Assembly: GCF_000423225.1 (NCBI RefSeq)
Contig: NZ_AUHO01000007.1
Location: 496,001 to 560,000, forward strand
DNA length: 64,000 bases
Source: Kaistia adipata DSM 17808
Lineage (GTDB): Bacteria; Pseudomonadota; Alphaproteobacteria; Rhizobiales; Kaistiaceae
Reading direction: 5' to 3'
Shown: positions 1 to 64,000 of the stretch, piece after piece
How the letters are laid out: every line of letters begins with the position of its first letter
Position numbering within the stretch: the stretch's first letter is position 1
Position numbers and translations under genes: made by a program
Notes under the pieces: model-generated
Databases searched by the model: none
Seen by the model: only the letters and a program-made list of their open reading frames with translations
What the model was told of the DNA's origin: nothing

Positions 1-1
1 C

Positions 2-616
2 CCGGTCGTCGTGCCGCGCCATTCGAACGGCGCCACCGGATATTACTCGGTGATCTACACGCTCGCCGACGGCCCCTACAAGACGATCGACGACCTGAAG
101 GGCAAGACGCTCGCGCTCGTCGATTCCAACTCGACCTCCGGCAACAACGCGCCGCGCTTCTTCCTGAACCGCGACGGCAAGGACGTCGACACGTTCTTCG
201 GCAAGGCGATCTTCGCCGGCAGCCATGACAACGCCGTCCTGGCGCTGGCCCAGGGCACCGTCGACGCCGCCGCCAATTCCTGGAACTCGGAAGACGATTC
301 CAACCTGACCCGCATGATCTCCAAGGGCATTCTCAAGAATGCCGACGGCAAGCCGATGACGAAGGAAGACTTCCGCATCGTCTTCAAGACCGACTTCCTG
401 CCCGAGGGCCCGTATTCGGTGCTGTCGTCGCTGCCGGCCGACCTGAAGGGTCAGATCAAGCAGGCCTTCCTCGACATGCCGAAGAGCGACGCCAAGGGCT
501 TCGCGGCGCTTTCGGACGGCAAGGACACCGAGTTCGTCGCCGTCGAGCCGGCCGCCCTGCAGCCGGTCATCGACATGGTCAAGTTCAACGACGAGCAGCG
601 CAAGAAGGGCTCCTGA
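2..616 (+). CDS. phnD: Phosphonate ABC transporter substrate-binding protein, C-terminal part
   Basis: This is a partial gene whose 5' end lies before the window; the frame is open from base 2. The visible 204 residues are the C-terminal lobe of a periplasmic phosphonate-binding protein. They contain the typical 'DDLKGKTLALVDSNSTSG' stretch that follows the first hinge, and a C-terminal helical segment ending in KKGS. The family captures phosphonates in the periplasm and delivers them to PhnE. Two phnE genes follow directly, and a complete phn operon lies downstream, which supports the assignment. phnC presumably lies further upstream, outside the window. The exact ligand (phosphonate, phosphite or ester) cannot be read from the fragment. 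Confidence 0.85.
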   Translation, partial: PVVVPRHSNGATGYYSVIYTLADGPYKTIDDLKGKTLALVDSNSTSGNNAPRFFLNRDGKDVDTFFGKAIFAGSHDNAVLALAQGTVDAAANSWNSEDDSNLTRMISKGILKNADGKPMTKEDFRIVFKTDFLPEGPYSVLSSLPADLKGQIKQAFLDMPKSDAKGFAALSDGKDTEFVAVEPAALQPVIDMVKFNDEQRKKGS

Positions 617-638
617 GCCTCTTCGCGCCTATTCCTGG

Positions 639-665
639 GGCGGCCGGTCATCCGGCCGCCTTTTT
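639..665 (+). terminator. Rho-independent terminator or attenuator between phnD and phnE1
   Basis: A perfect 9-bp stem (GGCGGCCGG, 639-647, and CCGGCCGCC, 652-660) with a 4-nt loop is followed by TTTTT (661-665). It lies 23 nt after the phnD stop and before the permease genes. It probably lets the binding protein be made in excess over the permeases rather than ending the operon. Confidence 0.75.
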
Positions 666-729
666 CGTAACCGGCCGCATGTCGCGGTGTCCGCCCCGGG
701 GCGGATGAAGAACGAGCGGAGACGGCCCC

Positions 730-1614
730 TTGGCAACCGCCATTGCAAAGCTTCCGGACCAGCAGGCGGCGGCGCTCCGCCGAGCCTATGCCCAGTCCGT
801 ATCGGCCAAGCGCATGAAGCTGCTGGCCGCGCTCGCCGTCCTGGCGATCCTGATCGTCATCAGCGCGCAGATGGCCGATGTCCGGCTCGGAAAGCTCGTC
901 GCCAATATCGGCAATTTCGGCTCCTTCATCAGCCGCACCCTGCCGACGATCACCTTCGACAACTTCTTCGGCGATATCCGCGCCTGGTACTGGAATTTCG
1001 GCGGCTGGTTCCGCCTGCTGGTCGAGACCATCCTGATCGCCTATCTCGGCACGCTGCTTGGCGGCGTGATCGCGTTCTGCCTCTGCTTTTTCGCCGCCGC
1101 CAATCTGGTCCGCCACAAGACGACCCGTTTCGTCGCGCGCCGCGTCCTCGAATTCTGCCGCACGGTGCCGGACATCGTCTTCGCGCTGATCTTCGTCATC
1201 GCCTTCGGCCTCGGCCCGATGGCGGGCGTGCTGGCGCTGACGATCCACACCGCTGGCGCGCTCGGCAAGTTGTTCGCCGAGGTGGTCGAGAACATCGACA
1301 TGAAGCCGGTCGAGGGGCTGGCGGCGACCGGCGCCTCCTGGCTGCAGACTGTCCGCTTCGCCGTGCTGCCGCAGGTCTCGGCCGGCTTCGCCTCCTACGG
1401 GCTGCTCCGCTTCGAGATCAATGTGCGCGGCGCCGGCGTGATGGGCTTCGTCGGGGCCGGCGGCATCGGCCAGGAGTTCTTGATCGCCATCCGCAATTTC
1501 TACTACACCGACGTCAGCGCCATCCTGCTGATGATCATCGTCACCGTGATCCTGATCGATCTCGGCACGGAGCAGATCCGCCACCGGCTGATCGGCATGG
1601 AGCGCATGCGATGA
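730..1614 (+). CDS. phnE: Phosphonate ABC transporter permease PhnE (first copy)
   Basis: A 294-residue inner-membrane permease with a first membrane segment near residues 30-48 and several more after residue 90. Near residue 195 it has the permease loop 'EGLAATGASWLQTVRFAVLPQV'-type EAA motif (quoted here in part: EGLAATGASWLQTVRF) that contacts the ATPase. The start is TTG at 730, preceded by GGAGA about 8 nt upstream; no ATG fits. It overlaps the second permease by ATGA. Duplicated phnE genes forming a heterodimeric channel are common in rhizobia. Confidence 0.88.
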   Translation: MATAIAKLPDQQAAALRRAYAQSVSAKRMKLLAALAVLAILIVISAQMADVRLGKLVANIGNFGSFISRTLPTITFDNFFGDIRAWYWNFGGWFRLLVETILIAYLGTLLGGVIAFCLCFFAAANLVRHKTTRFVARRVLEFCRTVPDIVFALIFVIAFGLGPMAGVLALTIHTAGALGKLFAEVVENIDMKPVEGLAATGASWLQTVRFAVLPQVSAGFASYGLLRFEINVRGAGVMGFVGAGGIGQEFLIAIRNFYYTDVSAILLMIIVTVILIDLGTEQIRHRLIGMERMR

Positions 1615-2501
1615 CTTCCGTTTCCACCTCCCTCGACGCTGGCCGCCACGCGATCCGCGACGCCGCGATCGCCGATCTCGGCGGCCTCCGCGCCCGCCAC
1701 CCCGCCGCCTTCGCGACGTCGGTCGGCAAGCGGGTTCTGACGATCGGCATTCTCGTCGCCGCCGTGCTGCTGGCGCTTGGCGCCATGGTCTGGCTCGATT
1801 TCTCGCTGGTGCGGATCTGGAACGGCCTGCATCGGCTCGGCCAGTTCGCCGTGCTGATGATCCCGCCGATGCCGGAGGGCCGCTTCGAAGCCTTCTCCAT
1901 CGCGCTCGGCGAGACGCTGGCGATCGCCTTCCTTGGCACGCTGACGGCGGCGATCCTCGCCTTCCCGGTCGCCTTCCTGGCGGCCAAGAACGTCATCCCG
2001 AACATCTTCGTGCATTTCGGCATGCGCCGGACCTTCGACGTCTTCCGCTCGGTCGACACGCTGATCTGGGCGCTGATGTGGATCAACGTCGTCGGGCTCG
2101 GGCCGTTCGCCGGCGTGCTGGCCATCGCCTGCGCCGATTTCGGCGCCTTCGGCAAATTGTTCTCCGAGGCGATCGAGGCGACGGACAACAAGGCGGTCGA
2201 GGGCATCGCCGCTTCGGGCGGCGGCAAGGCGCATCAGGTCCGCTTCGGCCTGGTGCCGCAGGTCTTCCCGGTGATCGCCAGCCAGGTGCTCTATTTCTTC
2301 GAATCCAACACCCGCTCGGCCACCATCATCGGCATTGTCGGCGCCGGTGGCGTCGGTTCCTACCTGACCGAGCTGATCCGCGTGCTCGAGCTGAAGCAGG
2401 TCGCCTTCCTGATCCTGATGATCCTCGTCACGGTCGCGATCATCGATTTCGTCTCGTCGAAGCTGCGCATGGCGGTGATCGGCAAGTCGAAGATGGTGTG
2501 A
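1611..2501 (+). CDS. phnE: Phosphonate ABC transporter permease PhnE (second copy)
   Basis: A 296-residue integral membrane permease. After a ~45-residue cytoplasmic N-terminus come hydrophobic segments (around residues 45-62, 95-125, 150-185 and 255-285) and an EAA-type loop 'VEGIAASGGGKAHQVRF' close to residue 205. It probably pairs with the preceding PhnE as a heterodimer served by an upstream PhnC ATPase. The ATG lies inside the previous stop (ATGA), which indicates translational coupling. It is the last gene of the transporter transcript; the convergent phnF gene follows. Confidence 0.88.
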   Translation: MTSVSTSLDAGRHAIRDAAIADLGGLRARHPAAFATSVGKRVLTIGILVAAVLLALGAMVWLDFSLVRIWNGLHRLGQFAVLMIPPMPEGRFEAFSIALGETLAIAFLGTLTAAILAFPVAFLAAKNVIPNIFVHFGMRRTFDVFRSVDTLIWALMWINVVGLGPFAGVLAIACADFGAFGKLFSEAIEATDNKAVEGIAASGGGKAHQVRFGLVPQVFPVIASQVLYFFESNTRSATIIGIVGAGGVGSYLTELIRVLELKQVAFLILMILVTVAIIDFVSSKLRMAVIGKSKMV

Positions 2502-2572
2502 GGTTTGTCTCGCTGAGACGTCGTGCGTGCTTCGAGACGCCGCTCTTCGAGCTGCTCCTCAGCAGGCTATCC

Positions 2573-2599
2573 TTCACCTCTCCCTCAGGGAGAGGTGAA
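2573..2599. repeat. Short palindromic intergenic repeat
   Basis: A 27-nt near-perfect palindrome with TTCACCTCTCCCT arms and a single central base. It is the core unit of the larger repeats at 10474-10600, 18964-19091 and 33303-33426. It lies between the convergent phnE2 and phnF genes and could fold as a hairpin in either transcript. Confidence 0.8.
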
Positions 2600-2633
2600 A
2601 GCACGGCGGATCATCTCACCCGGGCAGGGAGCC

Positions 2634-3395
2634 TCAGCTCTCCATCACCAGCTCGACGCGGTCGACCGGGAAGGCGGCGCGGGTGAACTGGATTGGCGCG
2701 CCGTCGGCGTCGACGTTCAGGCTCTCGACCGTCAGTAGCAGGCGCCCCGGCGCGAGATCGAGCTTCAGCGCCTCCTCCGGCCCGGCGGCGCGGGCCGAGA
2801 CCCGCGTCTCGTGCCGGCGATAGTCGGCGACGCCGCAGGCCTGGAGTGCCGCGGTCACCGTGCCGAGCGAGCGATAGGCCTCGATCAGGCCGGCGAAGCG
2901 GGGCAGGGGGAAATGGGCGGTGCCGAGCGAGATCGGCGTCCCGTCCGCCATGCGCACCGTGTCGAGCCGCACGACCGGCGCACCCTCGGCGATGCCGAGC
3001 TGGGCCGCGACCTGGCGGTCGGCGGTGGTCTCGAAGGCATCGAGCAGCTTGCCGCCCGCCTCGCGCCCGGCGCGGGAGACGTTCTCCGAAAAGCGCGTGC
3101 GCGTGCCGATGGGATAGGCGATCGGCCGGTCCTCGACGAAGGTGCCGCGTCCCTGCGTCGCACGCACCAGGCCGCGTGACGCCAGTTCCGCCAGGCTGCG
3201 GCGCACCGTGTGGCGGTTGACGCCGAATCGGGTGGCGAGCTGGCTCTCGGTCGGCAATTGCATGCCGGGGCCGAGCCGGCCGGCGCGGATATCGGCCTCG
3301 ATCTCGTCGGCGATCTGCCGCCAGGCGGCGATGCCGCGCCCGCGGGCGATCTCCGTCACGTGGCTGTCGTCCGTGGGGCGCATTGTGTCTGTCAT
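2634..3395 (-). CDS. phnF: GntR/HutC-family regulator of phosphonate genes (PhnF)
   Basis: A 253-residue GntR regulator. The N-terminal winged helix (residues ~20-85) includes LPTESQLATRFGVNRHTVRR, and a UTRA-type ligand-binding domain fills the rest. It is divergent from phnG with only 67 bp between the two starts, and that gap holds a clear palindrome (3424-3443). It probably represses the phn operon and itself. The ATG at 3395 is preferred; an in-frame ATG at 3419 would add eight residues but has no ribosome-binding site and would start against the operator. Confidence 0.85.
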   Translation of the reverse strand: MTDTMRPTDDSHVTEIARGRGIAAWRQIADEIEADIRAGRLGPGMQLPTESQLATRFGVNRHTVRRSLAELASRGLVRATQGRGTFVEDRPIAYPIGTRTRFSENVSRAGREAGGKLLDAFETTADRQVAAQLGIAEGAPVVRLDTVRMADGTPISLGTAHFPLPRFAGLIEAYRSLGTVTAALQACGVADYRRHETRVSARAAGPEEALKLDLAPGRLLLTVESLNVDADGAPIQFTRAAFPVDRVELVMES

Positions 3396-3423
3396 CAAAT
3401 CGTCACTGGACCTGTTCATTGAG

Positions 3424-3443
3424 TTGTCTATACCATTAGACAA
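3424..3443. promoter_or_regulatory. Probable PhnF operator
   Basis: TTGTCTATACCATTAGACAA has 7-bp perfect inverted arms (TTGTCTA/TAGACAA) around a 6-bp centre. It lies between the divergent phnF and phnG starts. The bottom strand contains TGGTATAGAC, which resembles the TGGTATAGACCA site I recall for mycobacterial PhnF. Binding here would control both directions. Confidence 0.75.
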
Positions 3444-3462
3444 ATCCGATGAGAAGCCTTTG

Positions 3463-3951
3463 ATGGATCTGGTCATGCGACAACAAGCACTGGGCGCGCC
3501 GCCGGCCCAAAATCCCGAGATCGCCGCCCGGCAGGCGGTGATGGCGACCTGCACCGGCGCCACGACGACCGAGCTGGAGCAGGCGCTCGGTAGCCTCGGC
3601 CCGATTCCGGCCGCCAGCGATCTGCGCGGCACGGAGCCGGGCCTCGTCATGCTGCGCGGCCGCATGGGCGGCGACGGCAACGCCTTCAACCTCGGCGAGG
3701 CGACGGTGACCCGCGCCGCCGTGCGGCTGGAGGACGGCCGCACCGGCTTCGCCTACCAGCTCGGCCGCGACGCCGCGAAGGCACGTACCGCCGCCATCCT
3801 GGACGCGCTCTGGCAGGGCCCCGAGCGCGACGCCGTCGAGGCCGCGCTCGCCCCGGTACGCCAGCGGCTGGCCGACGAGGCCGCCGCCAAGGCGCGCCGC
3901 GTTGCCGCCACCCGCGTCAATTTCTTCACCATGGTTCGCGGAGAGGATTGA
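3463..3951 (+). CDS. phnG: C-P lyase complex subunit PhnG
   Basis: A 162-residue protein, close to the ~150 residues usual for PhnG. It is a subunit of the PhnGHIJ core that moves phosphonate onto ATP to give the ribose 1-triphosphonate route intermediate. The conserved stretches 'LRGRMGGDGNAFNLGEATVTR' (LRGRMGGDGNAFNLGE in part) and 'AATRVNFFTMVRGED' identify it. The ATG at 3463 has GAGAAG 7 nt upstream; MRQQ at 3475 is a possible later start. It is the first gene of the lyase operon and overlaps phnH by TGATG. Confidence 0.9.
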   Translation: MDLVMRQQALGAPPAQNPEIAARQAVMATCTGATTTELEQALGSLGPIPAASDLRGTEPGLVMLRGRMGGDGNAFNLGEATVTRAAVRLEDGRTGFAYQLGRDAAKARTAAILDALWQGPERDAVEAALAPVRQRLADEAAAKARRVAATRVNFFTMVRGED

Positions 3952-4550
3952 TGTCCGCCCCCGTCATTACCGCCGGCTTCGCCGATCCCGTCATCGCGGC
4001 CCAGGCGCATTTCCATGCGCTCATGGACGCGCTCGCGCGTCCGGGCTCGATCCATGATTTCCCCGCCGCGCTCGACGCGCCGGCGCCGTTGACGCCGGAG
4101 CTCGCGGCAACAGCGCTGACGCTGGTCGATCACGAGGTCACGCTCTGGCTCGACGCGCCGCTCGCGGCGTCGAAGGCGGTCGTCGATTATCTGCGCTTTC
4201 ACACCGGCGCCCGCATCGTCGCCGATCCGGCCGAAGCAGCCTTCGCGCTCGTCTCTGACGTCGCCGCCATGCCGGCGCTCGCCGAATTCGGGCAGGGCTC
4301 GGACGAATATCCCGACCGGTCGACGACCATCGTCGTCGCCGTCGAGGCGCTCGCCGCCGACGGTTCGCTCCAACTCGCCGGACCCGGCATCCGCGACCGT
4401 GCCCGTATCGGCATCGCGTCCTGGCCGGCCGGCCTCACCGCAGAGATCGCCGCGAATGGCGCGCAGTTCCCGCGCGGCGTCGATCTCGTCTTCACAGCAA
4501 GCGGCCAGGTCGCCGCGCTGCCGCGCACGACGCGCGTTTCGGAGGTCTGA
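3951..4550 (+). CDS. phnH: C-P lyase complex subunit PhnH
   Basis: A 199-residue PhnH, a PLP-transferase-like-fold protein without PLP, part of the PhnGHIJ core complex in the cytoplasm. The N-terminus 'GFADPVIAAQAHFHALMDALA' (family signature F-x-D-x-V-x-x-x-Q-x-x-FR-x-x-x-x-A) and the segment LVDHEVTLWLD are characteristic. The ATG at 3951 overlaps the phnG stop, and the phnI ATG lies 2 nt after its own stop, so translation is probably coupled through phnG-H-I. Confidence 0.9.
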   Translation: MSAPVITAGFADPVIAAQAHFHALMDALARPGSIHDFPAALDAPAPLTPELAATALTLVDHEVTLWLDAPLAASKAVVDYLRFHTGARIVADPAEAAFALVSDVAAMPALAEFGQGSDEYPDRSTTIVVAVEALAADGSLQLAGPGIRDRARIGIASWPAGLTAEIAANGAQFPRGVDLVFTASGQVAALPRTTRVSEV

Positions 4551-4552
4551 GC

Positions 4553-5647
4553 ATGTATGTCGCCGTCAAGGGTGGCGAGGAAGCGATCGACAACGCGCAT
4601 GGGTTGCTCGCGCATGAGCGGCGCGGTCCCGTCTCGATCCCCGATCTCTCGCCCGACCAGATCGAAAACCAGCTGGCGCTCGCCGTCGACCGCGTCATGG
4701 CCGAGGGTTCGCTCTATGACCCGGCGCTCGCGGCGCTCGCCATCAAGCAGGCGCGCGGCGACCTGATCGAGGCGATCTTCCTCGTCCGTGCCTTCCGCAC
4801 GACGCTGCCGCGTTTCGGTAATGCCGAGCCGGTGGAGACGGGCGCCATGGCGATCGAGCGCCGCATCTCCGCCACCTTCAAGGACCTGCCCGGCGGGCAG
4901 GTGCTGGGTCCGACCTTCGACTACACCCATCGCCTGATCGACTTCCTGCTCGCCGCCGGTGTCACACCGCCGGCGCCGGCCGAGGTCACGACCGAACAGG
5001 AAGCGTCCCCTCGGGTGACGGATCTGCTCGACGGCGAGGGGCTGATCGAGCAGGAGCTGCGCGACGACGGCGCCGAGGTCGGCGATCTGACCCGCGCGCC
5101 GCTCGATTTCCCTGCCGACCGCGATCTCCGCCTGCAGGCGCTCGCCCGTGGCGACGAGGGCTTCCTGCTGGCGCTCGGCTATTCGACCCAGCGCGGCTAT
5201 GGCCGCACCCATCCCTTCGTCGGCGAGATCCGCTTCGGCGAGGTGATGGCCGAGTTCGTGCCGGAGGAGCTCGGCTTCGCCGTGCCGCTCGGGACCGTGT
5301 CGCTGACCGAGTGCCAGATGGTCAACCAGTTCCATGGTTCGGCCGAGCTGCCGCCGCAGTTCACGCGGGGCTACGGCCTCGTCTTCGGCCAGAGCGAGCG
5401 CAAGGCGATGTCGATGTCGCTGGTCGACCGGGCGCTCCGCACCCGCGAGTTCGGCGAGGACGTCGTCGCTCCGGCGCAGGACGAGGAATTCGTGCTGTCG
5501 CATTGCGACAACGTCCAGGCGACCGGCTTCGTCGAGCATCTGAAGCTGCCGCACTACGTCGATTTCCAGGCCGAGCTCGGGCTCGTCCGCCAGATGCGCG
5601 CCGAATACATGGCGCGCCAGCAAGAGCTGAAGGAGGCGGCGGAATGA
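4553..5647 (+). CDS. phnI: C-P lyase complex subunit PhnI (nucleosidase)
   Basis: A 364-residue PhnI. In the known pathway this subunit, with PhnG, H and L, displaces adenine from ATP by phosphonate to form alpha-D-ribose 1-methylphosphonate 5-triphosphate. Visible hallmarks are 'MYVAVKGGEEAIDNAHGLL' at the N-terminus, and SYSTQRGYGRTHPF-like 'YSTQRGYGRTHPFVGEIR' and 'SLTECQMVNQFHG' in the C-terminal half. The length matches the family (~355). It overlaps phnJ by ATGA. Confidence 0.93.
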   Translation: MYVAVKGGEEAIDNAHGLLAHERRGPVSIPDLSPDQIENQLALAVDRVMAEGSLYDPALAALAIKQARGDLIEAIFLVRAFRTTLPRFGNAEPVETGAMAIERRISATFKDLPGGQVLGPTFDYTHRLIDFLLAAGVTPPAPAEVTTEQEASPRVTDLLDGEGLIEQELRDDGAEVGDLTRAPLDFPADRDLRLQALARGDEGFLLALGYSTQRGYGRTHPFVGEIRFGEVMAEFVPEELGFAVPLGTVSLTECQMVNQFHGSAELPPQFTRGYGLVFGQSERKAMSMSLVDRALRTREFGEDVVAPAQDEEFVLSHCDNVQATGFVEHLKLPHYVDFQAELGLVRQMRAEYMARQQELKEAAE

Positions 5648-6528
5648 GCGCCGTGGCAGCGCCGCAGGCGAGCGGCTACAACTTCGCCTATCTCGACGAG
5701 CAGACCAAGCGGATGATCCGCCGCGCGATCCTGAAGGGGATCGCCATCCCCGGCTACCAGGTGCCGTTTGCAAGTCGCGAAATGCCGATGCCCTATGGCT
5801 GGGGCACCGGCGGCGTGCAGGTGACGGCGGCGATCATCGGCCCGGACGACGTGCTGAAGGTGATCGACCAAGGCTCGGACGACACCACCAACGCCGTCTC
5901 GATCCGGAAATTCTTCGCCAAGACGGCCGGCGTCGCGACGACGACGGAGACGAAGGCGGCGACGATCATCCAGACGCGCCACCGGATCCCCGAGCGGACG
6001 CTGACCGAAAAGCAGACGATCGTCTACCAGGTGCCGATCCCGGAGCCGCTCCGCTTCCTCGAGCCGCGCGAGACCGAAACGCGGAAACTGCATGCGCTCG
6101 CCGACTACGGGCTGATGCATGTGAAGCTCTACGAGGACATTGCCCGGCACGGCCACATCGCCACCACCTACGACTATCCGGTCGAGGTCGCGGATCGCTA
6201 TGTGATGAACCCGTCGCCGACGCCGAAGTTCGACAATCCGAAGATGCACATGTCGGAGGCGCTGCAATTGTTCGGCGCCGGCCGCGAGAAGCGCATCTAT
6301 GCCGTGCCGCCCTTCACCAAGGTACGGAGCCTCGATTTCGAGGATCATCCTTTCGAGGTGCAGAAGTTCGACAAGCCCTGCGCGCTCTGCGCCGCGACCA
6401 ATGTCTATCTCGACGAGGTCGTGCTCGATGATCGCGGCGGGCGGATGTTCGTCTGCTCGGACTCCGATCATTGCGAGGAGCGTCGTGCCGAGGGTCATCG
6501 CGGCGAGCTTTCGGGGGAGGCCGCCTGA
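5644..6528 (+). CDS. phnJ: Alpha-D-ribose 1-methylphosphonate 5-phosphate C-P lyase PhnJ
   Basis: A 294-residue radical-SAM C-P lyase, the enzyme that breaks the carbon-phosphorus bond. Near the C-terminus it has the exact cysteine spacing of the family, C-x2-C-x21-C-x5-C (CALC ... FVC-SDSDHC), which provides the 4Fe-4S ligands and the catalytic cysteine. The N-terminal 'YNFAYLDEQTKRMIRR' and the 'PMPYGWGTGG' motif are also typical. The start at 5644 is set by the ATGA overlap with phnI. Confidence 0.96.
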   Translation: MSAVAAPQASGYNFAYLDEQTKRMIRRAILKGIAIPGYQVPFASREMPMPYGWGTGGVQVTAAIIGPDDVLKVIDQGSDDTTNAVSIRKFFAKTAGVATTTETKAATIIQTRHRIPERTLTEKQTIVYQVPIPEPLRFLEPRETETRKLHALADYGLMHVKLYEDIARHGHIATTYDYPVEVADRYVMNPSPTPKFDNPKMHMSEALQLFGAGREKRIYAVPPFTKVRSLDFEDHPFEVQKFDKPCALCAATNVYLDEVVLDDRGGRMFVCSDSDHCEERRAEGHRGELSGEAA

Positions 6529-7154
6529 TGGACGCGCTCTCGATCCGCAAGGCGACCGAGGCGGACCTGCCAGATCTTCTCCGCCTCTACGGGCAGCCGG
6601 ACTTCAACAATGGCCGCGTCACCACGCTCGACGCGGCCAGGGCGACGCTCGCCCGCATGGCGACCTATCCGGATTTCGCCGCCTATTGCGCCGAGTTCGA
6701 TGGCGCGATCGTCGGCTCCTTCTCGCTGATGATCATCGACAACCTCGCCCATTGGGGCATGGCGTCGGCGCTGGTCGAGAACGTCGTCGTGGCGAGCGGC
6801 CACCAGGGCGAGGGCATTGGCCGCGCCATGATCCGGGCGGCCTTCCGGTTGGCGGAAGAGAAGGGCGCCTACAAGGTGGCGCTCTCCTCCAATGTCCGCT
6901 CGACCCGGGCGCACGAATTCTACGAGAGCCTCGGCTTCGAGAAATACGGCTTCAGCTTCCGGCTGGAGCCCGTTCCGGGCCGGAAGCCCTCCCCCCTTGT
7001 GGGGGAGGGTTGGGTGGGGGGAGCGCCTCCACCTGCCGAGGCCCCGACGGGTACATCCCGCCCGGCATCGGCGCCGGTACCCCCCTCTCCAACTCTCCCC
7101 CACAAGGGGGGAGAGGGCTCGCCCGAGTCCCCCATCGACGGACGCGCATCATGA
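6528..7154 (+). CDS. GNAT acetyltransferase inside the C-P lyase operon, with a repeat-encoded tail
   Basis: A 208-residue protein. Residues 1-147 form a GNAT fold with the acetyl-CoA motif GHQGEGIG (91-98) and FYESLGF (131-137). Residues ~150-208 are read through a palindromic repeat and look unstructured (rich in P, G and S). The gene lies between phnJ and phnK with a TGATG overlap upstream and an ATGA overlap downstream, so it is a true operon member. By position it may play a PhnO-like role (N-acetylation of aminoalkylphosphonates), but sequence alone does not prove this. Confidence 0.8.
   Translation: MDALSIRKATEADLPDLLRLYGQPDFNNGRVTTLDAARATLARMATYPDFAAYCAEFDGAIVGSFSLMIIDNLAHWGMASALVENVVVASGHQGEGIGRAMIRAAFRLAEEKGAYKVALSSNVRSTRAHEFYESLGFEKYGFSFRLEPVPGRKPSPLVGEGWVGGAPPPAEAPTGTSRPASAPVPPSPTLPHKGGEGSPESPIDGRAS
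6987..7117. repeat. Palindromic repeat lying inside the GNAT coding region
   Basis: The left arm (CCCTCCCCCCTTGTGGGGGA, starting 6987) and the right arm (TCTCCCCCACAAGGGGGGAG, ending near 7114) are inverted copies that flank a ~70-nt spacer. It is the CTCCCCC/GGGGGAG relative of the intergenic palindromes seen elsewhere in the window. Here it stays in frame and encodes the C-terminal tail of the acetyltransferase, stopping 34 nt before the phnK start. Confidence 0.75.
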
Positions 7155-7939
7155 CGGCCAATCTGAACGACAAACCGCTTCTTTCCGCCCGCAACCTTGG
7201 CAAGCATTACGGCCAGCGGCTCGGTTGTCGCGATGTCAGCTTCGACCTCTATGAGGGCGAGGTGCTCGCCGTGGTCGGCGAATCCGGCTCCGGCAAGTCG
7301 ACCCTGCTCAGCCTGCTCGCGACCGAGCTCGCGCCGACCGCCGGCCGCGTCGACTACCGCATGCGCGACGGCGAGACGCGCAACCTGTTCGACCTTTCCG
7401 AGGCCGAGCGTCGCTTCCTGCTCCGCACCGACTGGGGCTTTGTCCGCCAGGACGCCCGCGACGGACTGCGCATGGGCGTCTCCGCCGGTGGCAATGTCGG
7501 CGAGCGGCTGATGGCGGTCGGTGGCCGCCACTATGGCCGCATCCGCGACACGGCGAGCGACTGGCTCAACCGCGTCGAGATCGGGCCGGAGCGGATCGAC
7601 GACCTGCCGAAGAGCTTCTCCGGCGGCATGCGCCAGCGCCTGCAGATCGCCCGCAACCTCGTCACCCATCCGCGCCTCGTCTTCATGGACGAGCCGACGT
7701 CGAGCCTCGACGTCTCGGTGCAGGCGCGCCTGCTCGACCTGATCCGCGGCCTCGTCACGGAACTCGGCCTCGCCGTCATCATCGTCACCCACGACCTCGC
7801 CGTCGCCCGGCTGCTGTCGCACCGGATCATGGTGATGCGGCAGGGACGGGTGATCGAGACAGGCCTCACCGACCAGGTGCTGGACGATCCGCGCGAGGCC
7901 TACACGCAGCTTCTCGTTTCCTCGGTGCTCGCAGCATGA
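7151..7939 (+). CDS. phnK: C-P lyase system ATP-binding protein PhnK
   Basis: A 262-residue ABC-type ATPase that binds the PhnGHIJ core. Walker A is GESGSGKST (43-51), the signature is SGGMRQRLQIARNL, Walker B is LVFMDEPTSSLD, and the H-loop is VTHD. There is no membrane domain. In E. coli PhnK docks on PhnJ, and PhnL can bind on top of it. The start is set by the ATGA overlap with the acetyltransferase, and its own stop overlaps phnL by ATGA. Confidence 0.93.
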   Translation: MTANLNDKPLLSARNLGKHYGQRLGCRDVSFDLYEGEVLAVVGESGSGKSTLLSLLATELAPTAGRVDYRMRDGETRNLFDLSEAERRFLLRTDWGFVRQDARDGLRMGVSAGGNVGERLMAVGGRHYGRIRDTASDWLNRVEIGPERIDDLPKSFSGGMRQRLQIARNLVTHPRLVFMDEPTSSLDVSVQARLLDLIRGLVTELGLAVIIVTHDLAVARLLSHRIMVMRQGRVIETGLTDQVLDDPREAYTQLLVSSVLAA

Positions 7940-8643
7940 CCCACAATCTCGTCACCCTCGAAGGCGTCTCCAAGGCCTTCACCCTGCACCTGCGCGACGG
8001 ACTGAAGATCAGCGTCGTCGACAACGTCTCCTTTTCGGTCGCGCCCGGCGAATGCGTCGTGCTCGGTGGCCCGTCCGGCGCGGGCAAATCCTCCATCCTC
8101 AAGATGGTCTATGGCAACTACCGCTGTGACCACGGCCGCATCCTGGTGCGCGACGGCGACGAGTTCGTCGACGTCGCCACCGCCGAGCCGCGCCGCATCC
8201 TGGCGCTGCGCGGTTCGGTGATGGGCTATGTCAGCCAGTTCCTGCGCGTGATCCCGCGCGTCTCCGCGCTCGACATCGTCGCGGGTGCCGCGACGGACAG
8301 CGGCGTCGGCCGGGCCGAGGCGTGGGCGCGGGCCGAACGGCTGCTGACGCTCCTCAATGTGCCGGAGCGGCTCTGGAGCCTGCCGCCGGCGACCTTCTCC
8401 GGCGGCGAGCAGCAGCGCGTCAACATCGCCCGCGGCCTCGCCGCTGATCGCCCGGTGCTGCTCCTCGACGAGCCGACCGCCTCGCTCGACGCCGCCAACC
8501 GCGCCGTCGTCGTCCGGCTGATCGAGGAAAAGAAGCGGGCCGGTGCCGCCATCATCGGCATCTTCCACGACGAGGACGTCCGCGACCTCGTCGCCGACCG
8601 CATCGTCGACGTCACGGAATTCGCTGCCTCGAAGGCGGCCTGA
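7936..8643 (+). CDS. phnL: C-P lyase system ATP-binding protein PhnL
   Basis: A 235-residue ABC-type ATPase needed for the first step of phosphonate activation. It shows Walker A GPSGAGKSS, signature FSGGEQQRVNIARGL, Walker B LLLDEPTASLD and H-loop IFHDED. The length equals the family norm (~226-235). The ATG at 7936 overlaps the phnK stop. phnM follows after 17 nt. Confidence 0.92.
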   Translation: MTHNLVTLEGVSKAFTLHLRDGLKISVVDNVSFSVAPGECVVLGGPSGAGKSSILKMVYGNYRCDHGRILVRDGDEFVDVATAEPRRILALRGSVMGYVSQFLRVIPRVSALDIVAGAATDSGVGRAEAWARAERLLTLLNVPERLWSLPPATFSGGEQQRVNIARGLAADRPVLLLDEPTASLDAANRAVVVRLIEEKKRAGAAIIGIFHDEDVRDLVADRIVDVTEFAASKAA

Positions 8644-8660
8644 GAGCAATCGAGATCGAA

Positions 8661-9827
8661 ATGACCGAACCGACCGAATTCCTGATCGAGAACGCCAGCC
8701 TCGTCCTGCCCGACCGGGTGATCGAGTCCGGCTGGGTCGCCGTCGCCGATGGCAAGATCGCCGAGATCGGCGAAGGCGCGGCGCCCGAGCGCGGCATCGA
8801 TTTCCATGGCGACACGCTGGTGCCGGGCCTGGTCGAGCTGCATACCGACCACCTCGAGGCGCATTTCGCGCCGCGCCCGCATGTGCGCTGGCACGCGCTC
8901 TCCTCCGTGATGGCCTATGACGCGCAGATCGCGGCGGCCGGCATCACCACGGTGTTCGATTCGCTGCGCGCCGGCTCCGACGCCGATTCCGCCTCGATCG
9001 GCACCGACCTGGCGCTGCTCGCCGCGGCGATCGAGGAGGCGCGCGCGACCGGCCATCTCCGTGTCGAGCACAAGACGCATCTGCGTTGCGAGATCGCCTG
9101 CGACGACGTGCTGGAGCATGTCGAGGCCTATGCCGCGAAGTATCCGGTCCACATGATGTCGCTGATGGACCACACGCCGGGCCAGCGCCAGTTCAAGGAT
9201 CTCGAGACCTGGCGCCGCTACTACATGCGCAAGAAGCCGATGACCGACGCGGAGGCGAACAGCTTCATCGCCAACCGGCTCGAGTTGCACGCCAACAATG
9301 CCGGCCCGAACCGGCTTCGCCTCGTCGAGATCGCGGCCGAGACGGGCGCGGTGCTCGCGAGCCATGACGACGCCACGGCGGCGCATGCCGCCGAAGCCGT
9401 CGGCAATGGCGTCGGCCTCGCCGAGTTCCCGACCACCATGGAAGCGGCGCTGGCGCTCAACGAAGCCGGCATCCGCGTCATGATGGGCGGCCCGAATGTC
9501 GTGCGTGGCGGCTCGCATTCCGGAAATGTCGCAGCCGAAGAGCTCGCACGCGCCGGCGTTCTGGATATTCTGTCGTCGGATTACGTGCCTGCGAGTCTCC
9601 TGATGTCCGCCTTCGAACTGCCCCGCCGGATTCCCGGCATCGACCTCGCCGCCGCCATTCGCACGGTGACGCTGACGCCTGCGCAGGCGACGGGACTCGC
9701 CGATCGCGGCGCGATCGAGACGGGCCTCAGGGCCGATCTCGTCCGCGTCCATGTCAGCGGCGCGGCGAGCGAAAGCCCGACGCCGATCGTGCGCCAGGTC
9801 TGGCGCGAGGGCAGGCGGGTTTCGTGA
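8661..9827 (+). CDS. phnM: Alpha-D-ribose 1-methylphosphonate 5-triphosphate diphosphatase PhnM
   Basis: A 388-residue amidohydrolase-superfamily enzyme that removes pyrophosphate from the ribose triphosphonate intermediate to give the PhnJ substrate. The metal-binding start motif is ELHTDHLEAHF (near residue 58). Other family marks are 'HKTHLRCEI', 'LMDHTPGQRQF' and the late 'GGPNVVRGGSHSGN'. The length agrees with known PhnM (~378). ATG at 8661. Confidence 0.93.
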   Translation: MTEPTEFLIENASLVLPDRVIESGWVAVADGKIAEIGEGAAPERGIDFHGDTLVPGLVELHTDHLEAHFAPRPHVRWHALSSVMAYDAQIAAAGITTVFDSLRAGSDADSASIGTDLALLAAAIEEARATGHLRVEHKTHLRCEIACDDVLEHVEAYAAKYPVHMMSLMDHTPGQRQFKDLETWRRYYMRKKPMTDAEANSFIANRLELHANNAGPNRLRLVEIAAETGAVLASHDDATAAHAAEAVGNGVGLAEFPTTMEAALALNEAGIRVMMGGPNVVRGGSHSGNVAAEELARAGVLDILSSDYVPASLLMSAFELPRRIPGIDLAAAIRTVTLTPAQATGLADRGAIETGLRADLVRVHVSGAASESPTPIVRQVWREGRRVS

Positions 9828-9834
9828 GGACGGC

Positions 9835-10386
9835 ATGAACACGGGAGTCCTGGTCGCGATCGTCGGCCCGAGCGGGGTCGGCAAGGACACGCTGATCGGC
9901 CATGCCAAGGCGCAACTGGCGGAGGAGGACGGCTTCGTCTTCGTCCGCCGGCTCGTCACGCGCGGCGAGAACGCCTTCGAAGATCACGACACACTGGACG
10001 AGGCGGCCTTTACCGAGGGCGTCGCGAGCGGCCGCTTCCCTGTGTCCTGGCGCGCGCATGGCCTCGGCTATGCGCTTCCCGCCGCGACGGTCGAGGCGAT
10101 CGCGGCCGGCGCCGTCGTCATCTGCAATTTTTCGCGCGGCGCCCTAGTGGCGGCGCGGGAGCGTTTTCCGGCGGTGCGGGTCGTGGCGATCTCCGCGCCG
10201 GACGCGATCCTCGCGGCCCGGCTGATCGCGCGCGGCCGCGAGACGGAAGCGGGCGTCGCCGCCCGCCTGGCGCGCGAGGCGATCTGCGCCCGCGAGATCG
10301 ATCCCGATCTCACCATCGTCAACGACCGCCCGATCGAGCAGTCGGGCGGCGAGCTGGTGGCCTTTCTCCGGAGCCTGCGGGGCTGA
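9835..10386 (+). CDS. phnN: Ribose 1,5-bisphosphate phosphokinase PhnN
   Basis: A 183-residue P-loop kinase of the guanylate-kinase fold. The Walker A is GPSGVGKDT (residues 11-19), followed by 'FVFVRRLVTRG' and 'PVSWRAHGLGYALP', both typical of PhnN. It converts ribose 1,5-bisphosphate released by the pathway to PRPP. It begins 8 nt after phnM and is the last gene of the phn operon. No phnP is seen in the window. Confidence 0.92.
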   Translation: MNTGVLVAIVGPSGVGKDTLIGHAKAQLAEEDGFVFVRRLVTRGENAFEDHDTLDEAAFTEGVASGRFPVSWRAHGLGYALPAATVEAIAAGAVVICNFSRGALVAARERFPAVRVVAISAPDAILAARLIARGRETEAGVAARLAREAICAREIDPDLTIVNDRPIEQSGGELVAFLRSLRG

Positions 10387-10423
10387 GGGGCGGGCCCCCT
10401 ACCGTCATCCCACTCGGCCATCA

Positions 10424-10641
10424 TCCTGAGTGTCTGGCCCGTAATTGGACAAGGCCCGCCACGCCGCCTTCCCTTCACCTCTCCCTGAGGGAGAGGTCGG
10501 AGCGAAGCTCCGGGTGAGGGGGTAGGAAACCACCCGGAGAGGCCGCAAACCCTCACCCGCCGGCCTTCGGCCGTCGACCTCTCCCTCAGGGAGAGGTGAA
10601 AGTAGAGTGTCCCCTGCATTTCGGGCCAGACACTGAGGTGC
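10424..10641. repeat. Nested palindromic repeats downstream of phnN
   Basis: An outer pair of inverted arms (GTGTCTGGCCCG near 10430 and CGGGCCAGACAC near 10622) encloses a second element, 10474-10600. The inner element starts and ends with the CACCTCTCCCT-AGGGAGAGGTG palindrome and has inner arms CGGGTGAGGG/CCCTCACCCG. One palindromic element apparently inserted into another. The 500-nt gap 10387-10886 holds no gene that I can support. Confidence 0.75.
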
Positions 10642-10759
10642 CCGGCGAAGCCGGGCCTCGAAGAGGATCCAGGGAATGCCCCGGATGGTTGCGGTAGGGA
10701 TTGGCCAAGGTGCTCCGCTGGATCCTCCTTCGAGGCTTCGCTCACGCGAAGCACCTCAG
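10633..10759. repeat. Second-family palindromic repeat
   Basis: Inverted arms, CTGAGGTGC...CCTCGAAGAGGATCCAG on the left and CTGGATCCTCCTTCGAGG...GCACCTCAG on the right, flank a ~30-nt spacer. It abuts the nested element to its left. The same family (CCTCAGGATG / TTCGAGACG arms) is seen at 22413-22592 and 34861-34978. Confidence 0.7.
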
Positions 10760-10886
10760 GATGATGGTGGAGTGGTCGATGGGCCTGGAGGGCCCAGAGG
10801 CTTGGACAGCAGCCGACCGCCATTGGAAGCATCAATCCTCGCCCGGTTCCGAGTTGGAATGACGGGGCTGGAAGGCAGATCGTTCC

Positions 10887-11519
10887 CTAGAACCGCCGCG
10901 CCATGGTGAGGCTGCCGGCCGGCAGTTCCTCCGAGATCACCGGGGCGAAGCCGAGCTTCTCGTAGAAGGCGATCGCCCTGGCGTTCTCCGGGTGCACGTC
11001 GAGATGCATGCCCGGCGAGCCCGCCGCGGCGAGCGCGTCCATCAGATGCCGGAAGCCGCGCTTGCCCCAGCCCTGGCCGCGCGCCTCGGCCAGGAAGTCG
11101 ATATGGCCGTGCGAGGGAAAGGCGTGCAGCGCCTGCGGAAAGGGATAGGCCGGCCGGTGGATCCGGCTGCGCACCCAGTCGCTGCCCGTCCAGCGGCTCT
11201 CGTCCGCGCCCGGATCGGGGATCCGCCGCCGCAGCGATGACAGCCAGTCGCGCTCCATCCTCGCGTAGAAGTCGGGCGTGTCGAGCACGCCCATGACGTA
11301 GCCGGCGACGCCGTTCGGGCCGTCGAGCACGAAGGCGAAGCGCGGCTCGAGCACCAGATAGGGGCCGATGAACATGTGGCCGAGTGCGTCGGGGTCGTCC
11401 TCGCGCGCCGTGGCGTCCTTTCCGGCGTCTCCCGTGCGCAGGCAGACGCGGTAGACGGCCGGCATGTCGGCGAGGTCGGCCTGGCGCAGCCGGAATTCGC
11501 CCTCGGTCGGAAGGGGCAT
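10887..11519 (-). CDS. GNAT-family N-acetyltransferase
   Basis: A 210-residue single-domain GNAT enzyme. It has an N-terminal RLRQADLADMPAVYRVC strand-helix, an acetyl-CoA loop in EARGQGWGKRGFRHL, a D/H-rich strand 'HLDVHPENARAIAFYEKLGF' (HPENARAIAFYEKLGF in part), and a C-terminal MARRF. Its length and internal layout resemble eukaryote-like O-GlcNAcase-associated or general GNATs, but the substrate is unknown. It stands alone on the minus strand, 61 nt downstream of the SDR gene, which may share its transcript. Confidence 0.75.
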   Translation of the reverse strand: MPLPTEGEFRLRQADLADMPAVYRVCLRTGDAGKDATAREDDPDALGHMFIGPYLVLEPRFAFVLDGPNGVAGYVMGVLDTPDFYARMERDWLSSLRRRIPDPGADESRWTGSDWVRSRIHRPAYPFPQALHAFPSHGHIDFLAEARGQGWGKRGFRHLMDALAAAGSPGMHLDVHPENARAIAFYEKLGFAPVISEELPAGSLTMARRF

Positions 11520-11580
11520 GGGTCATCCTTGACGTGGAAGGCGCCCGCCCCGGAAGCGGGCGCGGGCGCCGAAGGGAGGT

Positions 11581-12324
11581 TCAGGCGAGGGTGCGGCCGC
11601 CATTCACCGCGAAGGTCTGGCCGGTGATGAAGTCGGCCGCCGGCGAGGCGAGGAAGGCGACGGTGCCGGCGACGTCCTCCGGCGTGCCCTGGTGGCCGAG
11701 CGGCACCAGGCGGCGATAATCCTCCAGCTCGTCCGCCGACGTGTCGGCATGGCGTTCGACCGGGATGAACCCCGGTTCCACGAGGTTGACGGTGATGCCC
11801 TCGGGGCCGAGTTCGCGCGCCCAGGAGCGCGTCAGGCCGACCATGGCGGCCTTGGCGGCGACATAGTGGCCGAAGTTCGGGTTGCCCATGTTGACCACTT
11901 CCGAGCCGATATTGATGACCCGGCCGGCATGGCGGCTGCGCCAGTCGGGCAGCACGGCCTGCAGGATCAGCAGCGGCGCCTTCACGAAGAAGCGCAGTTG
12001 GTCGAGATGGTCGTCCCAGCTCTGCTCCTCGATCGGGATCAGCGGCTGCGGGCCGGTGGCGTTGTTGACGATCACGTCGACGGGGCCGAGCTGGCGGCTG
12101 ATCTCGCTGATGCCGTGGCGGACGCTGGCCTTGTCGGTGACGTCGAACTTGAAGGCGGCGGCCTGGCCGCCCGCGCTGGTGATGGCGTCGACGACGCTGC
12201 CGGCGCCGCGATCGTCATGCGCGAAATTGACGGCGACGGACCAGCCAGCGGCGCCCAGCCCCTTGGCGATCGCCGCGCCCAGTCCACGCGAAGCACCGGT
12301 GACGAGTGCAATTCCCACGGTCAT
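11581..12324 (-). CDS. SDR-family oxidoreductase (3-oxoacyl-reductase type)
   Basis: A 247-residue classical short-chain dehydrogenase. The cofactor motif is TGASRGLG (residues ~9-16), NNATG stabilises the core, the catalytic Ser lies in INIGSEVV, and the YxxxK pair is YVAAK. The C-terminal 'ADFITGQTFAVNGGRTLA' is usual for FabG-like enzymes. The acidic-basic pattern after the Rossmann start does not settle NADP(H) versus NAD(H). There is no pathway context beyond the adjacent acetyltransferase, so the substrate is unknown. Confidence 0.8.
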   Translation of the reverse strand: MTVGIALVTGASRGLGAAIAKGLGAAGWSVAVNFAHDDRGAGSVVDAITSAGGQAAAFKFDVTDKASVRHGISEISRQLGPVDVIVNNATGPQPLIPIEEQSWDDHLDQLRFFVKAPLLILQAVLPDWRSRHAGRVINIGSEVVNMGNPNFGHYVAAKAAMVGLTRSWARELGPEGITVNLVEPGFIPVERHADTSADELEDYRRLVPLGHQGTPEDVAGTVAFLASPAADFITGQTFAVNGGRTLA

Positions 12325-12404
12325 CCTCCCGAAATGACGCCCGTCTGGTGCGGGCTGTCATGATCGAAGCACAGCGGGCCGGCCTTGTCTTCCGACTTCT
12401 GCGG

Positions 12405-13348
12405 TCAGGCCGTGCTCGAAAGCGGACGGGCGTCCTCGACGACCACCTGGAAGGTCCGGCCGGAGACGCTGTTCCGGCCGGCGGCCTTGGCCTTGTAGAG
12501 CTCGGCGTCGGCGGCCTTCACCCAGGCCTCCGGCGTGGCGCCCGGCACGCAGGCCGCGGTGGCGACGCCGATCGAGACCGAGACGGTGGCCGCCACGTCG
12601 GAGCCGGAATGGGGGATGTTCAGCGCCTCGACGCGCTCGCGGATGCCGTGCGCGATGTCCATGGCGCGGTCGTGTTCCGTCTCCGGCAGCACGCAGGCGA
12701 ACTCCTCGCCGCCATAGCGGATGGTCAGGTCGCTGGCGTGATGCACGGCCCGGTTCAGCGCCGCGGCGACCATCGTCAGGCAGCGGTCGCCGGCGGTGTG
12801 GCCGTAGAGATCGTTGAAGCGCTTGAAGAAGTCGATGTCGAGGATGATCACCGAGAGCGTGCCGCTGGTGAGCGCGAGGCGGGCCGTCTCGATGTTGAGC
12901 GCCTGTTCGAGGCGGCGGCGGTTGCCGAGGCCGGTCAGCGCGTCGGTGACCGCCAGCTTGGCGAGGTCGTCGCGCATCCGCTTCATCTCGAGATGGTTGC
13001 GCACGCGGGCGCGGACCACGACGGGCGAGATCGGCTTGGCGATGTAGTCGATGGCGCCGAGCTCGAGGCCCTTGACCTCGGCCTCCTGGTCGCCGAGCGC
13101 CGTGGTGAAGATCACCGGCACGTCGGCGAGCAGCGGGTCGCCCTTGAGGCTGGTGCAGACCTCGTAGCCGTCCGTGCCCGGCATCAGCACGTCGAGCAGG
13201 ATCAGGTCGGGCAGGGCGGCGCGGGCGGTGGCGATGGCCTCGTCGCCCGAGGTGGCGAAGTAGATGTCGTGATCCTCCTCGAGCACGGCGCTGAGGATCT
13301 CGATGTTGCTGACTTCGTCATCGACGATCAGGATCGATGGCCGCTTGT

Positions 13349-13352
<4 letters not shown>
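12405..13352 (-). CDS. PleD-like response regulator with GGDEF domain (diguanylate cyclase)
   Basis: A 315-residue REC-GGDEF protein. The receiver domain (1-125) has the acidic pair DD, phosphoacceptor Asp in [10 protein letters not shown] and KP in IAKPIS. The cyclase domain (~140-300) has [12 protein letters not shown]-like '[16 protein letters not shown]' and the active site RYGGEEF. The expected product-inhibition motif RxxD reads HASD, so the Arg is missing. The start codon is TTG overlapping the TGA of the upstream kinase (TTGA), which implies translational coupling and functional pairing with it. Confidence 0.9.
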
Positions 13353-16183
<2,831 letters not shown>

Positions 16184-16219
16184 GAAACGATCCTTGAATA
16201 GCGGATGTGGCGACGAGGC

Positions 16220-16600
16220 TCAGGCTGGCAGGCAACTGCGCAGCTTGACGGCATCGAGCACCAGCCAGGCCCCCGCCTGGTAAAGAGTTGAGACGAAACC
16301 GGGATCGTCCGAGCGGGCGATGATGATGTTCGGAAGGCCGGCGGTGGCGACGAGGCTGCCGCCCGACCGCGCCACGATTCCGGCCACTTCGGCTGCGCCA
16401 GCCCAGGGCGGCGCGACCACGGCGACCTCTTTCGACTGGGCGTCGGCGGCCATCGACGCGACGAAGATCGCCACGACGCTGAAGACGAGCAAAAGCCCGG
16501 CTGGGACAAAGTCCCGCCAGCTTCCGTGCTCCGTCGGTGAATGGATGGCGCTGCCCGAAATTCCGTGCCCCCTGCGACTGTCTTGCCGCCCGAATCGCAT
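16220..16600 (-). CDS. Small single-pass membrane protein upstream of the hybrid kinase
   Basis: A 126-residue protein that I do not recognise. It has a short polar N-terminus, one hydrophobic segment (FVPAGLLLVFSVVAIFVAS, ~residues 31-49), and an Ala/Val-rich region with VVAPPW and IIIARSDDPGFVSTLYQAGAW that is probably periplasmic. The last gene before the kinase, 36 nt upstream, it is probably co-transcribed and may work with the kinase as a sensor accessory. The ATG at 16600 is chosen; a TTG at 16627 would add nine residues. The family and role are unknown. Confidence 0.6.
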   Translation of the reverse strand: MRFGRQDSRRGHGISGSAIHSPTEHGSWRDFVPAGLLLVFSVVAIFVASMAADAQSKEVAVVAPPWAGAAEVAGIVARSGGSLVATAGLPNIIIARSDDPGFVSTLYQAGAWLVLDAVKLRSCLPA

Positions 16601-16735
16601 CAAAGCCGGTTCATGGGGCGTTATCAAGCGTCGTGGGGTCGCGTCCGTAGCGGCAGGGCGATCCGCCGTTCCGGAGTGCCGCGGATCGGAGGCGAGCGCG
16701 GCGGGAGGGAGCCGGTCTGGGCGGGCCGGCTTGCC

Positions 16736-17065
16736 TCAGTCGAGGTGGAAGACTTCCTCCATCGCCGACCACCATTCGCCCGGCCCGGCCGAGGCGAGCG
16801 GCTGCTGGCACGGGTCGGTCTGGCCGAGCCAGGCCCGGATCGCGGGCTCGCCGTCGAGGCGCCTGGCGTCCGCCGTCCAGTCGGCGCCGTGATACTCCCA
16901 GTAGCCGAAGAGCAGATTCTCCGGCTCGCGCAGGTAGATCGAGTAGTTCCTGACGCCGCAGGCCGAGAGCAGCGCATTGACCTCGGCCGAGCCGGTGGCG
17001 TGCAGCCGCCTGTATTCGGCGATCGCCTCCGGCTTGACGCCGATCACCATGCCCATGCGCTGCAT
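16736..17065 (-). CDS. rhaM: L-rhamnose mutarotase family protein
   Basis: A 109-residue dimeric alpha-beta-barrel family member. It matches the RhaM pattern: 'QRMGMVIGVKPEAIAEYRRLH' at the start (VKPEAIAEYRRLH in part), 'GVRNYSIYLREPENLLFGYWEY' (NYSIYLREPENLLFGYWEY in part), and 'EWWSAMEEVFHLD' at the end. Family members interconvert the anomers of L-rhamnose, although relatives (RhaU) act on other 6-deoxy sugars. It starts 5 nt after the permease gene, at the end of an ABC-importer transcript, so the transported sugar is probably L-rhamnose or a related 6-deoxyhexose. Confidence 0.85.
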   Translation of the reverse strand: MQRMGMVIGVKPEAIAEYRRLHATGSAEVNALLSACGVRNYSIYLREPENLLFGYWEYHGADWTADARRLDGEPAIRAWLGQTDPCQQPLASAGPGEWWSAMEEVFHLD

Positions 17066-17070
17066 TTTCG

Positions 17071-17904
17071 TTACCCCTTCACCGCGCCGACGGCGATGCC
17101 GTTGACGATCTGGCGCTGGAAGATGACGTAGATGATGACGATCGGGGCGGCGGCGAGGCAGATGCCGGCGGCGAGCAGCGGCACGTTGGTGGTGTATTCG
17201 CCGCGCAGCGCCGCGATGCCGACCATCAGGGTGCGCTGGTCCTGCAGCACGAGCAGCGAGATCAGCACGTCGTTCCAGCAATAGAGCGTGTTGAGGATGC
17301 CGAGCGTCACCAGGGCCGGCTTTCCCATCGGCAGCATGATGTGCCACCAGACCCGCAGCAGATTGGCACCGTCGATCTGCGCCGCCTCGAACAGCTCGCG
17401 CGGCAGGCGGGCATAGAAGGCGGTCATCAGATAGACGCTGAACGGCAGGAAGAACGCCGTATAGGCGATGATCAGGCCGGGCCGGCTGTCGATCAGGTTC
17501 AAGCCGATCATGGTGCGGTAGAACGGCACCAGCACGACCTGCACCGGGATCATCAGCGACACCAGGATGGTGATGAAGATGATCTTGCGGCCGCGGAAGC
17601 GGAGGATGGCGAGGGCGAAGCCGGCCATCGAGGCGACGACGAGCAGCACCAGCACGGCGCCGACCGTGACGACGACCGAATTGGTGAAATATTCCGACAG
17701 GCGCGACTCGTTCCAGGCCTGGGAGAAATTGACGAAGGTCGGGTCGGTCGTCAGGCCGAAGCGGTCGAGCACATAGCCTTTTCGCGTTTTCAGCGCCGCG
17801 TTGATGGCGAAGAAGACCGGATAGACGGCCGACAGCGCCAGCAGCGCCATCGGGACCGAGATCACCCAGAGGATGCGCTTCTCGCGGGTTTTGACTTCTG
17901 CCAT
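17071..17904 (-). CDS. Carbohydrate ABC transporter permease (MalG/UgpE type)
   Basis: A 277-residue inner-membrane permease with six hydrophobic segments, the first at about residues 13-33. The EAA loop near residue 190 reads EAAQIDGANLLRVWWHIMLP, the ATPase contact of CUT1 importers. It lies 7 nt after the MalF-type partner and 5 nt before the mutarotase gene. No ATPase gene is in this cluster, so a shared MsmX/UgpC-like ATPase may serve it. Confidence 0.88.
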   Translation of the reverse strand: MAEVKTREKRILWVISVPMALLALSAVYPVFFAINAALKTRKGYVLDRFGLTTDPTFVNFSQAWNESRLSEYFTNSVVVTVGAVLVLLVVASMAGFALAILRFRGRKIIFITILVSLMIPVQVVLVPFYRTMIGLNLIDSRPGLIIAYTAFFLPFSVYLMTAFYARLPRELFEAAQIDGANLLRVWWHIMLPMGKPALVTLGILNTLYCWNDVLISLLVLQDQRTLMVGIAALRGEYTTNVPLLAAGICLAAAPIVIIYVIFQRQIVNGIAVGAVKG

Positions 17905-17911
17905 GGCGCCC

Positions 17912-18844
17912 TCAGATGTCGGCGTTGCGGGACATGATGCGGATCTGGATGGCGGCGAGGCCTGCCATCATCAGGAACAGCACCATGGAGATCGCGCTGG
18001 CATAGCCGGGGCGGTTCATCTTGCCCTGCTCGAGCCAGATCAGGAATTCCGGCAGGATGGTCGAGGTGCCGGGGCCGCCGGCGGTCAGCACGTAGATCAG
18101 GCCGAACATCGAGGTCAGCATGCCGATCGTCGTCACAACGGCGGCGAATTCGATGATCGGTCGGATCGACGGGATGACGATGTACCACCAGGTCTGGGTC
18201 AGCTTGGCGCCGTCGAGCTTGGCCGCTTCCAGCATGTCGGAGGGGACGGTCGAGAGCCCGGCGAGGAAGATCAGCAGGCTCATGCCGAAGGTCGACCAGA
18301 GTTGAACGGCGATCAGGCTGGCGAGCGCGGTCGACGAATTGCCGAGCCAGTCGACGGCCGAGAAGCCGAGCGCCTTCAGGAACAGGTTGAACGAGCCGTC
18401 ATAGCGCAGCAGCACGTTGAAGATGGCGCCGACGATGACCGAGGAGAGCACGGCCGGGAAGAAATAGACGGCGCGGTAGAGCTTGCCGCCTGGCACGCCC
18501 TGGTGGATCAGGATGGCGAGCACCAGTGGCAGGCCGATCCAGATCGGCAGCGTCGCCAGCAGGATCAGCATGTTGATCAGGCTGTCGAGGAAGACCGGGT
18601 CGTGCGCGATGCCGATGTAGTTGTCGAGGCCGACGAAGCGCGGCGCCGACATGCCGTCATAGTCGGTGAACGAGTAGCCGAGGCCCCAGATCAGCGGCAC
18701 GATGCGGAAGACGACGACCAGCGCCAGCGCCGGCAGCACGAACAGATAGGCGAAGCGCTCGACGCTGCGGCTGCCGGGATCGGCATGCGCGGCGGCAGTC
18801 GCCTTGCGGCGCTTCGTGGCCGTTGCGGGCAGGGTCTCGGTCAT
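17912..18844 (-). CDS. Carbohydrate ABC transporter permease (MalF/UgpA type)
   Basis: A 310-residue CUT1 permease. The basic N-terminus (TKRRKATAAAH) is followed by six membrane segments, and the EAA loop is EAAKLDGAKLTQTWWYIVIP near residue 225. The ATG at 18844 (MTETLPAT) has AGAGG about 9 nt upstream; the longest frame, to 18886, would add 14 residues before it. It forms a heterodimer with the following permease. Confidence 0.87.
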   Translation of the reverse strand: MTETLPATATKRRKATAAAHADPGSRSVERFAYLFVLPALALVVVFRIVPLIWGLGYSFTDYDGMSAPRFVGLDNYIGIAHDPVFLDSLINMLILLATLPIWIGLPLVLAILIHQGVPGGKLYRAVYFFPAVLSSVIVGAIFNVLLRYDGSFNLFLKALGFSAVDWLGNSSTALASLIAVQLWSTFGMSLLIFLAGLSTVPSDMLEAAKLDGAKLTQTWWYIVIPSIRPIIEFAAVVTTIGMLTSMFGLIYVLTAGGPGTSTILPEFLIWLEQGKMNRPGYASAISMVLFLMMAGLAAIQIRIMSRNADI

Positions 18845-18963
18845 GCGGGGCCTCTGGCTCAGAATGGAGGAGTTCCGCTTCATCAAGAGGAGCGGCGGGC
18901 ATCCGGATTGGGAAATGAGCGCCGCCGCAGGCGACGCTCGATGCTGAGGTGGGGGAGGGCATG

Positions 18964-19091
18964 CCTTACCTCGCCCTGAGGGAGAGGTCGGACCGCAGGT
19001 CCGGGTGAGGGTTTACGGCCTCTCCGGATGGTTCCCTAAACCCTCACCCGCCGGCCTCCGGCCGCTTACCTCTCCCTCAGGGAGAGGTAAG
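18964..19091. repeat. Palindromic intergenic repeat between SBP and permease genes
   Basis: This is a full-length copy of the CTCTCCCT/AGGGAGAG family, ~128 nt, with outer CTTACCTC.../...GAGGTAAG arms and inner CGGGTGAGGG/CCCTCACCCG arms. It sits in the transcript between the binding-protein stop (19117) and the permease start (18844). It could act as a processing or stability element that lowers permease expression. Confidence 0.8.
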
Positions 19092-19116
19092 CGGCGCCGG
19101 GCAGGAAGCTTGCGCC

Positions 19117-20397
19117 TTACTTCTTCTTGGCCTGGGCCTGGACCTCGTCGAGGCGGGCGACGGCCTTGTCGACGGTGGTCTCGCCGGTGAACAGCATCTG
19201 GCTCTGGCGATGCCATTCCTCGGTCTCGGCCGTCGAGGTGTTGTTGTGCAGCAGCCCCGCGCCGTTCGAGAGCGAGCCGAGCACGACCTTGGCCGAGGGG
19301 CTTTCCACCTTCGACGTGTCGACGGCGGTGTCGGACGGCACCGCGCCGGCCGCCTCGAAGAAGATCTGCATCGCCGGCGTGTCGGCGAAGCTCTTGGCGA
19401 GCGCGATGGCGAGGTCCTGGTGCGGCGAGAACTTGGTGACGCCGTAGCCGATGCCGCCGGCGAGCGGCATCTTGAGCGTCTGGTTCACGCTCGCCGTCAC
19501 CGGCGGCATGACGTAGACGCCGACATTCTGCGGCTCGAGGAATTCGTCGAACTCCTTCCAGTGCGCGACGTCGGAGAGCAGGCCGATCGTGTTGGCGTTC
19601 TCGGAGCGCTCGAAGCTCTGGTACTCGTCCATGAACTTGGCGGTCGAGTTGGCGCCCTCGGCGTACCAGCCGTCCTTCTGGGTATCGACCCAGGCCTGGA
19701 CGATCGCCTTGATCTCCGGGCTCGACCACTTCAGGTCGCCGGCGGTCCAGGCGGCCTGCTGCTCCGGCGTCAGCGCGTTGGCGGCGGCGGACGAATAGAA
19801 GAAGTCGGCGCCGTAGCCTTCCTTGTTGCCGAGCGCGAAGCAGGTGATTTCGGTCGCCTTCAGCTTCTCGCAGACTTCCTTGAGCTCGGCCCAGGTCTTC
19901 GGCGTCTTCTCGGGGTCGAGGCCGGCCTTCTTGTAGAGTTCCTTGTTGTAGTAGACGGCGAGGCCCTGGATCGAGATCGGCACGGCATAGGGGCTGCCGT
20001 CGGGGCCGGCGAACTCGTCCCAGCCGGCGACGCGGGCCTTGATGTCGGCGACCTTGTCGGAAAGGTTGGTCAGCGCCGCGATGCGCTCCTTGGCCTGCGA
20101 GCCGCCATGCACCAGCACGACATCCGGGCCCTTGCTGGCGGCGATCGCCGTGCCGAGCAGCGTGTAGTACTGGTCATGCGGCTGCATGACGAACTTGACC
20201 GTCGTGCCGGGATGGGCGGCCTCGAAATCGGCCTTCACCTTGTCGTAATAGGCGGTCGTGGTCGGGTCGCCCGACTTCCAGTCCCAGACCGTCAGCGTGA
20301 CGTCCTCGGCCGCGGCGATCGACATGGCGCCGAGCGTCGCGGTGATGGCGCCGGCCAGAATCGTGCCGGAACGCAGAACCCTGTTCATCGTCTTCAT
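19117..20397 (-). CDS. Carbohydrate ABC transporter substrate-binding protein (family 1)
   Basis: A 426-residue periplasmic binding protein of the MalE/UgpB type. The signal peptide (residues 1-~30) ends at AIAAAE-like 'MSIAAAED'. The mature part begins with VTLTVWDWKSGDP and has the family blocks 'AVPISIQGLAVYYNKELYKKAGL' (PISIQGLAVYYNKELY in part) and 'IGYGVTKFSPHQDLA'. It ends in a lysine-rich tail. It is the first gene of the importer with two permeases and RhaM. The ligand is probably a sugar; L-rhamnose or a related compound is inferred from RhaM only. Confidence 0.88.
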   Translation of the reverse strand: MKTMNRVLRSGTILAGAITATLGAMSIAAAEDVTLTVWDWKSGDPTTTAYYDKVKADFEAAHPGTTVKFVMQPHDQYYTLLGTAIAASKGPDVVLVHGGSQAKERIAALTNLSDKVADIKARVAGWDEFAGPDGSPYAVPISIQGLAVYYNKELYKKAGLDPEKTPKTWAELKEVCEKLKATEITCFALGNKEGYGADFFYSSAAANALTPEQQAAWTAGDLKWSSPEIKAIVQAWVDTQKDGWYAEGANSTAKFMDEYQSFERSENANTIGLLSDVAHWKEFDEFLEPQNVGVYVMPPVTASVNQTLKMPLAGGIGYGVTKFSPHQDLAIALAKSFADTPAMQIFFEAAGAVPSDTAVDTSKVESPSAKVVLGSLSNGAGLLHNNTSTAETEEWHRQSQMLFTGETTVDKAVARLDEVQAQAKKK

Positions 20398-20477
20398 GGT
20401 TGGTTTCCTCCCTCGCAGATCATGTCCAGCCGCCGCGGCCTGGGGCGCGCGGCGGGTCTTCCGGGGCCGGCGACCGC

Positions 20478-21614
20478 TCAGTGCGGCAGCCGCGTGTTCA
20501 CCGGCGCCGGCGGCAGGTCCTCGTTCGCCAGCACCTCGGGCACGGCCCAGTCGCGGCGCGCCGTCTCCGACAGAACCAGGCCGTGGCCGGGGCGGTCATG
20601 CGCGTAGATCCAGCCGTCGCGGATCTCGAACGGCTTCTCGATCAGGTGGTCGAAGTTCTGGAACGAGTATTCCAGCCATTCGACCTCGGGGAGGGCGATC
20701 GCCATGTTGACGCCGATCTCCAGGAACGAGTTGCCGAGGCTGACCGGAATGCCGTGCTCGGCCGCCAGCCAGCCGATGCGCATCACCTGCGACACCCAGC
20801 CATGCACGTTGATCATGTCGGTGCCGCGCGCCTCGATCAGCTGGCGCTTGCCATGCGCGTCGAAATACTCGCCGGAATTGACCAGGGTGAACGGGCAGCC
20901 CTGGCGGATCATCTTCAGGCCTTCGAAATCGTAGCGCAGGCAGGGATCCTCGATCCACAGGATGTCGAAGCCGGCATCCTTGATCTTGTTCATGTTGCGC
21001 ACGGTCTGCTGCGGCGACCAGCCCTCGTTGGCGTCGATCATGATCGCCTCGGGCTTGCCGACCGTCTTCACCAGAAGCTCGAGGCGGTGCAGGTCGCGCT
21101 CGATGTCGGGATGGCCGACCTTGATCTTGAAGGCCTTGTAGCCGATCGACGCGGCGTGCTCGAACAGCGCGCAGAAATCATCGTCGGAAAGGTGGTAGTC
21201 GAGGCCGCTGGCATAGGCCTTGACGCGCGTCTTGGTGCCGCCGAGCAGCTTCCAGAGCGGCATGTCGAGCTGCTTGGCGGCGAGATCCCACAGCGCCTGG
21301 TCGAGGCCCTCGCCGAAGGGCAGCGAGTTGCCGCGGATGTTGCCGCCGCGCGGGCGGGTCAGCTTGTGGGCGAGCGCCGCCGGCGACTGCCCCTCGAGAC
21401 CCGGCCAGATCTCGGCGCGGAACAGGCGCTCGATCTCGGCCTGCGACGGCAGCGAATTGAACAGCGACGGCACGAAGCCGAGACCGACCATGCCGTTGTC
21501 GGCGATCAGCTCAAGCGTCGCCATATGGGCATGCGCGATGCGGACCTGGCTGTCGCCGATGACCCGGTCGCGGGCGAACTGGAATCGGACAATTCGGAAA
21601 TCCACGATGCGCAT
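20478..21614 (-). CDS. Enolase-superfamily (mandelate racemase/muconate lactonizing) enzyme
   Basis: A 378-residue protein with the capping domain (1-~125) and a TIM-barrel. Visible barrel residues are KxK in AFKIKVGHP, first metal ligand Asp in MIDANEGW, second Glu in WIEDP and third Glu in NSGEYFD. Where many sugar-acid dehydratases carry a catalytic His after the seventh strand, this protein reads PVSLGNSFLEIG without a His. A sugar-acid dehydratase role fits the neighbouring importer, but the specificity and even the reaction remain open. It is divergent from the GntR regulator, 37 bp away. Confidence 0.8.
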   Translation of the reverse strand: MRIVDFRIVRFQFARDRVIGDSQVRIAHAHMATLELIADNGMVGLGFVPSLFNSLPSQAEIERLFRAEIWPGLEGQSPAALAHKLTRPRGGNIRGNSLPFGEGLDQALWDLAAKQLDMPLWKLLGGTKTRVKAYASGLDYHLSDDDFCALFEHAASIGYKAFKIKVGHPDIERDLHRLELLVKTVGKPEAIMIDANEGWSPQQTVRNMNKIKDAGFDILWIEDPCLRYDFEGLKMIRQGCPFTLVNSGEYFDAHGKRQLIEARGTDMINVHGWVSQVMRIGWLAAEHGIPVSLGNSFLEIGVNMAIALPEVEWLEYSFQNFDHLIEKPFEIRDGWIYAHDRPGHGLVLSETARRDWAVPEVLANEDLPPAPVNTRLPH

Positions 21615-21651
21615 GCTATGCTCGCCTAATCGATCAAAAGTGAGAGTTGAT

Positions 21652-22386
21652 ATGTCACGTAGACGATCTGATAGATCAGATCCGATTTTACCGCAAGACG
21701 CGGCGGCGGGCGACGCGGCAGAGCGCGAGGCGGAGGGCGCGCCCGTCTCGCTCAGCGAGGTCGCCTATGAGCGCATTCTCGACCGGCTGTTCGGGCGCGA
21801 GCTGCCGGCCGGCGCCTTCCTGTCGCAGAACGATCTGGTCAAGCTGATCGGCGTGCCGGTGGCGCCGCTACGCGACGCGCTGCGCGTGCTGCAGACGGAG
21901 GGGCTGCTGACCATCCACCCGCGCTCCGGCATCCGTTTCCTGAAGGCGGATTTCGAACTGGCGCGCAACACCTATCAATTGCGTGGCATTCTCGAGCGGC
22001 CGGCGGTGCGGGCCTTCGCCGAATTCGCTTCGGACGAGCAGCTCGACGCCCTGATCGCCCGTCACGAACGCGGCATGGCGGCGCTCGAGAAGGAAGGCTT
22101 CACGCCCGAGATCGCCTCGGAAATCGTGGCGATCGACGCGGCGCTGCATTTCGAGATCATCGGCGCGCTCGGCAATCCGCTGATTGTCTCGACGCATCGC
22201 CGCGTCCACAATTACCTGCAGCTGATCCGGCTCGACCGCACGCTGACGGCGCCGATCGTCATGCGCACGCTGCGCGAGCACATGGCGCTGCTCGAGGCCT
22301 GCAAGGCGCGCGACGCCGACGCGGCCGAAGCGGCGCTGCAGACGCATTTCTCCAACGCGCTGCAGCGCACGCTCGGGATCTTCTGA
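21652..22386 (+). CDS. GntR-family regulator with FCD domain
   Basis: A 244-residue FadR-subfamily regulator. A polar N-terminal extension (1-35) precedes a winged helix (~35-100) with LSQNDLVKLIGVPVAPLRDALRVLQ (NDLVKLIGVPVAPLRD in part). The C-terminal FCD helical domain has metal-ligand-type residues D/H in 'VAIDAALHFEIIG' and 'REHMALLEACKARDADAA'. The ATG at 21652 has GAGAG 8 nt upstream. It is divergent from the enolase-type gene, which it probably controls. An unusual 18-bp palindrome lies within codons 5-11. Confidence 0.83.
   Translation: MSRRRSDRSDPILPQDAAAGDAAEREAEGAPVSLSEVAYERILDRLFGRELPAGAFLSQNDLVKLIGVPVAPLRDALRVLQTEGLLTIHPRSGIRFLKADFELARNTYQLRGILERPAVRAFAEFASDEQLDALIARHERGMAALEKEGFTPEIASEIVAIDAALHFEIIGALGNPLIVSTHRRVHNYLQLIRLDRTLTAPIVMRTLREHMALLEACKARDADAAEAALQTHFSNALQRTLGIF
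21665..21682. promoter_or_regulatory. Perfect palindrome at the start of the GntR gene
   Basis: GATCTGATAGATCAGATC has 8-bp perfect arms around a 2-bp centre. It is 51 bp from the divergent enolase-gene start and inside the first codons of the regulator. Its size and symmetry suit a GntR/FCD dimer, and its position suits autoregulation by roadblock and control of the divergent gene. Confidence 0.55.
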
Positions 22387-22412
22387 GCTCTTCTCGGAGC
22401 AGGAGAGAGGCG

Positions 22413-22592
22413 GTGCGGGCTTCGAGACGCCCGCTTTGCGGGCTCCTCAGCATGTTGGCTTTGGGAGGTTGGGCAGGGTGTCATTGCAGGCAGCCCAGCC
22501 AAGCTCCAGGGGGCACGCCCCCCTTTCGTCCCTGAGCATTCGTCCGACCTCAACATCCTGAGGAGGGCCGAAGGCCCGTCTCGAAGGACGCA
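22413..22592. repeat. Palindromic repeat of the second family
   Basis: The left part (TGCGGGCTTCGAGACG...GCTCCTCAGCATGTTG) and the right part (CAACATCCTGAGGAGG...CGTCTCGAAGGACGCA) are inverted copies with a ~95-nt spacer. It fills the convergent gap between the GntR gene and the amidotransferase-like gene; no gene is seen within. Confidence 0.75.
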
Positions 22593-22629
22593 CGGCCTTT
22601 CTGCCGCACGACCCTCCGAGGCGCCTTAC

Positions 22630-23406
22630 TCAGCTCGCCTTGGTCACCCAGGCGAGCACGTTCTTCCAGAGCCGCGCGTAGCCGGGCCATTCGACGAAGC
22701 TGTTCGGCAGCCAGTGCGGGCCGATGTCGGAGGTCCAGGCGACGCTGCGGCCTTCGCCATAGCTTCCGGTGACGAGCAGCGGGTGGCCGCCCTCGGAATC
22801 CGGCAGTCGCGCCAGCAGCTCGACGTCCGGCCGGTCCTTGAGCCGGACCTCGTTGGCGCCGAGCAGCAGCGGCCATTCGCCGTCGAGGCCGGCGAGGATC
22901 GGATGCGCGCGGTCGCCGGTGATCTCGGCGCGGAACCCTTCCGGCACCTCGATGCGGTCGTCATGCGGCAGGCAGTCGACCGGCAGCGCTTCCTCGACGG
23001 CGGTGCGGGCCCAGCGGCCGCGTCCGTCGATGCCCTGGAAGGTCAGGTAGCCGCCGATCATGACGAGGCCGCCGCCCTTCCTGGTCCATTCGCGCAGCAG
23101 CTTGACGCGGTTCGGCATCGGCTTGCCATGCAGCCAGACGTCGGGATGCAGCAGGATCGAGTTGGAGCCAATGTCGGAGAGGATGATGGCGTCGTAGGCG
23201 TCGAGCCCCTCCAGCGTTAGCGGCAGTTCGGTCGGCGCCTGGTGCGCCTGCATGTAGGTCAGCTCGAACTCGCTGCCGGCGAGCGCCTTCACCAGCGGCT
23301 CGGCGCCGAGATGGAAGGTGACGCTGCCGAACTGGTCGAAGCCCTTGTAGTGCGTGGCGCTCGACATCCAGCTCTCGCCGACGAGCAGAACCTTCTTCCT
23401 GGTCAT
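22630..23406 (-). CDS. Glutamine amidotransferase-like (class I fold) cytoplasmic protein
   Basis: A 258-residue protein of the DJ-1/ThuA-like flavodoxin fold. It starts KKVLLVGESWMSSATHYKGFD, has the conserved 'AIILSDIGSNSILLHP' and 'GGGLVMIGGYLTFQGIDGRG' segments, and ends GYARLWKNVLAWV. No nucleophile-elbow Cys is seen where glutaminases have it, so real amidotransferase activity is doubtful. Relatives are often found near sugar-catabolic and ABC-transporter genes. It is probably transcribed with the upstream LacI regulator, 36 nt away. The function is unknown. Confidence 0.7.
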   Translation of the reverse strand: MTRKKVLLVGESWMSSATHYKGFDQFGSVTFHLGAEPLVKALAGSEFELTYMQAHQAPTELPLTLEGLDAYDAIILSDIGSNSILLHPDVWLHGKPMPNRVKLLREWTRKGGGLVMIGGYLTFQGIDGRGRWARTAVEEALPVDCLPHDDRIEVPEGFRAEITGDRAHPILAGLDGEWPLLLGANEVRLKDRPDVELLARLPDSEGGHPLLVTGSYGEGRSVAWTSDIGPHWLPNSFVEWPGYARLWKNVLAWVTKAS

Positions 23407-23442
23407 TCCTGTATCTTGCCTCTTCCCTTGGTGTCGCCGTCC

Positions 23443-24480
23443 TCATGCGCGGGGCGGCTTGACGGATTCACGGACGATCAGTTCGACCGGCAGGATCTCG
23501 GTCGCCGGTTCGGCATCATGGCCCTTGATCAATCCGAATACGAGCTCGACCGCACGCTTTCCCATTGCCGCCACGGGTTGGCGGATGGCGGTGAGCGGCG
23601 GGTCGAACAGTTCGAGCGGGCCGACATCGTCGAAGGCGACGACGGAGATGTCGGCGCCGACTTTGACGCCGCGCTGCTTGAAGACGGAAAGCATGCCGAG
23701 CACGATCTCGTCGCTGGCGGCGAAGACCGCGGTCGGTCTCGGATCGAGACCCAGCACATGCTCGGCCGCGAAACGGCCATGCGCCGAGGAATAGTCGCCC
23801 GGAAGCTCCGCCAGCAGCTGGACGTCGACGCCGGACGACGCGATGGCGCGGTGGAAGCCGGCGCTGCGGCTCTTGCTGCTGGAGAGACCCGCCGGGCCGC
23901 CGACATAGGCGAGGCGGCGGTGGCCGACGTCGAGGAGATGCCGGGTTGCCAGATAGCCGCCCTGTTCGCTGTCGGCCATGATCGTCGGGGCGGTCGCGCC
24001 GTCGATTTCGTCGTCGACCAGGACGACGGTCGTGGCGTTCTGCAGCGCCTCGGCGAGTACCGGGTCGTCGCCATTGTTGGTGACGAACAGCAGGCCGTCG
24101 ACATGCCGGCGCGACAGGCGGCCGAGATAGTCCAGCTCGCGGTCGGTGCGGCTCAGCGTCGGGCAGAGCACGAGGCCGAGCCCGAACTCGGCTGCCGCCT
24201 GCTCGACCGCTGCGGCGAGGTGGGCGAAATAGGGATTGGCGATGTCGGGCACGACGAGCCCGATCGTCTCGGACCGGCCGAGGCTCAGGCTGCGGGCGTG
24301 CGGATTGGGCTGGTAGCGGAGCGCGGCGATCGCCTGGTCGATTCGGTCGGTCGTGGTCTTCGGCAGCTTGATCGAGTGATTGAGATAGCGCGAGACGGTC
24401 GCGATCGACAGGCCGCAGGCATCCGCCACGTCCTTCAGCGTCGCGTTCTTCCGCGTGACAGGATCCTGCTTCTCGGTCAT
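23443..24480 (-). CDS. LacI-family transcriptional regulator
   Basis: A 345-residue LacI repressor. The HTH is TLKDVADACGLSIATVSRYLN at residues ~13-33 (given in part: DVADACGLSIATVSRYLN), then a hinge helix 'PNPHARSLSLGRS' and a sugar-binding core with 'IGLVVPDIANPYFAHLA', 'FAASDEIVLGML' and 'VVAFDDVGPLELFDPPLT'. The ATG at 24480 (MTEKQ) has GGGG at 9 nt; ATGs at 24489 and 24564 would extend it. The sensed sugar is unknown; it may control the amidotransferase-like gene downstream and the importer beyond. Confidence 0.87.
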   Translation of the reverse strand: MTEKQDPVTRKNATLKDVADACGLSIATVSRYLNHSIKLPKTTTDRIDQAIAALRYQPNPHARSLSLGRSETIGLVVPDIANPYFAHLAAAVEQAAAEFGLGLVLCPTLSRTDRELDYLGRLSRRHVDGLLFVTNNGDDPVLAEALQNATTVVLVDDEIDGATAPTIMADSEQGGYLATRHLLDVGHRRLAYVGGPAGLSSSKSRSAGFHRAIASSGVDVQLLAELPGDYSSAHGRFAAEHVLGLDPRPTAVFAASDEIVLGMLSVFKQRGVKVGADISVVAFDDVGPLELFDPPLTAIRQPVAAMGKRAVELVFGLIKGHDAEPATEILPVELIVRESVKPPRA

Positions 24481-24689
24481 GACAGCCATCCCCACAGGCG
24501 GCGCCACGGCGGGAGGGCCCGTCGCGGCGTCCGTCTCGCAGGATGAATTATTTCGGACCCTCAAGGCAACTGGGCGGACGGACGGGCCCGCGCCGGCGCG
24601 ATGGACGATGCCGGGGGCGCGGCGCTTGCGTCGGGGGCACGGCCTTGCGCTAAACTGGCGGGGCTATCGGGGCACTACAGGAGCACAGC

Positions 24690-25661
24690 GTGAACTCACT
24701 CGACCGGTTCCAGCCGGATACCGCGATCGCCCTTCGTTGCGACGCCCTGATCGGGGCGATCGAACCGGCGGTCGCCGTCGAGGTGACGGCGATTCTCGCC
24801 AGTCGCCGCAACCCGCGCGACGGTCTCGTCATCCCGGCCGCGGCGGCCGCCGGACTGGTCGAGCGCCATGGCCTCGCCGATGTCCGCGAGCTGATGCTGC
24901 TGCTGGTTCCCTATGCCCGCAAGGTCGCGCGGCCGCCGATCTCGGATTTCTTCATCGGCGCCGTGGCGCTGGAGCGCGAGACCGGCGACCTCGTCCTCGG
25001 CGGCAATGTCGAGTTTCCCGGCGCCAATCTCGGCGAGGCGATCCATGGCGAGCAATTCCTGTCGGCGCGCGCCTTTTCGCGCGGCACCTCGATCGCGACC
25101 ATCGCGCTCGAGGCGGCGCCGCCCTGCGGCCATTGCCGCCAGTTCCTGGCCGAGTTCCAGAGCGGGCTCGATCTCGACATCCTCACCCTCAAGGGGCACC
25201 GCGTCGTGCTGCGCGACCTGCTGCCCTGGGCGTTCTCGCCGGCCGATCTCGGCGAGGCGGGCGTGACGCCGCTGGCGCCGGGCACGATCCGGCAGGAACT
25301 GGCCGTCATGTCGTGGGATACGGGCGTGCCGCACGCCATCCAGGATCCGCTCGTCGCCGCCGGCAGGCGGGCCTATGTGCCCTATAGCCGCGCGCCGTCG
25401 GCCGTGGCGCTGGCCGCCGCCGATGGCGGCATCGTCACCGGCGCGGCGCTGGAAAACGCCGCCTTCAATCCGAGCCTCGGCCCGTTGCAGGTGGCGCTGG
25501 TCAACTGGATCGCCGCCGGCCGCGCCTATGACGAGATCGAGCTGGCCGTGCTCGGCGGCGTCGAGAGCGGCGCCGTCGACTATAGCCGCGACCTGCCGAA
25601 CCTGCTGGCGACGGTGGCGCCAAAGGCGGGGTTCCAGCGGGTATCCTGGCAACTCGCCTGA
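24690..25661 (+). CDS. cdd: Cytidine deaminase (long, homodimeric type)
   Basis: A 323-residue two-domain cytidine deaminase of the E. coli Cdd type (~294 residues). The catalytic N-terminal domain carries the zinc site HGE in 'AIHGEQFLSARAF' and PPCGHCRQF (two Cys ligands). The C-terminal half repeats the fold without the zinc site ('GIVTGAALENAAFNPSLGPLQ', given in part as GAALENAAFNPSLGP). It converts (deoxy)cytidine to (deoxy)uridine. The start is GTG at 24690 after CAGGAG. It is convergent with mtnD. Confidence 0.9.
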   Translation: MNSLDRFQPDTAIALRCDALIGAIEPAVAVEVTAILASRRNPRDGLVIPAAAAAGLVERHGLADVRELMLLLVPYARKVARPPISDFFIGAVALERETGDLVLGGNVEFPGANLGEAIHGEQFLSARAFSRGTSIATIALEAAPPCGHCRQFLAEFQSGLDLDILTLKGHRVVLRDLLPWAFSPADLGEAGVTPLAPGTIRQELAVMSWDTGVPHAIQDPLVAAGRRAYVPYSRAPSAVALAAADGGIVTGAALENAAFNPSLGPLQVALVNWIAAGRAYDEIELAVLGGVESGAVDYSRDLPNLLATVAPKAGFQRVSWQLA

Positions 25662-25677
25662 CCGCGTCCTCCCGAAA

Positions 25678-25711
25678 GAAAAAAAAGCCCCCGCCGCGTC
25701 GCGGCGAGGGC
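25678..25711 (-). terminator. Strong rho-independent terminator of the mtnB-mtnD transcript
   Basis: Read on the minus strand, an 11-bp GC-rich stem (25701-25711 with 25687-25697, one G-U pair) and a 3-nt loop are followed by eight T (25679-25686). It sits 26 nt after the mtnD stop. Confidence 0.88.
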
Positions 25712-25736
25712 CCGTGGAAGCGCTATGCGGGCTGCC

Positions 25737-26294
25737 TCAGGCGGCCACGCCCTCGCCGAAGGCGGGGATGGTCGAGGCGATCTTGTCGCCGGTGAAGTTG
25801 GCGACCCAGCCATCCGGCGAGATGAACAGGCGGATGCAGGTGAAGCTCGGCTCCGGGCCCATGTCGAACCAGTGCAGCGTGCCGGCCGGCACCGAGAGCA
25901 GGTCGTCGCGGGTGCAGACGACGCGATAGACCTTGTCGCCGAGATGCAGGTAGAACGCGCCCGAGCCCTCGACGAAGAAGCGGACCTCGTCCTCGTCATG
26001 CGTGTGCTCGTCGAGGAACTTGGTGCGGATCGCCTGCTTGTTCGGGTTGTCCGGCGTGATCTTCATCACGTCGATGGTCTGGTAGCCCTCGGCGGCGGAG
26101 AGCCGGTCGACCTCGGCCTTGTAGGCGGCCAGGATGTCCTCGTGGCTGGCGTCCGGGGCGAGATCGGCGCCGGCCTTCCAGCGCTCGAACAGCACGCCGA
26201 CCTTGTTCAGCTCGGCGGCGATCTCGGCCGGGTCCGAGGTGACGACGACGGGGTTGGCCGGATCCTTGTCCGGGTAGATGGTCAGCGTGGTCAC
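25737..26294 (-). CDS. mtnD: Acireductone dioxygenase (MtnD)
   Basis: A 185-residue cupin enzyme of methionine salvage that oxidises the acireductone to the 2-keto acid precursor of methionine. The metal site H-x-H-x-E is visible in EHTHDEDEVRFFVEG, with the fourth ligand His in GTLHWFDMG. The start is GTG at 26294, overlapping the mtnB stop (GTGA), with a perfect AGGAGG 8 nt upstream that lies inside mtnB. The length matches the family (~180). Confidence 0.94.
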   Translation of the reverse strand: MTTLTIYPDKDPANPVVVTSDPAEIAAELNKVGVLFERWKAGADLAPDASHEDILAAYKAEVDRLSAAEGYQTIDVMKITPDNPNKQAIRTKFLDEHTHDEDEVRFFVEGSGAFYLHLGDKVYRVVCTRDDLLSVPAGTLHWFDMGPEPSFTCIRLFISPDGWVANFTGDKIASTIPAFGEGVAA

Positions 26295-26971
26295 GGCGTG
26301 AACCTCCTGTAGGAAAGCTCGAATTCGAACAGCGTTTCGAGCGCTTCGAGATGACGGGCGGCATCGCCTTCGGTGGCGCCCCATGCATAGACGCCGTGTC
26401 CGGCCAAGAGATAGCCGGGCGCGGGGATCGCCCCCGAGGCGGTCGTCGGCTGCGCCAGGCGCGCCTCGACCCGCTTCGAGAGGGCGGGAATGTCCTGATC
26501 ATTGGCGAAGACGGGGACTTCGACAATGGCCTCGTGCGTGCGCACGCCGGCGAGCGCCTTCTGCAGCTCCCAGCCGGTCAGCGTCAGCGTGCCCGCGGCG
26601 AGCGCGAGGCGCGACAGCACGGTCGCGGCCGGGCTGTGGGCGTGGAAGATGGCGCCGAGCTCGGGCCGCTCGCGATAGAGCGCGGTGTGCAGCTCCGCCT
26701 CGGCCGAGGAGCCGGGCAGCAGCGGTTCGCCGAGCGGCTGGATCAGGATGTCGGACGCGGCGAGGTTGCCCTTGTCGACGCCCGAGCGGGTGATGGCGAT
26801 GGTATCGGCGTCGATGCGGACGGAGAAATTGCCGGACGTCGCCGGCACCCAGTGCCGCTCCGCCGCGGCCCGGCCGGCGGCGATCACGCCGGCGACCGCC
26901 TTGGCCGTCGCTTCGTCGGCCGCGTCGGCGCCGCTCTTCAGGGAAATCGTCTGCGCCAACCGCGCCTCCAT
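26291..26971 (-). CDS. mtnB: Methylthioribulose-1-phosphate dehydratase (MtnB)
   Basis: A 226-residue class II aldolase-fold enzyme. 'WVPATSGNFSVRID' and ITRSGVDKG form the phosphate site, Glu and zinc ligands lie in 'SSAEAELHTALYRERP' and 'AIFHAHSPAATVLS', and the last His is in LLAGHGVYAWG. It dehydrates 5-methylthioribulose 1-phosphate. It is translationally coupled to mtnD and divergent from a sugar-binding protein gene. The isomerase mtnA and the enolase/phosphatase step are not in the window. Confidence 0.93.
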   Translation of the reverse strand: MEARLAQTISLKSGADAADEATAKAVAGVIAAGRAAAERHWVPATSGNFSVRIDADTIAITRSGVDKGNLAASDILIQPLGEPLLPGSSAEAELHTALYRERPELGAIFHAHSPAATVLSRLALAAGTLTLTGWELQKALAGVRTHEAIVEVPVFANDQDIPALSKRVEARLAQPTTASGAIPAPGYLLAGHGVYAWGATEGDAARHLEALETLFEFELSYRRFTP

Positions 26972-27200
26972 CCAACTTGGCGGCCCGGGGAGCTTGTCCC
27001 GGCCGCCGTCACATCAGCTAAACCGCGCGCACGCGTAGGGGGTAGATCAAATTTCCCAATCCGGTCGAAAGAAAGAGAAAATCCTTCGTTCCGCCGCCGT
27101 CGATGCCCGCGCTATCAGAATTATATTGCAGCTTCGCCGTCGAATTGCAGCGCGATTTCGGGTCGCGGCCTCTTCGGGACGGCTTTGGGGAGAGACAAGC

Positions 27201-28247
27201 ATGAAGCGTTTCGCACTCGGTCTGGCCGGCGCGGGACTGATCGCCGGCAGCCTCATCGGCGCGCCCGCCTATGGCGAGGGCATCGCCGGAGCGCCCGCGC
27301 CCTTCGACAAGGGCGGCGTCAAGGTGGCGCTGGTCACCTTCATCTCGGCCGGCGACTTCTTCCAGTCCTACCAGGCCGGCGCCGAGAAGCAGGCGAAGGC
27401 CCTCGGCATCGACCTGCAGATCTTCCCCGGTCGCCAGGACGCCGCCCAGCAGCGCGAGCAGGTCGAACAGGCGATCAATCTCGGCGTCCAGGGCATCATC
27501 ATCGACCATGGCCAGCCGGAAGCGCTGAAGGACGTCGCGCAGAAGGCGCTCGACGCCGGCATCAAGGTCGTCGCCTTCGACGTCGACCTCGCCAATCCCG
27601 CCATCCCGCAGGTCGAGCAGTCGGACCACGAGCTGGCCAAGACCGCGCTCGCGCAGGCGATCGCCGACAATGGCGAGGCGTTCAACGCCGGCTATGTCTA
27701 TGTCGCCGGCTTCGCGCCGCTCGATCGCCGCAACGAGGTCTGGGACGAGACGAAGAAGGCCCATCCGGGCATCGTCGAGAAGGCCCGCTGGGGCGCGGTG
27801 AACGACACCACCGCCGCGTCGACCGCCGACCAGACCAAGGCCGCCTTCCAGGCCAATCCCGACATCACCGTCGTCTTCGCGCCCTATGACGAGTTCGCCC
27901 GCGGCGTGAAGCTCGCCACCGACGAACTCGGCATCTCCGACAAGGTGAAGATCTACTCGGCCGACGTGTCGACCGCCGACATCACCGAGATCGCCGCCGA
28001 GGGCAGCCCGTGGGTCGCCACCGTCGCCACCAATCCCGCCGTCGTCGGCGAGGTCTCCGTGCGCGCCGTCGCCAAGTTGATCGCCGGCGAGGATCCGGGC
28101 CACAATATCGTTGTGAAGCCGGTCCTGATCACGCAAAAGGATCTGCGCGACAACGGGATCAAGACGGTCGAGGATCTCAACGTGAAGCTGCCGGCCTTCG
28201 GCAAGAGCGACGCGGCGACCGCCAGCTGGATCCCCGCGACGCAGTAG
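27201..28247 (+). CDS. Periplasmic sugar-binding protein beside mtn genes (probable methylthioribose binder)
   Basis: A 348-residue RbsB-like protein. Its signal peptide cleaves after PAYG (~residue 25), and the mature part begins EGIAGAPAPFDKGGVK. It is a close paralogue of the binding protein at 35049-36092, sharing that N-terminus, FAPLDRR, and the motif NPAVVGEVSVRA. Placed between mtnB and mtnK, it probably binds methylthioribose; this is inferred from context. It has no permease or ATPase of its own and may use the RbsAC-type importer 3-6 kb away. ATG at 27201 after GGGGAGAGA. Confidence 0.8.
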   Translation: MKRFALGLAGAGLIAGSLIGAPAYGEGIAGAPAPFDKGGVKVALVTFISAGDFFQSYQAGAEKQAKALGIDLQIFPGRQDAAQQREQVEQAINLGVQGIIIDHGQPEALKDVAQKALDAGIKVVAFDVDLANPAIPQVEQSDHELAKTALAQAIADNGEAFNAGYVYVAGFAPLDRRNEVWDETKKAHPGIVEKARWGAVNDTTAASTADQTKAAFQANPDITVVFAPYDEFARGVKLATDELGISDKVKIYSADVSTADITEIAAEGSPWVATVATNPAVVGEVSVRAVAKLIAGEDPGHNIVVKPVLITQKDLRDNGIKTVEDLNVKLPAFGKSDAATASWIPATQ

Positions 28248-28298
28248 TCGAGGGACGGACGACGTATGAGCATCCCGCCTCTGCGCAGCCAGATCCGG

Positions 28299-28321
28299 AA
28301 AGCGGCCCCTAGGGCCGCTTT
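28299..28321 (+). terminator. Hairpin terminator after the binding-protein gene
   Basis: AAAGCGGCCC and GGGCCGCTTT are perfect 10-bp arms with a CTA loop, 51 nt after the stop. The T-run is short (TTTCGTCG), so termination is probably partial and mtnK may still receive read-through. Confidence 0.6.
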
Positions 28322-28392
28322 CGTCGTGATGGCGGCCGCGGAGGTCGGCGATCGGCGCGCCGGTCATCCCGCCACGAGTTGAAGAGAGTTCC

Positions 28393-29655
28393 ATGTCCCT
28401 CGCTGTTCCCGCCGGCTATCACGCCCTCGACAATCATTCGGTCCGCGACTTCTTGAACGGCCTGCCGGACATGCGCGCCAAGCTCGGCGGCAAGCCGGAG
28501 GCCTGGACGGTCGAGGAGGTCGGCGACGGCAATCTGAACCTCGTCTTCCTCGTCGACGGACCGGACGGCTCGGTCTGCGTGAAGCAGTCGCTTCCCTATG
28601 TGCGCGCCGCCGGCGAGAGCTGGCCGCTGCCGCTCGACCGCGCCTATTTCGAGCAGTCCTACTACCGGGCGGTCGGCCCGCATGTCGAAGGACTGGCGCC
28701 GCGCTTCTACCACTACGACCCGCTGCTCTACGCCTTCGTCATGGAGAAGCTGTCGCCGCATATCATCCTGCGCCGTGGCCTGATCGAGGGCCGACGCTAT
28801 CCGAACGTCGCGAAACATGTCGGCGAGTTCGCCGCGCGCTCGACCTTCGCCACCTCCGATCTCGGCGCGACGATCGAGGAGAAGGCGGAGTGGACGGCGA
28901 GTTTCGCCAGGAACACCTCGCTGATCCGCATCACCGCCGAGGTCGTGTTCTCCGATCCGCTGAGCGAATCCCCGCGTAACCGCTGGACCAGCCCGGAGCT
29001 CGACGGGCTGGCGCGCGATTTTCGCGCCGATGCCGCGCTCAAGGGCGCCGTCGCCGATTTCGGCTGGCGCTTCCTGACCAGCGGCCAGGCGCTGATCCAC
29101 GGCGATCTGCACACCGGCTCGGTGATGGTGACGGAGACGGACACGCGGGTCATGGATCCGGAATTCTCCTTCGTCGGGCCGATCGGCTTCGACGTCGGCG
29201 CCTTCCTGGCGAATCTGGTGATGAACTATCTGGCGCAGCCCGGCCATGCGACGGCGGCCGATGACCGCCGCGATCAGGCCGACTGGGTGCTCGACCAGGT
29301 GCCGGTGTTCTGGAACACCTTCAAGACGCGCTTCCTGTCCCTCTGGGAGACGAGCGCGCGCGGCGACGCTTATCCCGGCACGATGTTCGCCAATCCCGCC
29401 GACGCGGCGGCGCTTGTCGCCCGGCGCGAGGCCTTCCTCGACGGGATCTTCGCCGACGCGGTCGGCTATGCCGGCGTGAAGACCATCCGCCGCATCCTCG
29501 GCTTCGCCCACAATGCCGATTTCGAGAGGATCGCCGATCCCGCGCGCCGGGCACCGCTGGAGACGAAGGCGGCGCGGCTCGCCCGCACCTTCCTGCTCGA
29601 GCCGCGCAGTTTCCGCACGCCGGAAGACATCGTCGCGGCGGCTCGGGCGATCTGA
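28393..29655 (+). CDS. mtnK: 5-Methylthioribose kinase (MtnK)
   Basis: A 420-residue kinase of the choline-kinase-like fold. It has the nucleotide-binding start EEVGDGNLNLVFLV, the catalytic 'ALIHGDLHTGSVMV' and the metal-binding 'VMDPEFSFVGPIGFDVG', which together are diagnostic for MtnK (~400 residues). It phosphorylates 5-methylthioribose at O1, feeding MtnA and then MtnB. Its neighbours mtnB, mtnD and two sugar-binding proteins fit import and salvage of methylthioribose. ATG at 28393 after GAAGAGAG. Confidence 0.93.
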   Translation: MSLAVPAGYHALDNHSVRDFLNGLPDMRAKLGGKPEAWTVEEVGDGNLNLVFLVDGPDGSVCVKQSLPYVRAAGESWPLPLDRAYFEQSYYRAVGPHVEGLAPRFYHYDPLLYAFVMEKLSPHIILRRGLIEGRRYPNVAKHVGEFAARSTFATSDLGATIEEKAEWTASFARNTSLIRITAEVVFSDPLSESPRNRWTSPELDGLARDFRADAALKGAVADFGWRFLTSGQALIHGDLHTGSVMVTETDTRVMDPEFSFVGPIGFDVGAFLANLVMNYLAQPGHATAADDRRDQADWVLDQVPVFWNTFKTRFLSLWETSARGDAYPGTMFANPADAAALVARREAFLDGIFADAVGYAGVKTIRRILGFAHNADFERIADPARRAPLETKAARLARTFLLEPRSFRTPEDIVAAARAI

Positions 29656-29660
29656 CGGCG

Positions 29661-30590
29661 TCAGGCCGATCCGGATAGTCCGGCAGCCGTGGCCTTGGTG
29701 GCGAGGGCGCGGACCTGCCGCCGGACGAAGGGGCGCCGTTCCGCCCGCCGCAGCAGTGGGCGCCAGTATTTCGGCCTGAGCGTCAGCAGGCCGAGGGCCG
29801 TCTTGCGCAGCGAGCGTGCGCTCCAGGCCCGCTCGGGCGCCGAAATTCCGGCGCCGGCTGCCCTGCCATAGGCGTCGAAGATCGCGCCCAGCAGCAGCCC
29901 GGCCCGGATCCATGGCTTGTCGGGGCCGGCAAAATGCAGGATCCGGGGATCCATCCCTTCCTTGGGCAAGGGCTTCGCCGCGAAGAAGTTGAAGCACCGG
30001 TCGAGATGGCGGATGCGGCCCTTCGCGACGATGTTGATCGCCGTCTGGTCGGCGTGCTCGAGCTCGGGATGACGCATCAGCTGGTCGACGCAGCGCGGGC
30101 CGATCCGCTCCTCTCGCCAGCGCTCCAGGTTCATCAGCAGCACGCCGGCATTGATGTACTGGCCCGCCGGCACGCCGAACTTTCCGAGCGATACCGGCCG
30201 CATTTCGGAATCGACCACGCCCGCCACCAACTCGTCGCCGAGTTCCATCCGCCAGAGCGGTTCGAGATCGGCGATCACGAGCGCGTCGCTGTCGATGTAG
30301 ATCGCCCTGTCGTGCTCGGGCAGCAGGTCCGGGAGGAACAGCCGGGCATAGGTCGCCGGCGTCAGGTGTCCCGGGTTCGGCAGCCGCGCGAGCGCGTCCG
30401 CGTCGGCGCGCAGGATGCGGCAATCGATGCCGTGTCGCGCGCAGAGCGACGTCACCCTATCTGTTCCGTCGGTCCCAAGCCCCGCGTCGATGACGTGGAG
30501 GCGCGCCGTCCGGTTGTTGAGCCAGGCCGAATAGAGCAGCACCAGCAGGCCCGGCACGAAATGGTGGTCGCTCGCCGTGACGATGATCAA
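29661..30590 (-). CDS. Glycosyltransferase family 8 protein
   Basis: A 309-residue GT-A-fold transferase. It starts with MIIVTASDHHFVPGLLVLLYS, has the metal-binding D-x-D in AIYIDSDALV (near residue 97), INAGVLLMNL, and the GT8 HxxGxxKPW box as LHFAGPDKPW. The C-terminal ~60 residues are Arg-rich and may contact the membrane. GT8 enzymes add hexoses to lipopolysaccharide or related acceptors; the substrate is unknown. The start is TTG. It sits convergent to mtnK and may be read after the importer operon. Confidence 0.83.
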   Translation of the reverse strand: MIIVTASDHHFVPGLLVLLYSAWLNNRTARLHVIDAGLGTDGTDRVTSLCARHGIDCRILRADADALARLPNPGHLTPATYARLFLPDLLPEHDRAIYIDSDALVIADLEPLWRMELGDELVAGVVDSEMRPVSLGKFGVPAGQYINAGVLLMNLERWREERIGPRCVDQLMRHPELEHADQTAINIVAKGRIRHLDRCFNFFAAKPLPKEGMDPRILHFAGPDKPWIRAGLLLGAIFDAYGRAAGAGISAPERAWSARSLRKTALGLLTLRPKYWRPLLRRAERRPFVRRQVRALATKATAAGLSGSA

Positions 30591-30717
30591 TTGCGGAACG
30601 CCCCATGCAGCGACCGGTCCATGCCCCCGTCATTCAATACGCTTCAAGATTGCGCGCAACAAGCTCGCAACCCGCGCGGTCTTCCCGGCCGGGCGAGGCC
30701 CGCGCGGCCAGGGAGCG

Positions 30718-31734
30718 CTACCGCTTCTTCTTGCCCAACCCGAAGGTCAGCGCCAGCGCGCCGACGAGGACGACGCCCTTGACGAAATCCTGCGTGTAAT
30801 AGGGCGCGTTCAGCATGGTGAGGCCGTTCAGCAGCACGCCGACGAAGATGGCGCCGAGCACCGTGCCGAGCACATGCGGGCGGCGTTTGTCGAGCACGGC
30901 GAAACCGATCAGCGCGGCGGCGACGGAATCGAGCAGCAGCGAATTGCCGGCCGAGACGTCGCCGCGGCCGACGCGCGAAGCGACGATCAGTCCGCCGAGC
31001 GAGGCGAGCGTGCCGGAGAGGACATAGGCCCAGAGGCGATACGCCTTGGTCGGCGCGCCGGCGAGATGCGCCGCCGTCTCATTGCCGCCGATCGCGTAGA
31101 ACACGCGGCCCCAGCGCGTGCGTTCCATCAGGAACCAGGCCAGGAGGGCGACGACGGCCATGACGATGACGGGGTAGGGCACCGTGTCGAACAGCCGCCC
31201 GCGACCGAGAATGAGAAAGGCCGGGTCATAGGCGCCGGCCGCCGTGGTGCCGTTCGGCAGCATCATGCCGGCGGTGATCGAGCGGCCGCCGGTCGGGATC
31301 AGCTGCAATCCGGCGAGCAGGAACATGGTCGAGAGCGTCGCCAGAAGGTCCGGCACGCCGACGCGCACGATCAGCAGGCCGTTTACAAGGCCGATCATCG
31401 CGCCCATCAGCAGCACCAGCGCTAAGGTCTCGGCGGCGTTCATCTGCAGCACGACCATGGCGTAGCTCGCCGCCATCACCGAGGAGGCGGCGACGCTGCC
31501 GACCGAGAGGTCGAAGCCGCCGGCCGACATGGTGATCGAGACGCCGACGCCGAGGATGGCGACGACCGAGACCGCCTGCAGGATCGAGAACAGGTTGGCC
31601 GAGTTGATGAAGGCGGGCTGGGCCGACCAGAAGCCGACCAGCATCAGCGCCAGCAGGACGAAGAGCGCATATTTGCGCGCGGTTTCGGCGAAGGTCGAGG
31701 CCGGCTTCGACGGGGAGGCTGCGTGGTCGGTCAT
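30718..31734 (-). CDS. Sugar ABC transporter permease (RbsC type)
   Basis: A 338-residue CUT2 permease with ~9 membrane segments, the family block VSITMSAGGFDLSVGSVAA in the first half and 'LLDSVAAALIGFAVL' in the second. It overlaps the ATPase gene by ATGA. With the RbsA-type ATPase and the binding protein at 35049-36092 it forms a complete importer, probably for methylthioribose or another pentose-like sugar, judged from the nearby mtn genes. Confidence 0.88.
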   Translation of the reverse strand: MTDHAASPSKPASTFAETARKYALFVLLALMLVGFWSAQPAFINSANLFSILQAVSVVAILGVGVSITMSAGGFDLSVGSVAASSVMAASYAMVVLQMNAAETLALVLLMGAMIGLVNGLLIVRVGVPDLLATLSTMFLLAGLQLIPTGGRSITAGMMLPNGTTAAGAYDPAFLILGRGRLFDTVPYPVIVMAVVALLAWFLMERTRWGRVFYAIGGNETAAHLAGAPTKAYRLWAYVLSGTLASLGGLIVASRVGRGDVSAGNSLLLDSVAAALIGFAVLDKRRPHVLGTVLGAIFVGVLLNGLTMLNAPYYTQDFVKGVVLVGALALTFGLGKKKR

Positions 31735-33275
31735 GATGCTGGTCCTGTGCCGTCGGCCCGGGTCTCGGCGCTTTCGACGCTGCCGATGACGGCGGCGAGG
31801 CCGCCCTCCTGGCTGCCGTCGGCCTCGTAGAGTGAATGGTCGCGCATGACGAGGATGCGGTCGGCAACCTCGAGCGCTTCTTCGGTGTCGCTGGTGGCGA
31901 TCAGCGTCGCCGAGCCGGACTGGCTGTTGCGGATCGCGGCGATCAGATCGGCGCGGGCGCCGACATCGACGCCCTGGAACGGTTCGTCGAGCAGCAGCAG
32001 CCGGCAGGGCGCCGCCTGCCAGCGCGCCAAGACGACCTTCTGCTGGTTGCCGCCGGAAAGCTGGTCGAGCGTGTCGTCGGGCCCGCGTGCCTTGATGCCG
32101 AGCCGGCTGATCGCCTCCGAGGCAACCAGCCGCTCGCGTGTCTCGCGCAGCAGGCCGAGCGGGAACCAGCGCGGCAGATGCGGCAGCGCGATGGTGCCGG
32201 CGATCGAGGCGCCGGGGATCTCGGGTGGCAGCAGCGACGACGCCCAGCGATCCTCCGCCACCATGAACACGCCGTTCTCGATCGAGCGCGCCGGCCCGTT
32301 CGAGAGCCAGGGCTCGCCGTCGAGCGTGAACGAGCCCTCGACGAGCTGTTCCAGCCCGAACAGGGCCCGTAACAGTCGGCTCTTGCCCGAGCCGAGCGTG
32401 CCGGTGATGGCGACGACCTCGCCGGAGCGGAGATCGAGGTCGAAGGGCCGCGCGCCGGGGATCAGCCGCGCGCCGCGCACTGCGGCGAGGACGGGCGCAG
32501 TCGAGACCGTGCCGGCATGCGCGCCGGCGTCGAGCGTGCGGCCGATCATGGCGGCGATTGCGGCGGAGAAATCGATCGGCTTGGCGAAGGAGGCGACGAC
32601 CTTGCCGCCGCGCAGCACGACGGCGCGGTCGGCGATCGCGGCGAGATCGCCGGTCCGGTGCGAGATGTAGAGGATGGCGATGCCGCTTTCCTTCAGCCGG
32701 CGCAGCACGGCAAAAAGCCGCTCGGCTTCCGTTGCCGAGAGGCTCGAGGTCGGCTCGTCGAGGATCAGCACCGACGCCTTCGCCGCGACGGCGCGGGCGA
32801 TCGCGATCAGTTGGCGTTCGGCCGGCCGGAGATCGATGAAGTCGCGGTCGAGCGGCAAATCGAGGTCGATCAGCGCCGCGATTTCTCTCGCGCGCTTGCG
32901 GGTGGAGCGCGGCGAGACGAAGAAGCTGCCGGTGCCGCAGAGCTCGTTCAGGGTCAGGTTCTCGGCGACCGTCAGCCCCGCCGCGCCGGCCTGGTCGGTC
33001 GCCTGGTGCACGGTGGCGACGCCGGCCGCTTGGGCTTCGCTGGGCGACGAGAACGAGACGGCCTTGCCGTTCAGCAGGATGGTGCCGCTGTCGGCGGTGA
33101 TCGAGCCGGAAAGGATCTTGACCAGCGTCGACTTGCCGGCGCCGTTCGCCCCCATCAGCGCCACGATCTCGCCAGCCCCAACCTCGAGATCGGCGCCGGC
33201 GAGCGCCCGCGTCGGACCGAAGGATTTTTCAATTCCCGTGACGGAGACGGCGATGGGGGCGGGGGAGGTGGACAC
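31731..33275 (-). CDS. Sugar ABC transporter ATP-binding protein (RbsA type, two ABC domains)
   Basis: A 514-residue tandem ATPase. Domain one has Walker A GANGAGKST and Walker B LILDEPTSSL, with an atypical LSGGQ replaced by DLRPAERQLIAIARA. Domain two has GTLGSGKS and 'LDQLSGGNQQKVVLARW', and its Walker B is LLLLDEPFQGVD. This asymmetry is usual for CUT2 ATPases. The start is GTG at 33275. A palindromic repeat lies between it and the beta-propeller gene upstream. Confidence 0.9.
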   Translation of the reverse strand: MSTSPAPIAVSVTGIEKSFGPTRALAGADLEVGAGEIVALMGANGAGKSTLVKILSGSITADSGTILLNGKAVSFSSPSEAQAAGVATVHQATDQAGAAGLTVAENLTLNELCGTGSFFVSPRSTRKRAREIAALIDLDLPLDRDFIDLRPAERQLIAIARAVAAKASVLILDEPTSSLSATEAERLFAVLRRLKESGIAILYISHRTGDLAAIADRAVVLRGGKVVASFAKPIDFSAAIAAMIGRTLDAGAHAGTVSTAPVLAAVRGARLIPGARPFDLDLRSGEVVAITGTLGSGKSRLLRALFGLEQLVEGSFTLDGEPWLSNGPARSIENGVFMVAEDRWASSLLPPEIPGASIAGTIALPHLPRWFPLGLLRETRERLVASEAISRLGIKARGPDDTLDQLSGGNQQKVVLARWQAAPCRLLLLDEPFQGVDVGARADLIAAIRNSQSGSATLIATSDTEEALEVADRILVMRDHSLYEADGSQEGGLAAVIGSVESAETRADGTGPAS

Positions 33276-33302
33276 GGTGTTATCGGGTTCCGGGCTGTTT
33301 CC

Positions 33303-33426
33303 TTACCTCTCCCTGAGGGAGAGGTCGGCCCGCAGGGCCGGGTGAGGGTTTACGGTGTTTCCGGAGAGGGCGTAAACCCTCACCCGCCGGCTTCGCCGTC
33401 GACCTCTCCCTCAGGGAGAGGTGAAA
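33303..33426. repeat. Palindromic repeat in the importer operon
   Basis: This copy of the CTCTCCCT/AGGGAGAG family has ~124 nt, with inner CGGGTGAGGG and CCCTCACCCG arms. A short related GGGGGAG hairpin (33450-33475) follows. Both lie between the beta-propeller gene and the ATPase gene. Confidence 0.8.
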
Positions 33427-33500
33427 GACAGTACGGTATCTCGGTCAAACTCCCTCCCCGCAAGGGGGAGGGGGAGGAAGGTGCCGCGCCTAGGCTCGGC

Positions 33501-34754
33501 TCACCCCTCATACTCCATGATGGCGAGGCCGGCATTGTAATCGGTCGAGTAGATGATGCCGTTGGCGTCGACGAAGAGGTCTGCCGACTGGATCACGCGC
33601 GGGCGATTGCCGCGCTTGTCGACCATGCGCTCGGGCGCCGCCGGCACCAGCGCGCCGGTCTCCTTCGGCTCGAACGGGTTCGAGATGTCGAACACGCGCA
33701 CGCCGGCGTTCTGGTAGGTGGCGAAGATGAGCGTGTCGGAGACGAAGCTGCCCGGCCGGTTCTCGTGCAGATTATGCGGGCCGAAATGGCCGCCCTTGGC
33801 GGTGTAGTCGGTCTCGGAAGGCGTCGGCAGCGTGGATATCGAAATCGGGTTCGCGTGATCGCGGATGTCGAAGATCCAGGTGTGCTTGCGGCCGTCTTCC
33901 TCGTGGTCGAGCACGGCCTCGTCGGCGACGACGAGGAGGTCGCGCTTCGGCAGCGGCAGGGCGGAATGCGTGCCGCCGCCGAAGGGCGGTGACCAGTTCT
34001 TGTGCGTGATCAGCTTCGGCGCCGACTTGTCGGCGATGTCGAGGATGGTGAGGCCGCCGTCGCGCCAGCAGGCATAGGCGGTGTCGCCCTCGACCAGCCC
34101 GTGATGCAGCGCGTAGCGCCGGCCTTCGCCCCATGTCGGCTGCTCGCCGCCGGCGAGATGCATGCCGGAGATCCACCAGCGGCCGGCCTCGACCGGCCTG
34201 GTCGGATCCTGGAGGTCGACGATCAGGAAGATGTAGTCGCTGTAGCCGTCGAGCAGCGCCGAGACATAGGCGTAGCGGCCGCCGACATACCAGATGCGGT
34301 GGATGCCGACGCCCTCGACCGGGAAAAAGCCGATCTGGCGCGGCGCCGTCGGGTTCGCGATGTCGTAGATCGCCATGCCGGCCGACCAGTTTCGCGACGT
34401 CTTCGCGCTGGAGGCCGTGCCGACCGTCTCGCCGACCGACTTGGTGTAGTAGACCTTCTCGTCGACGGCGAAGGCGGCGTCGGCGAAGAGATCGCGCGCA
34501 TGGATGACGAGCAGCAGATCGTCATGCGTCTGCAGGTGGATCGTCCAGGTGTTCGGCGGCGCCGGCACGAAGACGGTCTCGCCGGGGTTCTTCGGATCGC
34601 GCACGTCGATGATGGAAAAACCCTGCGACCAGGGATGCGCGACATAGGCGTAACCGCGATGCACCATCACCTGCAGCGCGTCCGGCCGCCCGCCCTGGTC
34701 GGAATGGCCGATCAGGCGGATGTTCTTGGCATAGTCGGGCTTCGGCAGCGTCAT
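33501..34754 (-). CDS. LVIVD-repeat beta-propeller protein within the sugar importer operon
   Basis: A 417-residue protein without a signal peptide. It has about six repeats of the type 'Y-A-Y-V-A/x-x-x-x-G-h-x-I-I/L-D-h-x-D/x-P', for example GYAYVAHPWSQGFSIIDV, MAIYDIANPTAP, DGGLTILDIADKSAPKLI, 'TWIFDIRDHANP' and AGVRVFDISNPFEP. This predicts a beta-propeller. The biochemical role is unknown. It sits between the binding-protein gene and the ATPase gene, so it may be a cytoplasmic lactonase-like or sugar-sensing enzyme for the imported compound. Confidence 0.75.
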   Translation of the reverse strand: MTLPKPDYAKNIRLIGHSDQGGRPDALQVMVHRGYAYVAHPWSQGFSIIDVRDPKNPGETVFVPAPPNTWTIHLQTHDDLLLVIHARDLFADAAFAVDEKVYYTKSVGETVGTASSAKTSRNWSAGMAIYDIANPTAPRQIGFFPVEGVGIHRIWYVGGRYAYVSALLDGYSDYIFLIVDLQDPTRPVEAGRWWISGMHLAGGEQPTWGEGRRYALHHGLVEGDTAYACWRDGGLTILDIADKSAPKLITHKNWSPPFGGGTHSALPLPKRDLLVVADEAVLDHEEDGRKHTWIFDIRDHANPISISTLPTPSETDYTAKGGHFGPHNLHENRPGSFVSDTLIFATYQNAGVRVFDISNPFEPKETGALVPAAPERMVDKRGNRPRVIQSADLFVDANGIIYSTDYNAGLAIMEYEG

Positions 34755-34860
34755 GGCGTCGATGGCTTTTCTGCTTGTCGGTCATGCCGTTGCCGGGCGA
34801 GAGGCCCGGCAATTCGATATTCGTGGCTCGCCGTCGGGAGAACTCCGCACGGCACCGTCG

Positions 34861-34978
34861 TCAACATGCTGAGGAGGCCCGTAGGGCCGTCTCGAAGCAC
34901 GCAGTGTCGTCCGACGGCTGCCCCGGGGCCTTGCGTCCTTCGAGACGGCTTGCTGTCGCAAGCCTCCTCAGGATGATG
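34861..34978. repeat. Palindromic repeat of the second family
   Basis: Arms TGCTGAGGAGGC...GTCTCGAAGCACGCA and TGCGTCCTTCGAGAC...GCCTCCTCAGGATG are inverted copies. It lies between the binding-protein and beta-propeller genes; no coding sequence is seen in this ~290-nt gap. Confidence 0.75.
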
Positions 34979-35048
34979 GGGCCGGGGGACTGCATTGTGG
35001 GTGTCGAGCAACCCTCTCCCACTGGCGCGGGAGAGGGAGTGAGGCCCC

Positions 35049-36092
35049 TTACTTCGCGGTCGGGATCCAGTCGGCCTTGGCGGCGTCGCTGTCCTTGAAG
35101 GCCGGGAACTTGTCCTGCAGTTCCTCGATCGTCTTGATGTTGTTGTCGACGAGGTCCTTCTTGGTGACGAGCGTCGGCTGGATCAGCACCGAGCGGCCGG
35201 GATCCTGGCCGGCGATCAGCTGCGCCAGCGCGCGGACCGAGACCTCGCCGACGACGGCCGGGTTGGTGGCGGCGGTGGCGACCCAGGGGCTGTTCGGCTC
35301 GAGCATGGCCTGGATGTCCGAGGTCGAGATGTCGACGCCGTAGATCTTGACCTTGTCGGCGACGCCGGCCTCGTCGATCGCGAGCTTCACGCCGCGGGCG
35401 AACTCGTCCCAGGGGGTGAAGACGACGGAGAGCGTCGGGTTGGCGGCGAGCACGGCCTTGGTCTGGTCGGCGACGGAGGCCGGGACGCTGTCGTTGACGA
35501 CGCCCCAGGTCGCGACTTCCTTGATGCCCGGAAATTTCTGGCCGAATTCCTTCCAGACGGCATAGCGGCGGTCGAGCGGCGCGAAGCCGGCGACGTAGAC
35601 GGCGCCGCCGTCGAAGGTCTCGCCCTGTTCCTTGACCGCCTGCTCCAGCACGAGGCGCGCCATGTCGGCGTCGGACTGCTCGATCTGCGGGATCTTGGCG
35701 TTGTCCAGGTTGACGTCATAGGCGACGACCGGGATGCCGGCGTCGAGGGCCGCCTGGGCGACGTCCTTCAGCGCTTCCGGCTGACCGTTGTTGATGACGA
35801 TGCCCTTGACGCCGAGATTGACCGCCTGCTGGATCAGCTCGCGCTGGGCGTTGATGTCGTTGCGCGCCTGCGAGATGTTCGCGTCGATGCCGAGCGCCTC
35901 GGCCTGGCGCTTCACGCCGGCCTCGAAGACCTGCAGCCAGTCGCCCGCGCCGAGGAAGGAGATGACGGCGATCTTGACGCCGCCCTTGTCGAACGGCGCC
36001 GGCGCGCCGGCGATGCCCTCGGCGTAAGCGCCCGAAGCGAGCGCGGTAAGGCCGGCGGCGAGCGCCAGCGAAAGAAGCTTCTTGCCCATCAT
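35049..36092 (-). CDS. Periplasmic sugar-binding protein of the RbsAC-type importer
   Basis: A 347-residue RbsB-like protein. The signal peptide ends at SGAYA (~residue 24), and the mature protein begins EGIAGAPAPFDKGGVK, identical over 16 residues to the protein at 27201-28247. Shared internal blocks include GQPEALKDVAQ, 'YVAGFAPLDRR', 'DEFARGVKLA' and NPAVVGEVSVRA. It is the first gene of the operon with the beta-propeller, ATPase and permease genes. A pentose-like ligand such as methylthioribose is inferred from the mtn context. ATG at 36092 (a second ATG follows directly). Confidence 0.87.
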   Translation of the reverse strand: MMGKKLLSLALAAGLTALASGAYAEGIAGAPAPFDKGGVKIAVISFLGAGDWLQVFEAGVKRQAEALGIDANISQARNDINAQRELIQQAVNLGVKGIVINNGQPEALKDVAQAALDAGIPVVAYDVNLDNAKIPQIEQSDADMARLVLEQAVKEQGETFDGGAVYVAGFAPLDRRYAVWKEFGQKFPGIKEVATWGVVNDSVPASVADQTKAVLAANPTLSVVFTPWDEFARGVKLAIDEAGVADKVKIYGVDISTSDIQAMLEPNSPWVATAATNPAVVGEVSVRALAQLIAGQDPGRSVLIQPTLVTKKDLVDNNIKTIEELQDKFPAFKDSDAAKADWIPTAK

Positions 36093-36442
36093 GATAGCCC
36101 CGTAGTCCCCGATGTCGTCCCGCCGCGCCCCGATCCGATGGTCCGGAGCCGGCCGCAGCAATTCGCAGCCAAGCTAGCGCCCCGCAATCCGGCATAAAGA
36201 AAACGGGTTCCAATTCAAGCGGGATCCGAGGTCGTTTGTTGCGGCTTGTCATGAATTCGTCATGGAGCGCGACGGCGGGCCGCGATCGCGCCGGGTTCGG
36301 GCGCAGGGTTCGCCGCGTGTCCCGTCGCCTGCCGTCCCTGGCGGTCGCGACGCGCTTTTGCAGCCGCGGGCGCGCCGCGTGACTTTGCCGGCGATCGCGA
36401 CGAATATTCCGGGATCGATTTGGCACGTCTCGCAGGATTCGC

Positions 36443-38245
36443 ATGACCAGGCTCACCCGCTTCTCCGTCGCGCCGCTCGCGACCATGACCCGCCGCCTCG
36501 CCGACGTCGCCTCCGGCCGCGCCGCGCCCGATCTCGTGATCAAGGGGGCGCGCGTCCTCTCGACCTATTCGGAGCGCATCCTGCCCGAGCGCGAGATCTG
36601 GATTGCGGGCGGCCGCATCGCGGCGGTAAAGCCCTCCGGCACGCACAGGGGCGGCGCCAGGGCGATCTACGACGCCAAAGGCGGGATTATCGCGCCGGGC
36701 CTCGTCGATCCGCACATCCACATCGAATCCTCGATGGTGACCGCCTGCGCCTATGCCGAGGCCGCGCTGCTGAACGGCACGACGACGATCTTCTGCGACA
36801 GCCACGAGATCGGCAACGTCATGGACGTCGCCGGCGTCGAGGCGATGCTGGAGGATGCGCGCGTCGCGCCGCTCTCGATCTTCCTCACCGTGCCGTCCAC
36901 CGTGCCGGCCACCTCGCCGGAGCTCGAGACGGCCGGCGGCGACCTGACGCCGGACAAGATCGCGGCTTTGTTCGACAATTGGCCGGAGGCGGTGGCGCTC
37001 GGCGAGAAGATGGATTTCGTCCCCGTCGCCATGGGCGACGAGCGCAGCCACGCGATCCTCGCGGCGGCGCTGTCGCGTGGGCGGCCGGTCTCTGGCCATG
37101 TCTATGGTCGCGAGTTCGTCGCGGCCTATGCGGCGTCCGGCGTCACCGACACGCATGAGGCGATCGACCGCGACATCGCCGACGACATGCTGGAAGCCGG
37201 CATCTGGCTGTTCCTGCGTGGCGGCCCGCCGACGACGCCGTGGCATTCGCTTCCGCAAGCGATCAAGACGATCACCGAGCTCGGTTCGTCGCACAAGCGC
37301 GTCGCGGTCTGCACGGACGATCGCGATGCCGACGACCTCCTGCATTTCGGCCTCGACTGGGTGGTGCGCGAGGCGGTCAAGGCCGGCATGTCGCCGGAGC
37401 AGGCCTGGTCGATGGGCTCGCTGCATGGCGCCACCCGCTTCGGCCAGGAGAACGAGATCGGCGGCCTCGGCGGCGGCCGTCGCGCCGACCTCGTGCTGAT
37501 GGGCGATGACCTCGACCCGCAATCGACGTGGTATGGCGGCGAGCTGGTCGTCGACGGGGCCAGGATCACGCCGCTCCTCGATGCCGCGCTCTCCGATCGC
37601 TACCAGTATCCGAAGGCGGCCTATCAGACGGTCAAGCTGCCCAAGGGCCTGAAGCTGACGCCGGAGCTTCCCTCCGGCCCCGGCACGCTGCACGCGATCC
37701 GCACCGAGCTTCCCGGCATCACGCTCGGCCACGAGCGGATCGAGATCGAGGCGGCGAACGACTGGCAGACCCTGTTCGAGCGCCATGGCCTCTGCTTCGT
37801 CACCGTCGTCGAGCGGCACGGCAAGTCTTCGGGCAACGTCGCGCATGGCGTGCTGTCGAACTTCACGCTGAAATACGGCGCGGTCGCCTCGTCGGTCGGC
37901 CATGACAGCCACAACATCATTGTCGCCGGCACTAACGAGCCGGACATGCAGCTGGCGCTGGAGACGGTCGCCGCGACCCAGGGCGGCGTCTGCGTTGTCG
38001 CCGACGGCAAGGTGCTGGCGAAGATCGACCTGCCGATCGCCGGCCTCCTCTCCGACAAGCGCGTCACCGAGGTGGCCGAGGAGACGAAGGCCTTGAAGGT
38101 CGAGTGGGAGAAGGCCGGCTGCTCGATTCCCTATATGGGCTTCAACCTGATCCCGCTCTCGGTCATCCCGGAAATCCGCATCACCGACAAGGGCTTGGTG
38201 CTGGTGCCGGAAATGGCGATCCAGACCCTGTTCGAGCCGGCCTGA
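36443..38245 (+). CDS. ade: Adenine deaminase
   Basis: A 600-residue amidohydrolase. The metal site starts [13 protein letters not shown]; the pattern [14 protein letters not shown] and the C-terminal-domain motif [14 protein letters not shown] are typical of AdeC-type adenine deaminase. It converts adenine to hypoxanthine. Next to methylthioribose salvage this is logical, because methylthioadenosine cleavage gives methylthioribose plus adenine. The ATG at 36443 is used; [12 protein letters not shown] at 36485 is an alternative start. The 350 nt upstream hold no gene that I can support. Confidence 0.9.
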
Positions 38246-38254
38246 GCCGCGAAA

Positions 38255-38289
38255 CGACAAACGCCCCGGCCATGGCCGGGGCGTTCGTT
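38255..38289. terminator. Bidirectional hairpin between the adenine deaminase and the peptide genes
   Basis: The perfect palindrome CCCCGGCCATGGCCGGGG, extended by ACG/CGT, forms a stem of more than 10 bp. It has TTCGTT on the plus side and TTTGTCGTTT on the minus side. It can end both the deaminase transcript and the leftward peptide transcript. Confidence 0.7.
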
Positions 38290-38327
38290 AAGCGCTTGGA
38301 CCGTCCGCAGGCGGCACGGCTAGCTCG

Positions 38328-38426
38328 CTACCCCTTCGGGCAGGGATCCGACGTCGGACAGATTGCGGCGATACGGCCGAGCGGCTCGCGCTTCGCCAGC
38401 GCCGGTTTTTCATAGATGCGCTTCAT
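38328..38426 (-). CDS. Small RiPP-precursor-like peptide 1 (32 aa, Cys pair)
   Basis: A 32-residue gene too short for normal gene callers. The leader MKRIYEKPALAKREPLGRIA ends at AA (residue 21), and the variable C-terminus is ICPTSDPCPKG with a C-x5-C pair. Y5-E-K-P-A-L10 fits the Y-x-x-P-x-L leader motif used by lasso-peptide recognition elements. GGAGGGA lies 6 nt before the ATG. It follows peptide 2 by 30 nt in the same direction. Modification enzymes are not nearby, so its nature is inferred from the leader-core pattern across five paralogues. Confidence 0.7.
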   Translation of the reverse strand: MKRIYEKPALAKREPLGRIAAICPTSDPCPKG

Positions 38427-38456
38427 GCAGGTCCCTCCGTCTCGCGGTTACGGCGG

Positions 38457-38552
38457 CTAGCTCTCGCAGGATTCCGAAATTGGGCAGAGGGCCGCGATGC
38501 GGCCGAGCGGTTCGCGCTTCGCCAGTGTCGGCTTCTCATAGTCACGCTTCAT
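38457..38552 (-). CDS. Small RiPP-precursor-like peptide 2 (31 aa, Cys pair)
   Basis: A 31-residue peptide with the leader MKRDYEKPTLAKREPLGRIA plus A, and the C-terminus LCPISESCES with C-x5-C. Its leader differs from peptide 1 at only two residues but at seven further codons synonymously, which points to selection on the protein. GACGGGGAAA lies upstream of the ATG. A small palindrome (TCCCGATTTTCGGGA, 38593-38607), ~41 nt upstream, may belong to its promoter or operator. Confidence 0.7.
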   Translation of the reverse strand: MKRDYEKPTLAKREPLGRIAALCPISESCES

Positions 38553-38592
38553 GCAATTTCCCCGTCTCACAGAAGCCCCCGCGCCAAAATTG

Positions 38593-38607
38593 TCCCGATT
38601 TTCGGGA
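38593..38607. promoter_or_regulatory. Small palindrome upstream of peptides 2 and 1
   Basis: TCCCGATTTTCGGGA has 6-bp arms with a TTT centre. It lies 41-55 nt upstream of the peptide 2 start and downstream of the terminator at 38725-38760, where a promoter for peptides 2-1 is needed. No convincing -35/-10 pair is seen. Confidence 0.3.
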
Positions 38608-38724
38608 TATGACGCAAGGGAGTGCCGGCTGGATGGCGTGCCGCAACGTCATTTGTCCGCCGGCGCTGCAATTCCGCAACAAGGGCCGTGTCGTTCCGTA
38701 CGAGGTGGCCGCAGGAATACGGAC

Positions 38725-38760
38725 AAAAGAAAACCGCCTCCCGCATGTGCAGGAGGCGGC
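38725..38760 (-). terminator. Rho-independent terminator after peptide 3
   Basis: On the minus strand, an 8-bp GC-rich stem (GGAGGCGG at 38752-38759 pairing with CCGCCTCC at 38734-38741) is followed by TTTTCTTTT. It lies ~60 nt after the peptide 3 stop and divides the array into a right part (peptides 5, 4, 3) and a left part (2, 1). Confidence 0.85.
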
Positions 38761-38819
38761 TTCGGGATCACTGGACCACGCGGGCGCTGCCCGGCGCGAA
38801 CGTCGCAGGCGGCCAGCGC

Positions 38820-38915
38820 TTACTTGCCGCCTGGCTGGCTGGTCGGCACCGCGGCGATGCGGTCGAGCTTCTCGCGCTTGGCGAGGGCGGGTGTCTCGTA
38901 GGTCTTCTTGGTCAT
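38820..38915 (-). CDS. Small RiPP-precursor-like peptide 3 (31 aa)
   Basis: A 31-residue peptide: leader MTKKTYETPALAKREKLDRI followed by AA, and C-terminus VPTSQPGGK without Cys. Y6-E-T-P-A-L11 again fits Y-x-x-P-x-L. It is nearly identical to peptide 4 up to 'VPTS' and then diverges. The ribosome-binding site is weak (no G-run just before the ATG). It is followed by a clear terminator, so it is the last gene of the right sub-array. Confidence 0.7.
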   Translation of the reverse strand: MTKKTYETPALAKREKLDRIAAVPTSQPGGK

Positions 38916-38983
38916 TTCAGTACGCTGGTCGGTCGCCTTCGCGCAGCTTCCTGCGTCGAAGGCGACAATCTCGCGATCGCGTC

Positions 38984-39073
38984 TTAGCCAAAGTTCGACG
39001 TGGGCACCGCGGCGATGCGATCGAGCTTCTCGCGCTTGGCGAGCACAGGTGTCTCATAGGTCTTCTTGGTCAT
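38984..39073 (-). CDS. Small RiPP-precursor-like peptide 4 (29 aa)
   Basis: A 29-residue peptide with the leader MTKKTYETPVLAKREKLDRI plus AA and the short C-terminus VPTSNFG. Upstream is TTGGGGGACATTT, the same leader-RNA sequence type (TTGGGGGATATC) as before peptide 5. This shows that the duplication covered the translation start as well as the gene. It lies 68 nt upstream of peptide 3. Confidence 0.72.
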   Translation of the reverse strand: MTKKTYETPVLAKREKLDRIAAVPTSNFG

Positions 39074-39177
39074 AAATGTCCCCCAACCCACGGAGCCGCC
39101 GCTTCAGTGCGGCCGGATGTGGTTCTCATTGCGATAGGATTTAGTGTTTGGCGAAGGTTGCTAGGCAAGCCGCCAAG

Positions 39178-39279
39178 CTAGCCCGGAGGCGGGCAGTTCG
39201 ATCCCGCACAATCCGCGGCGATGCGGTCGAGCTTCTCGCGCTTGGCGAGGACGGGCGCCTCGTAGGTCTTCTTGGTCAT
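39178..39279 (-). CDS. Small RiPP-precursor-like peptide 5 (33 aa, Cys pair)
   Basis: A 33-residue peptide and the first gene of the array. The leader is MTKKTYEAPVLAKREKLDRI plus AA. The C-terminus DCAGSNCPPPG has a C-x4-C pair and a Pro run. GGGGGA lies 5 nt before the ATG. It lies 160 nt downstream of the FGGY-kinase stop; that gap contains a 10-bp hairpin (39339-39367). Confidence 0.72.
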   Translation of the reverse strand: MTKKTYEAPVLAKREKLDRIAADCAGSNCPPPG

Positions 39280-39338
39280 GATATCCCCCAACGGATTGAC
39301 GTAGCGTTCCCTCGTTCCCAGCTTCGCGGACGGGATGC

Positions 39339-39367
39339 AACTGCTTCCTGATTATTTGGAAGCAGTT
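39339..39367. promoter_or_regulatory. 10-bp perfect inverted repeat upstream of the peptide array
   Basis: AACTGCTTCC and GGAAGCAGTT are perfect arms around a 9-nt AT-rich loop (TGATTATTT). It lies 60-88 nt upstream of peptide 5. It lacks a T-run on the minus strand, so an operator or a leader-RNA hairpin is more likely than a terminator for the kinase gene. Confidence 0.5.
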
Positions 39368-39439
39368 CTGAAAAACCGTTGCGGGGATGCCGCACCCTCG
39401 CGGAACCGGCCGGGCCGCCGATTCCGCAGAGGGAGGGCG

Positions 39440-41074
39440 TCAGAGCACGGCGGCGAGTCGCTCCCGCGCCGCCCGGTCCTGGGCCTGGAGGGCCAGGAAC
39501 AGCTCGTATTTGACGTCGTGGATCGCCGCCGTCCTGCCGCCGGCCGGCTTCTGCTCGGCGCTCAGGCGCGACATCCGGTCGATCGCCGCTCCGGCGTCCG
39601 GATAGGCGCCGGCGGCGAGCGCGCCGAGAATGGCGGCGCCGAGCAGCACGGGCTCGCCGGTTTCGGGGATCGCGATGGTCAGTCCCGTGGCGTCGGCCAT
39701 GATCTGGCGGACCAGCGGGCTCTGCCCGGCGCCGCCCGAAACGACGATGGTGTCGAGCTCGGCGCCCTGTTCGGCCAGCGCCGCGACGATCTGGCGGGCG
39801 CCGTAGCCGAGGCCGCAGAGCCCGGCGAGATAGAGCCGGGCCAGGCTGTCGATGTCCTCGTCCATGTCGAGCCCGGCGATCACCGCGCGCGCGTCCGGAT
39901 CGGCGTTGGGCGAGCGGTTGCCGAGGAATTCGGGCACGACCTGGATGGAAGCGGCGAGGCGGGCGAGCGCCTCCGGCGTGGCGGCGAGCGCGCCGACGCG
40001 CGCTTCCAGATAGGCGAGCAGCGACTTGCCCTCGGCCTTGGCTTTCGCCGTCGCCTCGGCATGGGCCGGGTGCAGCCTGACCAGATGGTCGATGGCGGCG
40101 CCGGCCGCCGACTGGCCGCCCTCGTTCAGCCAGAGGCCGGGCAGCATGGCAGAGAAATAGGGGCCCCAGACGCCGGGCACGAAGCGCGGCTCCACCGTCG
40201 TCGTCATGGCGCAGGCCGAGGTGCCGAAGATATAGGCCATCTGCCGCTTGGCGTCGGTCGTCCGGTTCGCCGTGTCGCGGGCGCCGATCGAGCCGACGCC
40301 GCCGGCATGCGCATCGATCAGCGCCGCGCCGACCGGGATGCCCGGCTTCAGGCCGAGTTCGTCGGCCGCCGCCTGCGTCAGCCCGCGGCCCAGCGGTGTG
40401 CCGGGATCGACGACATTGGTGCCGATGCGGGCGAAGCCCTCGTCGGCGAGGGCGCCGAGGCCGATCTGGCGGAAATAGCCCTCGTCCCAGCGCTTTTCAT
40501 GCGCGAGATAGGTCCATTTGCAGGTGACGGTGCAGACCGAGCGGTCGAGGCTGCCGGTGGCGCGGTAGGTGAGCCAGTCGGAAAGATCGAAGAAGTGCTT
40601 CGCCGCGGCGAAGCTTTCGGGCAGGTTTTCCGAAAGCCAGAGCAGCTTCGGCGTTTCCATCTCGGGCGAGATGACGCCGCCGACATAGGCAAGCACCGGG
40701 TGTTTCGTCGCGTTGATCCGCCGCGTCTGCTCGGTGGCGCGATGGTCCATCCAGACGATGATGTTGCGGTTCGCGTCGCCGGAGCGGCTGACCGTGACGG
40801 GCTTGTCGTCGGCGTCGATCAGCACCAGCGAGCAGGTGGCGTCGAAGCCGATGCCGGCGACATCCGCCGGTGCGACCCTGGCGGTCGCCATCGCTTCCCG
40901 GACGGAGGCGGCAATCGCCTGCCAGATGTTCTCCGACGATTGTTCCACGACGTCGCCCGGCTCGTGCCAGAGCGTGATCTCGCGCTTGGCGGCCGCCTTC
41001 AGCACGCCGTCCGCGTCGAAGATGCCGGCGCGGGCGCTGCCCGTGCCGACATCGATGCCGATGTAGAAGCTCAT
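39440..41074 (-). CDS. FGGY-family carbohydrate kinase (pentulose/polyol kinase type)
   Basis: A 544-residue two-domain kinase. The N-terminal phosphate site is YIGIDVGTGSARAGIFD, and the FDATCSLVLID and 'IIVWMDHRA' blocks are typical of the FGGY pentulose-kinase group (ribulokinase-like). The C-terminal domain has 'TIVVSGGAGQSPLVRQIMAD' and PVLLGAAILGALAAG. The length fits this group. The next gene upstream encodes a polyol-type Zn dehydrogenase 21 nt away, so the kinase probably phosphorylates its ketose product. The substrate is unproven. Confidence 0.87.
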   Translation of the reverse strand: MSFYIGIDVGTGSARAGIFDADGVLKAAAKREITLWHEPGDVVEQSSENIWQAIAASVREAMATARVAPADVAGIGFDATCSLVLIDADDKPVTVSRSGDANRNIIVWMDHRATEQTRRINATKHPVLAYVGGVISPEMETPKLLWLSENLPESFAAAKHFFDLSDWLTYRATGSLDRSVCTVTCKWTYLAHEKRWDEGYFRQIGLGALADEGFARIGTNVVDPGTPLGRGLTQAAADELGLKPGIPVGAALIDAHAGGVGSIGARDTANRTTDAKRQMAYIFGTSACAMTTTVEPRFVPGVWGPYFSAMLPGLWLNEGGQSAAGAAIDHLVRLHPAHAEATAKAKAEGKSLLAYLEARVGALAATPEALARLAASIQVVPEFLGNRSPNADPDARAVIAGLDMDEDIDSLARLYLAGLCGLGYGARQIVAALAEQGAELDTIVVSGGAGQSPLVRQIMADATGLTIAIPETGEPVLLGAAILGALAAGAYPDAGAAIDRMSRLSAEQKPAGGRTAAIHDVKYELFLALQAQDRAARERLAAVL

Positions 41075-41095
41075 ATGGACTGTCCCGCTCCCGTC

Positions 41096-42193
41096 TCAGC
41101 CGGCGGCATCGGCGCCGTAGCCCGGCCGCAGCAGCACCTTGATCGAGTCGAGTCCATAGGCCTTGTCGATGGCCGTGGTCCAGTCCTTGAGGCCGTAGTG
41201 ATGCGTGACGATGCCCTTCGAGGTGACGAGGCCGCGCTGCAGCAGGTCGATGGCGATCGGGTAGCAATAGGGGCCGAGATGGGCGCCGCGGATGTCGAGT
41301 TCCTTGCGGTCGCCGATGATCGACCAGTCGGCCGTCGTCTCGGCGCCGAAGACGGAGAACTCGACGAAGCGGCCGAGCTTGCGCACCATTTCCAGGCCCT
41401 GCGTCACGCCGGCCGGCACGCCGGTCGTCTCGATATAGACGTCGCAGCCATAGCCGTCGGTGAGGCCGCGCACGACCTCGATCGGGTCCTCCTCGCGCGG
41501 GTTGATCACCACGTCGGCGCCGAAGGATTTGGCCAGCGCCAGCCGTTCCGGAACGAGGTCGACGACGACCAGCTTCTTCGGCGTCTTCAGATGCGCGACC
41601 TGGGTCATGAACAGGCCGAGCGGGCCGGCGCCGGCGATCACCACCACGTCGTCGAGCTGGATGTCGCCGCGGTTGACGGTGTGGATCGCGCAGGAGAGCG
41701 GCTCGATGATCGCCGCGTCCTCGAGCGAGATTTCCTCCGGGATCTTGTGCAGGCGCGCCGTCTCGGGAATGCGCATGTATTCGGCCATGCCGCCATCGGC
41801 GACCTGACGCTGGAAGCCGAAGATGTTGTGCACCTCGCACATCCAGTACTGGCCGGAACGGCAGTAGCGGCACTTGTCGCAGGGCACGATCTGCTCGGCG
41901 ATGACGCGGTCGCCGACCTCGACGCCGAAATGCTCCGCCGCCTCCTCGCCGATCTCCTCGACGCGGCCGAAGAATTCATGCCCCGGGATCACCGGCGGCT
42001 TCACATAGGGGTTCTGGCCACCCCAGAACATGGCGGCGCCCGACCAGCACTTGCAGTCGCTGGCGCAGATGCCGCAGGCGTCGATCTTCAGCACCAGCTC
42101 GCGCCGGCGCGGTTCCGGCTTGCCGACCGCCTCGACGCGATAGTCCTTCGGGCCGTGGCAGACGATCGCCGTCATGGAGCGAGATTGGTACAT
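41096..42193 (-). CDS. Zinc-dependent polyol dehydrogenase (erythritol/L-threitol dehydrogenase-like)
   Basis: A 365-residue medium-chain dehydrogenase. Catalytic zinc ligands lie in ACGICASD and GHEFFGRV, the structural zinc site is CDKCRYCRSGQYWMC, and the Rossmann motif is VIAGAGPLGLFMTQ. The overall look recalls the enzymes labelled erythritol/L-threitol dehydrogenase; this is remembered, not searched. The ATG at 42193 follows GGGAGG by 5 nt. It is probably co-transcribed with the FGGY kinase, giving polyol to ketose to ketose phosphate. Confidence 0.83.
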   Translation of the reverse strand: MYQSRSMTAIVCHGPKDYRVEAVGKPEPRRRELVLKIDACGICASDCKCWSGAAMFWGGQNPYVKPPVIPGHEFFGRVEEIGEEAAEHFGVEVGDRVIAEQIVPCDKCRYCRSGQYWMCEVHNIFGFQRQVADGGMAEYMRIPETARLHKIPEEISLEDAAIIEPLSCAIHTVNRGDIQLDDVVVIAGAGPLGLFMTQVAHLKTPKKLVVVDLVPERLALAKSFGADVVINPREEDPIEVVRGLTDGYGCDVYIETTGVPAGVTQGLEMVRKLGRFVEFSVFGAETTADWSIIGDRKELDIRGAHLGPYCYPIAIDLLQRGLVTSKGIVTHHYGLKDWTTAIDKAYGLDSIKVLLRPGYGADAAG

Positions 42194-42380
42194 GGTGGCC
42201 TCCCAGGGCATTCCGGGGCGCTGGCGGCGCCGTATCGGTGGATCTGGCCGGCGAGGATAGGATCTGCCCGGCCGCCGCGCCAATGCTGAAACGCACCCGG
42301 ACTGATACGGTTTTGACAGACGGGTGATAGAGCGAGGGCACCAGCGGGGAAGGACGCTGCCTCGAATTGGCGGAGCGCCC

Positions 42381-43400
42381 TCACACTTCCGGGATGTTTT
42401 CCTTGAAGATCGCCTGAAGCCGGGTCGCCGGGCCGGTCGGGTTCTCCTCGCCGCGCGCCGCGCGGGCGAGCCTATCGACCGCCTCGCGCGCCTCGACGCG
42501 CGGGTTCTGGTCGATCGCCGCGTCCATCACGCCGGAGATCAGGAAGCGGCGCGTGTGCTCGGTCAGCTCGTGGCCGATGAAGACGACGGATTTCTCCCGG
42601 CCCGCTTCCAGCAGCGCCCGCGAGATGCCGCGGTTTCCGGCGCCGATATTGTAGATGCCGGCGAGGTCGGGGTGGCGGGCGAGCAGGGCCACTGCCTCCT
42701 GGTAGGCGCGCTCGGTGTCGTCGCGGATCTCGCGCAATTCGACGATCGAGAGGCCGGGATAGTCCTCGCGCAGCATGTGGCGGAAGCCCATCTCGCGCTC
42801 CTCGTGGCCGCGATAGGAGAGCGAGCCGGCGAAGAGCGCCACCTTGCCGGTCTCCGCCTTCAGGAAGCGGCCGAGCAGGTAGCCGGCGAGGCGGCCGGCG
42901 GCGCGGTTGTCGATGCCGACATAGCCGACGCGCGGCACGTGGCTGATGTCCGAGACCAGCGTCATCACCGGCACGTCGGCGGCGGCAAGCGCGCGGATCG
43001 CCTCGCGCACCACCGGGTGGTCGAGGCCGATCAGCGCTACGCCCTGGCTCTCTCCACGCAAGGCCTCGAGCTTCTCCGCGAGCAGAACCGGCTCGAAGCC
43101 CTCGATCGAGTGGATGCGCAGATTGACGTCCGGCCGCGCCGCGGCGGTGTCCGCGAATCGGGCGGCGAGGTTGTTGATGAAGGTGTTGGTGCCGCCGGGC
43201 AGCACGATGTCGAGGTCGACGACATCGAGTGGCGGGTACGTCGCCTGCGCCGTCTCGGGCATATAGCCGAGGCTGGCGGCGGCGGCGAGCACCTGGACGC
43301 GGGTCCGCTCGCGGACGCCCTCGCGATTGTTGAGCACGCGGTCGACCGTCGCGGTCGAGACCCCTGCCTCCCTGGCGATATCAACAAGTGTCGTCCGCAT
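42381..43400 (-). CDS. LacI-family transcriptional regulator
   Basis: A 339-residue LacI regulator. HTH: TLVDIAREAGVSTATVDRVL (residues ~4-23), then NNREGVRERTRVQVLAAA. The periplasmic-binding-like core contains VALIGLDHPVVREAIRAL and 'NIGAGNRGISRALLEAG', in the subgroup that senses sugars such as xylose or inositol derivatives. The ATG at 43400 gives a standard LacI start. It is divergent from the Gfo/Idh operon and 188 nt upstream of the dehydrogenase-kinase pair, so it may control both. Confidence 0.87.
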   Translation of the reverse strand: MRTTLVDIAREAGVSTATVDRVLNNREGVRERTRVQVLAAAASLGYMPETAQATYPPLDVVDLDIVLPGGTNTFINNLAARFADTAAARPDVNLRIHSIEGFEPVLLAEKLEALRGESQGVALIGLDHPVVREAIRALAAADVPVMTLVSDISHVPRVGYVGIDNRAAGRLAGYLLGRFLKAETGKVALFAGSLSYRGHEEREMGFRHMLREDYPGLSIVELREIRDDTERAYQEAVALLARHPDLAGIYNIGAGNRGISRALLEAGREKSVVFIGHELTEHTRRFLISGVMDAAIDQNPRVEAREAVDRLARAARGEENPTGPATRLQAIFKENIPEV

Positions 43401-43532
43401 TCCATGGGTCCGAGTCGTTCGGGGTCGAAGTGGCCGCACGCTATGCCGATCGGGCCGCCGGCCGGAAGGGGCGATGCGTCGCGGTGCACAGTGATGATGT
43501 AAAATGATGGATTTGAAGTCAAGTTCATCAGT

Positions 43533-43562
43533 TGACATCCAAACAAATCAATAACAATCATC
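43533..43562 (+). promoter_or_regulatory. Possible promoter of the Gfo/Idh catabolic operon
   Basis: A perfect -35, TTGACA (43533-43538), is followed after 18 nt by AATCAT (43557-43562). It lies in the AT-rich centre of the 320-nt divergent gap, and the overlapping GTCAAGTTCATCAGTTGAC has 5-bp inverted arms that could be part of a LacI site. The -10 is weak. Confidence 0.35.
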
Positions 43563-43720
43563 TGGCCGTGGCGCCCGGCGAGGCGTCGAGCGCGTGTCGT
43601 CGCGGCTGCGGTTCTTCCGGGAGGAGGGGGCCGGTTGTCGCTGGCGACGGTCTGCCGGCTTCCGTTTGGCTAACGGGAGGTTAACGGCCGGCGCGCGCGA
43701 ACAAGAACGAGGGAGGAACC

Positions 43721-44809
43721 ATGGCCGACTCGAAGGGCTTCGCGCCCGATCCGGAAATCCGGGTCAACGATCTCAGGATCGGCGCCATCGGCGCCGGCAT
43801 GATCATGGCCGAGTGCCATCTCGCCGCCTATCACGAGGCCGGGTTCCCGGTGGTGGCGATCGCCTCGCGCACCAAGGCGAACGCCGCCAAGGTTGCCGAG
43901 CGCTGGTCGATCCCGACCGTTCACGACACGCCCGAGGCGCTGATCGAGGATGCGAATGTCGAGATCCTCGACATCGCCTTCCCGCCGGACCAGCAGCCGG
44001 CGCTGATCCGCCACGCGCTGAAGCAGAAGCATATCAAGGGCATCCTGGCGCAGAAGCCGTTGGCGCTGACGCTCGACGAGGCGATCGCGCTGCGCGACGG
44101 GGCGAAGGCGGCCGGCAAGATCCTCTCCGTCAACCAGAACATGCGCTACGACCAGTCGATGCGCGTGCTGAAGCAGATCCTCGACCGCGGTGAGCTCGGC
44201 ACGCCGGTCATCGCGACGATCGACATGCACGCGATCCCGCACTGGCAGGGCTTCCTCGAGGAATATGACCGGCTGACGCTCGCCAATATGAGCGTGCACC
44301 ACCTCGACGTACTTCGCTTCCTGTTCGGCGAGGTCGACGAGATCTACACCGCCGCCCGCCCGGATCCGCGCACCCAGTTCGCGCACACAGACGGCATCAC
44401 CGCCTCGACGATCAAGTTCCAGTCCGGCGTCTTCGCGGTGTCGCTGGAGGATGTCTGGTCCGGCCCGCGCGAGGAGGGCTTCGATTCGGACATCTACATC
44501 AAGTGGCGGGTCGAGGGCACGGAAGGCGTCGCCCAGGGCACGATCGGCTGGCCGACCGGCGCCGCCTCGACGCTCACCTACGCCTCGAAGCGCACGACCG
44601 GCGGCAAGTGGGTGACGCCGGAATGGGACACGATGTGGTTCCCGCACGCCTTCAAGGGCGTGATGGAGCAGCTGCAATACGCGGTGAAGACCGGCGCCGA
44701 GCCGGCCCTCACGGTCGCCGACAACGTCAGGACCGTGGCGCTGATCGAGGCCGGCTACCGCTCCATGGCCGAGGGCCGCGCCGTCAAGCTTTCCGAAATC
44801 GCCATCTGA
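43721..44809 (+). CDS. Gfo/Idh/MocA-family oxidoreductase
   Basis: A 362-residue NAD(P)-dependent sugar dehydrogenase. The Rossmann motif is IGAIGAGMIMAECHL (near residue 23), the family block LAQKPLALTLDEA gives the catalytic EKP-type Lys, and the C-terminal beta-sheet domain contains 'ANMSVHHLDVLRFLFGE' with the conserved H-x-x-D. Members oxidise or epimerise cyclitols and sugars. It is the first gene of the operon, with GGGAGG before the ATG. Its product is probably used by the isomerase and DUF4432 genes that follow. Confidence 0.87.
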   Translation: MADSKGFAPDPEIRVNDLRIGAIGAGMIMAECHLAAYHEAGFPVVAIASRTKANAAKVAERWSIPTVHDTPEALIEDANVEILDIAFPPDQQPALIRHALKQKHIKGILAQKPLALTLDEAIALRDGAKAAGKILSVNQNMRYDQSMRVLKQILDRGELGTPVIATIDMHAIPHWQGFLEEYDRLTLANMSVHHLDVLRFLFGEVDEIYTAARPDPRTQFAHTDGITASTIKFQSGVFAVSLEDVWSGPREEGFDSDIYIKWRVEGTEGVAQGTIGWPTGAASTLTYASKRTTGGKWVTPEWDTMWFPHAFKGVMEQLQYAVKTGAEPALTVADNVRTVALIEAGYRSMAEGRAVKLSEIAI

Positions 44810-44829
44810 AGTTCAGGGAGGAACTCATC

Positions 44830-45744
44830 ATGATGCAGACCGGCATTTTCACCGGCTATTTCCCCTACGGGCTCGAGGAAACGGCGCAGAAGATCCGCGC
44901 GCTCGGCTTCAACACCGTGCAGCTTGACCTGCATTTCAAGGATATCGACCTCTCGGCCGGCCAGATCACCAAGGCCAAGGCGAAGCAGGTCAAGGATACG
45001 TTCCGCGACCACAATCTGCCAATCTGCTGCATCTCCGGCTACACCAACATCATCCATCCGGACAGGGAAGAGCGCGCCCGCCGCGTCGGCTACCTGAAGG
45101 AAATCATCCGCAACGCGCGCGATCTCGGCAGCCCCTATGTCATCTCCGAGACCGGCACCTACAACACCGAGTCCGACTGGGTCCACGATCCGAAGAACAA
45201 GACCGAGGAAGGCTTCGAGGAATGCCGCAAGGTGATCGCGGAGCTGTCGCAGGAAGCCTATGACCACGGCGCCGTCTTCCTGCTCGAGACCTATGTCAAC
45301 AACGTCGTCGGCTCGGTCGAGGAGACGGTGAAGATGTTCGCGCAGGTCGACCATCCCGGCCTCGGCCTGCTGATGGACCCGACCAACTATTTCGAGACGC
45401 ACAACATCGACCGGATGGACCAGATCCTGAACCAGGTCTTCGACACGCTTTCCGACAAGATCCGGATTGCGCATGCCAAGGATGTGAAGCGTTCGGGCGA
45501 CGACAAGAGCGAGAAGCACGCCGACATCGGCGACAGCGACGCGCTCGAGAGCCACACCTTCCGCGGCGTCGGCGAGATCGAGCTGCCGGCGCCGGGCCTC
45601 GGTTCGCTCAACTACGACCTCTATCTGCAGCGCCTCTCGGAAAAGCATCCGAACATCCCGGTGATCATCGAGCATCTCTCCGAGGACGACGTGCCGCGCG
45701 CGAAGAAATTCCTCGACGGCAAGCTGCGCGCCAACGGCCTCTGA
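44830..45744 (+). CDS. Sugar phosphate isomerase/epimerase (xylose-isomerase-like TIM barrel)
   Basis: A 304-residue AP-endonuclease-2-fold protein. Barrel metal ligands are suggested by VFLLETYVNN (Glu), LLMDPTNYF (Asp), 'IRIAHAKDVKR' (His and Asp) and PVIIEHLSEDD (Glu). It starts at the first of two ATGs after GGGAGGAAC. It lies 20 nt after the oxidoreductase gene. The keto-aldose isomerase or epimerase role is by family; the substrate is unknown. Confidence 0.82.
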   Translation: MMQTGIFTGYFPYGLEETAQKIRALGFNTVQLDLHFKDIDLSAGQITKAKAKQVKDTFRDHNLPICCISGYTNIIHPDREERARRVGYLKEIIRNARDLGSPYVISETGTYNTESDWVHDPKNKTEEGFEECRKVIAELSQEAYDHGAVFLLETYVNNVVGSVEETVKMFAQVDHPGLGLLMDPTNYFETHNIDRMDQILNQVFDTLSDKIRIAHAKDVKRSGDDKSEKHADIGDSDALESHTFRGVGEIELPAPGLGSLNYDLYLQRLSEKHPNIPVIIEHLSEDDVPRAKKFLDGKLRANGL

Positions 45745-45760
45745 AGCCGGCGGAAAATCG

Positions 45761-45805
45761 CCTCTCCCCGCGCGGGGGAGGCTGGGCGCGGAGTCATCCG
45801 CGCCC
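45761..45805. repeat. Double-hairpin intergenic repeat
   Basis: Two adjacent palindromes, CCTCTCCCCGCGCGGGGGAGG (45761-45781, given here as arms CCTCTCCCC/GGGGGAGG) and GGGCGCGGA/TCCGCGCCC (45784-45805), fill most of the gap between the isomerase and DUF4432 genes. Confidence 0.65.
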
Positions 45806-45835
45806 CCAACCAGACAAGACAAGCAGGACACGACC

Positions 45836-47014
45836 ATGGTGGAACTCTTCGGGCGGAGCTTTTCGCGGCGCGAGCTGGCGGAACATTCCGGAATGCTGTC
45901 GCAATTCGCCGGCGTCCGGCTGACGACGTTGGGCGACGGCGTCGAGCGCGGCATCCGCATGCTCGAGTTCCGCACCGGCACCGGCCTGCGCTTCACCGTG
46001 CTGGTCGACCGCGCGATGGATATCGCCGATCTCGACTATCAGGGCACCTCGATCGGCTGGCATTCGCCGGCCGGCTTCAAGAACGCCTTCCTGCACGAAT
46101 ATGAGGGCGAGGGCGGGCTGGCCTGGCTGCGATCGTTCTCGGGCCTGCTCGTCACCTGCGGCCTCGATCACGTGCTCTTCATGCACGAGGCCGCCGCCGA
46201 CAGCTACGTCTACGGCCCGCGCGGCACGGTCAAGCATTCGCTGCATGGCCGCGTCGGCACCATCCCGGCGCGCCTGACCGGCTATGGCGAGACCTGGGAC
46301 GGCGACGAGTGCACGCTCTGGGCGGAAGGCATCGTCCAGCAATCGGCCGTGTTCGGCGAGGATCTGCACCTGATCCGCCGCATCGAGGCCAAGGTCGGCT
46401 CGAACGAGATCAAGCTGATCGACCGCGTCGTCAATCACGGCTTCTACAAGACGCCGCACATGTACTGCTACCACATCAATCCGGCCGCGCCGCTGCTGGA
46501 AGAGGGCGCCCGCTATGTCGCACCGATCGAGGAAGTGGTCTGGGCGGCGCATGCCGGCGCCGACTACCGCAAGCAGGGCGTCGGCTACCGCACCATGCCG
46601 GCGCCGCAGCGGAACTTCCACGAGCAGGTCTGGCAGCACCAGATGAAGGCCGACGCGAAAGGTCTCGTGCCGGTGGCGCTGGTCAATGACCGCCTCGGTC
46701 TCGCCTTCGAGGTCGAGACGCGGCAGGACCAGTTCCCCTGCCAGTTCGAATGGCAGAACCTGCAGGCCGGCCAGTACGCGATCGGCCTGGAGCCCTCGAC
46801 CAACCATGTGCTCGGGCACAAATATGCCGAGGAGCACAACGAGCTGATCTGGCTCGAGCATGGCGACGAGCGCCGCTACGACACGACCTTCCGCATTCAT
46901 GCCGGCAAGGACGCGACGGCGGCGCTGGAGAAGCGCATCGCCGGTCTCGCGGCGCAGCCGACCGAGGAATACCCGACGCCGACCGGCAATCACCGGCCCA
47001 TCACCGGCCGCTGA
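45836..47014 (+). CDS. DUF4432-family protein (aldose-1-epimerase fold)
   Basis: A 392-residue protein of the galactose-mutarotase-like beta-sandwich type. It has RMLEFRTGTGLRFTVLVDRAMDIADL (VLVDRAMDIADL in part), HSLHGRVGTIPARL with a likely catalytic His, 'HMYCYHINPAAPLLEEGARY' and GLEPSTNHVLGH. DUF4432 proteins are seen in sugar-catabolic operons and are thought to work on sugar or sugar-acid anomers; this is inference. ATG at 45836. Confidence 0.78.
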   Translation: MVELFGRSFSRRELAEHSGMLSQFAGVRLTTLGDGVERGIRMLEFRTGTGLRFTVLVDRAMDIADLDYQGTSIGWHSPAGFKNAFLHEYEGEGGLAWLRSFSGLLVTCGLDHVLFMHEAAADSYVYGPRGTVKHSLHGRVGTIPARLTGYGETWDGDECTLWAEGIVQQSAVFGEDLHLIRRIEAKVGSNEIKLIDRVVNHGFYKTPHMYCYHINPAAPLLEEGARYVAPIEEVVWAAHAGADYRKQGVGYRTMPAPQRNFHEQVWQHQMKADAKGLVPVALVNDRLGLAFEVETRQDQFPCQFEWQNLQAGQYAIGLEPSTNHVLGHKYAEEHNELIWLEHGDERRYDTTFRIHAGKDATAALEKRIAGLAAQPTEEYPTPTGNHRPITGR

Positions 47015-47082
47015 CCCCGGCGCCCGCTTCGCCATCCCGGGCGATGTCCGGGGTGGCCCTCTTCCTGAGTTGGACCTAGCCC

Positions 47083-47835
47083 ATGAGCATTGAGAACAAG
47101 ACCATCCTCTACACGGGCGCGGCCGGCGGGCTCGGCCTGCCGGCGACGCTCGCGTTCCTGGAGGCCGGCGCGACGGTCGTCGCGATCGACAACGACCCGG
47201 CCAAGGGCGAGGCGCTGAAGCAGGCGGCTGCCAAGGCCGGCCTCGACAAGCTGGTGTTCAGGGCACTCGACCTCTCGGATCTCGCCGGCCTGCGCACGGC
47301 GCTCGAGGCGCTGTCGGCCGAGGTCGGCGGCTTCGACGTCGTCATCAACAACGCCGCGATCTACCCGTCGAAGCCGTTCGAGGACTACACGATCGAGGAG
47401 CACCAGGCGGTCCAGCGCGTCAATGTCGACGCCGGCATCGTCTGCGTCCAGGTGGCCTTGTCGTCGATGCGCGAAAAGGGCTTTGGCCGCATCATCAACA
47501 TCGCCAGTGTCACGCTGTCCGGCGGCTGGGCCAACCTCTCGCCCTACATCCAGTCGAAGGGCGCGCTGGTCGGCCTGACCCGCGCCTGGGCGCGCGAGTT
47601 CGGCCAATACGGCATCACCGTCAACGCGATCTCTCCCGGCGCCTTCCCGACCGACGCGGAAAAGATCCATCCCGATCCCGAGGGCTACAACCGCTTCGTG
47701 CTCGACCGCCAGGCCGTCAAGCGCCGCGGCGAGGCCGCCGATATCGCCAACGCGCTGATCTTCTTTGCCTCCGACGCCTCCGGCTTCGTTACCGGCCAGA
47801 CGCTCAACGTCGATGGCGGCTGGTGGATGACGTGA
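47083..47835 (+). CDS. SDR-family oxidoreductase
   Basis: A 250-residue classical SDR. The cofactor motif is TGAAGGLG (residues ~11-18), with an Asp in VVAIDNDPAKG that favours NAD. NNAAI, catalytic Ser in INIASVTLS, YIQSK (YxxxK) and the C-terminal GFVTGQTLNVDGGWWM are present. It lies between DUF4432 and the CoA-transferase in one strand-consistent operon, so it is probably a dehydrogenase for a sugar or hydroxy acid in this pathway. The substrate is unknown. Confidence 0.83.
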   Translation: MSIENKTILYTGAAGGLGLPATLAFLEAGATVVAIDNDPAKGEALKQAAAKAGLDKLVFRALDLSDLAGLRTALEALSAEVGGFDVVINNAAIYPSKPFEDYTIEEHQAVQRVNVDAGIVCVQVALSSMREKGFGRIINIASVTLSGGWANLSPYIQSKGALVGLTRAWAREFGQYGITVNAISPGAFPTDAEKIHPDPEGYNRFVLDRQAVKRRGEAADIANALIFFASDASGFVTGQTLNVDGGWWMT

Positions 47836-47920
47836 CGCCTCGCTGCACCCTGCCTTGGCCGCATCGGCCGTCTGTTCTTTCGAATGGTCTCGCGACCATC
47901 CGGTCAAACAAGGAATCTGA

Positions 47921-49132
47921 ATGATGGGCATTCTCTCCGGCTACCGCGTGCTGGATTGCTCGATCGCCATGGCCGGGCCGTTCGCCGCCCAGCGCCTCGG
48001 CGATCTCGGCGCCGATGTCGTCAAGGTCGAGCCGCTGAACGGCGAGTGGCAGCGCCATGTCGCCGCCGGCGGCGCCCGCGGCAACAAGGTCAACGTCTCG
48101 TTCCTGTCGCTGAACCGCAACAAGCGCTCGCTCGCCATCGACCTGAAGAATCCCGACGGCAAGGCGATGCTGCTCGAGCTGGTCAAGACGGCCGACGTCT
48201 TCCTGCAGAACTACCGCCCCGGCGTCGCGAAGCGGCTCGGCGTCGACTATGAGAGCCTGTCGAAGATCAATCCGAAGCTGATCTACGTCTCGATCTCCGG
48301 CTATGGCGAGGACGGCCCCTATCTGCACCGTCCCGGCCAGGATCTGGTGCTGCAGGGCATGTCGGGCGCAATGCTGTCGGCCGGCCGCGAAGGCGAGCCG
48401 CCGAATGCCGCCGGCCAGTATCTGGTCGACGCGATCACCGCCTATACGGCATTCGAGGGCGCGCTGGCCGCGCTGCTGCACCGCGAACGCACGGGCGAGG
48501 GCCAGCTGGTCCAGGTCAACATGCTCGATGCGATCACGACGATCCAGATGCAGGAGCTCTCGGTCTTCACCGTCGCCGGCAAGCCGCAGACCCGCTCGGC
48601 CGAGCCGCATGCGCATGTCTATATCCGCGCGCCCTACGGCGCCTTCGCGACGACCGACGGCTACATCATCGTCTCGTTCCCGAAGCTCGCGACGCTCGGT
48701 CAGGTGATCGACGAGCCAAGCTTCCTCACCATGGACGACGAGATCGACACCTGGGAGAAGCGCGACGAGATCTTCGCCAAGACGCGCGAGAAGCTCAAAA
48801 CGAAGTCTTCCGCCGAATGGCTGGAACTGTTGCGGGCAGCCGATATCTGGTGCGGCCCGGTCTATGGCTATGCCGACCTCGTCGAGGACGAGCAGATCAA
48901 GCACAACGGCACCTTCGTCGAATACGACCATCCGACCGAAGGCCATGTGAAGACGCCGGGCTTCGCGATTCGGTTCTCGAAGACGCCTTCGAAGGTGGAG
49001 CGCGGCGCGCCGCTCGCCGGCGAGCATACCCGCGCTGTGCTGCGCGAGGCGGGCCTCGACGAAGTCGCGATCGACGAACTGGTCGCCAAGGGCGCGGTCA
49101 TGGACGGCGCGGTGAGCGAGGCGGCGGAATGA
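47921..49132 (+). CDS. CaiB/BaiF-type (family III) CoA-transferase
   Basis: A 403-residue CoA-transferase. It shows RVLDCSIAMAGPFAAQRLGD, GADVVKVEPLNG, 'LNRNKRSLAIDLKNPDG' and the catalytic Asp region 'QYLVDAITAYTAFEGAL'. Family III enzymes move CoA from a donor thioester to a carboxylic acid. It is rare to find one in a sugar operon, and it suggests that this pathway ends in a CoA-activated acid. It overlaps the enoyl-CoA hydratase by ATGA. ATG at 47921 after AAGGAAT. Confidence 0.88.
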   Translation: MMGILSGYRVLDCSIAMAGPFAAQRLGDLGADVVKVEPLNGEWQRHVAAGGARGNKVNVSFLSLNRNKRSLAIDLKNPDGKAMLLELVKTADVFLQNYRPGVAKRLGVDYESLSKINPKLIYVSISGYGEDGPYLHRPGQDLVLQGMSGAMLSAGREGEPPNAAGQYLVDAITAYTAFEGALAALLHRERTGEGQLVQVNMLDAITTIQMQELSVFTVAGKPQTRSAEPHAHVYIRAPYGAFATTDGYIIVSFPKLATLGQVIDEPSFLTMDDEIDTWEKRDEIFAKTREKLKTKSSAEWLELLRAADIWCGPVYGYADLVEDEQIKHNGTFVEYDHPTEGHVKTPGFAIRFSKTPSKVERGAPLAGEHTRAVLREAGLDEVAIDELVAKGAVMDGAVSEAAE

Positions 49133-49899
49133 CCGACAACATCCTCTTCACCGTCGACGGCCACGTCGCCACCATCACGCTGAACCGGCCGCAGAAGCTG
49201 AACGCGGTCACGCCGGAAATGTCAAAGGCGATTGTCGCGGCCGTGCAGGAGTGCAACGACAGCGACACGATCCGCGTCGTCATCGTCACCGGTGCGGGCG
49301 AGCGCGCCTTCTGCGCCGGCTCCGACATTCGCGAGCTCGATACCTACGAGACGCCCTGGCAGTTCCGCAATCGCGCCGACTATTGCGACGCGATCCGCAA
49401 GCTGCTGAAGCCGACCATCGCGGCCGTCAACGGCTATGCCTTTGGCGGCGGGCTGGAGACGTCGATGAGCTGCGACATCCGCATCGCGTCGGAGAATGCG
49501 CAGTTCGCGGCGCCGGAAATCAAGCTCGGCTGGATCGGCGGCGGCGGCATGGCGACCTTCCTGGCGCACTCCGTCGGTCCGTCCAACGCCGCGCTGATGA
49601 TCATGACCGGCGATCCGGTCCCGGCCGAGAAGGCGCTCGCCTGGGGACTGGTCTCCGAGGTGGTGCCGCAGGCCGAACTCCTCGGCCGCGCCCGCGCTAT
49701 CGCCGAGGTGATCGCCAGCCGCGCGCCGATCGCCGCCGAGACCGCCAAGCTCAACCTGCACGCGGCTTTCACCATGCCGCAGGAGCAGGCGATCGACTAC
49801 GAGCGCGACCTGCAGACGATCTGTTTCGCCACCGAGGACGCCGCCGAAGGCCGGGCCGCGTTCAAGGAAAAGCGCCAGCCCAACTTCAAGAGACGCTGA
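49129..49899 (+). CDS. Enoyl-CoA hydratase/isomerase family protein
   Basis: A 256-residue crotonase. The oxyanion-hole blocks are ERAFCAGSDI and 'GYAFGGGLE'. Both catalytic Glu positions of hydratases are filled, E in GGGLETSMSCD and E in AAPEIKLG, so true hydration or dehydration is plausible. The start is set by the ATGA overlap with the CoA-transferase. The two enzymes probably act in succession on a CoA ester derived from the imported compound. Confidence 0.88.
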   Translation: MTDNILFTVDGHVATITLNRPQKLNAVTPEMSKAIVAAVQECNDSDTIRVVIVTGAGERAFCAGSDIRELDTYETPWQFRNRADYCDAIRKLLKPTIAAVNGYAFGGGLETSMSCDIRIASENAQFAAPEIKLGWIGGGGMATFLAHSVGPSNAALMIMTGDPVPAEKALAWGLVSEVVPQAELLGRARAIAEVIASRAPIAAETAKLNLHAAFTMPQEQAIDYERDLQTICFATEDAAEGRAAFKEKRQPNFKRR

Positions 49900-49902
49900 T
49901 CC

Positions 49903-50856
49903 ATGAATGCTGAATCCGTCGTCCGCTTCGTGCGGACGCGCCGCGAGGCGACCGTTCTCGCGATGCTCGTCCTCGTCTTCATCGGCCTGACCTTCGCCAG
50001 CGAGTTCTTCCTGACGGGGCGCAACCTGTCGAACGTCGCCCGCCAGATCTCGGTCGTCGGCATCGTCGCGCTCGGCCAGGCGCTGGTGATCATCGCCGGC
50101 GGCATCGACCTCTCCGTCGGCTCCGTCATCGGCCTGTCGGCCGTCACCGCGGCCATCGTCTCGGCGACGACCGGCATGCCGTCGCTCGGCATCGCAGGCG
50201 CCATCGGCATCGGCATGGCGATCGGTTTCGCCAACGGCGTGCTGATCACCAAGCTCCGGATCAACCCGTTCATCACGACGCTCGGCACCTTGTCGATCGC
50301 GCGCGGTGCGGCGTTGCTGATCACCAACGGCAATCCGCAGCGCTTCGACAATTGGGCGGCCTTCCTCGGCTATGGCAAGATCGGCGACATCCCCGTGCAG
50401 TTCATCCTGCTGGTGGTGTTGACGATTCTCGTCTGGCTGTTTGCCACCCGCACGCGCTGGGGCCGCAACGTCTACGCGGTCGGCGACAATGCCCGCGCCG
50501 CGCGCCTCGCCGGCATCGACGTGGCGAAGACCCGTATCCTCGTCTTCACCGTCTCCGGCAGCCTCGCCGGCCTCGGTGGCCTGCTGCTCGGCGGCATGCT
50601 GACCAATGCCAACCCCAATCTCGGCCTCGGCTACGAGCTCGACGTCATCGCCGCGGTCATCCTCGGCGGCGTCGCGCTCTCCGGTGGCCGGGGCTCGATC
50701 GGCGGCGTGGTCATCGGCGCGGCGCTGATCGGCCTGCTCCGCAACGCGTTCGTCCTGCTCAACGTCTCCGGCTACTGGCAGACCATCACCATCGGCCTCG
50801 TCGTCATCCTGGCCGTCGGCGCGGACAGCCTGAACCGGCGCAGCGAAGAAGATTGA
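49903..50856 (+). CDS. Sugar ABC transporter permease (RbsC type)
   Basis: A 317-residue CUT2 permease with 8-10 membrane segments. Family motifs: VIIAGGIDLSVGSVIGL, the conserved RINPFITTLGTLSIARG, and 'DVIAAVILGGVALSGGRGSI'. The ATG lies 3 nt after the hydratase stop, showing that uptake and catabolism share one transcript. Confidence 0.9.
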   Translation: MNAESVVRFVRTRREATVLAMLVLVFIGLTFASEFFLTGRNLSNVARQISVVGIVALGQALVIIAGGIDLSVGSVIGLSAVTAAIVSATTGMPSLGIAGAIGIGMAIGFANGVLITKLRINPFITTLGTLSIARGAALLITNGNPQRFDNWAAFLGYGKIGDIPVQFILLVVLTILVWLFATRTRWGRNVYAVGDNARAARLAGIDVAKTRILVFTVSGSLAGLGGLLLGGMLTNANPNLGLGYELDVIAAVILGGVALSGGRGSIGGVVIGAALIGLLRNAFVLLNVSGYWQTITIGLVVILAVGADSLNRRSEED

Positions 50857-50876
50857 GACGGCGACAAAGCCGTCTC
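50855..50876 (+). other. Intercistronic hairpin before the binding-protein gene
   Basis: GAGACGGC and GCCGTCTC are perfect 8-bp arms with a 6-nt loop. The hairpin overlaps the permease stop and lies 28 nt before the binding-protein start. It may protect the downstream message. Confidence 0.55.
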
Positions 50877-50903
50877 CGTACTGAAAATCAACTGGAGGAA
50901 ACC

Positions 50904-51908
50904 ATGACTACATTCGATCGCCGCCGCTTCCTGATGCTCTCCGCCGCCGGCCTCGCTCTGCCGCTGATGCCGGGCCTCGCGCTCGCGGAAGAGGCGGCCC
51001 TCTCCGAAGGCGCCAAGGCCGTCGGCGGCACCATCGCCGCCCAAGGCCCGGCCCCGAAGCCGCTCCGCCTCGCCGTGATCTCGTTCCAGGGCTCTTCCTT
51101 CTGGGAAGCCGCCGACAAGGGTATCGCCGCCGCCACCGAGTATCTGAAGCCGCTCAACACCACCGTCGACTACATCCAGCTCGGCACGGGCCTGACCGCC
51201 GAGGTGATGGTTGCCGGCATTGATGGCGCGCTGACCAAGCAGTATGACGGCATCGCCGCCGTGCCGATCTTCGATGGCACCGTCGCCAAGGTGAACGAGG
51301 TGGTCGCCGAGGGCGTGCCGTTCGTCTCGTTCATCGCCGACTCGGCCGAGAAGTCGAACCGCAACGTCTCGATGGGCATGCTGGCCTATGACGCCGGCGC
51401 CAAGGCGGGCGAGTTCATGGCCAAGCAGCTCGGCGGTAAGGGCAAGATCGCCGTCATCACCGGCTATCTCGGCGCCGCCCAGCACGACGCCCGCATGAAC
51501 GGCGCGCTCGACCTCTTGAAGAAGAACTACCCCGACATCACCATCGTCGGCCCGTTCGAGTGCAAGGACGACGACGCCACCGCCTATTCGCAGGCGACCG
51601 ACGTCATGACCTCCAATCCCGACCTGCAGATCGTCTACGTCACGGCCGGTGGTTCCGAGGCGGCGGCCAAGGCGGTGCGTGACGCAAAGGCGACGGGCAA
51701 GGTCGGCGTCGTCGGCTATGACGACCTGCCGGAGAAGCAGCAGTACAAGGACGGCGGCGAGATCCTGGCGCTGATCGACCAGGCGCCCGGCCGCCAGGCC
51801 TTCGACAGCCTCGTCATGCTGCACAACATGCTCGGTTTCGGCGCGACCTATCCGGCCGAGATCGCCATCGATGCGCCGGTCGTGCTCGGCAAGGGCGCCA
51901 AGACCTAA
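50904..51908 (+). CDS. Sugar ABC transporter substrate-binding protein (RbsB type, Tat-like signal)
   Basis: A 334-residue periplasmic binding protein. The N-terminus TTFDRRRFLMLSAAGLAL is a twin-arginine-type signal (RRRFLM) ending near ALAEE, unlike the Sec signals of the other binding proteins in this window. The core has PLRLAVISFQGSSFWEAADK and 'GQVGVVGYDD'-like KVGVVGYDDLPEKQQ. AGGAGG is not seen, but CTGGAGGAA precedes the ATG. The ligand is unknown; the operon suggests a sugar or polyol. Confidence 0.88.
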   Translation: MTTFDRRRFLMLSAAGLALPLMPGLALAEEAALSEGAKAVGGTIAAQGPAPKPLRLAVISFQGSSFWEAADKGIAAATEYLKPLNTTVDYIQLGTGLTAEVMVAGIDGALTKQYDGIAAVPIFDGTVAKVNEVVAEGVPFVSFIADSAEKSNRNVSMGMLAYDAGAKAGEFMAKQLGGKGKIAVITGYLGAAQHDARMNGALDLLKKNYPDITIVGPFECKDDDATAYSQATDVMTSNPDLQIVYVTAGGSEAAAKAVRDAKATGKVGVVGYDDLPEKQQYKDGGEILALIDQAPGRQAFDSLVMLHNMLGFGATYPAEIAIDAPVVLGKGAKT

Positions 51909-51930
51909 GCCGCTTCCCCGCCTGAAGACC

Positions 51931-51966
51931 GCCCTCCGCCTATCCCCTCCGGGGTGGGCGGAGGGC
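51931..51966 (+). other. Hairpin between binding-protein and ATPase genes
   Basis: GCCCTCCGCC (51931-51940) and GGCGGAGGGC (51957-51966) form a perfect 10-bp stem without a T-run. Such stems after binding-protein genes usually raise the level of that message relative to the next gene. Confidence 0.6.
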
Positions 51967-51991
51967 GGCATGTTCCCGATCCGAGAGCTCC

Positions 51992-53482
51992 ATGACCGAC
52001 TGCCTTCTCTCCGCCCGCGGCATCGCGAAATCCTTCGACCAGAACCGCGTCCTGCACGGGGTCGATTTCGACATTTCCGCCGGCCAGGTCGTCGCGCTCC
52101 TGGGCGAGAACGGCGCCGGCAAGTCGACCTTCGTCAACATCCTGTCGGGCGCGCTGCCGCGCGACGGCGGCACCATCCGTTGGGGTGGCGAGGAAACCGT
52201 CTTCCGGGATACCCGGTCGGCGCTCGACGCCGGCATCATCCATATCCACCAGGAGCTGTCGCTGATCTCCTCGCTGTCGGTGATGGAGAACCTGTTCATC
52301 GGCGACTACATGACCGGCCGGTCCGGCCTGATCGACCGCAAGGCGCTCGCGGCCAGGGCGCGCGAGCTGCTCGCTCGCGTCGGCGCCGGCCATATCGATC
52401 CGCGCGTCGAGGCCGGTTCGCTCTCGACCGCCGAGCAGCAGATCGTCGAGATCGCCAAGGCGCTCGCCCGCAACGCCCGCCTGCTGATCCTCGACGAGCC
52501 GACCGCCTCGCTGACGCCGCACGAGGCCGAGGCGCTCTTCGCCATTGTCCGCGATCTCCGCGCGCATGGCGTCGCCATCATCTTCATCAGCCACCGCTTC
52601 GACGAGGTGTTCGCGATCTCGGACCGCGTCGTCGTGCTGCGCGACGGCCGCGTCGTCGGCGACCGCCCGGTGGCCGAGACGACGCGCGCCGGCATTATCG
52701 CCGACATGACCGGCCGCGCCTTCACCTTCGACGCGCTGGAGACGCCCGTCATCGCCGAGGACGCGCCGGTCCGGCTGAAGGCGGATGCGATCGCCGACAA
52801 GGGCCGTGTCGGCCCGGTCTCCTTCGCGCTGCGCAAGGGCGAGATCCTCGGCATCTTCGGCCTCGTCGGCGCCGGTCGAACCGAGCTGCTGGAGCTCCTG
52901 TGCGGCCTCCGGCCGCTCGCCGGCGGCACGATCACGCGGCCGGACGGCGTCGTGCCGCGCAGTTCGACGGAAGCCTGGCGGAGCGGCCTGGCGCTGCTCC
53001 CCGAGGGTCGCAAGACCAACGGCATCCTGCCGAGCCTGTCGCTCGCCGAGAACGTCGCCGTGGCCAAGCGCCAGAAGAGCGGCGGCGTGCTCGATCTCGG
53101 CGCGGAGAAATCGCTCTTCGCCCGCTTCCACGAGGCGCTCGGCATTGTCTGTTCCGGTCCCGGGCAGCCGATCCGCCGCCTGTCGGGCGGCAACCAGCAG
53201 AAGGTCATCTTCGCCCGCTGCCTCGCCTCCGAGCCGGACATCCTGTTCCTCGATGAGCCGACGCATGGCGTCGACGTCCGCACCAAGGCCGACATCTACA
53301 AGCAGATCCAGGATCTCGCGAAGAAGGGCATGAGCGTCGTCTTCGTGTCGTCCGAGCTGCCGGAGGTGCTGGCGCTCGCCTCGACCGTCATGGTGCTGTC
53401 GCGCGGTCGCCAGACGCTGCTCGCCGCCAACCGGGGGCTCACCGAAAACGACGTGCTGACGGCTGCCTTCGCCCAGGCCTGA
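51992..53482 (+). CDS. Sugar ABC transporter ATP-binding protein (RbsA type, two ABC domains)
   Basis: A 496-residue tandem ATPase. Domain one: Walker A GENGAGKST, 'LSTAEQQIVEIAKALA' in place of a strict LSGGQ, Walker B LLILDEPTASLT. Domain two: GLVGAGRTE as a relaxed Walker A, RLSGGNQQKVIFARCL, and Walker B ILFLDEPTHGVDV. This degenerate second Walker A is usual in CUT2 ATPases. It is the last gene of the catabolic-import operon. Confidence 0.9.
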   Translation: MTDCLLSARGIAKSFDQNRVLHGVDFDISAGQVVALLGENGAGKSTFVNILSGALPRDGGTIRWGGEETVFRDTRSALDAGIIHIHQELSLISSLSVMENLFIGDYMTGRSGLIDRKALAARARELLARVGAGHIDPRVEAGSLSTAEQQIVEIAKALARNARLLILDEPTASLTPHEAEALFAIVRDLRAHGVAIIFISHRFDEVFAISDRVVVLRDGRVVGDRPVAETTRAGIIADMTGRAFTFDALETPVIAEDAPVRLKADAIADKGRVGPVSFALRKGEILGIFGLVGAGRTELLELLCGLRPLAGGTITRPDGVVPRSSTEAWRSGLALLPEGRKTNGILPSLSLAENVAVAKRQKSGGVLDLGAEKSLFARFHEALGIVCSGPGQPIRRLSGGNQQKVIFARCLASEPDILFLDEPTHGVDVRTKADIYKQIQDLAKKGMSVVFVSSELPEVLALASTVMVLSRGRQTLLAANRGLTENDVLTAAFAQA

Positions 53483-53624
53483 CGGGCGATTTCCGTCGCG
53501 GCGCGCGCGCTTATCACCGAACCGATATTGGATCGGACGCAGTGTTCGGCTAATCTGCGTCTCATCTGCTGAACCCGTCTTCGGGTTCGGCACGCGTTGG
53601 CATTGGAGTGATGGAGAAATCGGC

Positions 53625-54563
53625 GTGGACGACGTGGTCACCGCGAGACTCGCCGAGCTCTATGACGCGTCGGGTGTTCTGGTGGCGGTTTATGACGGCT
53701 TCGACCGCCTGCGCTACGCCAATCCTGCCTTCCGGCAGGCCTATTTCCTCGAGCCGGAGGAAACGCCGAGCTGGGCGGAGATCATGCGGCGCAATTTCGG
53801 CCTCGGGCGAGGCACGGTCCTGCGTACCGCCGATTTCGAGGCTTGGCTGAAATCGACCCTTTCACGTCGCGGCAAGACGGGGTTCCGCGCCTTCGAGACC
53901 GACCTTCATGACGGTCGCTGGCTCTGGATGACGGAGACCGTGCAGGCGAGCGGCTGGATGCTCTGCATCGCCAGCGACATCAGCCATATCCGCGCCGACG
54001 AGCGCGCGGTCCGCCAGGATCGCGACCTGGCGATCAAGGCCTCCTTCACGGACGATCTGACCGGCATCGCCAATCGTCGCTTCCTGACCGCTCGTATCGA
54101 GCAGATCCTCGCCGACCATCGGGCCGGCGCAGACCATGCCGGCTGCCTCGCGGTCATCGATCTCGACAATTTCAAGCTGGTCAATGATCGCTTCGGCCAC
54201 CAGACCGGCGATCTCATCCTGCAGGATTTCGCCCAGCAGATTCAGGGGCGGCTGCGCCGCGCCGACTGCTTCGGCCGGATGGGCGGCGAGGAGTTCGCGC
54301 TGACCTTGCCGGACACGACGCTCGATCACGCCCGTCTGATCCTGGAGCGGATGCTTTCGGTCGTGCGCCTGTCGCGACCGCTCGTCGGCTGTCCCGATTT
54401 CTCCTACAGCTTCTCGGCCGGCGTCACGATCAGCCGGGCGGATGACAGCGTCAGCGAGTTCTACCGGCGCGCCGACGAGGCGCTCTACCGCGCCAAGGTC
54501 TCCGGCCGCAACCAGGTGCAGTCCTTCGTCGATGGTCAGGACCTGACGGCCGAGGCGCAATAG
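53625..54563 (+). CDS. PAS-GGDEF diguanylate cyclase
   Basis: A 312-residue cytoplasmic protein. Residues ~8-125 are a PAS-like sensor (VYDGFDRLRYANPAFRQAY...WMLCIASDISHIR), then DDLTGIANRRFL and the GGDEF site GRMGGEEFALTLPD. The inhibitory site RxxD is intact as RRAD, unlike in the PleD-like protein of this window. No receiver domain is present. The start is GTG at 53625 with GGAG 9 nt upstream. It makes c-di-GMP in response to an unknown PAS signal. Confidence 0.88.
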   Translation: MDDVVTARLAELYDASGVLVAVYDGFDRLRYANPAFRQAYFLEPEETPSWAEIMRRNFGLGRGTVLRTADFEAWLKSTLSRRGKTGFRAFETDLHDGRWLWMTETVQASGWMLCIASDISHIRADERAVRQDRDLAIKASFTDDLTGIANRRFLTARIEQILADHRAGADHAGCLAVIDLDNFKLVNDRFGHQTGDLILQDFAQQIQGRLRRADCFGRMGGEEFALTLPDTTLDHARLILERMLSVVRLSRPLVGCPDFSYSFSAGVTISRADDSVSEFYRRADEALYRAKVSGRNQVQSFVDGQDLTAEAQ

Positions 54564-54951
54564 AGCCTCAGGCGGCAGCGGCGCTGTCGCGCTGCCAGTC
54601 CCATTCGCTCGAAAATGCACCGGATGCCGGCTTTTCCTGCCGCGGGCAGTCGCGACGTGGTGCTCAATCACACCGCCGGCTGTCGCTGCCGCAGCAGGTG
54701 ATACGACGATGTTGGCCGCACCGTCCGCGCGGTGGCGACGGCATTACGTGGGCACTTTCCAAGCGCTGCAAAAGAAGTAACATCTGCCCTGAAGGCGTCG
54801 TACTCTTCAGCTGCGGAGGCAGGCTTTGGATTAGGACGGTTCGAATCCTTGCGGTGGGAGGAGAGGCAAAGTGCCCGCCGCCATGTTCGGCCGCCCACAG
54901 GCCGGCATCAGCAGCGTCACCCCGACTTCGACACTTGGGGGAGGGATATCG

Positions 54952-55458
54952 ATGGACGAAAAACTTCATCCGGTTGCGATCGAGCACCTGCCGTTTTTCA
55001 TCACAGCGCCGGGACAGACCGACGTTCTTTTCAACATCATGCTGGTCTTCATGCTGGCGGCCGTGCTGGTCGTCGGCAATCTGTACTTCCAGCTACATGC
55101 CTTCCCGGAGCGGATGGCGCATCGGACCAATGTGGTCCAGATGGAAATCGTCGCCGTCCTGGCGCTGATCTCGCTCTTCACCCACAACCACCTGTTCTGG
55201 ATCGCCGGCCTGCTGCTGGCCCTGGTCCGCTTTCCGGATTTCTCCACGCCGATGGTGTCAATTGCCGACTCGCTGGAAAAGCTGGCCGGGCAGCGAGACG
55301 GAGCCGCGAGGCCGGTGCTGACGACCGGCGCGAGTGTCGATCCCGACGCGCTGGCCCCGCCGCCAGCGCCCGCTCCTGCGGCAGCCGGAGTGGCCGGTCC
55401 CGACCCCGGCGAACACCCGCCAACCTCGGCCCCCAAGGCCCCGGAAGAGGGGCACTGA
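54952..55458 (+). CDS. Small two-helix membrane protein (YiaW/DUF3302-like) paired with HlyD-like protein
   Basis: A 168-residue protein with two predicted membrane segments (~residues 25-45 and 63-88). Between them it has LHAFPERMAHRTNVVQ, and SLFTHNHLFWIAG, which faintly resembles the SLFT-x-H-x-x-W region of E. coli YiaW. The C-terminus is Pro/Ala-rich and probably disordered. GGGGGAGGG precedes the ATG. It is 3 nt upstream of an HlyD-like gene, as yiaW is beside yiaV, so a membrane-complex partner role is inferred. Confidence 0.6.
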   Translation: MDEKLHPVAIEHLPFFITAPGQTDVLFNIMLVFMLAAVLVVGNLYFQLHAFPERMAHRTNVVQMEIVAVLALISLFTHNHLFWIAGLLLALVRFPDFSTPMVSIADSLEKLAGQRDGAARPVLTTGASVDPDALAPPPAPAPAAAGVAGPDPGEHPPTSAPKAPEEGH

Positions 55459-55461
55459 GCC

Positions 55462-56694
55462 ATGCTTGAACTGCTTCTCTGCTCGATGCTCACCATCGTT
55501 CCGGATTATCTCTTCCGCCGCTATGTCCAGGGCAAGCGGATCGGGCGCGAGATCACGCTCTATTCGGTCTGGTACGAGCTGCGCTGGGGCATCACCGCCT
55601 GCCTCGTGCTGACGGTTTCGCTGATTACGCTGATCTTCTACTTCCATCCCTCGACCAAAAACGTCACGGCCGTCTTCCGCACCATCTCGATCCTGCCGGA
55701 AAAGGGCGGACGCGTGGACAAGGTGTTCGTCGGCATCAACGAGCAAGTCGTGGCCGGCCAGCCGCTGTTCCAGCTCGACAGCTCCGAACAGCAAGCGGCG
55801 CTGGAGGCGGCCAAGCGGCGAATCGCCGAAATCGACGCCGAAGCGGTTGTCTCGCAGACCGAGCTCGTGTCCGCCGAGGGCACGATCAAGGCGGCCGAGG
55901 GCTCCTACCTGCAGGCGCTCAACGAACTGGAGACCAAGCAGGAACTGATGCGTCGCAACGCCAACGTCGTTGCCCCGCGCGAGATCGAACGCCTGCAGGT
56001 CGCCGCAGACGGGCGCAAGGGCGCGCTCGACGCCGCGATCGCCGCCAAGCAGACGTTGCAGACCACGATCTCGACCCTGCTGCCCGCCCAAAGGGCCAGC
56101 ACCGAGGCAGCGCTCGCCCAGGCGCAGGTCGACCTTGACAAGACAATGGTGCGTGCCGGCGTGGACGGATTGCTGCAGCAGTTCACGTTGCGGCCAGGCG
56201 ATGTCGTCAACCCCATGCTGCGGCCGGCAGGCATCCTCGTGCCGGCGGAAGCCGGGCGTGGCGCCCTCATCGCCGGTTTTGGCCAGATCGAGACGCAGGT
56301 GCTGAAGGTTGGCATGATCGCCGAGGCCACCTGCATTGGCAAACCCTTCACCATCCTACCGATGGTGGTAACGCAGGTGCAGGACGTCATCGCCACCGGC
56401 CAGTTCCGGTCGACGGATCTGCTGCTCGATGTGCAGAAGCTCGGCCAGCCCGGCTCGATCACCGTGTATCTCGAACCGCTCTTCGTCGGCGAGCTGGACG
56501 GCGTCCCCCCCGGCGGCAGCTGCATCGCCAATGCCTACACCAACAACCACGATGCCCTGGCCGACAAGAACATCAGTACGCTCAACTGGGTGTTCCTACA
56601 CGTCGTCGACACGGTCGGCATGGTGCACGCCATGATCCTGCGCATGCAGGCGATCCTGCTGCCGGTACAAACGCTGGTCTTCGGCGGACACTGA
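55462..56694 (+). CDS. HlyD-family membrane fusion protein
   Basis: A 410-residue inner-membrane-anchored adaptor. One membrane segment (~residues 43-62) is followed by a lipoyl-like half-motif VFVGINEQVVAGQPLFQLD, a long coiled-coil hairpin (~110-215, rich in A, E, K and Q) and the return lipoyl half VRAGVDGLLQQFTLRPGDVV. The second hydrophobic C-terminal segment (VDTVGMVHAMILRMQAILL) is a feature of YiaV-like rather than classical export adaptors. No export ATPase or outer-membrane channel is adjacent. Confidence 0.8.
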   Translation: MLELLLCSMLTIVPDYLFRRYVQGKRIGREITLYSVWYELRWGITACLVLTVSLITLIFYFHPSTKNVTAVFRTISILPEKGGRVDKVFVGINEQVVAGQPLFQLDSSEQQAALEAAKRRIAEIDAEAVVSQTELVSAEGTIKAAEGSYLQALNELETKQELMRRNANVVAPREIERLQVAADGRKGALDAAIAAKQTLQTTISTLLPAQRASTEAALAQAQVDLDKTMVRAGVDGLLQQFTLRPGDVVNPMLRPAGILVPAEAGRGALIAGFGQIETQVLKVGMIAEATCIGKPFTILPMVVTQVQDVIATGQFRSTDLLLDVQKLGQPGSITVYLEPLFVGELDGVPPGGSCIANAYTNNHDALADKNISTLNWVFLHVVDTVGMVHAMILRMQAILLPVQTLVFGGH

Positions 56695-56734
56695 CCGCCG
56701 TCGAAACGACAAACGGCTTTTGGGGCGGCAAGTC

Positions 56735-57471
56735 ATGGTCGGAGATCGCCACGACCTCACGCGGGTGACGCTGGCAGTGCTGTTTATCGGCAGCATCCTC
56801 GTTACCAGCATCTGGCGATTCTGCTTTCCTGCCGGCCATCGTCTGCGCAGCGACGCTCGTCATCGCTACCTGGCCGCTGATGCTGTGGGACCAGCGCCGC
56901 ACCGGCGGCCGCCACAGCATCGGGGCGGTAATCAAGACACTGATCCTGGTCCCGATCCTGCTCTTGCCTTTCTGGCTGGCCGTCAGCGCTGTCGCCTCGA
57001 ACACGGACGAGATCGGCGACATGATCCGCACCGTGCCGTCGCTGCGCCTGCCGGCGCCGCCGGCCTAGCTCGTCGACCTGTCGCGGGTCGGCGTGTGCGC
57101 CACCGAGATCTGGGCCAAGCTGTCGCCGGACCGGCTGGAGGCGTTGGCGGCTAAGCTCGCGCCCTATAGCGGCGCCATCACGCAGTGGGTGGCGTCGATG
57201 GCCGCCAGCCTCGGCTCGACGTTCCTGCATTCCTGCCGACGACACTGATCGCGGCCGTCATGTATACGGGTGGAGGGAAGGCCGCCGCGCAGATCATTCG
57301 CTTCGGCCGCCGCCTCGGCGGCGATCGCGGCGAATGGCGGTGCGGCTGGCCACGGAGGCGATCCGAAGCGTCGCGCTCGGCGTCATCGCTTTTGGCATGA
57401 TTGGTATCTTCTTCCGGCCTACGGTGCTTGGTGTGGTCTACGCTCCTGAATGCGTGGATGGTGGAGGCTGA
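56735..57471 (+). pseudogene. Decayed AI-2E-family (YdiK-like) transporter
   Basis: Pieces of one transporter lie in different frames. MVGDRHDLTRVTLAVLFIGS starts at 56735; then WPLMLWDQRRTGG...AVIKTLILVPILLLPFWLAV continues in another frame after ~56815 and meets an in-frame TAG at 57066. Past the stop, LVDLSRVGVCATEIWAKLSP continues; another shift near 57235 precedes FLPTTLIAAVMYTGGGKAAA, and VRLATEAIRSVALGVIAFG follows ~57335 in a further frame. The order matches the AI-2E transporter family N-terminal half. The gene cannot make a full product, and the C-terminal half is absent. Confidence 0.75.
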
Positions 57472-57575
57472 ATGAGAGCCGGCCAATGCACCCTCCGGAT
57501 CCGTTGTTCTGGGCGGTCCAACATACGTCCTTGATGGGGACTTCTTGCGGACAGATCGCTCTTGAGCTGAATGAT

Positions 57576-58610
57576 TCAGGCAGAGGCCCGCATGACGAGC
57601 TTGCCTTCGAGGCGCACCTGCTCGGGCTTCCGGGCGTCGTCGCCATCCTCGCGCTCGACGCGATCGAGCAGGATGGTGACGGACGCCTCGGCCAGGCGTT
57701 CGAAATCCTGCGCCACCGTGGTCAGCGGTGGGCAGCCATAGCGGCTGTGTGGCTGGTCGTCATGGCCGGCGATGCGGATGTCCGATCCAGGCTCCCGGCC
57801 GATCCTGAGGCCATGCTGATAGGCGGCCGCCATCACGCCGACCGCGCAGCGGTCGTTGGCGCAGAGGATCGTGCGGGTCGGGAACCCGGGCCCTTCGAGA
57901 ATCCGCCGCGCCCCTTCGAAGGCGATGTCCTCGAAGCGCCAGTCGTTGTGCGGCGTGACGTTGACCACCTCCGGCACGAGGCCGAGGCGTTCCATCGTCA
58001 TCACATAGGCGCGCTTGCGCTCGGACGCATTGTGGTTGACGGCCGGCATGTCGAAATAGGTCGGCGGCTCGCCGCTGCGGCAGAGATATTCGGTGATCAG
58101 CGGCACGCTCTGGAAATTGTCCGTGCCGACGAAGGGTGTCTCCTCGTCGAGGCTCGAATCGAGAAACACCATGGGGATGCGCGCCCCGAGGCTGCGCATC
58201 AGCGCCTTGTCGGAATGCACGCCGAGCGGCGCGACGATCGCGCCGGCGATCTTCAGCGACAGCAGCGTCTCGACCGAACGCGCCTCGAGCTGCGCGTCGC
58301 CGCGCGACGACAGCACGATCGTCAGATAGCCGCTCTCGACGCAACGGTTCTCGATGCGCCGCACCAGTTCCGAGAAGAAGGTGTCGGCCGTGTCCGGCAC
58401 GATGACGCCGATGATCTTCGGGCGCTTCTTGTTGAGGTTCACCGCGAACAGGTTGGGCCGGTACTCGTATTGCGCCAGCGCTTTCTCGATCTGGGCGCGC
58501 GTCGACTTGCGGACGCTGTCGGGGTCGTTGAAATATTTGGAGACGGTCGGCCGCGAGATGCCGCTCAGCGCCGAGAACTCCGCCATGTTCTTGATCGTGC
58601 GGTCCGTCAT
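57576..58610 (-). CDS. LacI-family transcriptional regulator
   Basis: A 344-residue LacI regulator. HTH: NMAEFSALSGISRPTVSKYF (residues ~8-27), with a non-standard first helix compared with TLKDVA. The sugar-binding core has IIGVIVPDTADTFFSEL, 'AGAIVAPLGVHSDKAL' and GHDDQPHSRYGCPPLTTV. It is divergent from the ribitol-dehydrogenase-like SDR with a 330-nt gap holding a LacI-type palindrome (58751-58763). It probably senses the polyol or ketose of that pathway. Confidence 0.87.
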   Translation of the reverse strand: MTDRTIKNMAEFSALSGISRPTVSKYFNDPDSVRKSTRAQIEKALAQYEYRPNLFAVNLNKKRPKIIGVIVPDTADTFFSELVRRIENRCVESGYLTIVLSSRGDAQLEARSVETLLSLKIAGAIVAPLGVHSDKALMRSLGARIPMVFLDSSLDEETPFVGTDNFQSVPLITEYLCRSGEPPTYFDMPAVNHNASERKRAYVMTMERLGLVPEVVNVTPHNDWRFEDIAFEGARRILEGPGFPTRTILCANDRCAVGVMAAAYQHGLRIGREPGSDIRIAGHDDQPHSRYGCPPLTTVAQDFERLAEASVTILLDRVEREDGDDARKPEQVRLEGKLVMRASA

Positions 58611-58734
58611 TCTGCTCTTTCAGGTCCTTTGCGGCCCGGGGGAGGCGCCGCACGGTTCGTCGCAGAGTCGTCCTGTCGCGGTCGGATCGTGTTCTTGCGG
58701 ATGCGCGCGCCCGGGGGCAAGCCCCGATTTCATC

Positions 58735-58801
58735 AAGGCTAGCACGCTTCTTTACGCGTGAAAAATTATAAGTTGACGCGATGCGAGGCGGTGCTAGCCT
58801 T
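58735..58801. promoter_or_regulatory. Widely spaced 11-bp inverted repeat in the divergent promoter region
   Basis: AAGGCTAGCAC (58735-58745) and GTGCTAGCCTT (58791-58801) are perfect inverted copies, 45 bp apart. Between them lie TTTACGCGTGAAA (58751-58763), a palindrome-like site with the central CG usual for LacI proteins, and TTGACG (58773-58778). TTGACG with TAGCCT (58795-58800, 16-nt spacer) may be the promoter of the SDR gene. Confidence 0.5.
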
Positions 58802-58940
58802 GCCGGTGGGAGAGCCAGACGTCCGGAGGAGTGCGCGCGCCGACGCGCAGCGGATCGTCAGGCAAGACGTTCATGACGGCGCCACATGGAACCCGGGGAC
58901 ACTTCCGGGCTGTCGGGGTCGAGGGCCGGGGAGGGTCTGC

Positions 58941-59672
58941 ATGAGTCGTGATCTCAAGGGCAAGGTGGCGCTGGTGACCGGCGCCAGCTCCGGCATTGGT
59001 CGCGCCCTGGCGCGCATGCTGGCGGCGGAAGGCGCGAAGCTGGCGCTGGTCGGCCGTTCGGCCGAGCGCCTCGAGGCCGTGCGCGCTGAATTTCCGGATA
59101 CCGAGGCGCTGGTCATCGCGGCCGATTTGACGAAGCCGGCCGAGGTCGAGCGGAGTGTCGCCGAAACGCTGGCGCGGTTTGGCCAGGTCGACATCCTGCT
59201 CGCCAATGCAGGCCTCTATCTGCCCGGCGATCTGGTCGAGACCGATCCTGACGATTTCGACACGGTGATCCGCGTCAACGTCAACGCCGTGTTCCGCGCC
59301 GTGCGGGCGGTCCTGCCCGGTATGATCGAACGCGGCAGCGGGGAGATCATCGTCACGAGCTCCATCGCTGGCCATCAGGCGCTGCATTGGGAGCCGGTCT
59401 ACAGCGCCACCAAGCACGCCGTTCAGGCCTTCGTGCATGGCGTGCGCCGGCAGGCGGCGCCGCATGGCATCCGGGTCGGCGCGATCGCGCCCGGCGTCGT
59501 GCTGAACGAACTCTGGGGCTATTCCGATCCGGCCGCGATCGCCGCGAAGGCCGCGGCGCGGGAGGGACTGCTGTCGGAGGATGTCGCCGATGCGGTGCTG
59601 TTCATGCTGACCCGTCCGGCCAATGTCACCATCCGCGATCTCGTGATCCTGCCGCAGAACCAGGACATCTGA
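58941..59672 (+). CDS. Ribitol 2-dehydrogenase-like SDR
   Basis: A 243-residue SDR resembling Klebsiella ribitol dehydrogenase throughout: TGASSGIG, LANAGLYLPGD, 'NVNAVFRAVRAVLPGMIERG' (VNVNAVFRAVRAVLP in part), TSSIAG, HWEPVYSATKHAVQAFVHGVRR (YSATK = YxxxK) and the C-terminal NVTIRDLVILPQNQDI. The enzyme oxidises ribitol to D-ribulose. GGGGAGG lies 8 nt before the ATG. The following FrcBCA-type importer suggests uptake and oxidation of ribitol or a similar pentitol. Confidence 0.85.
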   Translation: MSRDLKGKVALVTGASSGIGRALARMLAAEGAKLALVGRSAERLEAVRAEFPDTEALVIAADLTKPAEVERSVAETLARFGQVDILLANAGLYLPGDLVETDPDDFDTVIRVNVNAVFRAVRAVLPGMIERGSGEIIVTSSIAGHQALHWEPVYSATKHAVQAFVHGVRRQAAPHGIRVGAIAPGVVLNELWGYSDPAAIAAKAAAREGLLSEDVADAVLFMLTRPANVTIRDLVILPQNQDI

Positions 59673-59700
59673 TCGGTTTGTTCAGTCCATGCCGTAGAGG

Positions 59701-59764
59701 TGCGATAGCAAACTTGACTTGCGTAAAATATCGCATTGACCTGGGTGGGGTGCCCATCTAGGCT
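59701..59764 (+). promoter_or_regulatory. Promoter with overlapping inverted repeat before the FrcBCA-type importer
   Basis: TTGACC (59736-59741) and TAGGCT (59759-59764) are spaced by exactly 17 nt. Immediately upstream, TGCGATA (59701-59707) and TATCGCA (59729-59735) form a 7-bp inverted repeat that ends against the -35. The rest of the 424-nt gap (59673-60096) shows no gene. Confidence 0.5.
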
Positions 59765-60096
59765 TCGGTCAATAAGAATGAAGGGGAGGGCTTGGCCCGG
59801 CAGGGTCGTTAGCCAGATGATCTGAATAGAGGGAGTCGTTGCCGGTAATGTCGGCAATGATCGATGGTCTATTTCCGGATCAATAGTCGACTTGCTGACG
59901 ATATTGCTTGTCCGGTACTCGGCCTCATCACGATGTGAATTCCGGCGCGGATGACGCGCCGGCACCGGATCACGGTCACGGCGGCTGCTCGAGTCCGCCG
60001 GGATCGAGAGCATCCGTCAGGGCGGCCCCGGAGAAGGGCTGCGACGGGTGAACGTCGTTGCCAGGCAACACTTCCAAAGCAGAACGAGGGAACGCC

Positions 60097-61077
60097 ATGA
60101 AGAACATCGTCAAGGTACTGGCGGCATTGGCCGTCGGAGCGACCGTCATGACCGGCGCCGTGGCGCAGGCTCAGGACAAGAAGCCCACCATCGCGCTGAT
60201 CCCCGGGATCACGACGGACGGCTTCTACATCACCATGCGCAAGGGCGCCGAGGCGGCCGCCCAGGCCGTCGGCGCCGAGCTCGTCTTCCAGGGCGCGCCC
60301 GAGTTCAACTCGGTCCTGCAGGTGCCGGTTCTGGACGCCATCATCGCCCGCAAGCCGGACGCGATCCTGATCGCCCCGACCGACAAGGTGCAGCTGGTCG
60401 AGCCGCTGAAGAAGGCTCACGCAGCCGGTATCCCGGTCATCACCGTCGACACCTTCATCGGCACCGGCAACTACCAGACCGGCGCCGGCGACGCAGACTT
60501 CCCGCTCTCCTACATCGCTTCCGACAACGTTCTCGGCGGCCGCATCGCGGCGCGCGCGCTGGCCAAGTCGATCGGCGAGAAGGGCAAGGTCTATGTCTCG
60601 AACGTCAAGCCGGGCGTCTCGACAACCGACCAGCGTGAGGAAGGCTTCAAGGCCGAGATGGCCAACTACCCGAACATCGAGGTTCTCGAGACCCAGTTCA
60701 ACGACAACGACTCGAACAAGGCCGCTTCCCAGCTGCAGGCCGTCTTCGCCCGCAACCCGGATCTCGCCGGCCTCTTCGGCGCCAACCTGTTCTCGGCCAT
60801 CGGTGCCGCCAATGGCGTGCAGCAGGCCGGCCAGAGCGGCAAGGTCAAGGTCGTCGCCTTCGACGCACCGCCCACGATCGTCGATAACATCAAGACCGGC
60901 CTGATCGATATCGCGATTGCCCAGCATCCGGCCGAAATCGGCTATTTCGGCCTCATCTCGGCCTTTGCCCATCTGAACGGCCAGTCGATCCCGGTGGCGA
61001 TCGGCACCGGCTTCACCGTCATGGACAAGGACAACATCGACAAGCCCGAGATCGCGCAGTTCATCTACAAGGATTGA
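60097..61077 (+). CDS. Sugar ABC transporter substrate-binding protein (FrcB type)
   Basis: A 326-residue periplasmic binding protein. The Sec signal peptide ends at AVAQAQ (~residue 24), and the mature protein has 'DGFYITMRKGAEAAA', PDAILIAPTDKVQLVEPL, 'GVSTTDQREEGFKAEMA' and a C-terminal QFIYKD. It is the first gene of an FrcBCA-like importer. A pentitol ligand is inferred from the upstream ribitol-dehydrogenase-like gene and the SorC regulator. GAGGGAAC precedes the ATG. Confidence 0.87.
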   Translation: MKNIVKVLAALAVGATVMTGAVAQAQDKKPTIALIPGITTDGFYITMRKGAEAAAQAVGAELVFQGAPEFNSVLQVPVLDAIIARKPDAILIAPTDKVQLVEPLKKAHAAGIPVITVDTFIGTGNYQTGAGDADFPLSYIASDNVLGGRIAARALAKSIGEKGKVYVSNVKPGVSTTDQREEGFKAEMANYPNIEVLETQFNDNDSNKAASQLQAVFARNPDLAGLFGANLFSAIGAANGVQQAGQSGKVKVVAFDAPPTIVDNIKTGLIDIAIAQHPAEIGYFGLISAFAHLNGQSIPVAIGTGFTVMDKDNIDKPEIAQFIYKD

Positions 61078-61111
61078 GCCGCCGGCGCCGTCGGGCCAGC
61101 GGTCCGGCGGC
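61078..61111 (+). other. Hairpin after the binding-protein gene
   Basis: GCCGCCGG (61078-61085) and CCGGCGGC (61104-61111) are perfect 8-bp arms starting at the stop codon. There is no T-run. It resembles the hairpin after the binding-protein gene at 51931-51966 in position and likely purpose. Confidence 0.55.
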
Positions 61112-61148
61112 GTCTCCCTTCAGTTCGATACCTGCTACGGAGTGGCGC

Positions 61149-62183
61149 ATGTCCGCCCATACGTCTACGGAATCGCGCGCGGACCCCACCCAGTCCCGGT
61201 CACGTCAGCTGATCGTTCGCATTGCGGCCCTGCGCGCCTGGCTGTTCCTCGCCCTGCTCTTGATCTTCTTCGAGACCTGGTCGCGCATAAGCTACGGTCA
61301 GACCTTCCTGTTCTCGGCCTACAACGCCCAGTCGATCGCGATCTTCGCCGTCGCGCCGCTGCTGCTGGCACTCGGATCGACCTTCGTCATCATATCCGGT
61401 GGCATCGACCTCTCGGTCGGCTTCATCATGGGCCTTGCCGCGGTCATCGCGGCGCACGCCACCAATCTCGCCGGCCATTCGCTGCCGCCCTTCGCGGCGA
61501 TGCTGGTCGGCATCCTGGCCGGCCTCGTGGTCGCGCTCGGGCCGGGTTACGTCAACGGCTTCCTGATCTCGAAGCTGAAGGTTCCGCCCTTCATCGGCAC
61601 GCTCGGCATGTTCGGCGTGGCGCGCGGCGTCGCCTTCCTGCTCGCCGGCGGTACCACCGTCCCGGTCGCCAATGCCTGGTTCGCCTCGCTCGGCAATGGC
61701 CGCCTGTTCGGCGTGCCTGTTGTCGTGATCATCACCGTGCTCTTCGTCCTGCTGATGCACTACCTGCTGTCGCAGACGCGGTTTGGCCAGCACACCTACG
61801 CCATCGGCGCCAACGAACAGGCGGCGATCCGCTCCGGCATCAACGTGCCGCGCCATATCCGCCGGCTCTATCTGCTCTCGGCCTTCTGCGCCGGCCTCGG
61901 CGGCGTCCTCTACGCCGCGCGCTTCACGGCAGGCGCGGCGCAGGCGGGCGAGCCGCTGCTGCTCGATTCGATCGCCGCGGTGGTGATCGGCGGCGCCAGC
62001 CTGTTCGGCGGTTCCGGCACCATCCTGGGCACGGTCGCCGGCGCGCTGGTCATCGCCGTCATCCAGTACGGGCTCGTCTTCATCAATGTCGAGCCGTTCT
62101 GGCAGTTCGTCGCCGTCGGCGTCGTCATCATCATCTCGGTGCTGGTCGACCAGACGCAGCGCAAGCTCGGTGGGGATCGCTAG
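61149..62183 (+). CDS. Sugar ABC transporter permease (FrcC/RbsC type)
   Basis: A 344-residue CUT2 permease with ~10 membrane segments. Motifs: FVIISGGIDLSVGFIMGL, KVPPFIGTLGMFGVARG and 'LLLDSIAAVVIGGASLFGG'. The ATG at 61149 is used. Its stop is 2 nt before the ATPase ATG (a GTG at 62183 would overlap), so translation is coupled. Confidence 0.9.
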   Translation: MSAHTSTESRADPTQSRSRQLIVRIAALRAWLFLALLLIFFETWSRISYGQTFLFSAYNAQSIAIFAVAPLLLALGSTFVIISGGIDLSVGFIMGLAAVIAAHATNLAGHSLPPFAAMLVGILAGLVVALGPGYVNGFLISKLKVPPFIGTLGMFGVARGVAFLLAGGTTVPVANAWFASLGNGRLFGVPVVVIITVLFVLLMHYLLSQTRFGQHTYAIGANEQAAIRSGINVPRHIRRLYLLSAFCAGLGGVLYAARFTAGAAQAGEPLLLDSIAAVVIGGASLFGGSGTILGTVAGALVIAVIQYGLVFINVEPFWQFVAVGVVIIISVLVDQTQRKLGGDR

Positions 62184-62185
62184 TG

Positions 62186-62962
62186 ATGTCCGTGCAAGCT
62201 CAGACGCAATCCCAGCCGCACGCCGCCGAGCCGATCCTCGACGTCCGCTCCGTCTCCAAGCGCTTCGGCGGCGTCGAGGCCCTGAAGGGCGTGTCGATGT
62301 CGCTCTATCCGGGCGAGGTCGTGGCGCTTGCCGGCGACAACGGCGCCGGCAAGTCGACCCTGATCAAGACGATCTCGGGCGTGCATGGCCCGGACGGCGG
62401 CGAGATCCGCTTCGCCGGCGAGACCGTGCATTTCGCAACGCCGGAGGCGGCGCGGGCGCATGGCATCGAGACGATCTACCAGGACCTCGCGCTTGCCGAT
62501 AATCTGTCGATCGGCGCCAACATCTTCCTCGGCCGCGAGCCGATGAAGCGCGTCCTCGGCTTCATCCCCGTGCTCGACCGCCCGGCGATGGCGAAGGCGG
62601 CGAAGGAGACGATGGCGCGGCTCGATTTCCACGTGAACCGGCTCGACGCGCCGGTCGGCCGCTTCTCCGGCGGCCAGCGCCAGGCCGTCGCGATCGGCCG
62701 GGCGATCTACTGGAACGCCCGCGTCCTGATCATGGACGAGCCGACGGCGGCGCTCGGCGTGCCCGAGCAGCGCAAGGTCGTCTCGCTGATCCAGAACCTG
62801 AAGGCGCAGGGGCGTGCGATCATCTTCATCTCGCACAACCTCCAGGACATCTTCGCCGTCGCCGACCGCATCGTCGTGCTACGGCGCGGCGCGCTGGCCG
62901 GCGAACGCAAGATCGCCGAGACCAACCATGACGAGATCGTCAAGCTCATGGTCGGTGGTTGA
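62186..62962 (+). CDS. Sugar ABC transporter ATP-binding protein (FrcA type, single ABC domain)
   Basis: A 258-residue ATPase with one ABC domain, as in FrcA of rhizobial fructose importers and unlike the double RbsA proteins at 31731 and 51992. Walker A GDNGAGKST, Q-loop IYQDLALAD, signature FSGGQRQAVAIGRAI, Walker B VLIMDEPTAALGV, H-loop ISHNL. It completes the importer and works as a homodimer. The SorC regulator is convergent 19 nt later. Confidence 0.9.
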   Translation: MSVQAQTQSQPHAAEPILDVRSVSKRFGGVEALKGVSMSLYPGEVVALAGDNGAGKSTLIKTISGVHGPDGGEIRFAGETVHFATPEAARAHGIETIYQDLALADNLSIGANIFLGREPMKRVLGFIPVLDRPAMAKAAKETMARLDFHVNRLDAPVGRFSGGQRQAVAIGRAIYWNARVLIMDEPTAALGVPEQRKVVSLIQNLKAQGRAIIFISHNLQDIFAVADRIVVLRRGALAGERKIAETNHDEIVKLMVGG

Positions 62963-62981
62963 TGCAGCTTCTGGAGGGTGC

Positions 62982-63872
62982 CTAGGCGCCCTCCAGCACC
63001 GCCTGCGCGGTGCGCACGTCGGTGACGAGCGCATTGACGAGGCCGGCGCGGATGGCGCCCCGGATGGCGGGGACCTTGCGCGTCGAAACGGCGACGCCGA
63101 TGACGAGCGGCGTCGCGCGCAGCTGTTCCGGCGTGACGGCGATCAGCCGGCTTTCCCCTTCCCAGGGAACCAGCGCGCCCTCGACGTCGAAATAGTGCCG
63201 CACAACGTCGCCGGCGGCATGCGCCAGCGCCTGCTCGTGCGGCGTCGCCGACGAGGCGCCTTCGGCGGTGTGGGTGAGGCCGATGCCGACGAGGGCCGCG
63301 TCGAGCCGTTCCCAGAGCGCGACGTTCTCGTGGATGATCGGATCGCTCAGGAAGGCGTCGCGGGATTCCGGCGAGGGCAGGTAGGGCGCGTGGATGAAGC
63401 GCGGCGTGCCCCTGAGCTGCTCGGCGGCGAGGCGGACGAATTCGTTGATCTGGAAATGCGGCGCCGATTGCTGCATGCCGCCGGTCGCCGGGACCGTGAT
63501 GACGCCCTCGATTTCCGGCAGGCCGGCCTCGATCACGGCGCGCACGGCCCGACCCCAGCCGATCGCCAGCACGCTGTCGCGCCGAAGCCCGGCCTCGCGC
63601 AGCATCTGGCCGACCGGGCCGGCGAGCGCGGCGAGGAGATTGGCCTCGGGCGCCTCGACCACGGCCGCATGCTTCAGGCCGAGCTTTTGCACCAGGCGCT
63701 GGTTCAGTTCCTCCGGCGTCTCGATGTCGGGGATCTCGATCCGGACGATGCCTTCCTCGCGCGCCCGGCGCAGCAGGCGCGAGATCGTCGGCGCCGAGAC
63801 GTTCAGCCGGCGCGCGATCTCGACCTGCGAGAGGTCCGCCTCGTAGTGCAGCTTGGCGACCGTGTGCAGCAT
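62982..63872 (-). CDS. SorC/DeoR-type sugar-binding transcriptional regulator
   Basis: A 296-residue SorC-family regulator. The N-terminal HTH is DLSQVEIARRLNVSAPTISR (residues ~13-32) followed by LLRRAREEGIVRIEI. The C-terminal effector domain has SVLAIGWGRAVRAVIEAG and 'GVAVSTRKVPAIRGAIRAGLVNALVTD' (KVPAIRGAIRAGLVNALVTD in part). Relatives such as EryD and DalR sense polyol intermediates. The ATG at 63872 is the first start after an in-frame stop near 63949. It may control the neighbouring importer. Confidence 0.87.
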   Translation of the reverse strand: MLHTVAKLHYEADLSQVEIARRLNVSAPTISRLLRRAREEGIVRIEIPDIETPEELNQRLVQKLGLKHAAVVEAPEANLLAALAGPVGQMLREAGLRRDSVLAIGWGRAVRAVIEAGLPEIEGVITVPATGGMQQSAPHFQINEFVRLAAEQLRGTPRFIHAPYLPSPESRDAFLSDPIIHENVALWERLDAALVGIGLTHTAEGASSATPHEQALAHAAGDVVRHYFDVEGALVPWEGESRLIAVTPEQLRATPLVIGVAVSTRKVPAIRGAIRAGLVNALVTDVRTAQAVLEGA

Positions 63873-64000
63873 CGCGCGGCTCGCCGAGGCGTCCGGCGAT
63901 GACGAAGGGACCGGCTTGGAGGACAGCTTGAAATTCCTTTCTGAAAGATGTTACATGCATATACGCATCAGCCTGAGGGAGCCACCGGAAACGCGCAGCT

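What the first reader, a model, noticed from the sequence alone, without database searches (positions are those of the whole stretch)
38328..39279. Tandem array of five tiny RiPP-precursor-like genes with a Y-x-x-P-x-L leader
Five minus-strand genes of 29-33 codons (38328-38426, 38457-38552, 38820-38915, 38984-39073, 39178-39279) each start M-(T/K)-K, share Y-E-x-P-x-L-A-K-R-E-x-L-x-R-I-A-A, and then diverge: ICPTSDPCPKG, LCPISESCES, VPTSQPGGK, VPTSNFG, DCAGSNCPPPG. A constant leader with variable cores is the hallmark of ribosomally made, modified peptides. The Y-x-x-P-x-L element is the one that lasso-peptide leaders use to bind their recognition domain. No cyclase, protease or recognition-element gene is in the window, so either distant enzymes serve the array or the peptides have another use. 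These genes are below the usual length cut-off and are easily missed.
Basis: partly seen in the sequence, partly recalled or inferred. Interest (0 to 1): 0.92.

Follow-up and report, generated by a model that had tools for sequence, protein, structure and literature searches.

The report
Satellite precursor array for phosphopeptide pathway
Five tiny genes in a bacterium appear to encode raw material for short, probably phosphorylated peptides made by enzymes encoded far away in the genome, and related tiny genes also sit in the bacterium's own viruses.

Summary
The five tiny genes are real, where stated, and their leader is under purifying selection. They belong to a genome-wide family of 11 precursors. 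The genome's only lasso-type leader peptidase gene (B2) is on another contig, beside a PqqD-like recognition protein (RRE), an HPr-kinase-like protein, a nucleotidyltransferase and one more precursor. In a 297-genome order sample all 9 genomes with leader hits are among the 25 with the peptidase family. In 14 Kaistia genomes both are present or absent together; one nested species has empty sites at both loci. No lasso cyclase was found: 79 of 80 enzyme loci lack an asparagine-synthetase homologue, and five of six bearing Kaistia genomes have no full-length one. Cores are about 10 residues, rarely have a lasso ring acid, and 93 of 121 have Ser at position 3-5. Best reading: linear peptides, phosphorylated on that Ser, trimmed by B2, made in trans; like the linear polyphosphorylated peptides (LPP) reported from Bacillota in 2026, but with another peptidase. 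Six viral contigs (two are this genome's prophages) carry such precursors; a pattern scan found no B2 there. Chemistry and role are inferred.

The parts
39178..39279 (-). precursor gene, MTKKTYEAPVLAKREKLDRIAA|DCAGSNCPPPG (bar = predicted cleavage site)
   Evidence: SD-like GGGGG upstream
38984..39073 (-). precursor gene, MTKKTYETPVLAKREKLDRIAA|VPTSNFG
   Evidence: SD-like GGGGG upstream
38820..38915 (-). precursor gene, MTKKTYETPALAKREKLDRIAA|VPTSQPGGK
   Evidence: no clear SD
38730..38763 (-). intrinsic terminator-like hairpin closing the 3-gene unit
   Evidence: 15 pairs, T-rich tail; MFE -28.4, z -4.51
38457..38552 (-). precursor gene, MKRDYEKPTLAKREPLGRIAA|LCPISESCES
   Evidence: SD-like stretch upstream
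38328..38426 (-). precursor gene, MKRIYEKPALAKREPLGRIAA|ICPTSDPCPKG
   Evidence: SD-like stretch upstream
38257..38288 (.). near-perfect palindrome between the array and the convergent adenine deaminase gene; possible shared terminator
   Evidence: I4, 94% complementary; z -3.75; not called as a terminator
36443..38245 (+). adenine deaminase gene: conserved border of the array site in six Kaistia genomes (context, not part of the pathway)
   Evidence: Pfam; synteny
39440..41074 (-). FGGY carbohydrate kinase gene: other conserved border of the array site (context, not part of the pathway)
   Evidence: Pfam; synteny

Best explanation
The array is a satellite set of precursor genes for a cyclase-less RiPP pathway whose enzymes are encoded at one unlinked locus (contig C2, about 740.5-745.1 kb). 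Proposed order of events. (1) The PqqD-like RRE binds Y(-17)xxP(-14)xL(-12) of each leader. (2) The HPr-kinase-like enzyme phosphorylates the conserved core Ser (position 3-5, sometimes Thr). (3) The nucleotidyltransferase-like protein adds a second group to the phospho-Ser (for example a hexose, sugar phosphate or nucleotide). (4) B2, a cysteine peptidase, cuts after the conserved Ala(-1). This releases linear peptides, typically 7-12 residues, some with two Cys flanking the Ser. One enzyme set serves several unlinked precursors, so a new product needs only a duplicated gene of about 30 codons, and prophages can carry such genes without enzymes. Shown here: gene reality, leader constraint, co-occurrence and joint absence with the enzymes, conserved catalytic motifs, conserved Ser and spacing, lack of a cyclase candidate, viral-contig location of some precursors. 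Inferred: every chemical step, which enzymes act on this array, the group added in step 3, and the biological role.
For: One Transglut_core3 gene in the genome, beside the stronger of two PqqD hits and a family precursor. B2 passes the NCBIfam lasso_biosyn_B2 cut-off (57.4 vs 33); PqqD and NTP_transf_5 pass their Pfam cut-offs. Leader hits in 9 of 297 order genomes, all among the 25 of 297 with PF13471. Genus: the 6 of 14 genomes with leaders are the 6 of 14 with B2. G003, which groups with bearing species, lacks the array (341 nt between ade and kinase stop codons, 1,194 in the window) and the enzymes (Crp next to TetR). In trans: G011's enzyme-side precursor looks decayed while a six-gene array about 1.27 Mb away is intact. 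No cyclase: 79 of 80 enzyme loci have no Asn_synthase homologue by blastp with one AsnB query; G002, G007, G010, G011 and G012 have only 21.2-28.6-bit partial PF00733 matches, while the same search recovered the cyclase of a lasso-type cluster at 218.8 bits in G159. Motifs: kinase H..SG.GK[ST]T..DD in 79 of 79; NTase KG..DxD in 79 of 79; B2 pattern in 78 of 80, and the two misses, printed, keep Cys and His. Ser at core 3-5 in 93 of 121 vs 44.8 (sd 5.0) in within-core shuffles; Ala(-1) in 121 of 124. Precedent: BsfK phosphorylates core Ser3 with B1's help (PMC10368454); LppK phosphorylates core Ser3 in a cyclase-less RRE/kinase/NTase system (PMC13381572).
Against: No expression, binding or mass data. 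15 of 121 cores have only Thr, and 13 neither Ser nor Thr, at 3-5. The kinase is below the HprK_rel_A cut-off (28.4 vs 200) and has no Pfam hit; its model's listed matches are PEP carboxykinases, not HPr kinases. In the LPP paper deleting lppN changed no detectable product (PMC13381572, section 7). No exporter lies in the Kaistia enzyme interval. 16 of the 25 PF13471 genomes in the order sample have no leader hit. Genomes are related, so the hypergeometric 5e-11 overstates independence; in the genus it is one bearing clade plus one joint absence. G026 has a weak leader hit (E 0.008) and no B2. G159 also has a lasso-type cluster with cyclase 12 kb from the cyclase-less one, so which RRE serves its distant precursors is open. 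G069, used as an in-trans case, also has a weaker precursor-like ORF beside its enzymes (L235 4996-5289, E 6e-5).
Confidence: 0.75

Rival explanations
1. They are lasso-peptide precursors served by a lasso cyclase somewhere else in the genome.
For: YxxPxL leader, RRE and B2 of lasso type; the Mesorhizobium-like genome G159 has a cyclase-bearing cluster 12 kb from its cyclase-less one.
Against: No full-length Asn_synthase in five of six bearing Kaistia genomes (G007 is 92% complete). G000 has one, which passes the asparagine synthase model (496.9 vs 267.1) and is far below the lasso cyclase model's cut-off (191.3 vs 525). 109 of 121 cores have 13 residues or fewer; acid at 7-9 in 19 of 121.
Confidence: 0.05
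2. The peptides act as decoys or modulators: they occupy the RRE or kinase and tune processing of the enzyme-side precursor; prophage copies would compete with the host pathway.
For: Leader under constraint while cores vary; precursors in viral contigs where a pattern scan found no B2.
Against: The core Ser is conserved above shuffles and Ala(-1) is kept in 121 of 124, which a pure RRE decoy would not need; in G011 the enzyme-side precursor looks decayed, yet array and enzymes persist.
Confidence: 0.12
3. Small unmodified proteins (toxin, regulator or the like) that only resemble RiPP precursors.
For: No product known; the genes sit beside sugar and purine catabolism genes.
Against: Same genomes as the peptidase family in 9 of 9, same leader as the enzyme-side precursor, joint absence in G003.
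Confidence: 0.05
4. Decaying remnants of a once-clustered RiPP locus.
For: One G011 precursor looks degenerate; array size varies from 1 to 6.
Against: Leader dN/dS 0.22 over the 25 array-site genes compared.
Confidence: 0.03

Closest known systems
Linear polyphosphorylated peptides (LPP), Paenibacillus alginolyticus lpp cluster (PMC13381572, Nat Commun 2026; outline and sections 4, 6, 7, 12 read)
   Same: YxxP leader; discrete RRE, HprK-like kinase and NTP transferase without a macrolactam cyclase; Ser at the start of the core (Ser3 there, mostly 3-5 here); patchy distribution; role unknown.
   Different: LPP has a SipW-like signal peptidase and an MsbA-like exporter, is called Bacillota-restricted by its authors, has 1-3 precursors per cluster and a 45-residue core in the studied case. 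Here the locus has B2, the hosts are mainly Hyphomicrobiales, cores are about 10 residues, and in G000 10 of 11 precursors lie away from the enzymes, two of them on prophages.
Phosphorylated lasso peptides: Bsf of Bradymonas (PMC10368454; abstract and sections 22, 23, 26 read); paeninodin and pseudomycoidin (PMC9266682, passages read; PMC5067487, passages read)
   Same: B1/RRE, B2, kinase with His, Lys and Asp-Asp, and sometimes an NTase; Y(-17)xxP(-14)xL(-12) spacing; BsfK acts on core Ser3 (and on an S3T variant); Ile/Val found at -2.
   Different: Those systems are lasso clusters with a cyclase and a ring acid (Gly1-Asp8 predicted for BsfA); here no cyclase was found and the cores are short.
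Pfam DUF5972 (PF19397) and NCBIfam lasso_cyano (NF033528)
   Same: The N-terminal residues of all five peptides align with DUF5972 positions 1-11, and of one peptide with lasso_cyano positions 2-11.
   Different: All below curated cut-offs (DUF5972 at most 17.5 vs 22.6 bits; lasso_cyano 12.1 vs 33).

Membership tests
lasso peptides | leader with YxxPx[L] and a discrete RRE (B1/PqqD-like) | tested here: met
   motif; PqqD gene; only solved relative TfuB1 6jx3, E 0.027; binding not tested
lasso peptides | B2 transglutaminase-like leader peptidase | tested here: met
   NF033537 57.4 vs cut-off 33; Cys/His conserved; activity not tested
lasso peptides | macrolactam cyclase C (Asn_synthase family) | tested here: not met
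   1 of 80 loci (L148, Roseovarius) has a neighbouring Asn_synthase homologue
lasso peptides | core with ring acid Asp/Glu at 7-9 and enough length for a threaded tail (recalled; Asp8 predicted in BsfA) | tested here: not met
   19 of 121 cores have D/E at 7-9; 109 of 121 cores have 13 residues or fewer; among the five window cores one, LCPISESCES, has an acid at 7-9
lasso peptides | Thr at leader position -2 | tested here: inconclusive
   -2 is A 45, T 44, V 29, S 2, I 1 of 121; A in all five window genes; Ile/Val(-2) known in some lasso systems (PMC10368454)
LPP (linear polyphosphorylated peptides) | RRE + HprK-like kinase + NTP transferase, no cyclase | tested here: met
   the kinase assignment rests on motif and sub-cut-off similarity
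LPP (linear polyphosphorylated peptides) | archaeal-type SpI (SipW-like) leader peptidase in the cluster | tested here: not met
   the Crp-TetR interval of G000 holds NTase, precursor, PqqD, B2 and kinase; no SpI profile was run and the rest of the genome was not searched for it
LPP (linear polyphosphorylated peptides) | MsbA-like transporter in the cluster | tested here: not met
   none in the G000 enzyme interval; other neighbourhoods only glanced at
LPP (linear polyphosphorylated peptides) | leader consensus YxxPxVLxHQxIxFETxxS | tested here: not met
   consensus here is YEKPxLxKREKLxxVxA or YEKPxLAKRExLxRIAA
LPP (linear polyphosphorylated peptides) | polyphosphorylation of core Ser3 | not testable with these tools
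   Ser at core 3-5 in 93 of 121; chemistry needs mass spectrometry

The most novel reading that the evidence does not exclude
A host RiPP factory (RRE, kinase, NTase, B2; no cyclase) is fed by dispersed one-gene substrates, and temperate phages exploit it by carrying precursor genes near their endolysin without any of the enzymes. Each prophage would thereby add its own short phosphopeptide to the host's repertoire, perhaps as a lysogen-specific signal, immunity peptide or weapon.
Probability: 0.4. Interest if true: 0.9.

Novelty: new variant of a known kind. Interest (0 to 1): 0.75.

Why it matters
RiPP mining usually starts from genes next to enzymes (general knowledge). Here 34 of 80 enzyme loci (28 of them with full 10-kb flanks) showed no precursor in reach, and in this genome 10 of 11 precursors lie away from the enzymes, as ORFs of 28-33 codons. 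If the reading is right, a class of short, probably phosphorylated peptides in Hyphomicrobiales is largely hidden; B2 would work without its cyclase partner; LPP-like peptides would extend from Bacillota to Alphaproteobacteria with a different peptidase; and phages would supply substrates to a host's peptide-modifying enzymes. A co-expression experiment would test the core of this directly.

Tried and rejected
Profile libraries with the five peptides gave only sub-cut-off hits. Rfam: nothing at gathering threshold in 37500-40000. Sigma-70-type promoters: none found in 38100-39600. A lasso cyclase was sought with PF00733 in the own genome and in 12 genomes (G000 again included) and rejected for Kaistia. 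My first kinase regular expression was wrong and matched 0 of 79; corrected. A first dN/dS run mixed in chance matches and was replaced. In the PDB by sequence the kinase, B2 and NTase gave no hit at E 0.1. The NTase model matches nucleotidyltransferase folds only weakly, best E 0.03, none at 0.001, so its donor is not assigned. The phage record collection gave no match to one prophage precursor. Neighbours of orphan precursors gave no common function other than phage genes at some. No upstream motif search was run; by eye only an SD is shared. Notes 9 and 10 in the notebook overstate two points: one L069 precursor (C7:1975) is not of the DKSALLQ subtype, and tail genes beside the precursor were shown for one provirus, not four.
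Full report
OBSERVATION. The five ORFs are exactly as described: 38328-38426, 38457-38552, 38820-38915, 38984-39073 and 39178-39279, all minus strand. Fifteen columns are invariant, 14 of them in the leader; the tails diverge except for one invariant Ser. The array lies between an adenine deaminase gene (36443-38245, +) and an FGGY kinase gene (39440-41074, -). A strong terminator-like hairpin (38763-38730) separates a 3-gene from a 2-gene unit, and a palindrome (38257-38288) follows the last gene. Four of the five starts have a G-rich SD-like stretch by eye.

HOST. The window is in a 4.84 Mb, 12-contig assembly (G000). The genus is therefore taken as Kaistia (Hyphomicrobiales, Kaistiaceae). 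The species was not determined.

FAMILY IN THE GENOME. A profile of eight members finds 11 members at E below 1e-6 in the own genome; the next hit is at 0.38. Besides the five they are C1:913323, C1:1251419, C1:1497961, C2:200576, C2:742469 and C3:262515. Only one Transglut_core3 (B2) match exists, at C2:743176. It is next to the stronger of two PqqD matches (C2:742847, 41.8 bits; the other, C5:193028, 22.8 bits, lies beside ORFs that look like glycosyltransferases by eye). The C2:742469 precursor is divergent from these. The locus in L004 coordinates: Crp-type regulator 8525-9253 (-), NTP_transf_5 protein 9264-10364 (-), precursor 10466-10561 (-), PqqD 10766-11056 (+), B2 about 11047-11481 (+), kinase 11484-12491 (+), TetR 12501-13085 (-). 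B2 passes its NCBIfam cut-off (57.4 vs 33) and NTP_transf_5 its Pfam cut-off; the kinase hits HprK_rel_A only below cut-off (28.4 vs 200) and has no Pfam hit.

CO-OCCURRENCE. The leader profile hit 9 of 61 genomes at E 0.01, 6 of them among the 14 genus genomes. I then searched PF13471 in 21 of those 61 (the 14 of the genus and 7 others of the family, every leader-positive genome included). It is present in exactly the six leader-positive Kaistia plus G015 and G016; the ninth leader-positive genome, G026 (E 0.008), has none. A less selected test used one order sample of 297 genomes for both searches: leaders (27-row model, E 0.001) in 9, PF13471 in 25 (20 over the family cut-off), and all 9 are among the 25. 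The hypergeometric value 5e-11 is overstated, because five of the nine share one genus, two are Kaistia, and the model was built from precursors collected around such loci. Sixteen of the 25 have no leader hit; I did not examine them.

JOINT ABSENCE. In a tree of Crp plus FGGY kinase genes (G001 with Crp only, midpoint rooting) the six bearing species and G003 form one group, and the split of G000, G011 and G003 from the rest has support 100 (G003 with G011: 62). G003 has neither leaders nor PF13471. Its adenine deaminase and kinase stop codons are 341 nt apart (1,194 in the window), and Crp and TetR are adjacent, with no tblastn trace of NTase, RRE, B2 or kinase and no credible leader. Crp and TetR are adjacent in the outgroups G004 and G005 too. 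Parsimony suggests one gain and one joint loss, not many independent events.

ARRAY EVOLUTION. The array occupies the same site in G000 (5 genes), G002 (5), G007 (4), G010 (4), G011 (6) and G012 (1), with different cores. Leader dN/dS over the 25 genes is 0.22; the cores, compared unaligned, show pN 0.63 and pS 0.62.

ACTING IN TRANS. In G011 the frame beside the enzymes keeps part of the leader but runs on without a stop in the stretch read and gives no leader hit, while its six-gene array, about 1.27 Mb from B2, is intact. In G069, of another family, a three-gene array lies about 431 kb from the only PF13471 gene, with no Asn_synthase homologue in the 13 kb around the enzymes; a weaker precursor-like ORF (L235 4996-5289, E 6e-5) sits beside those enzymes. 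G159 is unnamed but 93% identical over 11.6 kb to the Mesorhizobium locus L139. Its single contig has the cyclase-less locus at 5.60 Mb with no family hit in 5578-5612 kb, and precursors at 2.84 Mb and 0.39 Mb; a cyclase-bearing lasso-type cluster is 12 kb from the locus, so its RRE could also serve them. Seventy-nine of 80 have PqqD, B2, kinase and NTase hits within the held flanks; L158 has only B2. Forty-six of 80 have at least one family hit, a few of them partial or weak, and 34 have none; 28 of these 34 have full 10-kb flanks, and a looser pattern found no credible precursor in the 34.

NO CYCLASE. One of 80 loci (L148, Roseovarius) has an Asn_synthase-type neighbour; 68 of 80 loci had full flanks. 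Genome-wide PF00733: G002, G007, G010, G011 and G012 have only partial matches of 21.2-28.6 bits; the search recovered the G159 lasso-type cyclase at 218.8 bits. G015, G016 and G069 do have one full-length-type match each (186.7-261.7 bits), which I did not classify; none is near their B2 (or 82). G000 has one full-length hit, which passes the asparagine synthase model (496.9 vs 267.1) and is below the lasso cyclase cut-off (191.3 vs 525). G007 is 92% complete.

CORES. One search collected 130 distinct peptides. Six without YxxP were dropped; 121 of the other 124 have Ala at the position expected for -1 (112 with Y at -17, 9 with Y at -18). Position -2 is Ala 45, Thr 44, Val 29, Ser 2, Ile 1. 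Core length is 13 or less in 109 of 121. Ser lies at core 3-5 in 93 of 121 (within-core shuffles: mean 44.8, sd 5.0, maximum 62 in 2000); 15 more have only Thr there and 13 neither. Acid at 7-9 occurs in 19 (all). The peptides are related, so the shuffle overstates significance. Several Kaistia cores and two of G159 have two Cys flanking a Ser.

ENZYMES. Kinase motif 79 of 79; NTase KG..DxD 79 of 79; B2 pattern 78 of 80, the two misses keeping Cys and His as printed. In alignment A6 the kinase His, Lys and Asp-Asp are invariant in the 26 rows kept. Its AlphaFold2 model (pLDDT 90) matches PEP carboxykinases (E 4e-9), a fold relative of HPr kinase (recalled); no HPr kinase is in the 50 rows shown. 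The NTase model (pLDDT 89) matches nucleotidyltransferase folds weakly (MenT1, ANT(2''), FKRP; E 0.03-0.13).

LITERATURE. PMC10368454 (abstract, sections 22, 23, 26 read): BsfK phosphorylates core Ser3 and an S3T variant, accelerated by B1; YxxPxL spans -17 to -12; catalytic His, Lys and Asp-Asp. PMC9266682 (passages): PadeK and PsmK phosphorylate a C-terminal Ser; PsmN is linked to hexose on the phospho-Ser. PMC5067487 (passages): an RRE binds its leader at about 5 nM and presents it to B2. PMC13381572 (outline, sections 4, 6, 7, 12 read): LPP, a cyclase-less RRE/kinase/NTase family with a SipW-like peptidase, Ser3 phosphorylated, final product unknown, called restricted to Bacillota; the words Proteobacteria, Alphaproteobacteria, Pseudomonadota, Mesorhizobium and orphan were not found in its main text. 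Ten searches of the held library listed nothing whose title or abstract start describes the present system; most listed papers were not opened, and subscription journals are mostly not held, so this is not proof of novelty.

PROPHAGES. In G000 the C3:262515 precursor lies between a tail gene (with tape measure and tail genes beyond) and an endolysin gene, on the opposite strand to them. The C2:200576 precursor is about 0.9 kb from another endolysin. In G010 one precursor is near an endolysin, and two on contig C7 are near an integrase. A scan of IMG/VR viral contigs with this subtype found four: L238 and L239 match the two G000 prophages, L240 and L241 are others (L241's number looks metagenomic, from recall). 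All four have an endolysin within about 1.5 kb on one side; tail genes on the other side were shown only for L083/L238. A second leader subtype gave two more contigs, whose context was not examined. A pattern scan with the B2 alignment found no relative in the same collection; the other enzymes were not sought there. At L070, L072, L080, L081 and L085 one or two neighbours each were scanned without a clear phage call.

CONCLUSION. The array is best read as a set of substrates for a cyclase-less, B2-containing RiPP pathway acting in trans. It should work like LPP and like the phosphorylation branch of lasso pathways, but it is filed as a member of neither: no cyclase was found (lasso) and the locus has no SpI peptidase (LPP). 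Chemistry, export and role are untested.

Noticed in passing
G000 C3:262515 (L083 6498-6590) and C2:200576 (L084 6577-6672); L238-L241: Precursor genes inside proviruses, within about 1.5 kb of an endolysin gene and opposite to the late genes; a pattern scan found no B2 relative in the viral collection.
   Followed up: partly
L150 11487-13422: A Rhizobiaceae MAG enzyme locus with ten precursor-like genes in a row, plus ORFs that look by eye like an acyl-activating enzyme and a carrier protein between kinase and NTase (no profile run).
   Followed up: no
L229 9167-12339 and L230 891-3643 (G159): A cyclase-bearing lasso-type cluster and the cyclase-less cluster lie 12 kb apart in one Mesorhizobium-like genome; four more genomes of its genus label also have two PF13471 genes, so two RREs may have to tell similar leaders apart.
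   Followed up: no
L077 7800-8130 (G011): The precursor beside the enzymes looks degenerate (no stop in the stretch read), while the distant array is intact.
   Followed up: partly
L148 6322-8169: A Roseovarius enzyme locus is the only one of 80 with an Asn_synthase-type neighbour; it may be a true lasso cluster or a transitional case.
   Followed up: no
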